DNA of 64,000 bases. It comes from Prochlorococcus sp. AG-311-D23 (lineage in GTDB: Bacteria; Cyanobacteriota; Cyanobacteriia; PCC-6307; Cyanobiaceae). The position numbers and the translations under genes are program-made. The stretch is from contig QBVH01000002.1 in NCBI GenBank assembly GCA_003284445.1, positions 41,848-105,847 on the forward strand. Reading direction: 5' to 3'. Under the pieces are notes generated by a model. The model was not told the origin of the DNA and searched no databases. It saw nothing but the letters and a program-made list of their open reading frames with translations. Below, one piece after another: positions 1-64,000 of this stretch. How positions within the stretch are numbered: the stretch's first letter is position 1; the number at the start of each line of letters is the position of its first letter.

Positions 1-1412
1 ATAGGATCACCTTCCTTAATTAATCGACCATTTTCGACTTTCCAAAATGGTGTCTCAATAAAACCGTATTCATTTACTCGTGCATGAGTTGCTAAGGAAT
101 TAATCAAACCTGCATTTGGTCCTTCAGGTGTTTCAATCGGACAAAGTCTTCCGTAGTGAGATGGATGAATATCCCGAACGGCAAAGCCAGCTCTTTCACG
201 AGTCAAACCTCCTGGCCCCAGAGCAGATATACGTCTTTTATGTGTTAATTCAGCTAATGGATTGGTTTGATCCATAAATTGACTCAATTGACTTGAACCA
301 AAAAATTCTTTTATTGCTGCTACTAGAGGTTTTGGATTTACCAATTGCGCAGGAGTAAGTGAATCTGTTTCCCCAACAGTCATCCTCTCTTTAATTATCC
401 TTTCAAGTCTATTTAAACCAACTCGAACTTGATTTTGTAGAAGTTCACCGACTGACCTAACTCTTCTATTGCCTAAGTGATCAATATCATCCAATGTTGC
501 TCCACCAACGTCTAACTCTAAATTGATTAAATAATCTAAAGTAGAAAGAACATCTTCGTTTGTAAGTGTTCTTACATTGTCAGGAATAGTTAAGCGTAAT
601 TTCTTATTTATTTTATATCTACCAACTCTTCCTAAATCATATCGTTTTGGATCAAAAAATCTTGTCTGGAGTAACTGTTGACCACCGCTTACTGAAGGTG
701 GCTCGCCTGGCCTTAACTTTTTATAAAGCTCTAGCAATGCTTGGTCTTCTGAACTTATACCTTCCTCATTTGCTGCATCTATTGACTTTTTATAAAACTC
801 AGGATGTCGTAATTTATCTATGACATCATTATCTGACAAACCCATTGCCCTCATTAAGACATGAGCATTTATTTTTCGTGTTTTATCTACACGAACATGA
901 AGCAGATCGTTTTTATCAGTTTCAAACTTTAACCATGCTCCACGATTAGGAATAACGCTTGCATTGTAAGTTCTTCTTCCATTTTTATCTTGCTCATCTT
1001 TGAAATAAACTCCTGGACTTCGAACAATTTGATTGACTATTACCCTTTCAGCTCCATTAATAATAAAAGTTCCACGTTCAGTCATTAAAGGCAGTTCACC
1101 TATAAAAACTTCTTGTTCTTTAATCTCTCCGGTTTCTTTATTAACTAAACGACAAGTGACATACATTTGAGAAGCAAAAGTTGCATCTCTTCTTTTTGCT
1201 TCTTCTACATCATGCCTAGGACGCTTAAGCTTATATTCTGATCCTATAAAATGTAGTTCGAGCTTACCTGTATAGTCTGTAATGGGAGAAAAATTGTCTA
1301 ATTCTTCTATCAAGCCTTTATCTAAAAACCACTTAAAACTTGATCTTTGCACCTCAACCAGATCAGGCAGATATGTAGCTGCTTTGGCTACCTGAATCGC
1401 GCTTCTGCTCAT
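1..1412 (-). CDS. rpoB: DNA-directed RNA polymerase beta subunit, N-terminal part (truncated by window start)
   Basis: Reverse-strand translation from ATG at 1412: [49 protein letters not shown]...; open to base 1. Contains typical RpoB blocks ([65 protein letters not shown]). Absent from ORF track because it is incomplete. Confidence 0.97.
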
Positions 1413-1665
1413 TCGAGAACCTGGGTTTATATGTAGAGGACGGGGGTTATGTCTTGTCCTTTAGGTCGAACAATGATCTTTCAGTAAGAAAAAACAAAAA
1501 ACAATCTCCAATAAGACTGAGTTTTGAAATTGAATTTACTTAATCAACGAACAAACTGACTCAAAGGTAGAACCTTAAAGGTTTAAGCGCAGATACCACG
1601 CGTATACAAGACAATAGTTAATTTTACACTTAAATCAGAGAATAAACTAGAGGAAATAATGATAT

Positions 1666-2457
1666 TTAAGGCAACGCAAACAATTCCCTTGCGTTTTGAG
1701 TAGTTTTTTCAGCAATTTCAGAAAAGCTTTCACCTCTAATCTCAGAAATTCTATCTACCACATGCTTTACGAAAGACGGTTCATTCCTTTTCCCTCTATG
1801 AGGGACGGGTGACAAGAAAGGGCTATCGGTTTCTACTAGAAATCTACTTTGCGGAACTTCTTTGGCGCATTCATGAATATCAAAAGCGTTTTTGAAAGTT
1901 ACATTTCCACTGAAGCTTATATAAAAGCCAAGATCAAGGAAATCTCTCATCTCTTTGACATTGCCGCTCCAACAATGCATAACCCCTTTTGGACAGCGGC
2001 TAGCTTTAGAAAGCTTAGAAAAAACTTCTAACATTGCTTTTGCGGCATCTCTGCAATGAACAATGACTGGCAAATCCAATTCAAAAGCCAAGTTTAATTG
2101 CGGCATTAAAACTGAAAGTTGCTCGCTCAAGTTCTCTGCTTTGAAAAGATCAAGTCCCAATTCTCCTATTGCAACAACTCGACTGTCATCAAGAGCTGCA
2201 TTTTTTAAAACACTTGCGGTATCTGGTCCCCAATGGTGGACATCTAAAGGATGTACTCCTACGGAATATCTCATCTCCTGAAATTGATCAGCCATTGATT
2301 TAATAGCAGGAATCTCAGAGGGCTCTACACAGGCATGTAACAAGGCTTTAACGCCTTGTTTTCTCCATCTTTCGGCAACTTTTTCTCTATCTTCATTGAA
2401 GTTAGAAAATACGATATGACAGTGGCTATCTATTATTGAACTTGTGGAATCGCTCAA
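1666..2457 (-). CDS. tatD: TatD family metal-dependent hydrolase
   Basis: IIDSHCHI, VIVHCRDA, GVMHCWSG, LVETDSPFLSPVPHRGKRNEP motifs. Confidence 0.93.
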   Translation of the reverse strand: MSDSTSSIIDSHCHIVFSNFNEDREKVAERWRKQGVKALLHACVEPSEIPAIKSMADQFQEMRYSVGVHPLDVHHWGPDTASVLKNAALDDSRVVAIGELGLDLFKAENLSEQLSVLMPQLNLAFELDLPVIVHCRDAAKAMLEVFSKLSKASRCPKGVMHCWSGNVKEMRDFLDLGFYISFSGNVTFKNAFDIHECAKEVPQSRFLVETDSPFLSPVPHRGKRNEPSFVKHVVDRISEIRGESFSEIAEKTTQNARELFALP

Positions 2458-2505
2458 GATGAAAATAAAATGTTCTTACGATAATAGATCTTAGATTATT
2501 TATTC

Positions 2506-2808
<303 letters not shown>

Positions 2809-2928
2809 TTAATTTTTTAATCTTATGTTAATCCACACTACCTCAAGACCATGAAGAAGATCTACATAAATCAAAATTAAGGCATAAGATAATCAAATTG
2901 AACCAATTGAACCGATAGCCAAAAGTTC

Positions 2929-4278
2929 ATGACACAAATAATTAATAAAGATAAGGTTCAAGAGACCCCTTCAAAAAAATTGGCCATAAAAACGGCTAAT
3001 AATATTGATCAGGCTCAGATTGAACTCAAGATAATTACTGATAGAACTTCTGGCAATGTTCAAGATAAAGCAATAAAAGTAGTTGACGATATTCTTAAAA
3101 ACGTAAGTAAAAGAGGGGATGAAGCGCTTAAAGAATACACCTCTCGCTTTGATGGGTTTCTAGCGGAAAAATTTCAAGTTCCATCAAATTTAATCATGAA
3201 AGCTTGGGAAGAGACTCCCAAGGAGTTACAAGAATCACTTTTATTGGCAAAAAAAAGAATTGAAAAATTTCATAGTCTTCAAGTACCCAAAAACATCACT
3301 TATACCGGACCTCATGGTGAATCATTAGGACGAAGATGGAGTCCTGTTGAAAAAGCGGGAATATATATTCCTGGCGGAAGGGCCGCCTATCCAAGCACTG
3401 TTTTGATGAATGCTATTCCTGCTTATGTTGCAGGAGTAAATCAAATCATCATGGTCTCGCCAGCCAACTCTCAAGGGGAGTTAAACCAAACGGTTCTTGC
3501 TGCGGCCCATATTACTGGAATAAACAAAGTTTTTCGTATTGGAGGTGCTCAAGCCATTGGAGCTCTTGCCAGTGGCACTCAATCAATTCCAAAAGTAGAT
3601 GTAATTACTGGACCAGGGAATATTTATGTAACTTTGGCAAAGAAAAAAGTTTATGGAAAGGTAGGAATTGATTCTCTGGCTGGTCCAAGCGAGATCCTGA
3701 TAATCGCTGATCAATCAGCCAAATTGGAACATGTTGCGTCTGATATGTTAGCTCAATCTGAACATGATCCTTTAGCTTCGGCAATACTAATAACTACTAA
3801 TAAAAGATTAGCAGAACAATTACCTTCAGAAATTGAACGCCAATTAATCAATCATCCAAGATTAGAAATATGCCAAGAATCAATCTCCAACTGGGGTTTG
3901 ATAGTGGTTTGTGATAGTTTAGAGACTTGCGCAAAATTAAGCAATACATTTGCCCCTGAGCATCTTGAATTACTTGTAGAGGACCCAGAAGAATTATCAA
4001 AAAGCATAAAGAATGCTGGAGCAATATTTATGGGGCCATGGAGCCCAGAAGCTATAGGAGATTATCTTGGAGGGCCAAATCACACTCTTCCTACTTCAGG
4101 GACCGCAAGATTTGCTGGTGCTCTTGGAGTAGAAACTTTTATGAAAAATACTTCAATTATTGATTTTTCAAGAGAAGCTTTTAATGAAAATAAAAATGCA
4201 GTTGTGCATTTAGCTAATAGCGAGGGGTTACATAGTCACGCAGAATCGATACGGATTAGAGATTCTAAATCTTGTTAA
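2929..4278 (+). CDS. hisD: histidinol dehydrogenase
   Basis: [64 protein letters not shown] motifs. Confidence 0.96.
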
Positions 4279-4975
4279 GTGATTCAACACCTACTTCATC
4301 ATTTTCTACTTTCCCAACTAATACTTGATCTGTCAGATTGACAAAAAGTCCATTTTCAAGGACACCTGGAATGTTGTTAATTTGACTCTCCAATAGTTCA
4401 GGTTGGTCAATACCATTAATAAAAGATAAATCAAGTATCAAGTTTCCCTGATCAGTAACTATAGGTCCAGCCTTTTTCTGGGCCATTCTAAGATTTCCTT
4501 CTCCTCCAAGATCTAGTAATGTTTTTTGGACTTGTTTCCAAGCAGAAGGAAGAACCTCTACTGGCAATTTGAAATCAAGGTTCAATTTTTCAACAAGTTT
4601 TGTAGAGTCAACCACAACTATAAATTTCTTGGCCAAAGCAGCAACAAGTTTTTCCTGCACATGACAAGCTCCTCCTCCTTTAATTAGTTGAAATTTAGGA
4701 TCAACTTCATCAGCGCCATCTATTGCAAGATCAATTGTTGAAACCGAGGAAAGCGATTTCAGTGGTATTCCTAATTCAGAAGCAAGAACTTCGCCCTGAA
4801 AAGATGTAGTGACTCCAACAACGTCTTTTATTTCTCCTGATTTTATTTTCACAGCCAGGGCTTCAATCATTAAAGCTGCTGTAGAGCCAGATCCAAGGCC
4901 AAGAATCATCCCGTTTTCAATTTGATCTATTGCAGCTAGAGCAACTGCTTGTTTCATTTTATTTTGGAGATCCAT
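4265..4975 (-). CDS. rpiA: ribose-5-phosphate isomerase A
   Basis: [28 protein letters not shown] motifs. Confidence 0.95.
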
Positions 4976-5011
4976 TTAGTCGTACCTTTTCGAAAGACAG
5001 TAGCAAGATTT

Positions 5012-6241
<1,230 letters not shown>

Positions 6242-6255
6242 CTAGTAATATTTGT

Positions 6256-6807
6256 ATGCCTGACGGTACCTCTTTTAATAGAGGCGGGTCAACGCTTAAA
6301 CCGCTCGGGCTTCCTGCCCGACTTCGACACTGCCTTTTGTCTAATCAAACCGTTTCAGAATTGAAGGTTCTCACAACAAAATCAGCGACTAATTATGGCT
6401 TCGATGTAACTGATTTTAAGATGTTCACTCATCTAAACCCCCTATCAATTCAGGTAAATATCCGACACAAAAATCCTGACAAGGAAGTCACTCTTGATGA
6501 CTGTTCTATCGTTAGTCAATATATTGATGAAGCCATCCAAGATTCTTCAATACTTGATCAACCTTTTAATCTTGAAATCAGCAGCGAGGGGATTGGTGAT
6601 TTCTTAACAAAGGAAAAAGAGTTTAAAACATTCAAAGGTTTTCCTATTGAAGTTACTTATCAGGATTTAAAAAAAATTGAACAACAAACAAACGGTTTGC
6701 TTCTAAAAAGGACAGATAATGAACTTCTTATAAATCAAAAGGGGAAAACTCAACGAATACCGGTCGAAGACGTTATCCGAGTCCGACTCACAACACCCTC
6801 CGGTTAA
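6256..6807 (+). CDS. rimP: ribosome maturation factor RimP
   Basis: Position immediately upstream of nusA; LEISSEGIGDFL-like and VEDVIRVRL motifs. Confidence 0.85.
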   Translation: MPDGTSFNRGGSTLKPLGLPARLRHCLLSNQTVSELKVLTTKSATNYGFDVTDFKMFTHLNPLSIQVNIRHKNPDKEVTLDDCSIVSQYIDEAIQDSSILDQPFNLEISSEGIGDFLTKEKEFKTFKGFPIEVTYQDLKKIEQQTNGLLLKRTDNELLINQKGKTQRIPVEDVIRVRLTTPSG

Positions 6808-6862
6808 AATCTAGATAGTAATTATCTAATCCAATCATTCTCATCTCTATATCCCATCATCG

Positions 6863-8356
6863 ATGGCTCTAGTTCTACTCCCAGGTTTAAATAACTTAAT
6901 TGAAGACATTAGTGAGGAAAAAAAGCTTCCATCACAAGTCGTCGAAGCTGCTTTGAGAGAAGCACTTCTTAAAGGTTATGAACGATATCGAAGAACTCTT
7001 TATATAGGTATCAGTGAAGATCCTTTTGAAGAGGACTATTTTAGTAACTTTGATGTTGGTTTGGATCTAGAAGAGGAGGGGTATAGAGTTTTAGCCAGTA
7101 AAATAATAGTTGAAGAAGTTGAGAGCGATGATCATCAAATAGCAATAGTTGAGGTTATGCAAGTTGCTGATGACGCTCAAGTTGGCGATACCGTTGTACT
7201 GGATGTGACTCCAGAGAAAGAAGATTTTGGAAGAATGGCTGCAGCTACAACCAAGCAAGTTTTAGCCCAAAAATTGAGAGATCAGCAAAGAAGAATGATT
7301 CAAGAGGAATTTGCTGACCTAGAAGATCCAGTTCTAACTGCAAGGGTTATTAGATTTGAAAGGCAGTCAGTAATTATGGCAGTAAGCTCTGGCTTAGGTA
7401 GACCAGAAGTAGAAGCAGAGCTTCCAAGACGTGATCAATTGCCAAATGATAATTATCGAGCAAATGCAACATTTAAAGTATTTCTCAAAGAAGTTAGTGA
7501 AATTCCTAGGAGAGGGCCTCAACTTTTTGTGAGCAGGTCAAACGCTGGATTGGTTGTCTATTTATTTGAGAATGAAGTTCCTGAAATTCAAGAAGGTTCA
7601 GTACGTATTGTTGCTGTTGCTCGCGAAGCAAATCCACCCTCAAGAGCAGTAGGTCCCAGAACAAAAGTAGCTGTTGACAGTATTGAAAGAGAGGTGGACC
7701 CTGTTGGAGCATGCATTGGTGCTAGAGGGGCTCGCATTCAACAAGTAGTAAATGAACTTCGTGGAGAAAAAATAGATGTAATTCGTTGGTCCTCAGACCC
7801 TGTTCAATACATCTGTAATTCATTAAGTCCTGCAAGAGTTGAAGTAGTTAGACTTGTTGACCCAGAAGGTCAGCATGCTCACGTCTTAGTTCCTCCTGAT
7901 CAACTTAGCCTCGCAATCGGAAGAGAAGGGCAAAATGTAAGACTTGCTGCAAGGCTTACAGGATGGAAAATAGATATCAAAAATTCACAAGAATATGATC
8001 AAGCCACTGAAGATTCGGAGGTTGCAGAATTAATTTCTCAAAGAGAAGAAGAGGAATCTTTACAGAGAGAAGCTGAAAAGAGATTAGAGGCAGAACAGGC
8101 AGCGAGAGCTGAAGAAGATGCACGCTTAAGAGAGCTTTACCCCCTACCAGAAGACGAAGAAGACTTTCAAGATGAGCAGTTGTCAGATATCGATAGTAAT
8201 GAAACAGAATCTAGATCTGATTTTGAATCTTCTGAAACTGATTCAAATATTGATACTGATGACACGGAAACTGAAGAGAGTGATAATGAGGAGACAATCG
8301 AAGAAGCGGTCACTTCTGAAGATAAAATAATTACAGAAGAGGAAGGAACCCGGTGA
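6863..8356 (+). CDS. nusA: transcription termination/antitermination factor NusA
   Basis: EVPEIQEGSVRIVAVAREANPPSRAVGPRTKVAV, DPVGACIGARGARIQQVVNELRGEKID; acidic C-terminal tail. Confidence 0.97.
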   Translation: MALVLLPGLNNLIEDISEEKKLPSQVVEAALREALLKGYERYRRTLYIGISEDPFEEDYFSNFDVGLDLEEEGYRVLASKIIVEEVESDDHQIAIVEVMQVADDAQVGDTVVLDVTPEKEDFGRMAAATTKQVLAQKLRDQQRRMIQEEFADLEDPVLTARVIRFERQSVIMAVSSGLGRPEVEAELPRRDQLPNDNYRANATFKVFLKEVSEIPRRGPQLFVSRSNAGLVVYLFENEVPEIQEGSVRIVAVAREANPPSRAVGPRTKVAVDSIEREVDPVGACIGARGARIQQVVNELRGEKIDVIRWSSDPVQYICNSLSPARVEVVRLVDPEGQHAHVLVPPDQLSLAIGREGQNVRLAARLTGWKIDIKNSQEYDQATEDSEVAELISQREEEESLQREAEKRLEAEQAARAEEDARLRELYPLPEDEEDFQDEQLSDIDSNETESRSDFESSETDSNIDTDDTETEESDNEETIEEAVTSEDKIITEEEGTR

Positions 8357-8628
8357 GTCAAAAACCCATTCTGCGTAGGTGTGTAGCTTGTAAAAAAGTT
8401 CTTGAACGCAAGTATTTTTTAAAAGTTACTAGAGATTTTCAGAATGGAGTAGTTTCCTCAGGCGGGATGGGAAGATCAGCCTATCTCTGTCCAACTGAGT
8501 CATGTTTTGAAGAAGCTTTGAAGCGTAAAAGATTACAAAAGGCTTTGAGATGTGATATTCACTCAAGCATTTTCAATATGCTCCAAAAACAACTTAATAC
8601 CTGCATTGATTCAGATACTGAGGCATGA
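8353..8628 (+). CDS. YlxR family (DUF448) protein
   Basis: LRRCVACKKVLERKYFLKV, between nusA and infB; overlaps nusA stop. Confidence 0.88.
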   Translation: MSQKPILRRCVACKKVLERKYFLKVTRDFQNGVVSSGGMGRSAYLCPTESCFEEALKRKRLQKALRCDIHSSIFNMLQKQLNTCIDSDTEA

Positions 8629-8688
8629 TGTTCAATAAGAGAACTCAGTCAACTCAAAAACCAAATCTAAAGTTTAAGCACAACATTA

Positions 8689-11600
8689 ATGACCAGCAGC
8701 GGCAAAATCAGAATTTATGAATTGTCCAAGGATTTAAGCCTTGACAATAAAGATGTGCTAGATGCAGCTCGAAAACTTGCAATAGCAGCAAAGAGCCACA
8801 GCAGCTCGATAAGCAGTCTTGAGGCAAATCAAATCAAAGATTTTCTAAAAACAAGCAATATTACAAAAACTACTAGTAAATCCGGCAAGAAATTAGACAA
8901 ACAAATTCTTTCCGTTAAAAAAAGTCCTGTCAAAACTCAAAAGGATCAGAATACCGAGCCTAAAAATACCCCCGACCAATCAGAGCTTTCACAAGCAAAG
9001 TTAAGTACCCCTTTAAAACCAAGTCAAACTTTAGTTAAAAATCAAGGATCTTCTCAAGCAAATAACCAAAAAACTTTAAAAAATAAATTTCCTTCACAAC
9101 AGCAAATAACCGCACCCTCTAAACCAAACAAACCATTACCTCCAAAGCCAAGAGAAGAAGTAAAACCAACTATTGCCAAACCCTCAACTCAAACCGAGAG
9201 GACGATTCCACGTCTCGAAGAAAAAAAAGATGAACGAATCATCACCCAACCAAAAAGATCTGAATTAACTAATAAACCAATTAGTCAACCACAGCAAATT
9301 AATCGTCAAGAACCAAAGAGACCATTAGCACCACCAAGCAGACCAAAAATAAATAATCAAGATAAAAAACACTTACAACCTAATAACCAAAAAGCAAAAA
9401 CAAGAACTAATCAAGGTGATATTTCTCCTCCGAAAGTTGGTCAAGGGAATATCCAAAGAATTAAAAGTCAAAATAAACAGAATTCACCATCTAGGACGCC
9501 TCAGTCTCCAACTAGAGGAAATACTCTTGAACTTGTAGGTGCACCAATACGAAGAGAAAAGCCTGTAAATAAACCTCAGACAAACGAAGTAAGAAACAAA
9601 CCCGCAATGCCATCAAGGCCTGGTTCACCAAAGAACCCAGCCTCTGCAAATCGTCAAGGATTATCAAATCGACCTGGTCCTAATAACAGAATGGGAGGGG
9701 CAGGTCGACCAGGTTCGCCAAATCGTCAAGGGCTCAATCGAGGTGGAACAGCAAATCGACCTATTCAAGCTCAAAACCGTCCCGGAGCACCAGTACGAGC
9801 TGGAGCGCCAGTTCGTACTAATGCTCCGACTCGAGGGGGCATGCAAAATAGACCTGGAGCTCCTACTAGGTCCCTTGGTGGGCCAAACCGTTCTAATACT
9901 CGACCAGGTGTTCCGTCTGGCATGAGAAAACCAGTTGCACCTAGTGAATTGATGCAACTGCAAAAGCCACAAGCTAGACCAAATGCTCCACAAAGAAAAA
10001 CTGACTCCCCAACTAGTCCTAGACCTAAAAGAGAAAACTCAACTGGAGCAAGGCCACCGGTAAACAGGCCAACTCCAGCAGCTCCTAAAAAGCCAACTTA
10101 TAGACCTGGTGGTACCGCTGCAGCACCAAGAAGGACAGGAAGACCTGATTGGGATGACAGTGCAAAACTTGATGCTTTAAGAAATAAATCTCCTCAAAAA
10201 CAGCGTCAAAAGGTCCACATCATTGGAGAAAATGATGATGCACTAACTGCAGAAAGAGGTGGATTCGCAGGGGAACAACAAGCAGTTGTTCTCTCAGCAA
10301 GCTTGGCTAGACCATCGAAGCCAAAATCTGGAAAGAGAGACAATCGGAAGCCTTTAACTGCTCTGAAAAAACGCAAAAAAGAAACAACTCGCCAAAGGCA
10401 ACGAAGACGTGCGATGGAATTAAGAGCCGCTAGAGAAGCAAAACTTGTAAGGCCCGAAATGATTGTTGTTCCAGAAAACAATCTCACAGTTCAAGAGCTT
10501 GCTGACATGTTGAGTGTTGAAAGTTCCGAAATCATTAAATCATTATTTTTTAAAGGAATTACTGCAACTGTTACTCAATCACTAGACCTAGCGTCAATCG
10601 AAACAGTTGCTGAAGAATTCGGAGTACCTGTTCTTCAAGATGATGTTGAAGAAGCAGCGAAGAAGACAGTTGAAATGATTGAGGAGGGAGATTTAAAATA
10701 CTTAACGAGAAGACCCCCTGTCGTTACGGTGATGGGGCACGTTGATCATGGAAAAACATCTTTACTAGACGCTATTAGAAAAGCAAGAGTTGCCGCAGGG
10801 GAAGCAGGAGGCATTACTCAACACATTGGCGCTTATCAAATTGAAACTGAACATGATGGATCGACTAGGAAATTAACTTTTCTTGACACCCCTGGGCATG
10901 AAGCTTTTACAGCGATGAGAGCTAGAGGGACAAGGGTCACAGATGTTGCGATTTTAGTTGTAGCTGCTGATGATGGCGTAAGGCCTCAAACCCTTGAAGC
11001 TATTAGCCATGCAAGAGCAGCAAAAGTCCCCATTGTCGTGGCAATCAATAAAATTGATAAAGAAGGATCTTCTCCCGATCGCGTAAAACAAGAGTTATCA
11101 GAGCACGATTTATTGTCAGAAGAATGGGGAGGAGACGTGGTAATGGTTCCCGTTAGTGCAATTAAAGGCGAAAACATCGATAAACTTTTAGAGATGGTTT
11201 TGCTCGTAACAGAGGTAGAGGATTTACAAGCAAACCCAGACAGATTGGCCAAAGGTACAGTTATTGAAGCCCATTTAGACAAAGCGAAAGGGCCCGTAGC
11301 AACATTATTAGTTCAAAACGGTACTCTCAAGTCAGGAGATGTAGTCGCAGCTGGTCCAATACTTGGAAAAGTAAGAGCGATGGTGGATGAAAATGGATCC
11401 AGGATTAAAGAAGCGGGCCCATCTTATCCAGTCGAAGCCCTTGGCTTTAGCGAAGTACCAACAGCTGGTGATGAATTCGAAGTTTATCCAGATGAAAAAG
11501 CCGCGAGAGCAGTGGTTGGAGAACGAGCAAACGATGCTCGTGCAGCGCGACTTGCTCAGCAAATGGCTTCAAGACGAGTGTCACTTTCGTCGATGTCTGG

Positions 11601-12237
11601 GCAAGCAAGTGATGGTGAACTTAAAGAATTAAATATCATTCTCAAAGCTGATGTTCAAGGAAGCTTAGAAGCAATACTTGGTTCTCTAGAACAGCTTCCT
11701 AAAGACGAAGTCCAAGTAAGAGTATTGCTATCAGCTCCAGGGGAAATCACTGAGACTGATGTTGACTTAGCAGCGGCCTCTGGTGCTGTCATAGTTGGAT
11801 TCAATACTTCAATGGCATCAGGAGCCAAACGAGCCGCTGATGCAAATGGCGTTGACGTAAGAGATTACGAGGTTATTTATAAGCTTTTAGAAGATATCCA
11901 ATTAGCTATGGAGGGTCTTCTCGAACCAGAAATGGTAGAAGAAGCTCTTGGAGTCGCTGAGGTTAGAGCAATATTCTCAATTGGTAAAAGTGCCGTTGCT
12001 GGTTGCTACGTAACAAATGGAAAAATACAACGTAATTGTCGAGCCAGAGTTAAAAGAGGAAAACAAGTCGTTTTCGAAGGCGATCTAGACTCATTAAAAA
12101 GAAATAAAGATGACGTCAAAGATGTATCAACAGGTTTCGAATGTGGAATAGGTTGTGATCGCTTTGCCAACTGGGAAGAAGGTGATCAAATAGAAGCCTT
12201 CAAGCTTGTGACCCAAAGAAGAAAGCTGACAACTTAG
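8689..12237 (+). CDS. infB: translation initiation factor IF-2
   Basis: [34 protein letters not shown]; long basic low-complexity N-terminus rich in P/R/N/Q. Confidence 0.97.
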
Positions 12238-12295
12238 CCACCTAATCAATCACAAGTTTAAGCATAAATATATCTATTAAATAAAAGCTAGATTG

Positions 12296-12562
12296 CTAAT
12301 CTGCATCTTCTTTGCTTCTGTCTTTAAATAACAAAAAGCCGAGAATTACTAATGCTGAAGTTTGGATTGCAAGGTCATTAATGGATACATTATCTCCCGC
12401 AATGACGTTGGTAACCATGATAAAGAAGCCTAGGGCCGCTGACCCGAAGAGTGCTATCCAAACAGCTCTTCTTAATCCCCGATAAGGATTTTTAGTCTCC
12501 TTCAACAATCGAGCTCTTAAATTAGGATCCAAATTGGAATCAGGCTTATTAGAATTACTCAA
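12296..12562 (-). CDS. DUF3493-like small membrane protein (start trimmed to a TTG)
   Basis: NPYRGLRRAVWIALFGSAALGFFIM...; ORF-track start lies inside the antisense of tRNA-Thr (MELNHRPTGYESVALPLSYTG is a tRNA-antisense artefact). TTG at 12562 gives MSNSNKPDSNLDPNLRARLLKETKNPYRG... Confidence 0.65.
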   Translation of the reverse strand: MSNSNKPDSNLDPNLRARLLKETKNPYRGLRRAVWIALFGSAALGFFIMVTNVIAGDNVSINDLAIQTSALVILGFLLFKDRSKEDAD

Positions 12563-12595
12563 AAATAAATTTACAGGTGATAGATTTATTCTAGT

Positions 12596-12667
12596 GCCGG
12601 TGTAGCTCAGGGGTAGAGCAACTGATTCGTAACCAGTAGGTCGGTGGTTCAATTCCACTCATCGGCA
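12596..12667 (+). tRNA. tRNA-Thr (anticodon CGU)
   Basis: GCCGGTGTAGCTCAGGGGTAGAGCAACTGATTCGTAACCAGTAGGTCGGTGGTTCAATTCCACTCATCGGCA folds as a cloverleaf: acceptor GCCGGTG/CATCGGC, D-stem GCTC/GAGC, T-arm GGTGG-TTCAATT-CCACT, anticodon loop TTCGTAA. Confidence 0.92.
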
Positions 12668-12842
12668 TAAGAAAAATCCAATCAAGATTTAATTCCTTAA
12701 GTTTTCTGTAAGTTAAGGAAATACATGAACAAAAGAAGCTCATGAACGTAGATATAGAGTAAAAATACTTAGGAATTACAAAAACGACTAAAGTCAGGAC
12801 TGATGATCTAGATAGTAAAACAATAATTATTACTTTTGCTCA

Positions 12843-13628
12843 CTAATTACAAGACAAGGCACTGGGTTGCTGTTTAACAAGCTCAAAGAATTCTTGTTTC
12901 AGACTAGGATCATGTCTAAAATCGCCTCTTACTACTGAATTAATCATGCTTGTATTAGGCTCTTTAACTCCTCGCCAACACATACAAAAATGTTTAGCTT
13001 TAACAAGAATTGCTAAACCTTTGGGTTCGCACAAGCTCTCGATTTCATCGGCAAGAATCATGACAGCTTCTTCTTGAATATGAGGTCTAGAAAATACCCA
13101 ATCAGCTACACGAGCAAACTTTGATATTCCAATAACTTTATCTCCCGGCTTAATTCCAATCCAGCAGTCACCGATAATTGGGACTAGATGATGTGAACAA
13201 GCAGAGCGAACACTTATTGGCCCAAGAGTATATATTTCATCTAAATTCTTAGCATTTGGGAAATCTGTAACTTTAGGTTGTTTCTTGTATCTACCTTTGA
13301 AAACTTCGTTTATGTACATTCTTGAAACTCTTTCTGCAGTTTCTTGAGAGTTATGATCATTATCTACATCAATTAATAATGACTTAAGTAATTCTTTTAC
13401 TCTCATAGCGACTTCTTTTTCAAGACTTTCAAGTTCGCCTGGAAAAATGTATTCAGAAATATTATCGTTAGCATGAAATCTTGCACCTTCAGATTGCAAA
13501 CGATGCCGAATAATTTCTGATGTTAGTTGCAAAGTTATTTTTTCTTTAACGCCTTTATCTGTCGATTTAGAAGTCATAATTTTATATGAAAAATTAAAAA
13601 AGCAGTCTCTACTTGAATTAATAACCAA
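12843..13628 (-). CDS. folE: GTP cyclohydrolase I
   Basis: CSHHLVPIIGDCWIGIKPGDKVIGISKFARV, HFCMCWRGVKE; true start probably internal (MTSKSTDKG...). Confidence 0.92.
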   Translation of the reverse strand: MVINSSRDCFFNFSYKIMTSKSTDKGVKEKITLQLTSEIIRHRLQSEGARFHANDNISEYIFPGELESLEKEVAMRVKELLKSLLIDVDNDHNSQETAERVSRMYINEVFKGRYKKQPKVTDFPNAKNLDEIYTLGPISVRSACSHHLVPIIGDCWIGIKPGDKVIGISKFARVADWVFSRPHIQEEAVMILADEIESLCEPKGLAILVKAKHFCMCWRGVKEPNTSMINSVVRGDFRHDPSLKQEFFELVKQQPSALSCN

Positions 13629-13888
13629 GTGACCCTAACACAATGGGGGCTCGACAGTTGGCTATAAAGGTTGGTTCACTATTCTATAAAGAATAAAGAT
13701 ACTCTTAAATCATTGGTAGTATTGATTTTTCACTTGATCAAATTCATAAACTAGAGTTTTGAATACATGAATAACAGCTTTATCTGAATAACTGATGAAA
13801 ATTTTATTTATTATTCAAAAAATATTCGATGACAAAGACAATTAATGAATTATCCTAAAAGCTAGTAGATCTAGACAAAACTAGAGAA

Positions 13889-14149
13889 GTGAATAATCTC
13901 AAGCCAATCCTTTCGACTTTGGTCCTTTCCTTATCTTTTTACCTAATCGGATGCTCTGATAATTCTAAGGAAAGTAAAACCCATTCAATATTTGCGACCA
14001 AAACAGAAGCAGAGAAAGCAGCCAAGGATTTTAATTGCACCGGAGCTCATAGGATGGGTGAAAAATGGATGCCTTGTCAAAGCCATACTGATCATGAAGA
14101 GGCAGGAAAAAATGAATCACATGAGGGAAATCATCATCATCACCACTGA
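13889..14149 (+). CDS. small putative lipoprotein with DUF3721-like motif and His-rich C-terminus
   Basis: GTG start; lipobox-like SFYLIGC; FNCTGAHRMGEKWMPCQSH; C-terminus HTDHEEAGKNESHEGNHHHHH. Confidence 0.8.
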   Translation: MNNLKPILSTLVLSLSFYLIGCSDNSKESKTHSIFATKTEAEKAAKDFNCTGAHRMGEKWMPCQSHTDHEEAGKNESHEGNHHHHH

Positions 14150-14161
14150 TATTTTTAGGTA

Positions 14162-14605
14162 ATGACAACTTCAAATAGCACCAATCAGAACAATTCTGAA
14201 GCGCCTTCGCATTGTGGAAGCAAACCAAAAAAAATTGCATTTGGAATAGCACCACTTGGATTCATTTCCATTGGAATTGTTCCCATGGGTATTATTAGCA
14301 TTGGAATTGTTCCCATGGGTGTCGTTTCTATTGGCGCTGTAGCCATGGGAGTGGTTAATGCCTCAATAGTCGGAATGGGAATATTTTCTGCAGGAATAAC
14401 AACTATGGGTCTGAAAGTATGGAGTCCAGAAAACAATGCTATTCATGAGTCAATCAATAGTTCTAATTCTTCGTCTTCGAAAAATATTTATGCATATCCA
14501 ACTAAATCTCAGGCAGAGATCGAAGCCAAAAAGCTCGGATGCGCTGGAGTCCATAAGATGGGTAAATTATGGATGCCTTGTGCAATCCATATCAAACCTA
14601 ACTAA
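14162..14605 (+). CDS. hydrophobic decapeptide-repeat protein with C-terminal DUF3721-like domain
   Basis: GFISIGIVPM-GIISIGIVPM-GVVSIGAVAM-GVVNASIVGM-GIFSAGITTM repeats followed by YPTKSQAEIEAKKLGCAGVHKMGKLWMPC. Confidence 0.8.
   Translation: MTTSNSTNQNNSEAPSHCGSKPKKIAFGIAPLGFISIGIVPMGIISIGIVPMGVVSIGAVAMGVVNASIVGMGIFSAGITTMGLKVWSPENNAIHESINSSNSSSSKNIYAYPTKSQAEIEAKKLGCAGVHKMGKLWMPCAIHIKPN
14269..14320 (+). repeat. two copies of 22-bp direct repeat CATTGGAATTGTTCCCATGGGT, 30-bp period
   Basis: Exact copies at 14269-14290 and 14299-14320 within the decapeptide-repeat CDS. Confidence 0.95.
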
Positions 14606-14736
14606 TCTTGAAGCGATTGAGAATTTAAAGTTGTTCTATAAAATTCTTGGAAATAAGTATAAAAGCAATTCAAATTCTTCTTCTTTTAATAACAACTTAG
14701 GATTTAATTAACTATCGAAAAGTGATCTTAATTGAT

Positions 14737-15354
14737 CTAAGAATATATATCTTCGACTAACATTGAACCTTTTTCGCAAATTTGCTGCTGTGAAGGGAAC
14801 TCTTTATCGGAACAACAACATTCTCCTCTATCAGAATTATTTATCCAATTAATTATCCCTGTTCGGATTGGCTGAGGACATACCTCCCCTTTTTTAAGGT
14901 GATTAATTTCTTCGCTTGTTAAAGGATCAGCATGCTCAATAAAAAGAGACTCTTTAAGTCTAAAAGAACATGTCTCATCCCATTGCTCAAAACAATTTAT
15001 ATGATTTATAAAATCATTCCATGCCTCTTTCATTGATCTGTATCCTTTTCTTTTTAACTCTTTTCTAAAAACAGCTTTGATGAATTCATTAAAATTTTCT
15101 ACTTCTTGAGATGTAAAAGGTTGGGTTCTTTGAGCTTTAAGTGCTGACAATTGAATATTATTTTCAATTAATTGAAGCCTTTGTTCAATAGTTTGAAATC
15201 TAGAATCTATCGATTCAACAGGAAGGTTCTCTATTTGATTAACAAAACAATCAGAGACATAACTAACCAATGATTTACCAGAAATTCTGGCACTCTCTTT
15301 AATCTTTTCTAAGAGTTTTGGATCAATACTTACATTAAGTTGCGTTCTCTTCAT
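14737..15354 (-). CDS. hypothetical protein with N-terminal ribbon-helix-helix-like segment
   Basis: MKRTQLNVSIDPKLLEKIKESARISGKSLVSYVSDCF resembles RHH/CopG-type sequence; Cys-rich C-terminus (GECCCSDKEF). Confidence 0.6.
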   Translation of the reverse strand: MKRTQLNVSIDPKLLEKIKESARISGKSLVSYVSDCFVNQIENLPVESIDSRFQTIEQRLQLIENNIQLSALKAQRTQPFTSQEVENFNEFIKAVFRKELKRKGYRSMKEAWNDFINHINCFEQWDETCSFRLKESLFIEHADPLTSEEINHLKKGEVCPQPIRTGIINWINNSDRGECCCSDKEFPSQQQICEKGSMLVEDIYS

Positions 15355-15510
15355 GATTCAATCAATAAAAGGACGAATTAGAAGTAATCATTGATTATTT
15401 TATTCAAACAAAAATCAATCCGTTGTTATTTTTAGATTTCTTGATGTAAGTCCATCTTTTAGAGCCTCTTAAAAAAGCCAACAAAAATCAAGTAAATTTT
15501 TGAACTAAAT

Positions 15511-16296
15511 CTAATTATTCTTGGGAAGCAAAATCAATGAGATGACACACAGAACGCTAATAAGAGGGCCTGGAGGCAAATTCATAATCATAGCTAGTGA
15601 AAAACCTATGAGTGATAAAACCAATCCAAATATGGATGATCGAAGCATGGCAATCCATAGAGATCTAGCTTTCTGCAACCCCAACAAAGTTGGGGTTGAA
15701 AGTAACGCAATCACAAGGATTACCCCGACTGCTGACATTGAGCTCACAATGACAAGTGCAGTGGTGAAACCTAGGGCTAAGTTCAAAAACGAAACATTAA
15801 CTCCACTTGAAGCAGCTCCTTCTGGGTCTAAGCCAATATGAACAAGCTTGTCGTAACCAAATAGCATTAGGCAAATGAATGCCGAGAATGCAATCAGAGT
15901 TCTTAATAAATCGCTCAAATTTGCAGTTAATAAATCACCAAACAAAACAGCTTCCAAATCAATCCTGATTCCAAGTAGAGGGATAAGCAAAACACCAAGC
16001 CCCATCGAACCAGCAAGAATTGTATTCATTACAGCTTCATAATTTTGATTTTTTTTATTTGTCAAACTTTCTGCAGCAATAGCTCCCACTAATCCGCTTA
16101 AGACACCTCCAATAGATGGATCAATCCCAAGAGCCATAGCCAAGGCAAGTCCTGGTAAAACACAGTGTGAAATTAAATTGACTTGAAGAAGCCTTTTATG
16201 AGTTATCAATACAGATCCCATTGCAGGGCAAAGCACTCCTGAGAAGGAAGTTATTAGAAGAGGAATTATCCACCAACTTGTATTAATAAAAGACAT
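15511..16296 (-). CDS. znuB: zinc/manganese-type metal ABC transporter permease
   Basis: ABC-3 family membrane protein; SVLITHKRLLQVNLISHCVLPGLALA; clustered with znuA/znuC and a Fur family regulator. Confidence 0.85.
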   Translation of the reverse strand: MSFINTSWWIIPLLITSFSGVLCPAMGSVLITHKRLLQVNLISHCVLPGLALAMALGIDPSIGGVLSGLVGAIAAESLTNKKNQNYEAVMNTILAGSMGLGVLLIPLLGIRIDLEAVLFGDLLTANLSDLLRTLIAFSAFICLMLFGYDKLVHIGLDPEGAASSGVNVSFLNLALGFTTALVIVSSMSAVGVILVIALLSTPTLLGLQKARSLWIAMLRSSIFGLVLSLIGFSLAMIMNLPPGPLISVLCVISLILLPKNN

Positions 16297-16313
16297 TAAG
16301 CAAATGATTTAGT

Positions 16314-16751
16314 ATGTTCAGGAAGAAAGATCAAATTGAGATCTTGCTAATGAATAAAAGCAAGCCTGACATCACGAAGAGACAACAACAACTTCTCAAC
16401 GAACTCAAGAGATGTACTGATGAGTTGAGTGGACAAGAACTGCATAGAAAATTTCATAATGGTGAAAAGGCAATGGGTCTGACGACTGTATACAGGAACT
16501 TGCAAGCGTTAGTAAAGCAAGGCTTGATTCGCTCGAGACACCTCCCTAACGGCGAGGTCCTTTATGCCCCAGTTGAAAGAGATATTCATCATTTAACTTG
16601 CGTAAGCTGCGGAGAAACCACTCGATTGCAGGGATGCCCAGTCAAAACAATGCACATACCCCAGAAAGCCTCTAAAAGATTTGAACTGTTGTTTCATACT
16701 CTTGAATACTTTGGCCTCTGCCAAAATTGTTCGCAAGAATTGAATGCTTGA
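16314..16751 (+). CDS. zur: Fur family regulator, probably Zur (true start possibly ATG at 16350)
   Basis: MGLTTVYRNLQALVKQGLI, HHLTCVSCGET, LCQNCSQ CxxC motifs; next to znu genes. Confidence 0.8.
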   Translation: MFRKKDQIEILLMNKSKPDITKRQQQLLNELKRCTDELSGQELHRKFHNGEKAMGLTTVYRNLQALVKQGLIRSRHLPNGEVLYAPVERDIHHLTCVSCGETTRLQGCPVKTMHIPQKASKRFELLFHTLEYFGLCQNCSQELNA

Positions 16752-16777
16752 TGGAATTGAATAAATATCAATCACGA

Positions 16778-17473
16778 CTATATTTTCCATCTCAGATAGT
16801 TAATTGAACTAAGTTTTTCCTGCACCTCTTCAGGGTTACCAGAAGCCAAAATAATCTTATCTAGAACAACAACCTTGTCATAAGCATTTAATGATGTGCC
16901 CCAATCGTGACTACTGACGAAGACTGTCAATCCAGAATCAGCTAATTGACGGATAATTAATAAGAAGTCTTCCTTTGCGGGGGGATCAAATGCGGAACAA
17001 GGTTCATCAAGTAGAAATATTTTGGCAGGATTCATCAAGGTTTTCGCGAGTAATGCTCTTTGTTGCTGACCACCGGATAAAGCATCAAGTCGCCTTTTTG
17101 CTAAATGGGATATTCCAACACGTTGAAGAGCCGCTTCTAATTCACAACAAGTCGATTTCGAATGATTGACTCGACCTAAAGAAACTAATCCTTCAACAGT
17201 AATTGGAAAATTCCAATTCAGCTTCCCCCTCTGAGGCATCAAAGCCACTTGAGATCGATTATTTCTCAATGGTTTTCCGTCAACAGTAATTTCTCCTTGA
17301 TCCGGATTACTACTCCCTTGCAGCAGGCTTAATAATGTGGACTTACCAGCTCCATTTGGACCAACAAGAGCTGTCAAAGTACCTTGCTCAAGCTTTAGAG
17401 AAACGTTGCTTAAAGCAGGTTTAATTTTACTTGAATAAGAATATGTCAAATTTTCAGCAATCAAGCTAGGCAT
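16778..17473 (-). CDS. znuC: zinc ABC transporter ATP-binding protein
   Basis: Walker A GPNGAGKSTLL, LSGGQQQRALLAKTL, FLLDEP. Confidence 0.88.
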   Translation of the reverse strand: MPSLIAENLTYSYSSKIKPALSNVSLKLEQGTLTALVGPNGAGKSTLLSLLQGSSNPDQGEITVDGKPLRNNRSQVALMPQRGKLNWNFPITVEGLVSLGRVNHSKSTCCELEAALQRVGISHLAKRRLDALSGGQQQRALLAKTLMNPAKIFLLDEPCSAFDPPAKEDFLLIIRQLADSGLTVFVSSHDWGTSLNAYDKVVVLDKIILASGNPEEVQEKLSSINYLRWKI

Positions 17474-17523
17474 CTATTAAAGGATTTGCTGACAAGAAAC
17501 ATAATATACTTGCCAAGAGCAAA

Positions 17524-17538
17524 TGAAAATGATTATCG
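17524..17538. promoter_or_regulatory. Zur-box-like palindrome between divergent znuC and znuA
   Basis: TGAAAATGATTATCG differs at two positions from the 7-1-7 inverted repeat TGATAATnATTATCA described for cyanobacterial Zur sites. Confidence 0.6.
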
Positions 17539-17562
17539 TTTTAGATACGATTCATTTCCTTA

Positions 17563-19041
17563 ATGTCGAACTCTTCAAATCAGTCAAAAAAAACTAATCC
17601 CATAATCAATAAGACAGCTCTCAAAAGTTCTCTTGTTGCTGGAGCATTTTTATTTTCTGGCATCAATCAGACAGCACAGGCAAATACAAAATCAATTGTT
17701 GCTGTAGAGCCATTGGTTTGCGATGTTGTCTCTGCAATTGCACCACCCTCAACGCCCGTAACCTGCTTAATTGACAGAAAACAAGATGTTCATGATGTCA
17801 AGATCACTCCAAGGCAAGCTCAAACACTAAAGAGTGCGAAGCAAGTATTTACTCTTGGTTCAGAGATGAACCCTGCAATTAAAAAATGGTTAGATAATCC
17901 CTTAACTGTTGTTGTTGGCGTAAGTGCAATAGAAATAGACGATCATGACGACCACGATGATCATGACGATAATTCAGCTGCTAAACATGATGACCATGAT
18001 GACCATGGCGATGAACATGGAGAGGGAGATTTTGAGTGGGCTGGTGTTTTTGACCTTTCAGCAGGAACCTACAAATGGTCTTTTGCCAAAGTCAACGGAG
18101 ACTATGCAGATCCTGCCATGAAAATGGTTATTCTTAATTCCGGTGATATTGAAGCATCAGAAGAGCTTGCTAAAGAATTATTAGGATCCAAAAATTCAGA
18201 AGTTAAGCGCAATAATGACAAACTTGTTGCACAAGAAAAAGCCTACGTTCTTACATTTAATGAAAAGAAAGACATCACAACATTTACTGTAGAAATCAAA
18301 AAAGCTGGTAAATACGCTTTCTTTACTGAGCATATGCCTTTTGAGTTTGAAGCCGATGAACATTTCTTTAAAGATGTTGCAGGAGACGATGTTGAACCGA
18401 TTGCCCAAGTACCAGATGAAGGAGATCATCATCACCATGACCATGGAGGATTAGATCCTCATATCTGGCATGATCCACATAACATCATCAAAATGGGAGA
18501 TGTCATTTCCAAAAATATCAACAAGAAGATTTCCTTCTTTGATAGAGAAACTAAAAAAGTTTTAAAAGAAAGAACTCAATCTGTGAATTCCATTTTGGAA
18601 GATCTAGATCAATGGACACAAGTACAAATAGCTACAATTCCTTCTGATCAAAAGACGATGGTTTCTAAGCACAAATCGATGGAATATTACGGAGATGCAT
18701 TTGGATTAAAGACTATGAGCCTCCTAGATGTTCTTGGTGATTCATCCAGCCTTAGGCCTCAAACTATTGCAACAGTAATAGCGGAGCTTAAAGAAGAAAA
18801 CGTTAAAGTTTTATTCGCTGAGCAAAAGCCTCCTTCAAAGCTATTGAAAAACCTCAGCAGACAAACTTCCACTCCTATCGCATCAAATCAAATTTATGTT
18901 GACGGTCTAATGCCAACAGGAAATACTGTTTCAGTCGCTGTACATAACACCTGCACAATTGTTAATTCACTTGGTGGAAAATGTGATGAGAAAGAGGGTA
19001 ATGAACTTGAGGGGAAATGGAATTCTTTAATTAATCCTTAA
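17563..19041 (+). CDS. znuA: zinc-binding periplasmic protein ZnuA with His-rich loops and an inserted ~115-aa domain
   Basis: EPLVCDVVSAIAPPSTPVTCLID, DPHIWHDPHN, MVSKHKSMEYYGDAFGL; DDHDDHDDHDDNSAAKHDDHDDHGDEHGEG and GDHHHHDHGG loops flank the insert. Confidence 0.9.
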   Translation: MSNSSNQSKKTNPIINKTALKSSLVAGAFLFSGINQTAQANTKSIVAVEPLVCDVVSAIAPPSTPVTCLIDRKQDVHDVKITPRQAQTLKSAKQVFTLGSEMNPAIKKWLDNPLTVVVGVSAIEIDDHDDHDDHDDNSAAKHDDHDDHGDEHGEGDFEWAGVFDLSAGTYKWSFAKVNGDYADPAMKMVILNSGDIEASEELAKELLGSKNSEVKRNNDKLVAQEKAYVLTFNEKKDITTFTVEIKKAGKYAFFTEHMPFEFEADEHFFKDVAGDDVEPIAQVPDEGDHHHHDHGGLDPHIWHDPHNIIKMGDVISKNINKKISFFDRETKKVLKERTQSVNSILEDLDQWTQVQIATIPSDQKTMVSKHKSMEYYGDAFGLKTMSLLDVLGDSSSLRPQTIATVIAELKEENVKVLFAEQKPPSKLLKNLSRQTSTPIASNQIYVDGLMPTGNTVSVAVHNTCTIVNSLGGKCDEKEGNELEGKWNSLINP

Positions 19042-19051
19042 CTTTTACAGA

Positions 19052-19092
19052 TTCAATCCTGTCTACATTTGTAAAATGTTCACAGGATTGAA
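19052..19092. terminator. strong nested hairpin between znuA and the downstream ORF (terminator or attenuator)
   Basis: TTCAATCCTGT (19052-19062) / ACAGGATTGAA (19082-19092), inner stem ACATTT/AAATGT with GTA loop; no good U-tract. Confidence 0.6.
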
Positions 19093-19098
19093 CAAAAA

Positions 19099-19416
19099 TT
19101 GTTTCCAACCAAAGGATATAAAGTTTACAAACAACACTGGGAAGACCAGGCAGGGTTCATGGGTAAAACACCATGGGATAAAGACAAGATCTTAAAGCTG
19201 ACTATATCAACTGATTTCTATGACAATTTAAAAGAACTTCAATTTTCAAATCATTCGCTTAAGAAAGAGAATGGGAAACATACATTAAGAGTAAAAGTTC
19301 CATACAATTACTATAATCTGGATGATTTTGAATTAAAATCGCTTGAACTATTGGGTATCCAAAAGAGTTGGTTAACTGATATTTCTCTTGATAGCTCTAA
19401 ATGTTCACGTCGTTAA
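19099..19416 (+). CDS. hypothetical protein in zinc cluster (TTG start)
   Basis: ORF MFPTKGYKVYKQHWEDQAGFMGKTPWDKDK... between znuA and COG0523 gene. Confidence 0.55.
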   Translation: MFPTKGYKVYKQHWEDQAGFMGKTPWDKDKILKLTISTDFYDNLKELQFSNHSLKKENGKHTLRVKVPYNYYNLDDFELKSLELLGIQKSWLTDISLDSSKCSRR

Positions 19417-19425
19417 TTCAAGAAA

Positions 19426-20808
19426 ATGAGCAACAAGCAAAAAGTACCCGTAACAATACTGACTGGGTTTCTAGGATCTGGCAAAACAACTCTACTCAAT
19501 CGAATCCTGAGCGAAGAGCACGGTAAAAAAATAGCTGTCATTGAGAATGAATATGGTGAAGTTGGCATTGATCAAGGATTAGTAATCAATGCTGATGAAG
19601 AGGTTTTCGAGATGTCTAACGGTTGCATCTGCTGCACCGTACGTGGAGATTTAATTCGTGTACTAGGAAACCTCATGAAGAGGCGAGACAAATTTGACTA
19701 TGTATTAGTTGAGACTACTGGCCTTGCTGATCCTGGTCCTGTAGCTCAGACATTCTTCATGGACGATGAAATCCGTGATGAGTTTTCACTCGATGGCATA
19801 GTCACACTTGTGGACGCAGCCCACATAGAACAACAACTTGGGCGAAGTGATGAAAGTTCAGAGCAAGTTGCCTTCGCTGACGTCCTTGTTCTAAATAAAA
19901 CTGATCTTGTTTCAGACGAATCACTCGACAACTTAGAGTCACGTCTACGCGATATGAATCGTATGGCTCGAGTAATACGCAGTAAACAAGCAGACGTCTC
20001 AATTGATACTGTGCTCAATCTAAGTGCTTTTGATCTAGATCAAGTACTTCAGCGTCGTCCAACTTTTCTTGAACCAGAATATCCATTTGAGTGGACAGGT
20101 GTGTTTTCACTTGAAGAAGGTCGACATGAACTTACGCTCGAAGAAGGTCCAGACCCCACAATGTCTCTCGTCCTGTTATCAGACCAAGGTAAAGACGAGA
20201 CTGCTCTCAACACAGGTGCTGAATCATGCGTGAGACTCTACGCAGAACAAGAACAACCTATGAATCCAGGGGAGACAGTTCCAGTCGGCAAGCATGTGAG
20301 CCTTCAACTTCAATCTGAAGGGACTAAGTCATTCTTCATAGATGTTGATAAGAAAAGGGATATAGGTCTATTCACTCAACACACAGCCGAAGAGTTTAAT
20401 ATGAAATTAACTAAAGTAAATAATGCACCTACAGACGAGATAAATAATGATCAGAATATCTCTGTAATTTATCCAATAGCTGAGCGGACTTGGGTAGCCG
20501 AGCACGAACACGACGACGAAGTGGGTTCATTCGCTATCGAGCGAGTAGGTGATGTAGATCCAGAAAAACTCAATAGATGGTTAAGTCGACTCCTATCAGA
20601 AAAAGGTGTGGATATATTTCGGACTAAGGGATTCATTAGTTATGCGGGTGAGTCTAAGAGAATAGTGTTTCAAGGAGTACATATGCTCTTCACTGCTCAA
20701 CCTGATAAAGAATGGGGGAGTGAACCTCGCCGCAACCAACTTGTATTTATCGGGAGAAATCTTGATGAAAAAGAAATGATTAGGGAGTTTGATAAGTGCC
20801 TGGTCTAG
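19426..20808 (+). CDS. COG0523 (CobW-type) GTPase, putative metal chaperone, with an inserted domain shared with ZnuA
   Basis: GFLGSGKTTLLNRIL Walker A, IENEYGEVGID, SNGCICCTVRGDL (CxCC), VETTGLADPGPV, LNKTDLV; C-terminal CobW_C-like half. Confidence 0.93.
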   Translation: MSNKQKVPVTILTGFLGSGKTTLLNRILSEEHGKKIAVIENEYGEVGIDQGLVINADEEVFEMSNGCICCTVRGDLIRVLGNLMKRRDKFDYVLVETTGLADPGPVAQTFFMDDEIRDEFSLDGIVTLVDAAHIEQQLGRSDESSEQVAFADVLVLNKTDLVSDESLDNLESRLRDMNRMARVIRSKQADVSIDTVLNLSAFDLDQVLQRRPTFLEPEYPFEWTGVFSLEEGRHELTLEEGPDPTMSLVLLSDQGKDETALNTGAESCVRLYAEQEQPMNPGETVPVGKHVSLQLQSEGTKSFFIDVDKKRDIGLFTQHTAEEFNMKLTKVNNAPTDEINNDQNISVIYPIAERTWVAEHEHDDEVGSFAIERVGDVDPEKLNRWLSRLLSEKGVDIFRTKGFISYAGESKRIVFQGVHMLFTAQPDKEWGSEPRRNQLVFIGRNLDEKEMIREFDKCLV

Positions 20809-21869
20809 AAGAATTCAGCCCAAAAGGGATGCTTCACAAGGGCTGGTCTGCTCAAGTTGACGACTATGCAATTGTCTGTGGATGGGCACTAAAAGGTAAA
20901 GCCTTTTTAGTCGGTGACGTTGCTGGTGGGCTTTACTCATTTGAAGGGAAGTCTGGGAATCTCATTTGGCAAACAAAGGAAGTCCACAAAGGTGGCTTAC
21001 TCGCAATGTCTATTCATCCAGACGGAAATACTTTTGCAACTGCAGGCCAAGACGGAAAGGTATTGATATGGGAAAGCAAAGAAGGTAAATCAACTAACAC
21101 TTTAGAACTTGGGAAAGGGTGGGTTGAGCACATCAAGTGGTCTCCAGACGGTAAGTTTTTAGCAGTGGTCTTCACCAAATACGTCTATGTGTTTAATGAA
21201 AAAGGTAAAGAACACTGGAAGTCAGAAGAACATCCCAGTACTGTCAGCGCGATTGCTTGGTCTAATTCAAATGAATTAGCGACAGCATGCTATGGGCAGG
21301 TAACTTTTTTTGATGTAGCTAACAACAAGGTCAATCAAAAGTTGGAGTGGAGAGGCTCACTAGTATCTATGGAGCTTAGCCCTGATGGAGACATAGTGGC
21401 ATGCGGCAGTCAGGATAATTCTGTTCATTTCTGGCGTCGCTCAACAAATCAAGATTCAGAGATGACAGGATATCCAGGCAAACCAAGCCACCTAGCTTTT
21501 GATCAAACTGGAACAGTTCTTGCTACCGGGGGTAGTGATCGAGTGACAGTTTGGAGTTTTCAAGGCGATGGTCCTGAAGGGACTGTTCCAGGGGAATTAA
21601 TTCTTCATACTGAACCTATTTCTTGTCTTGCTTTCTCACATAGCGGGATGCTCTTAGCCTCAGGTGCCAGAGATGGTTCGGTGTTTTCCTGGTTTCTCCA
21701 AAAAGATGGTCAGGGTGATCCTGTTGGAGGTGCATTTGCAGGAGATCTTGTCAGCAAAATCGCTTGGCGGCCTGACGACTGTGCCTTGGCTGCAGTAAAT
21801 GCCAATGGAGGTATTACTGTTTGGGATTTCAAGGTTCGCAACAAGCAATCTCCTAAAGGATTCTCATAA
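20796..21869 (+). CDS. WD40-repeat protein, overlapping the COG0523 gene (GTG start)
   Basis: Repeated blocks such as SIHPDGNTFATAGQDGKVLIWE, ELSPDGDIVACGSQDNSVHFWR, AFSHSGMLLASGARDGSVFSW. Confidence 0.9.
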   Translation: MPGLEEFSPKGMLHKGWSAQVDDYAIVCGWALKGKAFLVGDVAGGLYSFEGKSGNLIWQTKEVHKGGLLAMSIHPDGNTFATAGQDGKVLIWESKEGKSTNTLELGKGWVEHIKWSPDGKFLAVVFTKYVYVFNEKGKEHWKSEEHPSTVSAIAWSNSNELATACYGQVTFFDVANNKVNQKLEWRGSLVSMELSPDGDIVACGSQDNSVHFWRRSTNQDSEMTGYPGKPSHLAFDQTGTVLATGGSDRVTVWSFQGDGPEGTVPGELILHTEPISCLAFSHSGMLLASGARDGSVFSWFLQKDGQGDPVGGAFAGDLVSKIAWRPDDCALAAVNANGGITVWDFKVRNKQSPKGFS

Positions 21870-21876
21870 AATAAAA

Positions 21877-21955
21877 GCCTCTTTTTTTTAATAGGAAATT
21901 GAAAACTGTTCAATTTCTATCGAGTACAGTGAAAAACTTCAAAAAGAGGCGTTTT
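21877..21955. terminator. nested inverted repeat, probable bidirectional terminator
   Basis: GCCTCTTTTT (21877-21886) / AAAAAGAGGC (21941-21950) enclosing GAAATTGA/TCAATTTC (21895-21902 / 21910-21917); followed by GTTTTT. Confidence 0.6.
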
Positions 21956-22015
21956 TACTGATGTATAAGTGCTCCACATAACTTATATATGTTAGTAACC
22001 CACAAGAGGAACACA

Positions 22016-22159
22016 ATGAATAGAACACTTCTTTGGTTTCAAGAATTGCTCATTGCAATGGGGAATGCTTTATTCCATCCGTATAAAGATAATTCACCTC
22101 CAAGTTTTGAAGCACAACCTTTCAGAGATGACCCTTATAAAAACAAAGGAATTGCATAA
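22016..22159 (+). CDS. small ORF, 47 aa, hypothetical
   Basis: MNRTLLWFQELLIAMGNALFHPYKDNSPPSFEAQPFRDDPYKNKGIA*; isolated, followed by a Rho-independent-type terminator. Confidence 0.6.
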   Translation: MNRTLLWFQELLIAMGNALFHPYKDNSPPSFEAQPFRDDPYKNKGIA

Positions 22160-22181
22160 TTTAAGGTCAAAATTTAAAAAG

Positions 22182-22206
22182 GAGGCCTAGTTGGGCCTCT
22201 TTTTTT
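22182..22206 (+). terminator. Rho-independent terminator
   Basis: GAGGCC-TAGTTG-GGCCTC followed by TTTTTTT. Confidence 0.85.
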
Positions 22207-22274
22207 AACCGTCTTAAAAGAGGGAAAGTAACTACCGAACCATTAAGAATGAGTGAATGTGCTTTAATAATTCT

Positions 22275-22430
22275 ATGAATACACCGATTAAGAAGAAGTT
22301 AAGTACTAGAAATCCTGGAATTGACTTAAATCAAACCGATAGAAAAAAACCGACTTGGCATTTTGAAGTGGAAGGAAGTGGTCAAAGGAAGAGATATTTA
22401 AGATCGATTAAAGAGCAAGCTGTGGTTTGA
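22275..22430 (+). CDS. small basic ORF, 51 aa, hypothetical
   Basis: MNTPIKKKLSTRNPGIDLNQTDRKKPTWHFEVEGSGQRKRYLRSIKEQAVV*. Confidence 0.45.
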   Translation: MNTPIKKKLSTRNPGIDLNQTDRKKPTWHFEVEGSGQRKRYLRSIKEQAVV

Positions 22431-22564
22431 TTTACTGCACTTAATTAAAACCAGTTGATTTACTTTTCCCATTTCTTATTTATTAAGTAGCATCTTGTAG
22501 CAATCCCCTAACTACTTTTAGGCCGAAGTAATTATTACAAGCTATTCGGCTTTTTTAAAGATTG

Positions 22565-22581
22565 AAAAAAAAAAAAAAAAA
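22565..22581 (+). repeat. homopolymer A17 directly upstream of the oxygenase ATG
   Basis: 17 consecutive A from 22565 to 22581; ATG at 22585. Confidence 0.95.
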
Positions 22582-22584
22582 TTT

Positions 22585-23214
22585 ATGAAATTGATTGCTA
22601 GCTATAGAAATAAAGGTTTTGAATCTGTTGCCGATGGTGTTATGTCGTTTTTTGATCGCCGAAAAGATTTGCACCGAGATGGTATTGCCTTCAGTAATGG
22701 ATCAAATAGTGATTCAGAACCTGCAAAAGTTTCTACTGATATCAGCCTTGTAGCCATTGATCGTACTGACCCAGAAGCCTTTGCCCTGTCTGAAGTGATT
22801 GTAAGAGGAGTCGATGCTGGGCTTCAAAAATACCTTCAAGATCGTCCTCTCTTTAGTGAATGTTCCCCAGAACAATCACTATTTGTCAATCCAATTTTCA
22901 ACTTACAACGTTACGCCCCAGGAGAGGGATTTAAGAAATGGCACTGTGACTGGACAATTAGCGAAGAAGCAACCGAACCGGTTCATAGAGTTTTAGCTTG
23001 GATTCTCTATTGCAATGATGTCGAATCTGGAGGTACAGAATTCCACTGGCAGGAATATCATGAGACAGCTGAGCGAGGAAAATTAGTTATTTTCCCTGCT
23101 GGATTGACACATATTCATAGAGGCAGAGTTAACAAAATTCATTCCAAAACAATTGCAACTGGTTGGATAAATGCAGGTTCAAGAGACTCATACATTTCCA
23201 GACTGGCAGATTAA
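22585..23214 (+). CDS. 2-oxoglutarate/Fe(II)-dependent oxygenase-like protein
   Basis: FNLQRYAPGEGFKKWHCDW ... GGTEFHWQ ... GKLVIFPAGLTHIHRGRV: HxD...H pattern of 2OG-Fe(II) oxygenases. Confidence 0.75.
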   Translation: MKLIASYRNKGFESVADGVMSFFDRRKDLHRDGIAFSNGSNSDSEPAKVSTDISLVAIDRTDPEAFALSEVIVRGVDAGLQKYLQDRPLFSECSPEQSLFVNPIFNLQRYAPGEGFKKWHCDWTISEEATEPVHRVLAWILYCNDVESGGTEFHWQEYHETAERGKLVIFPAGLTHIHRGRVNKIHSKTIATGWINAGSRDSYISRLAD

Positions 23215-23484
23215 TCAATAGAAAAATATTCTTCACACAATTATTTTGTAAGACAAAGAAAAAATTGATCCATCTCTACATAGAGACGATAAGCAATAAT
23301 TTTTTCCCAATCAAACTTTATGCCTAAAATAAAAAAAGTTTCTGATCTAAATTGATAATAATTTTTAAAGAAACTTCAACAGATTGAGAATGAATTGTGT
23401 ATTATTCAATGACGTTCAGCTCTACTCGAGTCGCAGTTAGATTCAGGCCATGGAACGGGGACTTGAACAATGGCACTTTTTTTT

Positions 23485-23625
23485 ATGGCTGAATTAACTT
23501 ATAGAGGACTCAAGTACTCTCAAAATAAATCTGCTAAGAGCTCTCAAGAAGTGCACTTGCAATATTGTGGTCATGAAATCATGAGTAAAAGAATCCATGA
23601 AGCCATGAAAGCTGAAATGGGTTAA
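23485..23625 (+). CDS. small DUF4278-like ORF, 46 aa (alternative in-frame ATG at 23470)
   Basis: MAELTYRGLKYSQNKSAKSSQEVHLQYCGHEIMSKRIHEAMKAEMG*; LTYRGxxY start resembles DUF4278. Confidence 0.5.
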   Translation: MAELTYRGLKYSQNKSAKSSQEVHLQYCGHEIMSKRIHEAMKAEMG

Positions 23626-23791
23626 CAAAGAATTAGCAAAGAGTCATTCCATTCGTTAAATATAGTTTTTAATTATATTTTTTAATTTTATTATTTATAA
23701 ACTAAATAATAAAATAGTTTTCAAAATATTGAATCAATCAATACAGTTTTAATTTAGTTAATGCTTTAAAAATAACTTTTACAAATTCAAT

Positions 23792-23983
23792 ATGCAATAT
23801 GAGCCAGGGACGATAGATTGCCATATCTTCCTAGAATGCAAAGAGCAAATAGAGAAGATGCTTCTTAGATTACACAAAGTAGAGAATACTGACCATATTT
23901 GCGAACAACTTCAATCTGTTTATCAACAAATAGAAGGTATGCATGAGTTAAAAAAAGTTAAGCGAAAAAGAAATTCTTTTTAA
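23792..23983 (+). CDS. small hypothetical protein, 63 aa
   Basis: ORF MQYEPGTIDCHIFLECKEQIEKMLLRLHKVENTDHICEQL... Confidence 0.5.
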   Translation: MQYEPGTIDCHIFLECKEQIEKMLLRLHKVENTDHICEQLQSVYQQIEGMHELKKVKRKRNSF

Positions 23984-24090
23984 TCAAACTTGTAGAAATA
24001 AATTAAAAACTTATCTAATTTTTTATAAATTTTTAATTTTGTATAAATTAAGTCTTAACTTATTTGATTAAATTGCCTATAACTATTTAA

Positions 24091-24156
24091 CAGAAAACCC
24101 GTTCCAAAGTTTTCTGTAGGGAGGTCAGCACTACTGGGAAGGGTTTTGGCCTCCCT
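24091..24156 (+). ncRNA. candidate structured RNA: two adjacent perfect or near-perfect hairpins
   Basis: CAGAAAAC/GTTTTCTG (24091-24098 / 24109-24116) followed by AGGGAGGTC/GGCCTCCCT (24118-24126 / 24148-24156) in a non-coding stretch. Confidence 0.4.
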
Positions 24157-24188
24157 CTCATCTTAAAAAAGTTAATCTAATACATTTA

Positions 24189-24395
24189 CTAATTAAATCC
24201 TAGTTTCAAAGTCCCCCAAAGATCAAATGCTCCAAATAAAAAAGCTATAAAAACCAAGTCCCATGCTTTCTGCTTAATAGCCCAAGGAGCAAAAAATACT
24301 TCACCAATACCATGAAGAGCTGCTCCTAATCCTAGATGATCTAAAACTAGAAGGCCATGAGATAGTAAGAACAATCCGCTAGCAAAGTATCTCAA
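24189..24395 (-). CDS. small hydrophobic hypothetical protein
   Basis: MRYFASGLFLLSHGLLVLDHLGLGAALHGIGEVFFAPWAIKQKAWDLVFIAFLFGAFDLWGTLKLGFN. Confidence 0.6.
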   Translation of the reverse strand: MRYFASGLFLLSHGLLVLDHLGLGAALHGIGEVFFAPWAIKQKAWDLVFIAFLFGAFDLWGTLKLGFN

Positions 24396-24723
24396 AAAGG
24401 TATCGTAAGTTATGAGTTTAATTTTTTTTTATGTTTGAAACGGTTATGGCTGATGCAGGGATAGACCTGAAGGTTTTAACCATTAAATCAACCAAGAGTT
24501 TTTTATTTTTAATGCTTGATTTAGTCATGACATAATCTCTAATATGATTAATTTATAAATATTTTTTATAATCTTGTGTAGCATTAATTGCTTTATGAGC
24601 TAAATAAAATAAAACATATTCGATGTTTTAGTATCTTTAATTACTCTTCCTATTGCCTACTAATAATCAACTCGCCAAAAGTGAATTAATTAATACAGTT
24701 AGATGTATTTATTCTAGTAGTGT

Positions 24724-25254
24724 TTGGAGCAAATAAAATTTTTAATGAAACTCAATTTTGTACCGGTTAATATTTTTCGAGAGACTCCTGAAGTAACTTT
24801 TTTAGATGCTAGTGTTGAAGGCTCAAATGGTAGTGACGTTGTTATTCATAGAGGAGGCGCAACATCACCCCCTGATTTAAATGGCTACGAGCAATATTAT
24901 GTACACCATCATCAAACAGATAACAATTTAGTACTTGAGGGAGATAGAACTTTCACGCTATTAAATCCTCTTTGGGATGAACCTCATCACATAATTCATC
25001 TCAACAGATTTATGGGTGCACTACAAATACCTATCGGTACTTTTCATAGATCAATATCCGGAAAGAATGGAAGTATTGTTATCAATCAGGCAATCAGAGA
25101 TAAACTATTTGAGGCGAATACAGAATTTAATCCTATAAGTATTGAAAAGAGAATTGATTTAAAAACAGCAAAATCTAAAGAACCTATCATCTGGTTATGG
25201 AAAGATAGAGAAATCAAGAGAATAAAAGATTCATTATTCCTGAAAGTAGCTTAA
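24724..25254 (+). CDS. hypothetical protein, possibly cupin-like (start probably internal ATG MKLNFVPVNI)
   Basis: YYVHHHQTDNNLVLEGDRTFTLLNP ... GTFHRSISGKNGSIVINQ resembles cupin motif arrangement. Confidence 0.5.
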   Translation: MEQIKFLMKLNFVPVNIFRETPEVTFLDASVEGSNGSDVVIHRGGATSPPDLNGYEQYYVHHHQTDNNLVLEGDRTFTLLNPLWDEPHHIIHLNRFMGALQIPIGTFHRSISGKNGSIVINQAIRDKLFEANTEFNPISIEKRIDLKTAKSKEPIIWLWKDREIKRIKDSLFLKVA

Positions 25255-25604
25255 CTTTATCATGTTCTAATGAAAATAAATTAATTCAATAGATATAGTA
25301 TCTAAGAAATATTTATTTTAAAAACTATTTCTAGTAATAAAATAAACAATACACCTGACAATGCAATTCTGCCATGGACTATCTCAGTTTTGATTAGTCT
25401 CTCGAAAGACATGAACTAATAAAAAATAAATTAATTAATTAATAACAAATCTAATAAAGAGAGCAAGTATCAAAAAAACTTTTCATATTAATTAAATTAT
25501 TCAATTTGATTAACATGAAAAGACAAATATTAAAAGATATTGTAACTCTTACGACAGACTAAAGTAGTATGATAAACAATCATATAAAAAAGACTAAGTA
25601 ATAA

Positions 25605-25748
25605 ATGAGTCCACTCTTCAAATGCCTTGGCTGTGGACAAAATATTGAAAGGTCAACAAAGACTTTTTGGAAAAAGAAAGGTCATATTCTTTGCTCTACT
25701 TGCCAAGACAAAATAGAGAAAGAAACTTCTTTTACTCAAACAAATTAG
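25605..25748 (+). CDS. small zinc-ribbon-like ORF, 47 aa
   Basis: MSPLFKCLGCGQNIERSTKTFWKKKGHILCSTCQDKIEKETSFTQTN*; two CxxC pairs. Confidence 0.55.
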   Translation: MSPLFKCLGCGQNIERSTKTFWKKKGHILCSTCQDKIEKETSFTQTN

Positions 25749-25750
25749 CC

Positions 25751-26458
25751 TTAAACACTAAGGAATTTCTCTATCACCGCTTTACTTAATTCACTCGTTG
25801 GTCCATTTGCCACTATTCCTCCACGTTGCATTGCATAGTAACGATCAGCTTGCCTTACAAAATGCAGATGTTGCTCTACCAATAAAACTCCAACACCAGT
25901 CTCACTAATAATCCTTTTGACTGCCGACTCAATATCTTGAACGATATTCGGTTGTATTCCTTCAGTTGGTTCATCAAGTAAAAGCAACTTTGGCTTACCA
26001 AGTAATGCTCGCGCAATGGCAAGTTGTTGCTGTTGTCCACCGCTTAAGTCACCCCCTTTACGAGCTAGAAATTGTTTTAAGACAGGGAATAGTTCATATA
26101 CAATTTCATCAATCTTTTTATGCTTTGCTAAACCTCCCGGCAAAGCTTCCAATCCAAGTTGAAGATTTTCCTCGACAGTTAGATAAGGTATTATTTCACG
26201 TCCTTGAGGAACATAGCCAATTCCGGAACGAGCTCTTTGATGAGGTCGCTTTCTATTTACTGAATCTCCATTAAAAATAATCTCTCCACGTCGTGGAGTT
26301 AATAACCCTATTAAAGATTTAAGTAAAGTTGTCTTACCAACTCCATTTCGCCCTATAAGACAAATCATCTCACCTTGATTGATATTCATATCAACATCTC
26401 GAAGAATATGACTCTCTCCATAGTAGGTATTCAAGCCTTTTATCTGTAGCATAGTCAT
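25751..26458 (-). CDS. urtE: urea ABC transporter ATP-binding protein UrtE
   Basis: LIGRNGVGKTTLLKSLIG, LSGGQQQQLAIARAL; in urt gene order. Confidence 0.92.
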   Translation of the reverse strand: MTMLQIKGLNTYYGESHILRDVDMNINQGEMICLIGRNGVGKTTLLKSLIGLLTPRRGEIIFNGDSVNRKRPHQRARSGIGYVPQGREIIPYLTVEENLQLGLEALPGGLAKHKKIDEIVYELFPVLKQFLARKGGDLSGGQQQQLAIARALLGKPKLLLLDEPTEGIQPNIVQDIESAVKRIISETGVGVLLVEQHLHFVRQADRYYAMQRGGIVANGPTSELSKAVIEKFLSV

Positions 26459-27210
26459 TATTCTTCCTCCTCAGATTGCCCTAGATAAACCTCTATCACT
26501 AAAGGATCTTTTTGTATTTCGCTCATAGAGCCTTCCTTCAATACATGTCCTTGATGTAAAACACTCACAGGGCAATCAAGTCTACGAATAAATTCCATAT
26601 CATGATCAATAACTAAAACAGTATGATCACCCGCTAGAGATTTAAGAAGATCAGCAGTTAAATCTGTTTCTTCATCAGTCAAGCCAGCTACAGGTTCATC
26701 AACAAGTAAAAGGTCAGGATCTTGCCCAACTAACATAGCGATCTCAAGCCATTGTTTTTGACCATGAGAAAGAGATCCCGCCCTGATATTTGCTTTTGAT
26801 TGAAGGTTGACAATACTCATCAAATGTTGAATTTCATCTAAATGCTTCACCTTTAAATTATCAATTAATAATGAAAAAGGTGTTTTAGGCCTGCTAACTG
26901 ATAGAGCTAGATTTTCTTGTACAGATAGATTCTCAAATATCCTAGGACTTTGAAATTTCCTTCCAATACCTTTACGCGCTATACGAAATTCTTTTTGACC
27001 AAGCAATGATTTTTCTTTAAAAATCACATCACCCTTTGTAGGTGATACTTTACCAGTAATTACATCTAAAAATGTAGTTTTACCTGCACCATTAGGACCA
27101 ATAACTGCTCTAAGATCGCCTTTATTCAAAACCAGATTAAGATCTCTAAGAGCAAGAAATCCTTCAAAGCTAACTGAGATTTGTTTTAGCTCTAGCAATG
27201 GAGAACTCAT
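26458..27210 (-). CDS. urtD: urea ABC transporter ATP-binding protein UrtD
   Basis: GPNGAGKTTFLDVITGKVSPTKG, LSHGQKQWLEIAML, LLVDEPVAGLTDEE. Confidence 0.92.
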   Translation of the reverse strand: MSSPLLELKQISVSFEGFLALRDLNLVLNKGDLRAVIGPNGAGKTTFLDVITGKVSPTKGDVIFKEKSLLGQKEFRIARKGIGRKFQSPRIFENLSVQENLALSVSRPKTPFSLLIDNLKVKHLDEIQHLMSIVNLQSKANIRAGSLSHGQKQWLEIAMLVGQDPDLLLVDEPVAGLTDEETDLTADLLKSLAGDHTVLVIDHDMEFIRRLDCPVSVLHQGHVLKEGSMSEIQKDPLVIEVYLGQSEEEE

Positions 27211-28334
27211 GATTTCACCTCACCTTGTTCATTAACTTCAAGACTTGGATATGTCTCTAGTTTTTTATTAATCCCAATTAAAAACAGTACTTTCTTTAGA
27301 CCTCCTTTTTGGATCCATCCGAGTACCCCTTCTGGGAGAGCTGTTACAACAAGAATAAATAACCCACCTTGAATAAACATCCAGCTTGCTGGTAATGCTT
27401 CACTCACTAAACTTTTTGCATAATTAATTAATACAGCTCCAAGAATTGCGCCTAGTAAAGTTCCTCTGCCCCCCACGGCAACCCAAACAACCATTTCTAT
27501 AGAGAACGGGACAGTCATAAATTGAGGAGAAACTATTCCAGATTGAACTGTGTACAAAGCTCCTGAAATACCAGCTAAGCCTCCTGCTATTGAAAAAATT
27601 ATTGTTTTAAAAATTACTGGATTATATCCAGTGAAACGAACTCGAGCTTCATCATCTCTAATTCCAATAAGGATATTTCCAAATCTATCTCGAACAATCC
27701 ACCTCGCAAAAAACCATGCAAGTATTACTAAAATAGCTGATATCCAAAAAAACCATCTTTGCATTATTTCTGAGCCTACCATTTGTCCAAAAAGTTGAGT
27801 CACGTCTGTTTTTAAACCATTTGTTCCATTAATCAATTTCTGTTGACCATTAAAGAAATTAAAAAAAACCAACAGAGCCGCTTGTGTAAGGATTGAAAAA
27901 TAAACGCCTTTAATTCTATTTCTAAAAACTAAATAGCCAAGAAGACCAGCAATTATTGCTGGTAGCAACCAAATGGAAATAAGAGTAAAAATTGAACTTT
28001 TAAAAGGTTCCCAGAAAAATGGAAGTTTTTCGACTCCATATAAACCAAAAAACTCAGGGATACCATTAGGAAATTCTCCTGAACTATTCAATTGAAGGAA
28101 CATTGCAGCGCAATATCCACCAAGAGCAAAGAAAATCCCTTGCCCTAAACTCAACATTCCTGTAAAACCCCAAATCAAATCAACTCCTAGAGCCACTATT
28201 GCGAGAGATAGATATCTACCTAATAGATTTAGTCTGAAAACAGGAAGTAATGAAGGAGCAGCAATAATTAATGCAATGATTAACACCCAAATAGTTAAGT
28301 TAATCCAACTTTTTTTTGTAGAAAAAATACTCAT
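27207..28334 (-). CDS. urtC: urea ABC transporter permease UrtC
   Basis: Branched-chain-type permease, GFTGMLSLGQGIFFALGGY; urt operon context. Confidence 0.92.
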   Translation of the reverse strand: MSIFSTKKSWINLTIWVLIIALIIAAPSLLPVFRLNLLGRYLSLAIVALGVDLIWGFTGMLSLGQGIFFALGGYCAAMFLQLNSSGEFPNGIPEFFGLYGVEKLPFFWEPFKSSIFTLISIWLLPAIIAGLLGYLVFRNRIKGVYFSILTQAALLVFFNFFNGQQKLINGTNGLKTDVTQLFGQMVGSEIMQRWFFWISAILVILAWFFARWIVRDRFGNILIGIRDDEARVRFTGYNPVIFKTIIFSIAGGLAGISGALYTVQSGIVSPQFMTVPFSIEMVVWVAVGGRGTLLGAILGAVLINYAKSLVSEALPASWMFIQGGLFILVVTALPEGVLGWIQKGGLKKVLFLIGINKKLETYPSLEVNEQGEVKS

Positions 28335-28337
28335 AAG

Positions 28338-29495
28338 TTAAGACTCCACCATTCTTCCTTTTTGAGGGAACATCCCAGTTGGTCGAAACTGCAAGAATAT
28401 GACTATTAGTGCAAATATCATTACCCTAGCCATACTTGTTGTCGCAAAAAAATCTATTGTTGATGCTAGAGGTGAAGGCATATCTGGCCAAATAGTAAGG
28501 AGTCTTCCAGCTCCAATTAAATCAGTCATGATTCCTATTGAGAAAGAAGCAAGAATTGTACCTAGCAAATTACCTACTCCACCAAGAACGACTACCATAA
28601 AACATCCCACAATATAATTTCCGCCAACATTTGGGCCTACTGACCCCAGAAGTGAAACTGCAACTCCAGCGACTCCCGCAAGACCAGAACCGATACCAAA
28701 AGTAATAATATCTACTGTTTCTGTTGATATACCTAAACAATCACTCATAGGTCTATTTTGAGTTACTGCTCTAATTCTCATTCCCCAAGCTGTTTTATCG
28801 AGAAAGAAAATCACTACTAAAACAGATATTACGGTGATAAGGATTATTAATAGACGTGTCTTAGGAAAAGTAATTCCAACAAAATCTATACCACCTCTCA
28901 TCCAAGAAGGGGCAGTAACATCAACATTCCTTGCACTTGAGCGACTAAGTTTACTTACTAAAGAAGATAAAATACCTCCTGTTGAGACACCTAGCAAGGC
29001 AGAAAAGCCCCAAGTACATGACCTTATTAATTTACTTTTTGTACCAGAAAGTAAATTATCAGAAATAAATAATGGTGAAAATAATCCAAAGAAAAGTGCT
29101 ACGACTAAACCGCTTGCATAGGCAAGAGGAACACTTCTAACAAATTGTTGAAGGATTAAGCTAACTCCCCATGTAGCTAAAAGTGTTTCAAGAGGACTTC
29201 CATAGAGACGTCTAATAACTGTTCGTTCTAAAAGAATCCCAACTGTTCCACTAACTAAAAAAGCAATTCCAATTGCAACTATGACATACGAATCATAAAA
29301 AGGTTTTAAAAAAGAAACTTGTTTGAAAATTAATTGAGTTATGTATGTTGAATAAGCACCAAGCATCATCAATTCGCCATGTGCAAGATTGATGACACCC
29401 ATTAAACCGAAGACAATTGCTAGTCCCAGTGCTGCGACAAGCAAAACTGAGCCAATAGCAACGCCATTAAAGAGGCTTTCAAGAAAAAGTTGCAC
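28338..29495 (-). CDS. urtB: urea ABC transporter permease UrtB
   Basis: LGLAIVFGLMGVINLAHGELMMLGAYSTY, VVVLGGVGNLLGT. Confidence 0.92.
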   Translation of the reverse strand: MQLFLESLFNGVAIGSVLLVAALGLAIVFGLMGVINLAHGELMMLGAYSTYITQLIFKQVSFLKPFYDSYVIVAIGIAFLVSGTVGILLERTVIRRLYGSPLETLLATWGVSLILQQFVRSVPLAYASGLVVALFFGLFSPLFISDNLLSGTKSKLIRSCTWGFSALLGVSTGGILSSLVSKLSRSSARNVDVTAPSWMRGGIDFVGITFPKTRLLIILITVISVLVVIFFLDKTAWGMRIRAVTQNRPMSDCLGISTETVDIITFGIGSGLAGVAGVAVSLLGSVGPNVGGNYIVGCFMVVVLGGVGNLLGTILASFSIGIMTDLIGAGRLLTIWPDMPSPLASTIDFFATTSMARVMIFALIVIFLQFRPTGMFPQKGRMVES

Positions 29496-29519
29496 TAGCT
29501 TGGTTGTTTTTTTTTAAGA

Positions 29520-29545
29520 AATAAGGAGCCCAAAGGCTCCTTATT
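29520..29545 (-). terminator. 11-bp perfect hairpin between urtA and urtB
   Basis: AATAAGGAGCC-CAAA-GGCTCCTTATT. Confidence 0.65.
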
Positions 29546-29572
29546 AGAATCTATTTATAAGTGAAAATCGAA

Positions 29573-30850
29573 TCACATTTTATATTTTTCACCTTTCTTA
29601 GGATCAGTCCAATCACAAGCATAACCTTTTGAACTTGGATGTTTTTGGTTCCATGCTTGTGGCTCAACTACTCCAGTTTCTTCAAGGATTGTAAATCCAC
29701 CTTCTGCATTGATTTCACCGATTCTCACTGTTTGAGATAGGTGATGATTTGCCATGACTTCTACTGGACCTTGAGGAGCATCGAATGTCTGACCAACCAA
29801 TGCTTCTCTAACCGCATTGTCATCAAATGTACCTGCATCTTCAACTGCCTGCTTCCAAAGATAAACCATGTTATAAGCAGATTCTTGAGGATCAGCCACA
29901 ACACGATCACTCCCCCATCTCTTCTTAAAGCTCTTAGCAAACTGCTTAGAAGCTGGAGTATCAATAGACATCATGTAGTTCCAAGCACCATAGTGGCCCT
30001 CAAGGAACTCAGGTCCAATCGTACTAATCTCTTCTTCCGCAATGGAGTAGTTCATTACGTAATAACCATTAGAAGGAGTGATTCCTGCGTCCTGGATTTG
30101 TTTGAAAAAAGCAACGTTTTGGTCACCATTCAAAGTGTTAACTATGATTCCACCATCAGGAAGAGCAACTTTTATCTTAGAGATAATAGGTGCTACCTCA
30201 GTATTACCTAATGGAAGATAGTCTTCTCCAACAACTTTACCGCCAAGTTGTTTTACTTGAGCTTTAGTAATTGTGTTAGAAGTTCTTGGGAAAACATAGT
30301 CAGAACCAACCAAGAAGAAATCTCCTCCAGCAGCTGGTGAGCGCTTATACATGAAATCTGTAGCAGGCTCAGACTGCTGATTTGGAGTGGCTCCTGTATA
30401 GAAAATATTATTGGAGCACTCTTGTGCTTCATATTGAATTGGGTAATAAAGGAATGCATCTTTAGATTCATAAACTGGAAGCATTGCCTTGCGACTTGCA
30501 GAAGTCCAGCCACCAAAGACTACTGGTACTCCATCTTGGTCGATTAACTTCTTGGATTTCTCAGCAAAGGTAGGCCAATCTGATGCACCATCTTCAACTA
30601 TGTATTCAATTTTATAGCTTTTACCGTCGACTGTTACTCCGCCAGCTGCATTGATTTCCTCAATAGCCATTTTTTCTGTATCAACGAGAGTTGATTCGGA
30701 GATAGCCATTGTCCCTGATAGGGAATGGAGAATTCCAACAGTGACGGTGTCGTCAAAGTTGCCTGAGGAATCTGATCCACCACAAGCTGTAACAGTTACG
30801 GCCAATGAGGCAGTAGCTAAACCTGCAAAAATTCGCTTTGGAAGCTTCAT
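29573..30850 (-). CDS. urtA: urea ABC transporter substrate-binding protein UrtA
   Basis: Lipoprotein signal VTVTACGG; VGILHSLSGTMAISESTLVDTEKMAIEEINAAGGV. Confidence 0.94.
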   Translation of the reverse strand: MKLPKRIFAGLATASLAVTVTACGGSDSSGNFDDTVTVGILHSLSGTMAISESTLVDTEKMAIEEINAAGGVTVDGKSYKIEYIVEDGASDWPTFAEKSKKLIDQDGVPVVFGGWTSASRKAMLPVYESKDAFLYYPIQYEAQECSNNIFYTGATPNQQSEPATDFMYKRSPAAGGDFFLVGSDYVFPRTSNTITKAQVKQLGGKVVGEDYLPLGNTEVAPIISKIKVALPDGGIIVNTLNGDQNVAFFKQIQDAGITPSNGYYVMNYSIAEEEISTIGPEFLEGHYGAWNYMMSIDTPASKQFAKSFKKRWGSDRVVADPQESAYNMVYLWKQAVEDAGTFDDNAVREALVGQTFDAPQGPVEVMANHHLSQTVRIGEINAEGGFTILEETGVVEPQAWNQKHPSSKGYACDWTDPKKGEKYKM

Positions 30851-30974
30851 GAATTACTAACTAAATTAGATGTTTGCCCACCTTGGGGTTTAAGAAAAGT
30901 ATCCAACCGAACACCCCTCTTTTTGTAGCCAATAAGACTGTTTTAACTATTTCAGTAAACGAAGATAGATTTCC

Positions 30975-30988
30975 GTATACGGCTATAC
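30975..30988. promoter_or_regulatory. NtcA-type binding site upstream of urtA
   Basis: GTATACGGCTATAC = GTA-N8-TAC, 125 bp upstream of the urtA start codon. Confidence 0.7.
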
Positions 30989-30991
30989 CAT

Positions 30992-31600
30992 TTACTGCGT
31001 AGGAGGTATCTGATTACACAAGAATTCTTCAATTATTTTTATCCCCTCCCCTGTTTTGGTATTGGTAAAGCACCAGGGCAGATTTTTCCTCATAAGCAGA
31101 GTATCTCTCTCCATTATTTTCAGGCTTGCTCCAACCATTTCAGCTAGGTCAATCTTATTGATAACTAACAAATCAGAACGTGTTATTCCTGGCCCTCCTT
31201 TCCTAGGAATCTTATCTCCCGCCGCGACATCAATTATGTATATACATACATCTACTAACTCAGGGCTAAAACTCGCAGCCAGATTATCGCCACCACTTTC
31301 AACAAATACTAAATCTAAAGTTGTAAATTTATACTCTAGCTCTTCAACCGCAATACGATTGATTGAACAATCTTCCCTTATCGCTGTATGTGGGCAACCT
31401 CCAGTTTCAACTCCTTTGATACGTTCCGGCACTAAAGCCTTTGAATTCGTTAAAAATTTTGCATCTTCTTGGGTATAGATATCATTTGTAACTACTGCAA
31501 TTTCTAATCGATCTTTAAGATTTTCACATAGTCTCTGAATAATAGCCGTCTTACCAGATCCTACTGGACCAGCTATACCAACTCTTAATTTACTTTCCAT
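30992..31600 (-). CDS. ureG: urease accessory GTPase UreG
   Basis: [46 protein letters not shown]. Confidence 0.96.
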
Positions 31601-32283
31601 TAGCTTCTAAATAATCTTGAATAAAGTTCACCATGCGATTGTTGTGCCATAATCGCGCCGACATCGCTAACCCAAATTTCTTTGGGATTCTGCTGCAATA
31701 AGTAACTTGCTTGAGATTTTATAAGTCTTAGGGATTTTTTTTGAAGCTGTTGAGCTTTTGTTGGCCCTAATGACAATAGTCTTAACGCTGCACTCAATTG
31801 ATTAGCTACCCAACTATATAAAAATCCTTCCACCAAATCAAGGTGAGGTATATCCCAGCAAACTCCGGCCCAAGCCCAAGCTATGGGCCATACAAATTTT
31901 TTTTCATTACCAGGAAGAGGATGATCTAGATCAATGAGAAGCTGTAATAGAGATTGACCCATTTGTATTTGTTGAGATCTGATATCTGGCGAATCCCTTA
32001 ATGAACCAAGCCAAGAATTCCACTCATCAATAATTAACTTATGTTGAACATCTTTATGATCACTCCAATTAACTAAATCTCTCATGATGTGAGAAATTGA
32101 GCTTGCCTCAATTGTTATCTGGCCTCGAGAGAGTTCACTTTCAATCCAATTGAAAAGTGTTGTCTCGTCAAATACTTTTTTATTTTGAGCAAGCCACTCC
32201 AATCCTTCGGAGTAACTAAAAGCACCAACTGGTAATGATGGGCTGATTAATTGTAAAAACTCAAGGTTCATAAACGTAATCAA
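31600..32283 (-). CDS. ureF: urease accessory protein UreF
   Basis: [22 protein letters not shown]. Confidence 0.93.
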
Positions 32284-32291
32284 TCACATCC

Positions 32292-32732
32292 TTACTCATA
32301 AGCGCCTATCTCAGGAGAAAAAGGTCTATGGAAACGTTCTATTTCAAAGCCATGGCCTTTTAACATCTTTTTCATTACTACATCATTGAGTAAATATAAC
32401 TCTTTATCGTGCAACTCAATCTGAACATGTCTATTACCTAAATGATAAGCAGCTTTTAACAATTTCAATCTATTTCCTGAGCTAATTCTTATTACATCTT
32501 CGTGAGCGGCCACTATGCTTACAAAAACTTTTGAATTCTCACTTTTCAATACCTCTCCAGGAATCAAGCGACCTCCTCCTCTAGGCAAATTTAAAATAAC
32601 ATCAATTCCATCTAAAGTTGATCGTTTGCCTCTAAGCTGAGTCCTCTCTTTTGCAGACAAGGGAAGTAAAAGGCAATGTTTTATCACTTGAGCACTAATT
32701 CTCTCTGTGAGATAGATTAATTCCTGTGACAA
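32292..32732 (-). CDS. ureE: urease accessory protein UreE
   Basis: LPLSAKERTQLRGKRSTLDG, AYHLGNRHVQIEL. Confidence 0.9.
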   Translation of the reverse strand: MSQELIYLTERISAQVIKHCLLLPLSAKERTQLRGKRSTLDGIDVILNLPRGGGRLIPGEVLKSENSKVFVSIVAAHEDVIRISSGNRLKLLKAAYHLGNRHVQIELHDKELYLLNDVVMKKMLKGHGFEIERFHRPFSPEIGAYE

Positions 32733-32834
32733 GCTTAAATTCTTTATAGATCTAAATTTTATAGGTTATGCCTACCACATCAGACATTTATTATTTTCTC
32801 AAAACTAAATGAGCAAAAACGATAAAGCTATTCA

Positions 32835-33758
32835 ATGAAATCTCAATGGCATGGAACTTGTGATCTAAGGCTTTTCAAGAACTCAAGGTCTAACAATAAA
32901 GATATTGTCAAAACAATTCATCAAGCAAAATGTACTGCTCCATTAAAAATAATGAGAGTATTTAATGATAAAAAAGATGGGAGATGTGAAGTACCAATTC
33001 TCCATAGTGCTGGAGGAATTGTTGGAGGTGATCAACTCACAATAAATGTAAACGCCGAAGAAGATAGCATTGCCATATGTTCTTCGGTAGCAGCTCAAAA
33101 AGTTTATGGAAGTAGAGGCAGATCAAAATTAAATCCGCAAGGGAGCTGGGCAAATCAAAAATGTTGTTTTCAAATAAAAAAAAATTCTGACTTTGAGTGG
33201 ATTCCTCAAGAGTTAATTGTTTATCAGGGCGGTCTTTTTGAACAAAATATGACTGTTAGTCTTGATCCTTCTTCAAGCTTTTTATGTGTTGATTTGGTTC
33301 GCTTGGGACGAACTGCAGCAGAGGAACAACTTGGTAGTGGAGTATGGAGATCATCTTTGGAAATCTTTAGGGATCATAAGCAAGGAAAACATTATGAATT
33401 TAGTGATCGATTAGAACTATCTGGAGAGGCTCTAAAATCTATTCATGGCTTAGAACAGAAACCAGTATTTGGATCTTTAACTTGGATAACACCTAAAGAA
33501 ATAAAGCAAAAAGATTTGTCTCATTTGTTAGTCGAATGTCGACAACAAAGAGCTGGACTTGAGGGATTTATGACTTGTAGTCTTCTTGAAAATGGTATAT
33601 CAGCAAGATACACTGGCTCATCAACACAATCAGCTCGATTTTGGTTTTATAGAATTTGGAGTCTTACAAGAATTTTGAGAAAATTAAGCATGCCTGAATA
33701 CATGAGGATTTGGCCAATGCAAGAAAATCCATCAAGAGATGCAAAATGTCCATCATGA
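32835..33758 (+). CDS. ureD: urease accessory protein UreD
   Basis: LHSAGGIVGGDQLTINVNAEEDS, EWIPQELIVYQGGLFEQNM. Confidence 0.93.
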   Translation: MKSQWHGTCDLRLFKNSRSNNKDIVKTIHQAKCTAPLKIMRVFNDKKDGRCEVPILHSAGGIVGGDQLTINVNAEEDSIAICSSVAAQKVYGSRGRSKLNPQGSWANQKCCFQIKKNSDFEWIPQELIVYQGGLFEQNMTVSLDPSSSFLCVDLVRLGRTAAEEQLGSGVWRSSLEIFRDHKQGKHYEFSDRLELSGEALKSIHGLEQKPVFGSLTWITPKEIKQKDLSHLLVECRQQRAGLEGFMTCSLLENGISARYTGSSTQSARFWFYRIWSLTRILRKLSMPEYMRIWPMQENPSRDAKCPS

Positions 33759-33807
33759 ACTTTTAAGCATTTTTTTGATAGTAAAATTTATTTCTAACTA
33801 TTAAAAA

Positions 33808-34110
33808 ATGTACTTAAGCCCTCAAGAAAAAGACAAATTACTTGTAGTTACTGCTGCTCTTTTGGCAGAGCGAAGATTAAATAGAGGTTTGAAATTAAAT
33901 CATCCTGAAGCCGTTGCTTGGCTTAGCTTTCAAGTACTTGAAGGTGCTAGAGATGGAAAGAGTGTTTCAACCTTAATGAATGAGGGGACCACATGGTTAA
34001 CAAAAGAACAAGTCATGGAAGGTGTGCCAGAACTCATCAATGAAGTTCAAATAGAAGCTGTTTTTAAAGATGGAACGAAACTTGTAACACTTCATAATCC
34101 AATTAGCTAA
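33808..34110 (+). CDS. ureA: urease gamma subunit
   Basis: [35 protein letters not shown]. Confidence 0.97.
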
Positions 34111-34118
34111 CTACAATT

Positions 34119-34439
34119 ATGTCTTATTTAATTCCTGGAGAACTTATTCCCGAAGATGGTTTTATTGAACTAAATAAAGGAAGAGAAACCACAACTCTAA
34201 AAGTCGCTAACACCTCTGATCGACCTATACAAATTGGCTCTCATTATCATTTCTTTGAGTCCAATAAAGGTCTAGAATTTGATCGTAAAAAATCTCTTGG
34301 CAAAAGGTTAGACATTCCAGCCGGTACTGCTATCAGATTTGAGCCAGGTGATCAAAGAGAAGTTAATCTTGTTCCTTTTGCTGGTGACCGTAAAATTTTT
34401 GGGTTCAACGGACTTATAAACGATTCACTTCAACAATAA
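34119..34439 (+). CDS. ureB: urease beta subunit
   Basis: [27 protein letters not shown]. Confidence 0.97.
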
Positions 34440-34440
34440 A

Positions 34441-36150
34441 ATGCCTTTCAAAATTTCTCGCCAAGCCTATGCAGAGACCTATGGTCCGACGAAAGGGGAT
34501 CGCATTAGACTTGCAGATACTGACTTAATACTCGAAGTTGAACAGGATCATACTCACTATGGAGACGAAGTTAAATTTGGTGGAGGGAAGGTCATTCGTG
34601 ATGGGATGGGACAATCACAACAAAGTAGAGACAATGGAGTAGTAGATACAGTTATCACAAATGCACTAATCTTGGATTGGTGGGGAATTGTCAAAGCTGA
34701 TATTGGCATTAAAAACGGAAAAATCTCAGGTATTGGAAAGGCTGGAAATCCGGATACTCAAGAAGGTGTCAACATTATTGTAGGAGCCAGCACAGAAGCA
34801 ATCGCAGGAGAAGGAAGCATTATTACTGCAGGAGCTATTGATAGTCATATTCATTTCATCTGTCCACAACAAATAGAAACTGCTTTAGCTAGTGGGGTTA
34901 CGACAATGCTCGGAGGGGGGACAGGCCCAGCAACAGGCACTAATGCAACGACATGTACACCAGGAGCATTCCATATCTCAAGAATGCTGCAATCTGCAGA
35001 GGGCTTTCCTGTCAATCTGGGATTCTTTGGGAAAGGCAATGCAACTAACAAAGCAGCATTAGAGGAACAAGTAAGAGCAGGTGCTTGTGGGTTAAAACTT
35101 CATGAAGACTGGGGAACAACACCTGCCTGTATTGATTCCTGCCTAAGTGTTGCAGATCAATTAGACGTACAAGTTTGTATTCACACAGACACCCTAAACG
35201 AAGCTGGTTTTGTTGAAGATACAATTCAGGCAATAAAAGGGAGAACAATTCATACCTTCCATACAGAAGGAGCTGGAGGTGGTCATGCTCCAGACATTAT
35301 CAAAATTTGTAGAGAGTCAAATGTGATTCCCAGCAGTACAAATCCAACTAGGCCTTTCACTCTAAATACTCTTGAAGAGCATTTAGACATGTTGATGGTT
35401 TGTCATCATTTGGATCCCAAAATTCCAGAGGATGTTGCATTTGCTGAGTCAAGAATACGTCGTGAAACTATTGCCGCCGAAGACATACTCCACGATTTAG
35501 GAGCCTTTTCTATTATTGCTAGTGACTCCCAGGCCATGGGTAGAGTTGGGGAGGTTATTAGCCGGACTTTTCAAACTGCTCACAAAATGAAAGTTCAAAG
35601 AGGAGCTTTACCAGAGGATAATCAAAGAAATGATAATCATCGCCTGAAAAGATATATCTCAAAGGTAACTATTAATCCAGCGATAGCTCATGGAATCAGT
35701 GGTCATGTTGGTTCTGTAGAAGTTGGCAAACTAGCAGACTTAGTCCTTTGGAAGCCTGGCTTTTTTGGAGTCAAACCTGACTTAGTAGTTAAAGGAGGAT
35801 GTATAGCATGGGCTCAAATGGGAGATGCAAATGCCTCCATTCCTACACCACAACCAGTCCATGGTCGTCCAATGTTTTCTTCCTTTGGAAAGGCAATAAA
35901 TCCTACATGCCTGACTTTCTTAAGCAAGAGTGCAATAGATGCTGGAGTCCCTGAACGACTAAAATTGGAACGCTCTTATGCTCCCGTTAAAGACACAAGA
36001 AAAATATCTAAAAAATCAATGAAGCTAAATGATGCAAGACCCAAAATCGAAGTAGACCCTCAAACATATGAAGTTTTTGCAAACGGAGAGCTTTTGACTT
36101 GTGAACCAGCTGAATCACTACCACTTGCTCAAAGATATCTATTGCTTTAA
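34441..36150 (+). CDS. ureC: urease alpha subunit
   Basis: [61 protein letters not shown]. Confidence 0.98.
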
Positions 36151-36173
36151 TTGATATTAAGTTTGAAAAGATC

Positions 36174-36401
36174 TTAGGCTACCAGCGAATCTTCCTTACT
36201 AGAAGCAGTTATTCGAAGGCGTTCTTCTAAATTTGGTCCATATGACTCTATACCCCAAATTTCCAACTGCGAACCATCTGGTGCCATAGATGAGAATACT
36301 TCTTGAGGGAAAATAGCTCGTTCTAGAAAAAATCTATCCGGTCCAATGCATTTAAGTATGACCATGCTAGAAGTGATGTTTCTGTAAGAGAAATCGACCA
36401 T
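36174..36401 (-). CDS. DUF1830-like protein
   Basis: YRNITSSMVILKCIG..FFLERAIFPQEVFSSMAPDGSQLEIW resembles the cyanobacterial DUF1830 pattern. Confidence 0.6.
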   Translation of the reverse strand: MVDFSYRNITSSMVILKCIGPDRFFLERAIFPQEVFSSMAPDGSQLEIWGIESYGPNLEERLRITASSKEDSLVA

Positions 36402-36578
36402 AACCTACAATTTTTTTTTGAAATTAAAACAAATAAACAAAAAAGTATTTGTAATTTTTTATACAAAAGATATAGACAAAAATATAAACTTTTTCTTAAT
36501 ATGTCCAAATCAAAAGTCCCCTTTAAGATCAATTAGTTATAAAAAATGCAAAAATTCATGATCTCCACAGCAACTTGA

Positions 36579-36737
36579 TTGAGAATAAAAAACATACTAT
36601 TTCGACTAGAAACTAATCAATTAGTTAAACTAAAAGAAAGGATTTTCCTTAATAAATTTCCTCATATTTCTCCTTTGATTGCAGCATGGATTGCATCTGC
36701 ACTAGGATTAGAGGCTAGTGCTATAGATAGTGAATAG
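36579..36737 (+). CDS. candidate TTG-start micro-ORF, 52 aa
   Basis: MRIKNILFRLETNQLVKLKERIFLNKFPHISPLIAAWIASALGLEASAIDSE*; amphipathic/hydrophobic centre. Confidence 0.35.
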   Translation: MRIKNILFRLETNQLVKLKERIFLNKFPHISPLIAAWIASALGLEASAIDSE

Positions 36738-36965
36738 TTATTAAAACCATGGAAACCAAGTTTTCAATGAGATAGTTGATTAGCAATAAAAGCTATCCAT
36801 AATAATAAATATTCCAACAATTATAATTCAATTAAAATGATAACCAGGAATAATTCAAAAAAGTATCCAAAAATACAAAATAATTCTTAGCAATGTAACA
36901 ACTAATACACCAAATCAAACTACTAATTAGGAAAATAAATTGCTCTTAATTTGTGTGAGGACACA

Positions 36966-37976
36966 ATGAAGCTTTTCCAACATTTACTGGTAGCTCCTGC
37001 TGCATTGAGCCTAATGGCTCCAGTTGCAGTTAATGCAGATACTGCATTTTCATCAACCACATCTCTTTCTGGTGGTGCTGTTTTTACTATCGGTTCTGTT
37101 TCCGATGGAGGAACAACTGATACGGAAGAAGAACTCTATATGCAATATGGATATGGACTTGACGTAACTTCCAGTTTTACTGGGGAAGATATGCTCTACA
37201 TGGGCATGGAAACTGGGAATGCTAGTGGTCCATTAGCAAGCATGGACAGCTCAGTCGGCGGTACTGGTGCTATTACATTGCATTCTTTGTATTATGCCTT
37301 TCCTGTTGGCGATCTTTCCGTAACTGCTGGACCATTACTTGATCAAGACGATGTTGTTGCTGCAACAACTTCTGCGTATTCAGACGCTTTCAGACTAGGT
37401 AGCATGCCTTATTCTTTGGCTGGTAACGAAACTGGTCCTGGAGTTGGTGTTGCTTACTCTAATGACAACGGTGTAGTTGCTTCTGTTAGCTTCGTTTCTG
37501 TTGGAGGCTCTGATTCAACAGTAGGAATCGGCGCTGACGATGGAGATGATGTTTCCACTTTCACTCTTGGCTATGATGGCGACGGCTTTGGTGGCGGACT
37601 TGTAATCGCTTCTAATGACGGTGAAGCGGGAACAAATGGATACGACACATTTGGTGGCGGTATCTATTACAGCCCTGAGTCAGTCCCTGCGACAATAAGC
37701 GTTGCTTATGACACACAAGATCCAGAAACGGGTGCTGATGCAACTGATTTGTTCGTTGGTATTGATTACGAAGTTGGTCCTGGAACATTGAGTGCTGCTT
37801 ATAATTCAACTGATATTGATGGTAGTGATTCTGAAGATTCAACAGGATTTGAAGTTTCTTACAGCTACGGACTTAATGACTATGTCTCAGTAACAGCTGG
37901 ATTCTTTACTGTTGAAGATACAAGTACTGGTGATGACGACACTGGGGTAGTTGCTGAAACTTATTTCAGCTTCTAA
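36966..37976 (+). CDS. outer membrane porin-like protein
   Basis: Signal MKLFQHLLVAPAALSLMAPVAVNA followed by Gly/Asp-rich alternating beta-strand pattern ending in aromatic ETYFSF; internal ATG at 36966 preferred over track start 36951. Confidence 0.8.
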   Translation: MKLFQHLLVAPAALSLMAPVAVNADTAFSSTTSLSGGAVFTIGSVSDGGTTDTEEELYMQYGYGLDVTSSFTGEDMLYMGMETGNASGPLASMDSSVGGTGAITLHSLYYAFPVGDLSVTAGPLLDQDDVVAATTSAYSDAFRLGSMPYSLAGNETGPGVGVAYSNDNGVVASVSFVSVGGSDSTVGIGADDGDDVSTFTLGYDGDGFGGGLVIASNDGEAGTNGYDTFGGGIYYSPESVPATISVAYDTQDPETGADATDLFVGIDYEVGPGTLSAAYNSTDIDGSDSEDSTGFEVSYSYGLNDYVSVTAGFFTVEDTSTGDDDTGVVAETYFSF

Positions 37977-37995
37977 ACCTTAAAGTTTTATCCAA

Positions 37996-38027
37996 AAAAA
38001 GCCTCCTAATAAAATAGGAGGCTTTTT
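37996..38027. terminator. Rho-independent terminator after porin
   Basis: AAAAAGCCTCCTA-ATAAAA-TAGGAGGCTTTTT, 13-bp perfect stem. Confidence 0.9.
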
Positions 38028-38081
38028 AATGAATACAAAAATTAATTTCAATTTTTAAGTTATCAAGAAAGACTAATTTTA

Positions 38082-38216
38082 TTAAATTGATTTATTATTT
38101 TCTTTTTGAAAATTTTTTAATTTAATCAACCCTTCATAAGGGTCAAGTTTCTTTAACCTAATCATATCTTCATAAGGATCGGGAATACTCTGATAATTTT
38201 TTTTAGTTTTTCTCAT
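38082..38216 (-). CDS. small ORF, 44 aa, with internal tandem motif
   Basis: MRKTKKNYQSIPDPYEDMIRLKKLDPYEGLIKLKNFQKENNKSI*. Confidence 0.5.
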   Translation of the reverse strand: MRKTKKNYQSIPDPYEDMIRLKKLDPYEGLIKLKNFQKENNKSI

Positions 38217-38257
38217 TTCTTTTTCATTGATAAACAAGTGAATTCTATTTTCTTTAT

Positions 38258-38527
38258 TTATGCCGCAATATCAGACTTTAAATGCCTATCACGGCTTCCT
38301 TTAAACCACCTCATTTGATGAGTCATACGATGTCCATTAGGATATAAGTAATTAAGTTTTTCAATTGAGACAACCTTTTCATTTCTATTAACTATTTCTT
38401 GTGAATTATCATTATGATTTTGATTTGATTCCATAATTAATAAGCTAGATAAGCTATTTAAAACATCTAATTTATGGATTGATGTCCATGTTGAACAAAG
38501 TGACGATTCCAAAACGAAATAGTCCAA
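38258..38527 (-). CDS. small hypothetical protein (true start probably internal, MESNQNHND...)
   Basis: VVSIEKLNYLYPNGHRMTHQMRWFKGSRDRHLKSDIAA. Confidence 0.45.
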   Translation of the reverse strand: MDYFVLESSLCSTWTSIHKLDVLNSLSSLLIMESNQNHNDNSQEIVNRNEKVVSIEKLNYLYPNGHRMTHQMRWFKGSRDRHLKSDIAA

Positions 38528-38599
38528 AAAGAATATTTACTTTCTCAGATTATTTTTAAAATCAGTTGTTCATTCAAGTTGATATTTTAATGTATTTAA

Positions 38600-38627
38600 A
38601 AAAGCAGCTCAGTGAGCTGCTTTTTTA
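38600..38627. terminator. bidirectional Rho-independent-type terminator
   Basis: AAAAGCAGCTCA / TGAGCTGCTTTT with flanking A and T tracts. Confidence 0.8.
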
Positions 38628-38655
38628 AATAAAGTCAATTTTAATTGTTTGGAGC

Positions 38656-38928
38656 TTAAAAATACTTAAAAGGAAAAAATATCTTATCAGGTCCTGCAAG
38701 CATTACTGAAGCAGCAATAAGAGCAGTAACTACTTGAACACCAATAAATTGTTTTTGAAGGTACTTATAAGATCCTGTTTCAGAAAGCTCAACTGATGGT
38801 TCATTCTCAGGCAATCCATAATAATAAATTTGAGAGATCTGAAAAAAAATAACTAAACCAGCAATTGCAGCTAAAGGATTAAATCCACCAAATGTGATTG
38901 TAGAAAAAGGGATTGTTGAGTAAAGCAT
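38656..38928 (-). CDS. small membrane protein, hypothetical
   Basis: MLYSTIPFSTITFGGFNPLAAIAGLVIFFQISQIYYYG...; hydrophobic segments. Confidence 0.6.
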   Translation of the reverse strand: MLYSTIPFSTITFGGFNPLAAIAGLVIFFQISQIYYYGLPENEPSVELSETGSYKYLQKQFIGVQVVTALIAASVMLAGPDKIFFPFKYF

Positions 38929-39089
38929 TAAAAAAGCATCGCTCTTAACTTCTAATCATTACAGCATCAATTTGAGGAAATGGTTTAATCGCTAATAGAC
39001 TGAAATCTAAAATTAATTAAAGTTCTCAACAACCATTAATCAAGAGGATGAAAATTTTGATAATGCTTAAAAAAACTTTCCAAAACTAA

Positions 39090-39338
39090 TTAATTGTTTT
39101 TGGGTCTGGCTTTTGTAACCCTGATAGCCCTACCCATCCATTCCACATCTTGAAGATCATCGATTGCTTTTTGTTCTTGAGCATCGTCGCCCATATCAAC
39201 AAAAGCGAAACCTCTTTTTCTCCCAGTCTCCCTTTCTAATGGCAGCTTGCAATTAGTGACTTCACCATAACTGCTAAACACACCAACAATATCATCAACC
39301 TCAGCATCAAACGAGAGATTCCCGATGTAAATAGTCAT
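39090..39338 (-). CDS. RRM-type RNA-binding protein
   Basis: IYIGNLSFDAEVDDIVGVFSSYGEV..RGFAFVDM: RNP-2 and RNP-1 motifs. Confidence 0.93.
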   Translation of the reverse strand: MTIYIGNLSFDAEVDDIVGVFSSYGEVTNCKLPLERETGRKRGFAFVDMGDDAQEQKAIDDLQDVEWMGRAIRVTKARPKNN

Positions 39339-39532
39339 TGGATAACGGACCTATGAAGTAACAATGAATGGTCCGAAAAGGAAAAAACCTCAATAATTTG
39401 GCTAATAAGCAAAACTTGAAGAAAGCTATTTGGATAATTCAGGATATATTCTAGATCTTTTTACCCCAAAAAGGTCAAAACAAAAATTTGCTTTATCGTC
39501 CTGTAAAATATTTATAACATTTTTTTATTTTT

Positions 39533-39709
39533 TTGACTCAAGTAACTGTTGGAGAAAACGAAGGCATTGAATCAGCACTTCGCCGTTTTAAACGTCAAGT
39601 TTCCAAAGCCGGCATCTTTGGAGAGTTAAAGCGCCTCCGTCATCATGAAACACCTGTAGAAAAATATAAACGTAAACTCCAACAAAGACGTAGAAGCAGA
39701 AGAAGATAA
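39533..39709 (+). CDS. rpsU: 30S ribosomal protein S21 (TTG start; missing from ORF track)
   Basis: [58 protein letters not shown]. Confidence 0.93.
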
Positions 39710-39763
39710 AAAATCAAAGAAATTTTCAAACTCAAATTTCAAGCCTCGTATTAACTTGATCAA

Positions 39764-39988
39764 ATGGAAAGAGAAAACTGTTGGGTTTGGTTTAAAGGTT
39801 CACTTAAAGAAGGAGGAGCCTGGAAAGGTGGTTTTACCTACAAAAAAGATGAGAATCCAGGCGTTCTTATTAAAAACCCTGGTTATGTTCAATGTCGTGT
39901 TCCTGATTGGCGCATAATGACTACAGAGCCAGTTGATAAATACAAAGGACCCACAATACCTGAAAACTCAGTTTGGAAAATTTTATGA
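39764..39988 (+). CDS. small hypothetical protein
   Basis: MERENCWVWFKGSLKEGGAWKGGFTYKKDENPGVLIKNPGYVQCRVPDWRIMTTEP... Confidence 0.6.
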   Translation: MERENCWVWFKGSLKEGGAWKGGFTYKKDENPGVLIKNPGYVQCRVPDWRIMTTEPVDKYKGPTIPENSVWKIL

Positions 39989-40035
39989 ATTTAATAATTT
40001 TCTAAATAATTATTTTTACTTTGATTTCTTTATTC

Positions 40036-40548
40036 TTAATTAGCTTTAACGATAGGAGCTAAATACTTAACAACAGCTGGAGTGATTAATAAAACGGCTA
40101 TTAATCTAAATGCATGAATTGCTGCTACTGCAGCTCCCACTCCAAGTTCTGCTCCAACGAGGCTCATCCCGAGTGTTCCTCCAGGAGCAGATCCTAGTAA
40201 AGCTATTAAAGGATCAATGCCAAATAGACGAACTACTAAAAATCCAACTACAAGCCCAGTTAGAATTAAAGTTATCGTAATTAAGATGGCTGGCTTCCAA
40301 AGAGTTTCTAACTCTGCAAGAGTATCTCTATTAATACCAGTACCAATAACAGTCCCTACACCAATACCAAGCAAAGTTTTTGTACCTGCAGGCCATTGAG
40401 CAGGTTCGAATTGACCACTTATGCTTAAGCATCCTGCTGCCAAAATCGAGCCTAGAAGAGGTGCTGCAGGGATGCCGCTTAGAAGCATCAAACCTCCGAG
40501 AGCAGCTCCACTTAGAATGTATATGATCAAAGTCATCGGATGATTCAT
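40036..40548 (-). CDS. AbrB-family membrane protein (half-length)
   Basis: LLSGIPAAPLLGSILAAG...GSAPGGTLGMSLVGAELGVG...HAFRLIAVLLITPAVVK. Confidence 0.75.
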   Translation of the reverse strand: MNHPMTLIIYILSGAALGGLMLLSGIPAAPLLGSILAAGCLSISGQFEPAQWPAGTKTLLGIGVGTVIGTGINRDTLAELETLWKPAILITITLILTGLVVGFLVVRLFGIDPLIALLGSAPGGTLGMSLVGAELGVGAAVAAIHAFRLIAVLLITPAVVKYLAPIVKAN

Positions 40549-40835
40549 GATCCAAGCATTAAATCTATGTGGTCAGTCTGATCTATTTTTTGTTTTTTAA
40601 ACGAATTAGTCAATATCAATTGAAAAAGCCTCTCAAAAAACTTTGCCTTTCAATAAAATTATTAGATTACTCTATTCAAAAAACACGAAAAAGGCCTCTG
40701 CATCTAAGTTTTGAAAAGATTTGGAATGGAATTAAATTTTCTTCCTTTTAACTATTAATCTAATTTTCAATCAAAAAGGTCAACATATTGTTAGTGTTTA
40801 TCTCTAATTGATTATTTTAGTTATCAACAGATGTC

Positions 40836-42452
40836 GTGATGAAAGCAAATTTGACTTCTGAATTAAAACTGATTGGGCCTAAATCAGAGGTTAAAATCTT
40901 GTATATCAGACTGCCTTGTAATCCTATTTTTCCAATTGGACCAATTTATTTAGCTGATCATGTTCATAAATGCTTTCCAAAGATTCAACAATTAATTCTA
41001 GATTTAGCTTCATTACCCATTTTAGATGTAGAAAGAATACTATTAAATAGTATAAAAAGTTTTAAACCTACGCTATTAGTTTTTTCATGGAGAGATATAC
41101 AAATTTATGCCCCTGTAGATGGAAGAGGAGGAAATCCATTACAAAACTCATTTGAAGTTTTTTATGCTCGCAATCCCCTCAAAAAAATTCGAGGTGCTTT
41201 AGGTGGTTTTCAACTATTAAAAAGTCATTATGGAGAAATATGGAGAAACCAAAGATTAGTTAAAAAGGGTTTAAAATGTGCAAAGAGATATAAACCAAAT
41301 GCTAATGTTATATTAGGCGGTGGTGCTGTCAGTGTTTTTTATAATCAATTAAAAAAGTCACTTCCTAAAGGTACTATTATATCACTTGGGGAAGGAGAAT
41401 TATTAATAGAAAAATTAATAAGAAAGGAATCAATTTCAGATGAAAGATGTTTCGTAGTTGGTGATTCTCCTAGAGAAAAACTAATTCATGAGAAACCAAA
41501 TAATCTAATCAAAACAGCATGTGATTATGCCTATATTCAATCTATCTGGCCTGAGTTTAAATGGTACTTAGATGGAGGGGATTTTTATATTGGAGTTCAA
41601 ACTAAAAGAGGTTGCCCTCACAACTGTTGTTATTGTATTTACACAGTAATTGAAGGTAAAAAAGTAAGAATTAATCCAGTCAGTGAGGTAATCAAAGAGA
41701 TCAAACAACTCTACAACCTTGGAGTTCGTGGCTTTTGGTTTACCGATGCTCAATTCATACCATCAAGAGGACACATTCAAAATGCTAAAGACATTCTTCA
41801 AGCTATTTACAATGAAGGATTACATGATATTCATTGGGCCGCTTACATTCGAGCAGACAATTTAGATGAAGAATTAGCTGAATTAATGGTTAAAACAGGC
41901 ATGAGTTATTTCGAAATTGGCATAACTTCTGGATCCCAAGAACTTGTAAGAAAGATGCGAATGGGGTACAACTTAAAAACAGTATTGAAAAATTGCGAAC
42001 TTTTAGCAAAAGCAGGTTTTAAAGCTCAGGTCTCGGTAAATTACTCATTCAATGTCATAGACGAACGTCCAGAAACAATAAGACAAACAGTTGCTTACCA
42101 TAGAGAATTAGAGAAAATTTTTGGCGCTGATATTGTTGAGCCTTCTATATTTTTTATTGGACTTCAACCTCATACGTTATTAGAAGAGTACGGCCTGAAA
42201 AAAGGTTTATTAAAACCTGGATATAACCCTATGAGTTTAATGCCTTGGACCGCGAGGAAACTCCTCTGGAATCCAGAGCCTATGGGCAAGGAATTTGGAA
42301 GAATTTGCTTGGAGGCTTTTGATACAAATCCAAGTGATTTCGGTAGAACAGTCATGAATTTATTAGAGAGAAATTATGGAATTTCATCTTTAAACGATGC
42401 ATTAACTGTGGAAGTTAAAAATCGTCCCGTTCTTGCGAAAAGTCTTCGTTGA
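40836..42452 (+). CDS. B12-binding-domain radical SAM protein (possibly the cyanobacterial PSII high-light-acclimation radical SAM family)
   Basis: RGCPHNCCYCIYTVIEGKKVR CxxxCxxC; LLVFSWRDIQIYAPVDGRGGNPLQNSFE; LGGGAVSVFY. Confidence 0.88.
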   Translation: MMKANLTSELKLIGPKSEVKILYIRLPCNPIFPIGPIYLADHVHKCFPKIQQLILDLASLPILDVERILLNSIKSFKPTLLVFSWRDIQIYAPVDGRGGNPLQNSFEVFYARNPLKKIRGALGGFQLLKSHYGEIWRNQRLVKKGLKCAKRYKPNANVILGGGAVSVFYNQLKKSLPKGTIISLGEGELLIEKLIRKESISDERCFVVGDSPREKLIHEKPNNLIKTACDYAYIQSIWPEFKWYLDGGDFYIGVQTKRGCPHNCCYCIYTVIEGKKVRINPVSEVIKEIKQLYNLGVRGFWFTDAQFIPSRGHIQNAKDILQAIYNEGLHDIHWAAYIRADNLDEELAELMVKTGMSYFEIGITSGSQELVRKMRMGYNLKTVLKNCELLAKAGFKAQVSVNYSFNVIDERPETIRQTVAYHRELEKIFGADIVEPSIFFIGLQPHTLLEEYGLKKGLLKPGYNPMSLMPWTARKLLWNPEPMGKEFGRICLEAFDTNPSDFGRTVMNLLERNYGISSLNDALTVEVKNRPVLAKSLR

Positions 42453-43237
42453 AAAAACAAAGTAGCTAATAAAATTGTTATCCCAGTAACGCTCCCAATT
42501 GGATTCACCATATTTCTGCTTGGTCCCAATAAAAAATATGGAGTATCAATGGAAAAAACAACTATTCCCGAATCAAATAGATACCAAATACCAACTAATC
42601 CGCCATGCAAACCTATACACCCCCACAATGATCCTCTATCAATCGTTCGTCTTAAAGTTAAAACTAATCCAAAAAGAAATAAGCCAGTCAAGAAAGGAAT
42701 TAAAGCTAATAAACCAATATCAGATCTATAATGGGCAAGACTAAAAATTGTAGATTGCAAAATAATTCCTCTTCTCAATCCAAACATAAGGCTCATTTCC
42801 TCCATTAACCAACCTCGAAAAATTATCTCCTCAGCAAGCACAATGCCAACTATCAATAGTATTGCGTTTAAAAATTCAGTAAATTTTATATATCCAAGTC
42901 TATCAATCCAGCCGCATATAAAATAAAAAATAAACAAAATAAATATTAGAAAAACTGAAAAGATAAATCCACTTAAAAATATTTTTAATGCTTTAAATTT
43001 ATTGTTAGAGTCCAAACCAATTGATAGCCATAAATTATTAGTTTTCCATCTAATCCTTCCCCAACTTGGCAGAACTGCTAGAAACAATATAAAAGATATT
43101 ATGGTACCTATAATACTTAGGTTGTTGGAACTAACATCTCGATCGAAAAGGTAAAATAAACGACTAATAATCCATCCAGCTGGATATAAAAATAAAAATA
43201 GAGTAAAGGTTGGTATCCATTGCATCTTTTGACGCAA
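42374..43237 (-). CDS. CPBP (Abi) family intramembrane metalloprotease
   Basis: LAEEIIFRGWLMEEM, LAHYRSD, GLHGGLVGIW; multiple hydrophobic segments. Confidence 0.82.
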   Translation of the reverse strand: MRQKMQWIPTFTLFLFLYPAGWIISRLFYLFDRDVSSNNLSIIGTIISFILFLAVLPSWGRIRWKTNNLWLSIGLDSNNKFKALKIFLSGFIFSVFLIFILFIFYFICGWIDRLGYIKFTEFLNAILLIVGIVLAEEIIFRGWLMEEMSLMFGLRRGIILQSTIFSLAHYRSDIGLLALIPFLTGLFLFGLVLTLRRTIDRGSLWGCIGLHGGLVGIWYLFDSGIVVFSIDTPYFLLGPSRNMVNPIGSVTGITILLATLFFQRRLFARTGRFLTSTVNASFKDEIP

Positions 43238-43269
43238 CCATCGATTCCAAAAACTTTTAATTGATGATT

Positions 43270-43641
43270 TCAGCTTTCTAGTTCTATTGTACTTGTCAAG
43301 CCTTTTGCCTTTAAAGATTCAGAGTAAAATTCAGCAGGTTCTAAGTCACAGGTAATAACAAGTCCAACGCCATTATTATGCGTTTCCAACATAATATTCA
43401 AAGCATCCTGTTCACTTAATTGTGGCACTACTTGTCTTAATGTATCTGCTACATAATCCATAGTATTAACAGGGTCATTATGAAGCAAAACCTTATATTT
43501 AGGAGATATTTTTCTAACTCGCTGAACTTCCCGATCGATAACAGCAGTATCTCCATCAGTTTGATTTGCAGAGTCAACCATAATTAAACTGCCAAGATGA
43601 AAAGCACTTTTTAACAAGGAATTTACCATGGCATTACTCAT
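43270..43641 (-). CDS. clpS: ATP-dependent Clp protease adaptor ClpS
   Basis: [52 protein letters not shown]. Confidence 0.92.
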
Positions 43642-44864
43642 TTAAGTTTTACGATCCTTTGCATGGCTTTTTCGACATTTGCTCTGCTGTTGAAGGCAGA
43701 TAATCTAAAATAACCTTCTCCCGCCGCCCCAAATCCACTACCAGGTGTGCCAACAACATTTGCTTTTTCAAGTAAGAAATCGAAGAAATCCCATGAGCTC
43801 ATCTTTTTCGGTGTTTTTATCCATGCATAAGGGGCATTAATCGCGCCAAAAACTTCAAAGCCTGCATCAGTCAAATTTGCTTTAATTATTTGAGCGTTTT
43901 TCATATAAAAACTTACTAATTTTCTGATTTGTTTTTTTCCGTCTTTTGAGTAAACAGCTTCAGCTCCTCTCTGAACAACATAGCTTACACCGTTGAATTT
44001 CGTACTTTGTCGCCTATTCCATAAGGACCACAAATCAACTGTCTCCTTACCTGCTTTACCTTTTAAAGACTTGGGAATAACTGTAAATGCACATCTTGTT
44101 CCTGTGAATCCTGCATTTTTTGAAAAAGAGCGAAACTCAATTGCACAATCTCTAGATCCCTCAATTTCAAAAATCGAATGAGGAATCGATTCATCTTTAA
44201 TGAAAGCCTCGTATGCAGCATCAAAAAGAATCAAAGAATTATTTTCTTTTGCATATTTTACCCAAGCAACCAATTGTTCTTTAGTTGCTACTGCCCCAGT
44301 GGGATTATTAGGAAAACAAAGATAAATTAAATCATATTTTTCTTTTGGAATGGCTGCCTCAAATCCATTCTCTGAATTAATTGGGATGTAACTTAAACCT
44401 TTATATTCTCCTACTGAGTTAGCTCCTCCAGTCCTGCCTGTCATCACATTCGTGTCAACGTATACAGGATAAACAGGATCCGTTACGGCTATTTTATTTT
44501 CCTTCCCAAGAATATCCAAAATATTACTACTATCACATTTAGAGCCATCTGAAACAAAGATTTCTTCCGCTGAAATCTCACAACCACGAGATATATAATC
44601 ATTCTCAGAGATGATCTCGCGAAGCCATTGATACCCCTGCTCTGGGCCATATCCTCTAAAGCCATCTTCTGTTCCCATTTCCTCAATAGCCGCTTTCATT
44701 GCTTCACGACAAGCTAAAGGTAGAGGTTCAGTAACATCACCGATTCCAAGACGGATCAGATCAACATTAGGATTCTTAAAGCTAAATTCTTTAATTCTCC
44801 GAGAAATTTCTGGAAAAAGATAGCCTGCTTTTAATTTCAGGTAATCAGCATTAACTTGTACCAC
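43638..44864 (-). CDS. dapL: LL-diaminopimelate aminotransferase
   Basis: [49 protein letters not shown]. Confidence 0.92.
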
Positions 44865-45248
44865 TTAAAAAATCGCCAAGATTTATTTTAAGGATAATCC
44901 CTTAAACACCTTTAATACTTCAAACATTGATGATTCCATAATTAAGAACTGATTCTTTAACAAGACCTCAGACTCAAAAAAATTAATCAAAAGTGATCCT
45001 GTGTTAATATTAACAAAGAACTAAGAAAAGGGTTTTAGCACCTATGTTCTTAATTAACGTCATTTTTTCTTAAAGGGACACCTAGATTAAACGTTGGCAA
45101 CCCCAGCGATTTCAACCGGATCATATTTAATTCCCATTCCGATAAGTATTCAAAAATCTCTTTAAGTTTGTTAGACGTTAAAAATTTCAAACAGTTCTAT
45201 TTGCAGTTTTTCTGCTAATCAATTTTTCATAGCTTAAAACGCTCAACA

Positions 45249-47177
45249 TTGTATATGCCCCAGCAAATTATTATTGCTGAGCATTTGCGAATTGCCGCTC
45301 TGCTCACTGATGAGAGAATAGATGAATTAATCGTAGCTCAAGGTAGCTACCAAATCGGAGATATTTTCTTAGGAACCGTTGAAAATGTTCTTCCAGGGAT
45401 AGATGCTGCTTTTGTCAATATTGGTGAAAGTGAAAAAAATGGCTTTATTCATGTAAATGATTTAGGTCCGCTTAGATTAAAAAAAGCAACTGCAGGAATA
45501 ACCGAGTTACTCGAACCAAGGCAAAAGGTTTTGGTTCAGGTGATGAAAGAACCCACTGGGTCAAAAGGACCTAGATTAACTGGGAACATAGCTCTTCCTG
45601 GTAGATATCTTGTACTCCAGCCTTATGGACAAGGTGTAAATATTTCGAGAAGAATAAGCACTGAAAGTGAAAAGAATCGACTTAGAGCATTGGGAGTACT
45701 AGTTAAGCCTCCAAGTACTGGACTTTTAATAAGAACAGAAGCAGAAGATATTTGCGAAGAATTTTTAATTGATGATCTTGAAAATCTTCTTAAACAATGG
45801 GAGCTTATTCAACAAGCATCAGAGAGTTGTAATCCGCCAATTCTTTTAAATAGAGATGAAGACTTTATTCATAGAATCCTTAGAGATCATACAGGTCAAA
45901 ACATTACTCAGATTGTTGTAGATAATACTGAAGCAATTGGTCGAGTTAAAAACTTCCTTGGCAAGGATAGTAAGGAATTAACAATAGAATTACATAGCGA
46001 TTCGGAGAATATATTAGAAAAATATAAAGTCATATCTTCAATTAATAATGCACTAAAGCCTAGAGTAGATCTACCTTCTGGTGGATATATAATAATAGAG
46101 CCAACAGAAGCTTTGACAGTAATTGATGTCAACTCAGGCTCATTCACACGATCTGCAAATTCCAGAGAAACCGTGTTATGGACTAATTGTGAAGCAGCTA
46201 TTGAGATAGCAAGACAATTAAAATTAAGGAATATTGGCGGGGTTATTATTATTGATTTTATTGATATGGATACAAAAAGAGATCAACTTCAATTATTAGA
46301 ACATTTCACATCTGCAATTAATGGAGACTCGGCTCGGCCACAAATAGCTTCACTTACAGAACTTGGACTTGTTGAGCTAACTAGAAAAAGACAAGGTCAA
46401 AATATATATGAATTATTTGGAAAGACTTCTCCTAATTCTCAAGGGCAAGGTTATCTTCCAAACATTACTGTCCAAGACATAAATCCAACGAGCCCATCTG
46501 AAGCTGGTGTAATAAATTCAACTTTACTCTCAGGTGAAGATGAACAATCTATACAAGAAAGTAATATCAAAAAAAAGCGTCTAAACAAAGTAATAGATAT
46601 AGAAACGAGCTTAATGAATGAAGAACACAAATTATCTACAGACAACTCAAAAGCCACCTCCACGGATACAATCCTAGAAGATATTCCTAAAGAGAATAAT
46701 AACAAAAGAAAAGAAGCAACAATAATAAATATAAATATGAATCAGAACGAAGAGATTGTATATAGTTTAATGGGATTAGATCCTATTTTACTTCTAGATA
46801 AACCTCCACTATCTGAAAACTATAAGGTTAATATAGTTAGGCCCGGGGAAGAGGAAGTGATAGAAGAGAAAAATAAATTATCCGAGGATAATCAACAAAT
46901 AATAGTTACTGATTCCATTAGCAAACATCAAAATAATAATAGGGATATTATTCGTCTTAATAACAAAAATAATCTTGAACAAAAATCAACCAATTCTGAC
47001 GAAAAAGAGAGTATTAAAGAAGAAAATACCAATGTAGATCTAGATCAAGAAACAAATGAATTAATTAATATTGATCATAATTCAATAGGCGAAAAGGATG
47101 AATCAACTTCAACCGAGTCAAAAGAAGTTAGTGAGGATCCAAGACGAAAACGTAGAAGGTCTTCTGCCTCTTCTTAA
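45249..47177 (+). CDS. rne: ribonuclease E/G
   Basis: [50 protein letters not shown]-terminal [11 protein letters not shown]. Confidence 0.94.
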
Positions 47178-47179
47178 TA

Positions 47180-47766
47180 TGGCAGATAAAAAATTTCTTA
47201 TCGCTGGAGTTGATGAAGTAGGGAAAGGTTGTTTATTTGGCCCTGTTTACGCTGCAGCAGTTATTTTAAGCAAAGAGAATGAAACAAAGCTCTTAAGCCA
47301 AGGTCTGAAAGACAGTAAAAAATTAAGCCATCGACAAAGACATAGCTTAGTTCCTTTGATAAAAACAAACTCAATAGCTTGGACAATTGGCCAAGCTTCA
47401 GCAAGAGAAATAGACGTTGTCGGAATTCGAAATGCTACTGAGAAAGCAATGCTAAGAGCATTAGAAAAATTTTTATCTCCACCAGACTTAATTCTTGTAG
47501 ACGGAATTTTACCCATTCGCTTGTGGCCAGGGAAACAAAAGACACAAGTTAGAGGTGAGAGTCATTTCGCTTCAATTGCTGCTGCAAGTGTATTAGCGAA
47601 AGAAGCCAGGGATGAATTGATTAAACGACTAGCTCGCAAATATAATTGCTATGGACTAGAACAAAACAAGGGGTATGGAACTGAGATCCATAGAACAAAC
47701 TTAATCAAATCAGGCGCAACAAAACTCCACCGAAAAAGTTTTATCTCACGATTGGAAATAGATTGA
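47180..47766 (+). CDS. rnhB: ribonuclease HII (start adjusted from ORF-track 47098)
   Basis: [37 protein letters not shown]. Confidence 0.92.
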
Positions 47767-47780
47767 TATTTATTTTATAA

Positions 47781-48356
47781 CTAATTTTCATTACACCAGT
47801 TATTAAAATCAACAATTAACTGCTTCTGAACCCTTGCCTTAATTCCTAACAAAATACCATTTAATATTGATTGCCCAGTTGACTCAAGAATTTTGGGAGG
47901 AATTAGTCTTAATAGTTGAGGCTGACTGACTGTTACACCCAAAAGAGCTTCGCCTTCAAGACCTGTGGGTTTTGCTTCCAAAACGGCATCTAATTTTAAA
48001 TCAAAATCATCAACTAATCCCAAACCATCTAAGTGGCTTTCGGTTACATACATTCTAATTTTTTTCTTAAAATTTTCCACCCCTATTGATACGACTGGAT
48101 TTATCTGCAGTTGAAAAACCTTAAAACTTGTGACTTCGTACTTAAAGCTTCCTGGCCCCAAAGGAGTCAATTTTTTAGGATCAAGCATCGCTCCTACAAC
48201 TCTTTCCTGTTGTAGGAGATAATCAGGTAGTTTCTCCTGATTATCTCCTACAACTAGATCAATTTTTTGTCGTGCTGTAAAGGCAAGAGGCATTTTCAAA
48301 AACTTGCTCAGTTTGATCTTATCGGTTTTTAGCCCTTTTTTTTTATCTAATGTCAA
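47781..48356 (-). CDS. DUF1997-like protein
   Basis: LPDYLLQQERVVGAMLDPKKLTPLGPGSFKYEVTSFKVFQLQINPVVSI. Confidence 0.65.
   Translation of the reverse strand: MTLDKKKGLKTDKIKLSKFLKMPLAFTARQKIDLVVGDNQEKLPDYLLQQERVVGAMLDPKKLTPLGPGSFKYEVTSFKVFQLQINPVVSIGVENFKKKIRMYVTESHLDGLGLVDDFDLKLDAVLEAKPTGLEGEALLGVTVSQPQLLRLIPPKILESTGQSILNGILLGIKARVQKQLIVDFNNWCNEN
48209..48254. repeat. perfect 19-bp inverted repeat with 8-nt loop inside the DUF1997-like CDS
   Basis: GTTGTAGGAGATAATCAGG (48209-48227) - TAGTTTCT - CCTGATTATCTCCTACAAC (48236-48254); a third CTCCTACAAC at 48191-48200. Confidence 0.97.
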
Positions 48357-49180
48357 CTCGAGTGGCCTACCTAGGGCCTAAAGGAACATACGCTGAGAAG
48401 GCTGCTAAAGCGCTAGCAGAGCTTGAAAAACTTGATTCTCCAAAGTTCTTGCCATGCAAAGGTTTAAGGTCTGTGGTGGATAATCTGGCAAACAATCTTT
48501 GTGAAGCCGCCGTAGTACCTATTGAAAATTCAGTAGAAGGTGGGGTCACCACAACATTGGATTCTTTATGGAGAAATGAAAATCTATTTATACACAGAGC
48601 CCTAGTACTCCCTATTAAACACTCATTAATGAGTAGCGGATCAATATCAAAGATTTCAGAGGTCCTTTCCCATCCTCAGGCTATAGCTCAATGCAGCCAG
48701 TGGTTAAACGACAATATTCCAAATGCAGTTCATTTACCAACTAATTCAACGGCAGAAGCGATAAGGATGGTAAGAGGCAGCTCATTTAGAGCAGCAATAG
48801 GATCCAAAGATGCAAGTGAGGGAATGAATATTCTGGCTTATCCTATTAATGATATTGAAGGCAATTGCACTAGGTTTGTTCTTCTCAGTAAGAACGACAT
48901 TAAAGTTGATGGTAATAGGGCAAGTATTGCTTTTTCTCTTAAGTCAAATAGTCCAGGTGCATTACTAAAAGCACTGAATTGCATAGCAAATCTTGGCCTT
49001 AATATGAGTAGAATCGAATCACGACCTTCTAAAAGAGAACTTGGCGAATATGTTTTTTTCATAGATCTTGATTTAAACAATAACAATAAAAAAGATTTGA
49101 AAAATATTACTAAAGAATTATCTCCTATTTGTAATCAAATAATTAATTTTGGATGCTATTTCGGATCAGAAGTTGAGTAA
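48350..49180 (+). CDS. pheA: prephenate dehydratase
   Basis: YLGPKGTYAEKAA, VVPIENSVEGGVTTTLD, NCTRFVLLS; ACT-like C-terminus ALNCIANLGLNMSRIESRP. Confidence 0.93.
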   Translation: MSTRVAYLGPKGTYAEKAAKALAELEKLDSPKFLPCKGLRSVVDNLANNLCEAAVVPIENSVEGGVTTTLDSLWRNENLFIHRALVLPIKHSLMSSGSISKISEVLSHPQAIAQCSQWLNDNIPNAVHLPTNSTAEAIRMVRGSSFRAAIGSKDASEGMNILAYPINDIEGNCTRFVLLSKNDIKVDGNRASIAFSLKSNSPGALLKALNCIANLGLNMSRIESRPSKRELGEYVFFIDLDLNNNNKKDLKNITKELSPICNQIINFGCYFGSEVE

Positions 49181-49181
49181 A

Positions 49182-50114
49182 TTATCCTCTTGATTTGAAT
49201 ACTCCAAATTTCATCAAACCTCTTGAAAAAGCCCATCTCATCAATAGTATTGTTGGGATTTCTCTTAATGCCTTTAGGGAAGAACTAGGGCCTAATTTCA
49301 AGATGGAAAAAGGTCTTCTAAAACCTTCATATATAGATTCATTCCAAGACTGAATTGTGTATTTTGTCCAATTGGAAGACTCTACAGGGCTTCCACAAAA
49401 AGGGCTATTCAATAAGTTGTTTTTAAATCCTTCAATACTTGAAAATTCAGGATGGGTCCATTGGATTAGTAATTGATTCATAATAAGCTTTTCAAAGAAA
49501 TTTAAGGGGTGGTTAATTGACTCTCTTTGATTCCAATCTGCAACTGCCAAAACCCCACCAGGTCTGAGAACTCTAAGCATCTCATCTGCAAAAGTTTGTT
49601 TATCTAAGATATGAGGCCCAGCTTCAACACTCCAAACCCCATCAAAGCTACCTTTTTCAAACTTTAAGTCAAGTGCATTCATTATTTCAAAACGACAAAA
49701 ATTTTTATTAGCTGTTAAATCATTAGCTCTTTTGACTTGTTCTTGACTTATTGAAATACCAATTACATCAAATCCATAATAATCAGATAATATTCTTGAA
49801 CTTCCGCCTATTCCACAACCTACGTCCAACACTCTTGAACCTTTTGGTAAGTGATTTAAACCACTCCAGCGAACTAATTCATGAACAAAATCAACCTTAG
49901 CTTTCCTAAAGTCTTTTTTTATTCTTGGTTTTTCATAAAAACCAAGATGAATATGTTCTCCCCATAGATTTTCTAATAAACGATCATTAGTCCATGAATC
50001 ATATGAGGAGGCAACACTATTAACAGACTCATATTTGCGACTTTTCCTAAGCCACTGATTAGTCAAGGTGAAGAGACAGAAAGCACCAAATATAAAGATT
50101 AATATCCATTGCAT
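49182..50114 (-). CDS. SAM-dependent methyltransferase (tocopherol/plastoquinone methyltransferase-like)
   Basis: VLDVGCGIGGSSRILSDYYGFDVIGISISQEQVKRA, MLRVLRPGGVLAVADWNQ. Confidence 0.82.
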   Translation of the reverse strand: MQWILIFIFGAFCLFTLTNQWLRKSRKYESVNSVASSYDSWTNDRLLENLWGEHIHLGFYEKPRIKKDFRKAKVDFVHELVRWSGLNHLPKGSRVLDVGCGIGGSSRILSDYYGFDVIGISISQEQVKRANDLTANKNFCRFEIMNALDLKFEKGSFDGVWSVEAGPHILDKQTFADEMLRVLRPGGVLAVADWNQRESINHPLNFFEKLIMNQLLIQWTHPEFSSIEGFKNNLLNSPFCGSPVESSNWTKYTIQSWNESIYEGFRRPFSILKLGPSSSLKALREIPTILLMRWAFSRGLMKFGVFKSRG

Positions 50115-50116
50115 AA

Positions 50117-50779
50117 TTAATTGTTGGCTTGATCTGCGTTTGAAAAAGTATCTTTTAGAGCAGTTCTGGCAGCTAGTTGCCTTCTTGTATGATCAAGAAG
50201 TTCATATTCTCTTTCCAACCGGTGGAAAGTATTTGTTAATTCTAGTAGATTCTGCTGTTCGCTTGCTACTGGACCGCCAAGATGAGCAGCTATCCAAAAA
50301 GACAATTCTCTGGGAATATCTGGCAAAGAATCAGGTAGTTCCTTATCAGATTCAGTTAATTTTGATGTAAGTGCAACTACATCCTTTAGAGCAATTGAGA
50401 CTGCGTCCTTTAGCTCCAATAGTTTGGTTTGGTCTGAGATTTGTTCATCATCGACCCAACTAACTAGTGCGTTAATAAAAGGAGTTTCACTAATAATTTC
50501 AAGAATTCGAAATCTTTGCTGCCCAATAGTCACAATATTACTTCTACCATCTTGTGATGTTTGATGCTTGATGATCTCGGCGCAACAACCAACATTTGCC
50601 ATTTTTTTTGCAATTGGATCCCATCTAACAACTCCAAATCGGCTATCAGATTTCAAAGCAGATTGAAGCATAACTCTGTAACGAGTCTCAAAAATATGAA
50701 GTGGCAAGTACTCCTGAGGAAAAAGCACAACCTCAGGCAATGGGAAAAGTGGTAGCTCCCTAACTGAAAGTTCGCTCAA
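50117..50779 (-). CDS. LON substrate-binding domain protein
   Basis: LPLFPLPEVVLFPQEYLPLHIFETRYRVMLQSAL. Confidence 0.88.
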   Translation of the reverse strand: MSELSVRELPLFPLPEVVLFPQEYLPLHIFETRYRVMLQSALKSDSRFGVVRWDPIAKKMANVGCCAEIIKHQTSQDGRSNIVTIGQQRFRILEIISETPFINALVSWVDDEQISDQTKLLELKDAVSIALKDVVALTSKLTESDKELPDSLPDIPRELSFWIAAHLGGPVASEQQNLLELTNTFHRLEREYELLDHTRRQLAARTALKDTFSNADQANN

Positions 50780-50839
50780 ATGGGTAGACCTAACTAAACA
50801 TATCCTAGATAATCAATCTCTGGTTTGAGAGAAAAAGAT

Positions 50840-51160
50840 CTAGAGCTTAACTTCAATATCAACTCCGCTCGGAAGATCTAACTTCATTAGAGCGTCTATA
50901 GTCTTTGCGGAAGGACTGTAAATATCAATAATTCTTCTATGTGTTCTTGTTTCAAAATGCTCTCTTGAATCTTTATCAACATGAGGTGAACGAAGAACAC
51001 AATAAATTTTTCTTTTTGTAGGAAGAGGAATGGGACCTATTGCTGAAGCTGCTGTTGTGTCTGCAGTCTCAATTATTTTATCGCAAGATAAATCAAGCAT
51101 TCTTCTATCAAAAGCCTTTAGGCGAATGCGTATTTTTTGCTGTGCAATTACAGTTGACAT
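50840..51160 (-). CDS. rpsJ: 30S ribosomal protein S10
   Basis: [50 protein letters not shown]. Confidence 0.97.
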
Positions 51161-51280
51161 AATGGGATTACCAAAAGCTAATTAAGTTTTCGAGGTTCTT
51201 TCAAAGATGAACAACTTAGTTCATTCGTTTAAATAATTTATAGGATGACCTGAATAAATTACAAGTCATCCTCTGAATCA

Positions 51281-52480
51281 TTATTCAATAATTTTAGAAA
51301 CTACTCCTGCTCCAATTGTACGTCCACCTTCGCGAATAGCGAATCTCATACCTTGTTCTATAGCAACAGGGGCTATCAATTCTCCTGTCATTTTTATTCT
51401 GTCACCAGGCATAACCATTTCAACATTACTTCCGTCATCAGATGTAAATGCAGTAATTTGACCCGTTACATCAGTAGTACGAATATAAAACTGTGGCCGA
51501 TAACCAGCAAAGAATGGGGTATGGCGGCCACCCTCTTCTTTTTTTAATACATAAACTTCACCCTCAAACTTAGTATGAGGTGTGATGGAACCTTTTTTAA
51601 CAAGAACCATTCCCCTTTCAATATCTTCCTTCTGAAGACCACGTAATAGAAGTCCTACGTTATCTCCAGCCATCCCTTCATCAAGAAGCTTTCTAAACAT
51701 CTCAACACCAGTAACGGTTGTAAGTCTTGTCTCTCTAATTCCAACAATTTCAACCTCTTCTCCTACTTTTACTTTACCTCTTTCAATTCTTCCTGTAGCA
51801 ACTGTTCCACGGCCAGTAATTGAGAAAACGTCTTCAATAGCCATTAAAAAAGGCTTATCAATTTCACGTTCTGGCTCTGGGATCGATGCATCAACAGCTG
51901 TCATTAATTCATCTATTTTTGTTTCCCAATCTGTTTCTCCTTCAATAGCTTTTAATCCTGAAACTTGAATGACAGGGATATCATCTCCTGGGAAGTCATA
52001 ACTTGTGAGAAGTTCGCGGATCTCCATTTCAACAAGTTCTATCATTTCTTCATCATCGACCATGTCACATTTATTTAGTGCAACGACCAATGCTGGCACA
52101 CCAACCTGCTTCGCCAAAAGAATATGTTCTTTTGTTTGTGCCATTGCTCCATCTGTAGCTGCTACTACAAGAATTGCTCCATCCATTTGAGCAGCACCTG
52201 TGATCATGTTTTTTACATAATCAGCGTGACCTGGGCAATCAACATGCGCGTAATGTCTGCCGTCAGTTTCATATTCAACGTGGGCAGTATTTATGGTAAT
52301 ACCACGTTCTCGCTCCTCCGGAGCACCATCAATATCAGCATAATTTTGTGCTTCGGCTTGACCTTTTTTAGCTAAAACCTTCGTAATTGCAGCTGTAAGG
52401 GTTGTTTTGCCATGGTCAACGTGGCCAATAGTACCTATGTTGACGTGAGGTTTGTTCCTCTCAAACTTCTCGCGAGCCAT
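51281..52480 (-). CDS. tuf: elongation factor Tu
   Basis: [48 protein letters not shown]. Confidence 0.98.
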
Positions 52481-52522
52481 TTTTTTTAAAGAATCGGGGG
52501 GTGGTTAGTAAATTTTTAGAGA

Positions 52523-54598
52523 TCAGGAATTGCCCTGATTCTTGGAGATAATTGCCTCAGCAACATTACGAGGAACTTCCTCGTAGGTGCTGAACTCCAT
52601 TGAGAAAATACCCCGACCTTGAGTCATTGATCGGAGTTGAGTGGCATAGCCAAACATTTCGGCTAATGGCACTTTTGACTGGACTTTGGATTGTCCATCT
52701 TCGATGGATTGACCTTCAACCTGACCTCGTCTAGAGGACAGATCTCCAATTATAGATCCTAGGAAGTCCTCAGGCACTTCTACCTCAACTTTCATCATAG
52801 GTTCTAGAAGGACAGGATTGCACTTCTTGATTCCATCTTTGAAAGCCATTGAGCCTGCAATTTTGAAAGCCATCTCTGATGAATCAACATCATGATAAGA
52901 GCCATCAACCAATGTAACTTTTACATCAATTAGAGGATAGCCAGCAATTACACCAGACTCACATGTTTCTTTCATTCCTGATTCAGCAGGCTTAATATAT
53001 TCTTTTGGAACAGATCCACCGACAATTTTATTAACAAACTCAAAACCAGTTCCTGGTTCACCTGGCTCAACTTCAATAACAACATGACCGTACTGACCTT
53101 TACCACCTGTTTGTCTTGCAAACTTACCTTCACCTGAGGAGCTAGCTCTAATTGTTTCTCTGTAAGAAACTTGAGGTGCTCCAATATTTGCTTCTACCTT
53201 AAATTCTCTCAACATGCGATCAACCAAAATCTCCAGGTGAAGTTCACCCATTCCGGCAATTACAGTTTGATTTGTCTCTTGATCAGTACTTACTCTGAAT
53301 GTTGGATCTTCCTCAGATAAAGATGTCAAAGCTTTACCTAATTTTTCCATATCACTTTTAGTCTTGGGTTCTACCGCGACTGAAATAACTGGCTCAGGGA
53401 TGTAGAGGGTTTCAAGAACAATTGCATCTTCGGAAGCGCATAGAGTATCTCCGGTTGTCGTGTTTTTGAGGCCAAGAACAGCACCAAGATCACCAGCTCT
53501 TAATTCATCAACTTCCTCTCGGTCATCAGCTTTCAAGATTATCAACCTAGAGATTCTTTCTTTTTCATCCTTAGTTGAGTTGAGAACATAACTTCCTTTT
53601 TGAAGTACTCCCGAATACATCCGAACAAAGGTCAATTTGCCATATGGGTCTGCCATTACTTTGAATGCAAGCGCACTAAAGGGAGCCCCATCATCAGAAG
53701 GTCTAGCAGCCTCTTTGCCGTTAGGAAGCAAACCTTGAATGGGAGGTACATCAACTGGAGCAGGTAGATAATTAACTACTGCATCAAGTAGTAACTGAAC
53801 TCCTTTATTTTTAAAAGCTGAACCGCATAACATTGGGACCAAGCCGTGTTTAAGAACTCCTCCTCTAATACCAGATTTAAGTTGTTCTACTGATAACTCT
53901 CCATTTTCTAAAAACGCTTCCAATAATTCCTCCTCAGTTTCAGCTATTGACTCCATTAATTTTGATCGCCAATCAGATACCAAATCAACCATGTCTGAGG
54001 GAACCTCAGTTTGTTCGATGTCTTTTCCGAGATCATCTTTATAGATATAAGCTTTATTTTCTACAAGATCAATAATCCCCTTCAAGTCATTTTCAGCGCC
54101 AATAGGTAACTGAATTGGAACTGCATTAGCTTTTAATCTTTCTTTGATTTGACCATGGACTTTTAGGAAATCTGCTCCAGTTCTATCCATTTTATTGACA
54201 AATACCATTCTCGGAACTGAATACCTGTCGGCTTGGCGCCAAACCGTCTCAGATTGAGGCTGTACTCCACCAACCGCGCAGAAGACAGCAATAACTCCAT
54301 CAAGAACCCTCATAGAGCGTTCAACTTCAATGGTGAAGTCAACGTGCCCAGGCGTATCAATAATGTTGATACGGTGATCGTCCCATGTGGTTGAGATAGC
54401 CGCGGCGGTAATGGTTATTCCTCTCTCTCTTTCTTGGGCCATCCAATCAGTGACAGCCGCACCATCATGAACCTCTCCCATCTTATGAACAACACCTGAA
54501 TAGAAAAGAATTCTTTCAGTGCAAGTTGTTTTACCAGCATCAATATGTGCAGCAATTCCGATATTTCTTACTCGTTCCAAAGGAAAGGCGCGTGCCAC
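52523..54598 (-). CDS. fusA: elongation factor G
   Basis: [46 protein letters not shown]. Confidence 0.98.
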
Positions 54599-54703
54599 AG
54601 AAAATACTCCGACTAAAGGGCTTTAAAATGAGCATGGACTCTACAACTCAGCATGCTCAAAAAGGAATATTTTGAGGATTTAAATAGAAAAATTTGACCT
54701 AAA

Positions 54704-55174
54704 TCAATAGCGATAATGAGCGAAAGCTTTATTTGCTTCGGCCATTTTATGGGTCTCTTCCCTCTTCCTTACTGCATTTCCAGCTTCATTAGCAGCATCC
54801 ATAAGCTCGCCTGCAAGTTTTTGAGACATGCTTCGACCATTTCTTGATCTTGAGAAATTTACTAACCATCTAAGTGCCATTGCAATTCCTCTTTCTTGGC
54901 GAACCTCCATTGGAACCTGATATGTTGCTCCACCAACTCTTCTCGCTCTGACTTCCACAAGAGGTGTGACATTTTTCACAGCTGTTTCGAATAATTCAAT
55001 CGGATCTGAACCGGTTCGCTCGTTGATCAAACCAAAGGCATCAGAAAGAATTTTTTGAGCTGTTGATTTCTTACCATGCTTCATCAAGCGATGAACCATC
55101 ATACTCGCTAAACGATTATTGAACTGAGGATCAGGGAGAACAGGTCTTTTTTCTGCTGCGTTTCTTCTTGACAT
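54704..55174 (-). CDS. rpsG: 30S ribosomal protein S7
   Basis: [38 protein letters not shown]. Confidence 0.97.
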
Positions 55175-55222
55175 GAAATTAAATTTGTATGAGGGGAAAA
55201 TTCAGTGAATCAAAATAAAATT

Positions 55223-55597
55223 TTATTCCTTAGGAGCTTTAGCTCCATATTTAGATCTTGACTGTTTACGGTCTTTAACTCCAGCGGTATCAAGAGTTCC
55301 TCTAACTATGTGATATCTAACACCTGGAAGATCTTTAACCCTTCCACCTCTCAGCAAAACAACAGAGTGTTCTTGAAGGTTGTGGCCAATACCACCAATA
55401 TATGCAGTAACTTCAAAACCTGAAGTTAATCTGACACGAGCAACTTTTCTTAAAGCCGAGTTAGGTTTTTTTGGAGTTGAGGTGTAAACCCTTGTACAGA
55501 CTCCTCTCCTTTCTGGGCAACCTCGCAAAGCAGGAGACTTAGTCTTTGCTTTTAGAGTCTTGCGCTCTGTTCTTATCAACTGTTGAATTGTTGGCAT
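55223..55597 (-). CDS. rpsL: 30S ribosomal protein S12
   Basis: [67 protein letters not shown]. Confidence 0.98.
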
Positions 55598-55871
55598 TAA
55601 ATATTTGGTCTAGTTTCGACCAGATTCAACAATTCTCCAGATTACTTGGTCAACCACCCAAATTCATGTTTTTATTCAATTAATATTTTATTTTTATTTA
55701 GATTTAAGTACATCTTCAAATATTTTCGGGAAAGTATTGAATAAAAAACTTGATGGTCGACAAAATTGTTTAAGATGTAACTCTAAGAACTATCAAATTA
55801 ATCTAATCATCTATTTCAAAGCTTACCAATAGCACTTTTGTAAGAAAAGAAAAAATAGTAAGTTAAAAAAC

Positions 55872-58800
55872 ATGCATCAAAGACTCTTTAGATCAAATTG
55901 GCCTTACTGTGATAGCACATATCCAGAGGCCTTCTCTGGGGAGAAAGATTCTTGTGGAGTTGGCTTTATAGCTAGCGTTGAAGGCAAAAAAAACCATTGG
56001 GTCTTGTCTCAGGCATTACGTGGCCTCAGCTGTATGGAGCATAGAGGTGGATGCGGAGGAGATGGCGATTCAGGCGATGGTGCTGGGATTTTATGTGAAA
56101 TCCCATGGTCATATTTAAGAGAAGTTTGGGACACCGCTAAACAATGCGAATCCCAATCGTCAGGGGTAGGGATGATTTTCATGCCTAAAGATATTAATAA
56201 CAGAGAAATAGCTAGAAAGATTTGCGAGCAAGAAGCCGAATGTTTAGGTTTAACATCCAAAGGATGGAGAAATGTTCCTGTTAATGAAGAAGTATTAGGA
56301 AAACTTGCAAGAGAGAATGAACCCTTTATTACACAATGGATAGTTCATATTAAGGATAAAGATATTAATCTTGAGGCTTTACTTTTTAGACTAAAACAAA
56401 GGATTTCAAATCGTGCTAATATAGAGTTAAAGGAAGATAAATTAGGGCTCTACATATGCTCATTAAGTAGTAAAACAATTGTATATAAAGGAATGGTCAG
56501 ATCTGAGATATTGGCTCCTTATTATGCAGACCTTAAGGATGAAAGATTCGAAGTTTCATATGCCGTTTACCATAGAAGGTTTAGTACAAATACTTTACCA
56601 AAATGGCCATTGGCTCAACCAATGAGACTTTTAGGTCACAACGGCGAAATAAATACATTACTAGGAAATATAAATTGGGCTAAAGCAACAGAAACAGATA
56701 TAAGTTCAGTCTGGAAAGATGATTCCAATGATCTAAAACCAATAGTCAATAATTTATTTAGCGATTCAGCTAATCTTGATTTAAACCTTGAACTATTAGT
56801 TCGAAGTGGAAGACCAATAACTGATAGTTTATTAACACTTATACCTGAGGCTTTTAGAGACCAGCCAGAATTAATAAATAAACCAGAAATAACTGCTTTT
56901 TATGAATATGCAGCAGGGACCCAAGAGCCTTGGGATGGTCCAGCCTTAATAGTTTTCACTGACGGAAGAAACATAGGCGCAACACTTGATAGAAACGGTT
57001 TAAGACCAGCTCGCTATTGCATCACCAAAAATGGATACGTTGTCATGGGATCCGAAACAGGTGTTGTTGAATTAGAAGAAAATCAAATCCAAGAAAAAGG
57101 TCGACTAGGTCCTGGTCAAATGCTTGCAGTAGATTTAGAAAACAAGAGAATTTTACGAAACTGGGATGTTAAAGAAGAGTCAGCAAATAGATATCCATAC
57201 TTAGATTGGTTAAAAGCAAATCGTATAAACATTAGTACCCAAAATTGGGAAATAAATAATCAATTTGACAAGCAAGAATTACTTCAGCAACAAATTGCAT
57301 TTGGATTTAGTGCAGAAGATTTTGATTACATAATTAATGATATGGCAGCCAATGCAAAAGAACCAACGTATTGCATGGGCGACGATATTCCACTAGCCAT
57401 ACTTTCTAATAAATCACATATTCTTTATGACTATTTCAAACAAAGATTTGCACAAGTCACGAATCCTCCAATTGATCCTCTTAGAGAAAAACTTGTTACC
57501 AGCTTAGAGATGCATCTTGGTGTTAGAAAAGCACCATTATCTCCAAAAGCAGAATCAGCAAAACTAATACATATTAAATCACCAATTATTAATGAAAAAG
57601 AATTAACTTCAATAAAGAATTCTGAACTTTCGTTTAAGCTAATATCGACCTTAATTCCTATTAATGTTGATAATTTTAAACTCGAAGAAGGTCTCAAAAA
57701 CTTATGCCAAGAAGCAGAAGATAGTGTAATTAATGGAGCAGAAATACTAATTCTTTCAGATAGAAATATTAGCCGAGAGAATTCTTACATCCCTCCTCTT
57801 CTTGCTGTTGGTGCAGTTCATCATCATTTACTTAAAAAGGGATTAAGGCTAAAGGCATCGATCATTATAGACACAGCTCAATGTTGGAGCACTCATCACA
57901 TAGCCTGTCTAATTGGATTTGGAGCAAGTGCAATTTGTCCTTGGTTGACATGGGAAACTACTCGTCATTGGTGGCAATTGCCTAAAACCCAAAAACTTAT
58001 TTCCGATGGGAAGTTATCTAATTTATCTATTGAGATTGCTCAATACAATGTTAAGAAAGCAATGGAAGATGGGTTAAGAAAAATACTTTCGAAGATAGGA
58101 ATTTCAGTACTTGCAAGTTATCACGGAGCACAAATCTTTGAAGCTATCGGTATCGGTGGAGATTTAATTGATTTAGCTTTCAAGGGAACAACAAGTCGTA
58201 TAGCAGGACTAACTCTAAGCGAATTATCAATCGAGACAATTTCATTTCATAAGAAAGCTTTTCCAGAACTAGAGCAAAAAAAACTTGATTTTAATGGATT
58301 TGTTCAATATCGAAGAACTGGAGAATTTCATTTGAATAATCCAGAAATGTCAAAAATTCTTCATGCTGCAGTGAAAGCTGGTCCTAGATATGATCACTTT
58401 AAAACTTATCAACAACTTCTAGAAAGTCGCCCCGCTACAACTCTCAGAGATCTCCTTACATTTAAAACAGCTACTCAGCCTTTACCTCTTGATCAAATAG
58501 AGAGTGTTGAGAGTATCTGTCAAAGATTTTGCACAGGTGGGATGAGTTTAGGTGCTCTATCTAGAGAAGCGCATGAAGTTCTTGCAATAGCAATGAATAG
58601 AATTGGAGGCAAAAGTAATAGTGGCGAAGGAGGAGAAGATCCTGCGAGATTCAATGTCCTCGATGATGTTGATGAAAATAATCAATCAAAAATATTACCC
58701 AATCTCAAAGGACTGGTAAATGGAGATACAGCATGTTCTGCAATTAAACAAATTGCGTCTGGCAGATTTGGTGTAACCCCTGAATATTTAACTAGCGGAA

Positions 58801-60461
58801 AGCAATTAGAAATTAAAGTAGCTCAAGGTGCAAAGCCTGGAGAAGGAGGGCAACTACCAGGACCTAAGGTTGATGAATATATAGCCAAGCTTCGTAATAG
58901 CAAACCAGGAGTAGCTCTTATCTCTCCTCCGCCTCATCATGATATCTATTCCATAGAAGATCTAGCCCAGCTTATTCATGACCTACATCAAATAAATCCA
59001 ACTGCAAAAGTCAGTGTGAAATTGGTTGCTGAGATAGGTATTGGCACAATTGCAGGGGGAGTAGCAAAAGCCAATGCTGATGTCATCCAAATCTCAGGAC
59101 ATGATGGAGGAACCGGTGCATCTCCTCTTAGTTCAATAAAACATGCTGGTTTGCCATGGGAACTTGGATTAACGGAAGTTCATCGCTCTTTATTAGAAAA
59201 TGGTCTGCGCGAAAGGGTTTTACTAAGAGCAGATGGAGGTCTAAAGACAGGATGGGATGTGCTAATTGCAGCTTTACTTGGAGCAGAAGAATATGGTTTT
59301 GGAACAGTGGCAATGATTGCCGAAGGTTGCATAATGGCGAGGATTTGCCATACAAACAAATGTCCTGTAGGCATAGCAACTCAGCAAGAAGGCTTAAGAA
59401 AAAGATTCCCAGGATTACCAGAACATGTAGTTAACTTTTTCATCTTCGTAGCAGAGGAAGTAAGACAATTAATGAGTCGAGTTGGAGTAGCAAAATTTGA
59501 GGATCTCATTGGAAGAACTGATCTATTAATTCCAAGAAATATAAACTTAACTAAAACAAAAGAAGTTGACCTATCTAGCCTTCTCAAACCTATAGATAAT
59601 TCAACAGATCGTTCATGGTTAAGCCACGAAATTGAAGCTCATAGCAACGGAGAAGTTCTTGAAAATGCTCTACTAAAAGATGAAGAAATTTCTAATGCAC
59701 TCCAAAATCAGGGAAGCATTATTAAAGAAATTCCAATTGTTAATACAGATAGAAGTGTTTGTGCACGAATCTCTGGAGAAATAGCTAAAAAATATGGAAA
59801 TAAAGGTTTTAATGGGAATTTAAATTTGATATTTAAAGGTTCAGCGGGGCAAAGCTTTGGTGCATTTATTTTAAAAGGAATGAATATTTCTTTGATAGGA
59901 GAAGCTAATGATTATGTAGGAAAAGGCATTAACGGAGGTTCCATTACGATTGTTCCCGAAATTATCAATGACATATCTAACACTCAGGTGATACTTGGCA
60001 ATACATGTCTATATGGAGCAACTGGTGGAAAATTATTCGCCCTTGGAATAGCTGGGGAACGTTTTGGTGTTCGCAATAGTGGAGCTCATGCTGTTATTGA
60101 AGGAGCTGGAGACCATTGTTGCGAATATATGACTGGAGGAGTAGTTGTTGTGCTTGGAAAAACTGGAAGAAATATCGGAGCAGGAATGACTGGAGGTATA
60201 GCTTTTATTCTTGATAAAAAAAATGAACTTGACTTAAGAATGAATAAAGAAATTGTTGAGGTCCATCATTTAACTGCAACTAACCAAGAACAATTCTTAA
60301 ATGACTTAATTTTTGAATATCATCAGAAAACGGAAAGTCTTTTAGCACAAAAGATTCTCGCAGACTGGTCTTTATGGAAGAAATTATTTAAAGTAGTAGT
60401 TCCTCCAAGCGAAAAAAGTAAACTAGGTATTGAGGAAGTGCTCGAGAAAGCTACAATTTAG
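55872..60461 (+). CDS. gltB: ferredoxin-dependent glutamate synthase
   Basis: 1529-aa single ORF; DSCGVGFIASVEGKKNHWVL, FSTNTLPKWPLAQPMRLLGHNGEINTL, AKPGEGGQLPGPKVDEYIAKLRNSKPGVALISPPPHHDIYSIEDLAQLIHDL. Confidence 0.96.
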   Translation: MHQRLFRSNWPYCDSTYPEAFSGEKDSCGVGFIASVEGKKNHWVLSQALRGLSCMEHRGGCGGDGDSGDGAGILCEIPWSYLREVWDTAKQCESQSSGVGMIFMPKDINNREIARKICEQEAECLGLTSKGWRNVPVNEEVLGKLARENEPFITQWIVHIKDKDINLEALLFRLKQRISNRANIELKEDKLGLYICSLSSKTIVYKGMVRSEILAPYYADLKDERFEVSYAVYHRRFSTNTLPKWPLAQPMRLLGHNGEINTLLGNINWAKATETDISSVWKDDSNDLKPIVNNLFSDSANLDLNLELLVRSGRPITDSLLTLIPEAFRDQPELINKPEITAFYEYAAGTQEPWDGPALIVFTDGRNIGATLDRNGLRPARYCITKNGYVVMGSETGVVELEENQIQEKGRLGPGQMLAVDLENKRILRNWDVKEESANRYPYLDWLKANRINISTQNWEINNQFDKQELLQQQIAFGFSAEDFDYIINDMAANAKEPTYCMGDDIPLAILSNKSHILYDYFKQRFAQVTNPPIDPLREKLVTSLEMHLGVRKAPLSPKAESAKLIHIKSPIINEKELTSIKNSELSFKLISTLIPINVDNFKLEEGLKNLCQEAEDSVINGAEILILSDRNISRENSYIPPLLAVGAVHHHLLKKGLRLKASIIIDTAQCWSTHHIACLIGFGASAICPWLTWETTRHWWQLPKTQKLISDGKLSNLSIEIAQYNVKKAMEDGLRKILSKIGISVLASYHGAQIFEAIGIGGDLIDLAFKGTTSRIAGLTLSELSIETISFHKKAFPELEQKKLDFNGFVQYRRTGEFHLNNPEMSKILHAAVKAGPRYDHFKTYQQLLESRPATTLRDLLTFKTATQPLPLDQIESVESICQRFCTGGMSLGALSREAHEVLAIAMNRIGGKSNSGEGGEDPARFNVLDDVDENNQSKILPNLKGLVNGDTACSAIKQIASGRFGVTPEYLTSGKQLEIKVAQGAKPGEGGQLPGPKVDEYIAKLRNSKPGVALISPPPHHDIYSIEDLAQLIHDLHQINPTAKVSVKLVAEIGIGTIAGGVAKANADVIQISGHDGGTGASPLSSIKHAGLPWELGLTEVHRSLLENGLRERVLLRADGGLKTGWDVLIAALLGAEEYGFGTVAMIAEGCIMARICHTNKCPVGIATQQEGLRKRFPGLPEHVVNFFIFVAEEVRQLMSRVGVAKFEDLIGRTDLLIPRNINLTKTKEVDLSSLLKPIDNSTDRSWLSHEIEAHSNGEVLENALLKDEEISNALQNQGSIIKEIPIVNTDRSVCARISGEIAKKYGNKGFNGNLNLIFKGSAGQSFGAFILKGMNISLIGEANDYVGKGINGGSITIVPEIINDISNTQVILGNTCLYGATGGKLFALGIAGERFGVRNSGAHAVIEGAGDHCCEYMTGGVVVVLGKTGRNIGAGMTGGIAFILDKKNELDLRMNKEIVEVHHLTATNQEQFLNDLIFEYHQKTESLLAQKILADWSLWKKLFKVVVPPSEKSKLGIEEVLEKATI

Positions 60462-60471
60462 ATAGACAAGA

Positions 60472-60783
60472 ATGCCTATATTTATTAAGACAGAAAAGTT
60501 TAAGAAGGAAACCTTAAAATTATCAAATAGTGAAAGAAAAAAATTCTTATTAATGCATAAACAATGGGTCGAAGATATTAGTAAATCTGGCCATTACATT
60601 CATAGCGGATATTTAATAAATGAAGAAAAAAGGCCAGGTGGAGGCGGTTTATTAATTTTTGAAGCAAGGGATTATTTGACAGCAAAAAAAATGATCGGGA
60701 ATGATCCCATGATTAAAAATGAATTAGTTATTTGGGATCTTCAAGAATGGGTTTCAATTGATGGAAGTCAACCAAAATTGTAA
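60472..60783 (+). CDS. YCII-like domain protein
   Basis: Short alpha/beta protein; HKQWVEDISKSGHYIHSGYL..AKKMIGNDPMIKNELVIWDLQEW. Confidence 0.7.
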   Translation: MPIFIKTEKFKKETLKLSNSERKKFLLMHKQWVEDISKSGHYIHSGYLINEEKRPGGGGLLIFEARDYLTAKKMIGNDPMIKNELVIWDLQEWVSIDGSQPKL

Positions 60784-60785
60784 AA

Positions 60786-61655
60786 TCATCTTGGATGAGA
60801 CATCATTAATTTTTTCACTTCTCCAGCGTGATAGCTACTTCTAGTTAATGGTGAACTAATGACCTGTAAAAAACCTAATTTATTTTCTCCCTGAACTCGG
60901 TAATTATCAAATTGCGAAGGAGATACAAATCTATTGACAGGTAAATGTTTTGGTCCGGGTGACAAATATTGTCCAATAGTTACTATATCCACTTTATTTG
61001 CATGAAGATCAGATAGAACACTCAAAATCTCTTCATCTGTTTCTCCTAATCCAGCCATTAATCCTGATTTTGTATAAACTCTTGGCCAACCTTCGCGAAC
61101 TCTTTTTAATAATTCCAAAGACCTTTCATATTTGCCTTGAGGTCTGACTCTTGGATAGAGCCTTGGAACAGTCTCGATATTGTGATTTAAAACATTTGGA
61201 GCAGCGTCCAAAATAACTTTCAAAGCATCCCAATTTCCGCAAAGATCTGGGATCAAGACTTCAATAGAAGTAAAAGGAGATTTACTTTGAACAGCCTTAA
61301 TACATTTCAAAAATTGACTAGCGCCACCATCTTCTAAATCATCACGATTAACGGAAGTTATTACAACATGAGTTAAGCCCATCCTAGAAACAGCTTCTCC
61401 TAAACGATCAGGTTCTGATGGGTCTAAGAGCCTTTTCGAATTATCAAATGAGATATCGCAATAAGGACATTTCCTAGTGCAAGCAGGTCCCATTATTAAA
61501 AAAGTAGCAGTACCTCCTGCAAAACACTCTCCAATATTTGGACAACTTGCTTCCTGACAAACTGTATTGAGTTTTAAATCAACTAATAGATCAGCCACAT
61601 TGCCAATCCTCTCTTGCTGTGGTGCTTTAACACGTAGCCAGTCTGGTTTAAGCAA
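60786..61655 (-). CDS. lipA: lipoyl synthase
   Basis: [38 protein letters not shown]. Confidence 0.96.
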
Positions 61656-61793
61656 AGCTCTTTTAATAACAAACTAACTCTAGAAAGAATTTCAAGATTG
61701 ACTTGATTTTTTAACTTCTTCTAAACCTAACAACCTCAAAAAAGCCTAAAACTAAGTACTAGATTTTCTGATGCGAAGTAGCAAACAAAAAAA

Positions 61794-63689
61794 TTAATTA
61801 GAGAGGTATCCTCGTGGCGTCAAAAACTTATTGTTTTTGATAAAACTCTGACTATTACCAACAATCAAAATTGTAAGCATATCGACCTGATCAAATGGCA
61901 AAGTTTCAAGAGTATGTAGTTCAATGCTTTCCTCTGGCCTCCCAAGCTGTCGAGCAATCGCAACAGGAGTACTTGGATTGCGAAATTCAAGTAATAAATC
62001 AACTGTCTTTTTTAACTGCCAATCACGTTTTATTGATTTTGGATTAAATATTGCAAGAACAAAGTCACCTATTGCTGCACTTTTTATTCTCTTCTCAATT
62101 TGAGGCCATGGAGTCAAAAGATCACTTAAAGATATAGAACAAAAATCATGCATAAAAGGAGCTCCTACTTTTGCAGCAGCCATTTGAAAAGAGCTGATAC
62201 CTGGATGAACTTGAAATAAAGGTCTTGAATCAATCCTTTCATTCAGCCAAAGATCGAGAGCCAAGCCTGCCATTCCATAAATCCCACTGTCGCCAGAGGA
62301 AACAAGAGCAACCTTTACTCCCTCTTTTGCAAGGTCAAGAGCATGTTGGCAACGATCTTTTTCAAAGGTTAATTCTGAATCAATTCGAACCTGATCATGA
62401 CGTCGTATTGATTCCAAATAATTTAAATAAGGGCCATAACCGATCCAAACAGAGCATCTAGTTAAAGCTTGGCGTGAGTCAGAAGTGAGCATTTTCAATT
62501 CTCCAGGACCACTGCCAATCAAATGCAATTCACCTTTATGTGGGGCAAAAGGGTTCTCAACCTCAGCTATTGCAATTGTTACGGCACCAAATTCCCCTTC
62601 ATTGGAATAATAGATTTGTTTGTTTTGTATTAGCCGTCCGCGCTGATCTCCTGCCAAAATTGCCGCAGCTTCTGCAACTGAGGCTGTTCCCATTTCATTC
62701 AAAACCACATTTGAAGGAGTAGGAACATTGACTTCTGAAAGTTCAAGAGCACTAAAGAAATAAATTGGCCATTCATTTCTCTTTGATAAATTCAATAATC
62801 CAATTTCATCATTTTTTTTGTCGATAGTTGCGATGAAAGAGATTGAAAGAAGTGATAAACCATTTTGATTAAAAGAATCATTAATTGCTCTTTGAATGAC
62901 CTTTTCATCTGTATTTCTCTCACAGCCAATTCCAATAATTAGTTTCGGTGGGTGCCATGAACAAATATTCCTATTTTCTTGACCTATATATAAGTCGATA
63001 TTTTCGAAAGCTATTGGATCGCTTTTCTCTAAAAAAGAAAAATTGGAACAAGCTTTTAATTTCTGCCACAATTTTGATCCTTCAGATTGAAAAACAACCT
63101 TTTTTTGCTCTTTGGACTGCCTAATCATTAACTTTCGCCAATCGGCATTATCCCCGCCTCTTTTCCAACCCCAGCCTTCGCCAAAACAATCTAATGGGAT
63201 TCTTTTTTCTGTAAATGAATCAGAAGTACAAATTGATTCGGCCTCTAAAGCAGCTGCTAATTCATTAGCAAATCTATCTCCGCCTTGATGATGACCTCCC
63301 AAAACGGTAATAACATTTTTAGCTTTTGAATCCATTACAAGTATCGCTGGATCATTTTCTTTAGATTTAACGAAAGGAGCTATGAGCCTCACAACAGCAC
63401 CAATTGAGCCGATAAAAATTAATTTATTATTTTTCAGCCAATGATCTCTCAAAAAAGCAATTGGTAAGGATTCAACTAAACCTTCAATTTTTTGTTCTGC
63501 TGAAAGAGCTGAAGCTTCAGATATAAAAACTTGATCTACATGTTTGCTTGCTTTTAATCTCTCAAGCAAAGGCAATGAGCTTAATGAAAATCCATAAGCA
63601 ATTATTCTTGGAGTTTTAACCAAAGTTTTTTCCGGAACAACAAGTATAGACAGCTTTATCTTGGTACATTTCAACAAAAAACCCATCAA
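61794..63689 (-). CDS. cobJ: CbiG-like / precorrin-3B C17-methyltransferase (CobJ) fusion
   Basis: N-half LIFIGSIGAVVRLIAPFVKSKENDPAILVMD and LIIGIGCERNT (CbiG-like); C-half LHLIGSGPGELKMLT, VALVSSGDSGIYGMAGLALDL (CobJ). Confidence 0.9.
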   Translation of the reverse strand: MMGFLLKCTKIKLSILVVPEKTLVKTPRIIAYGFSLSSLPLLERLKASKHVDQVFISEASALSAEQKIEGLVESLPIAFLRDHWLKNNKLIFIGSIGAVVRLIAPFVKSKENDPAILVMDSKAKNVITVLGGHHQGGDRFANELAAALEAESICTSDSFTEKRIPLDCFGEGWGWKRGGDNADWRKLMIRQSKEQKKVVFQSEGSKLWQKLKACSNFSFLEKSDPIAFENIDLYIGQENRNICSWHPPKLIIGIGCERNTDEKVIQRAINDSFNQNGLSLLSISFIATIDKKNDEIGLLNLSKRNEWPIYFFSALELSEVNVPTPSNVVLNEMGTASVAEAAAILAGDQRGRLIQNKQIYYSNEGEFGAVTIAIAEVENPFAPHKGELHLIGSGPGELKMLTSDSRQALTRCSVWIGYGPYLNYLESIRRHDQVRIDSELTFEKDRCQHALDLAKEGVKVALVSSGDSGIYGMAGLALDLWLNERIDSRPLFQVHPGISSFQMAAAKVGAPFMHDFCSISLSDLLTPWPQIEKRIKSAAIGDFVLAIFNPKSIKRDWQLKKTVDLLLEFRNPSTPVAIARQLGRPEESIELHTLETLPFDQVDMLTILIVGNSQSFIKNNKFLTPRGYLSN

Positions 63690-64000
63690 AAAGATTCAAT
63701 AACCATAAAGAAACAATTTTCAATCGCAAAAATACAATGGTTGTTATACCTATGCATAAATACTCAAAGAAAATCTAGCAATCGAAAAACATTACGACAA
63801 CTAGGCTAGCCGCCAATTTTGACCAATTTTAATTTAATATATTTATCATCAAAAACTAAAATGTGAAATTTCATTGATTCTTTGTTTCGCCTCTCAAAAA
63901 ATTGAGGCCAAACAAAGTTTTGAATTTCGAATCAACACACAAAAAAAGTGTAGAACATTTGTTACACGCAACAGTAGTAACTGAGTCTCTGTTTTATGAT

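Follow-up and report, generated by a model that had tools for sequence, protein, structure and literature searches.

A shared, probably metal-handling module inserted in a ZnuA-type zinc-binding protein and a neighbouring COG0523 GTPase of Prochlorococcus

The window, a stretch of 64,000 nucleotides from Prochlorococcus sp. AG-311-D23, holds a zinc cluster composed of znuB, a Fur-family regulator, znuC, znuA, a small ORF, a COG0523 GTPase gene and a WD40 gene (Table 1). ZnuA and the GTPase are both clean open frames, and in each of them about a quarter of the protein is left unannotated by a gap in Pfam coverage. This raises the questions of whether the two inserts are the same module, how such a module came to lie in both proteins, and what it does there. 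The source genome comprises 1.47 Mb in 65 contigs and is 76% complete. Sequences resembling a Zur box occur at 14 sites in the whole window against 10.3 expected, which is no enrichment, and position is the sole argument for the palindrome between znuC and znuA. Of 21 same-genus genomes searched, 19 had a match to the small ORF between znuA and the GTPase gene, with weak matches at two of the places listed; a Pfam scan of this ORF returned no match.

Table 1. Features of the zinc cluster, in positions of the window.
Feature	Position	Strand	Basis
znuB, ABC permease	15511..16296	-	ORF and sequence by eye; homologues near module-bearing GTPases
Fur-family regulator, probably Zur	16314..16751	+	Pfam FUR 6.5e-16
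znuC, ABC ATPase, divergent from znuA	16778..17473	-	ORF and sequence by eye; homologues near module-bearing GTPases
Zur-box-like palindrome TGAAAATGATTATCG, 2 mismatches to TGATAATNATTATCA	17524..17538	+	In 89-bp znuC-znuA gap
znuA, cluster 9 zinc substrate-binding protein, 492 aa	17563..19041	+	Pfam ZnuA 5e-47, in two stretches around the module insert
His/Asp-rich segment DDHDDHDDHDDNSAAKHDDHDDHGDEHGEGD, directly 5' of module in ZnuA	17938..18030	+	Sequence
Module, ZnuA copy	18031..18405	+	BLASTP, hhalign; E158, W159, G161, H257, E261 invariant, D183 nearly so
HxH segment HHHHDHGG, 3' of module in ZnuA, 26 residues past EF motif	18427..18450	+	Sequence
Conserved small ORF, 105 aa, between znuA and GTPase gene	19099..19416	+	Same-genus conservation
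COG0523 (CobW family) GTPase, 460 aa	19426..20808	+	Pfam cobW 1.4e-61 (residues 8-184), CobW_C 1.9e-25 (residues 367-459)
GCICC, putative metal-binding motif in GTPase G domain, residues 66-70	19621..19635	+	Sequence; motif definition PMC2770081
Module, GTPase copy	20083..20430	+	BLASTP, hhalign; E222, W223, G225, H319, E323 invariant, D243 nearly so
HxHDD element HEHDDEVGS, between module and CobW_C	20503..20529	+	Sequence
WD40 beta-propeller gene, directly 3' of GTPase gene	20796..21869	+	Pfam WD40 5.8e-31

In ZnuA, sequence of the ZnuA/TroA type is present on both sides of the His-rich loop, as seen in the two Pfam stretches and in a phmmer comparison with solved metal-binding substrate-binding proteins (SBPs), in which residues 30-110 and 292-453 of the query aligned with residues 20-100 and 131-286 of the chain. 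The GTPase has a Walker A motif, GFLGSGKTT, at residues 14-22. The module occupies the His/Asp-rich loop of ZnuA and, in the GTPase, the junction of the G domain and CobW_C; a sequence-only reading of this DNA had placed it between two His/Asp-rich loops of ZnuA and between the G domain and the CobW_C-like part. The coordinates given in that reading are right, FEWAG of ZnuA lying at nt 18031-18045 and FEWTG of the GTPase at nt 20086-20100; its ends were set too early, however, as the conserved unit runs on to the HxH segment.

Two-sequence BLASTP of the ZnuA insert against the GTPase insert gave E = 8e-7 over 109 columns at about 26% identity. Profile-profile comparison by hhalign, using a profile of cyanobacterial ZnuA modules (alignment A3) and one of 30 GTPase modules (alignment A4), gave a highly significant match (probability 99.4, P = 1.3e-21, score 117.7, 105 columns), whereas 200 column shuffles of the GTPase profile reached a top score of 26.2 and a top probability of 34.2, and the reversed GTPase profile scored 10.7. 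With the ZnuA insert alone as the query, matches were found in 36 of 41 same-genus genomes, including 17/17 of those with at least 90% completeness, the great majority of which have both copies. These matches were confined to ZnuA and the GTPase, nearly all matching genomes matched in exactly these two places, and the GTPase insert was recovered in most same-genus genomes at E values of about 4e-4 to 3e-6. The identity of the direct pair is low enough to suit two unrelated beta-rich inserts that resemble each other by chance, but the hhalign match lies far outside the shuffled controls and many intermediate sequences occur in other hosts, which refutes chance resemblance and leaves it a negligible probability. 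Because the BLASTP result, the hhalign match against shuffles and the same-genus matches all agree, the two inserts are, by sequence comparison, copies of one homologous module of about 115 residues, as the earlier reading had proposed.

The module is a real and widespread domain, apparently undescribed. No Pfam model covers it in either window copy or in the 30 relatives scanned, no NCBIfam model covers it in the window copies or in 74 relatives, and no PDB sequence matches it. Within the coverage of one library, no description of the module was found in open-access full texts. An AlphaFold2 model of the GTPase copy, built from a 74-sequence alignment (mean pLDDT 91.3, pTM 0.83), predicts a compact beta-sandwich of eight strands and one helix; a single-sequence run of the ZnuA insert reached a pLDDT of 39 and was discarded. 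Foldseek searches with the GTPase-copy model gave no significant match, either in the PDB (best E 0.013, TM 0.34) or in BFVD (none below 1e-3). The weak, non-significant PDB matches were to scattered lectin- or CBM-like sandwiches. Searches of viral contigs with the ZnuA insert found no relative. ZrgA gave no more than a weak match (E 0.011), over the His-rich segment, and was set aside.

A scan of genome contigs with a three-member alignment returned 212 relatives, of which the best 80 were examined. These came from Chloroflexota, Acidobacteriota, Pseudomonadota, Verrucomicrobiota, Gemmatimonadota, Myxococcota, Actinomycetota, Bacteroidota, Planctomycetota, Bacillota, Cyanobacteriota, Poribacteria, a Thaumarchaeota MAG and others, although MAG labels can be wrong. 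Overall the module spans more than 10 phyla of bacteria and archaea, at 21-42% identity across phyla, and at least five architectures: COG0523 GTPases, ZnuA, a CDF exporter, a polytopic membrane protein and stand-alone lipoproteins. Within its hosts it occupies loops or the junctions between domains. Among the best 80 of the 212 relatives, 78 hosts resemble the window GTPase in the G domain, the C domain or both. Of the two exceptions, a Paenibacillus CDF exporter (L094; Cation_efflux 1.6e-40, ZT_dimer 4.4e-12) has the module fused behind its ZT_dimer domain, and in Alicyclobacillus the module lies within a long His-rich loop of a polytopic membrane protein (L117); a second protein of this type is encoded on an Alicyclobacillus plasmid (L051). 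No Pfam family matched the Alicyclobacillus membrane protein below E 0.05, and its NicO-like label was assigned by eye. Its surroundings, judged from annotation and by eye, contain metal genes.

ZnuA proteins with the module also occur in Bacillota (L152, L153) and in haloarchaeal plasmid records (L055), and in one relative (L029) ZnuA contains two tandem copies. Both groups also have stand-alone copies, which look like lipoproteins flanked by His-rich sequence (L154-L156 and, more weakly, L157 in Bacillota; L052-L054 in haloarchaeal plasmid records, one beside a urease cluster). The prevalence of the module in sampled genomes is low and patchy, with 26/341 cyanobacterial, 7/300 Bacillota, 2/349 Pseudomonadota and 10/151 Chloroflexota genomes having it. 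In two Bacillota genomes the ZnuA form is the sole copy. Those hosts that can be classified are metal-handling proteins (COG0523 GTPases, ZnuA, the CDF exporter and the Alicyclobacillus membrane protein in its metal-gene surroundings).

The sequence-only reading had the module swapped between the co-clustered genes. In a tree of 94 modules over 121 columns, which contains several long-branched rows and is unreliable in its fine structure, the two window copies clearly do not pair as sisters. Bacterial ZnuA modules from cyanobacteria and Bacillota form one group with the Bacillota stand-alone modules (99/95), and the window's GTPase copy falls with modules of other GTPases, the CDF exporter and two membrane proteins (100/97), its closest neighbours there being further cyanobacterial copies and a single proteobacterial one; the haloarchaeal ZnuA and stand-alone modules form a separate branch. 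A move between neighbouring genes within this cyanobacterial lineage would fit the mostly adjacent positions of the two genes and the presence of both copies in most of the 17 more complete same-genus genomes, all of which match. However, the copies lie in separate supported groups with relatives from outside the cyanobacteria, they share about 26% identity with each other against 56-94% between each copy and its own cyanobacterial counterparts, and in some relatives (G337, G393) the ZnuA and GTPase copies lie far apart on the chromosome. A local move is contradicted by these data and is very improbable, and the swap of the earlier reading fell with it, given the two tree groups, the spread over more than 10 phyla and the several unrelated hosts. 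Because the copies are not sisters and the loci are distant in those two relatives, the origin of the module in the two window hosts is either independent recruitment or an ancient split. Among cyanobacteria all ZnuA-module cases belong to one family, and co-occurrence there was therefore not accepted as a sign that the two hosts function jointly.

What the copies have in common is a small set of residues and a His-rich setting. Across the 94 modules, in all contexts, E4, W5, G7, H101 and E105 (GTPase-module numbering) are conserved in 94/94 and D25 in 93/94; three Verrucomicrobiota modules (L127, L135, L136) without the PxEF part were left out of this count. The acidic and His residues belong to the motifs FEW (E), DPxM (D) and FTxHxPxEF (H and E), and on the GTPase-module model the conserved positions are predicted to fall where strand 1 begins, in the loop between strands 2 and 3, and past the strand of residues 93-99. 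For the invariant W and G and for the P/F positions, a role in the folding core would be an equally good explanation. All module-bearing proteins in which an EF motif could be recognised have an HxH after it (90/90), against 10/214 other 60-residue windows of the same proteins. Most have a spacing of 22-23 residues, but it is 26-28 for the bacterial ZnuA copies and 35 for the window GTPase; a spacing of 46 was recorded twice, where the search pattern had caught an earlier EF-like string. Three Verrucomicrobiota GTPases have an additional His-rich stretch, HDHEHGHDCGHDHHH, within the module, at its DPxM loop. Since a long His-rich stretch also occurs at the junction of the G domain and CobW_C in a COG0523 protein that lacks the module (L199, from the same genome as the window), the HxH could in the GTPases be part of the host rather than of the module. 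In every architecture, nevertheless, the module is plugged into or adjoins a His-rich segment.

These observations are best read, though unproven, as metal handling: the module is probably a portable metal-binding, likely zinc-handling, domain that has been recruited repeatedly and hands metal on beside a His-rich segment. The case for metal binding draws on the metal-handling hosts, the lipoprotein-like stand-alone copies, the E, D and H conserved in all contexts, the His-rich segment that adjoins the module everywhere and the Verrucomicrobiota insertion at the DPxM loop, and zinc is the most likely metal because of the hosts in the window; the location of the module within a znuABC-Fur-COG0523 cluster with a Zur-box-like site was also counted for metal handling. 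From this we infer metal binding, the identity of the metal and its transfer to a host site. The module would bind a metal ion, most likely Zn(II), through the E of FEW, the D of DPxM and the H and E of FTxHxPxEF, and together with the adjoining His-rich or HxH segment it would capture or hold the metal. The metal would then pass to the host's own site, which may be the SBP cleft in ZnuA, the CxCC site in the GTPases and the transport path in exporter hosts.

Two other functions would suit part of the evidence. The predicted beta-sandwich, the weak and non-significant Foldseek likeness to lectin- or CBM-like sandwiches, and the WD40 homologue found near the module gene at 59/80 loci from other genomes (best 80 of 212) are consistent with a docking domain that contacts a partner such as the WD40 protein, or itself, and does not bind metal. 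Yet the hosts occupy the periplasm, cytosol, membrane and cell surface, which makes one common partner unlikely, no WD40 homologue was found at the two non-GTPase loci among those 80 (L094, L117), and the strictly conserved polar residues are E, D and H, with His-rich segments adjoining in every context. We consider such a docking role unlikely. A purely structural element, a spacer or scaffold holding the flanking His-rich loops in position without a ligand of its own, would account for the constant His-rich neighbour at near-constant spacing and for the position of the module at host loops or domain junctions, but stand-alone copies exist, and an invariant E, H and E over many phyla at 21-42% identity would not be needed for a pure spacer; this, too, seems improbable. 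The earlier suggestion of a common metal- or partner-binding function thus survives in its first half, a metal role being the most economical reading, whereas a common partner is unlikely because hosts are found on either side of the membrane and one of the two hosts can occur without the other, as in the two Bacillota genomes that have the ZnuA form alone.

Several known systems bear comparison. ZinT occurs stand-alone or, in AdcA, fused to a ZnuA-like SBP, and has been proposed as a partner of the ZnuA His-rich loop; AdcA/ZinT is a precedent for ZnuA-type proteins that carry a further zinc-binding domain (PMC6689063). The likeness lies in an accessory domain that is found both stand-alone, in the periplasm or at the cell surface, and joined to a ZnuA-type SBP. 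Unlike ZinT, the module sits within the SBP loop and is also present in cytosolic GTPases and an exporter, and neither the Pfam nor the NCBIfam scans of module-bearing proteins and isolated modules gave a match to the ZinT family. By analogy, the module would be a functional counterpart of ZinT, unrelated to it by any profile, with zinc binding predicted. The window GTPase fits, by neighbourhood, COG0523 subfamily 5 as described in passages of Haas et al. (2009; PMC2770081), with a CxCC motif, WD40 and znuABC neighbours and Zur sites: it has a CxCC motif, a WD40 neighbour, the znuABC cluster and a Zur-box-like site. Those passages call the C-terminal region of COG0523 proteins highly variable and do not contain the module. 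The window ZnuA is an ordinary member of the cluster A-I SBPs, with its insert at the His-rich loop of the zinc-specific members (PMC8786288). It differs in that this loop contains a folded domain of about 115 residues, present as a tandem pair in the relative L029. ZepA, a zinc exoprotein of Anabaena with a signal peptide, an Ig-like domain A, a new-fold domain B and a PEP-CTERM, was considered by description only. Heavy-metal-associated (HMA) domains are likewise small, portable, metal-handling and common to transporters and chaperones, but the module has no Pfam sequence relation to them, a different predicted fold and no CxxC motif.

More tentatively, the module might define a metal-binding superfamily of bacteria and archaea, in which a shared means of zinc capture and hand-over, from scavenger lipoprotein, SBP and GTPase to exporter, would link uptake, delivery and efflux through an E/D/H site and an HxH tail; we hold this possible but somewhat doubtful. 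How COG0523 GTPases and zinc SBPs obtain zinc and pass it on is unsettled. A module that recurs in zinc importers, a CDF exporter, putative zinc chaperones and lipoproteins provides a testable handle on the hand-over of metal.

The genome from which the window comes holds a second ZnuA-family gene and a second cobW/HypB/UreG-family ORF. The match of the second ZnuA-family protein (locus L001) covers almost the whole profile, and the insert is absent from it; the second cobW/HypB/UreG-family ORF lies within the window itself. Upstream of the zinc cluster, two small genes with DUF3721 domains are adjacent to each other, one containing GLTT repeats and the other ending in a His tail. A conserved ORF separates znuA from the GTPase gene; it shows 56-84% identity in most of the same-genus genomes searched and gave no Pfam match.

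Second ZnuA-family and cobW/HypB/UreG-family genes, and small genes around the zinc cluster
Feature	Position	Strand	Length	Match
Second cobW/HypB/UreG-family ORF	~31076-31582 (G000:C2:72923-73429)	-	~204 aa	E 4.4e-37, own-genome search
Second ZnuA-family gene, L001	G000:C1:125793-126581		310 aa (open frame)	profile match
DUF3721 gene	13889-14149	+		domain match (pair: 3.5e-18, 1.3e-17)
DUF3721 gene	14162-14605	+		domain match (pair: 3.5e-18, 1.3e-17)
Conserved ORF	19099-19416	+	105 aa	

The architecture of the module varies among relatives. A single ZnuA of 615 aa (locus L029, genome G203) contains the module as a tandem pair, and in three Verrucomicrobiota GTPases (L127, L135 and L136) the DPxM loop holds a His-rich insertion and the PxEF part is lost. 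On one Acidobacteriales contig (L061), a single open frame spans the GTPase, with a shortened C-terminal part, and the WD40 protein, which may reflect either a true fusion or an assembly error. At L155 and L156, where the module occurs as a stand-alone lipoprotein, the gene directly downstream also encodes a lipoprotein, and inspection by eye suggests that this neighbour reads like an Fe/B12-type substrate-binding protein.
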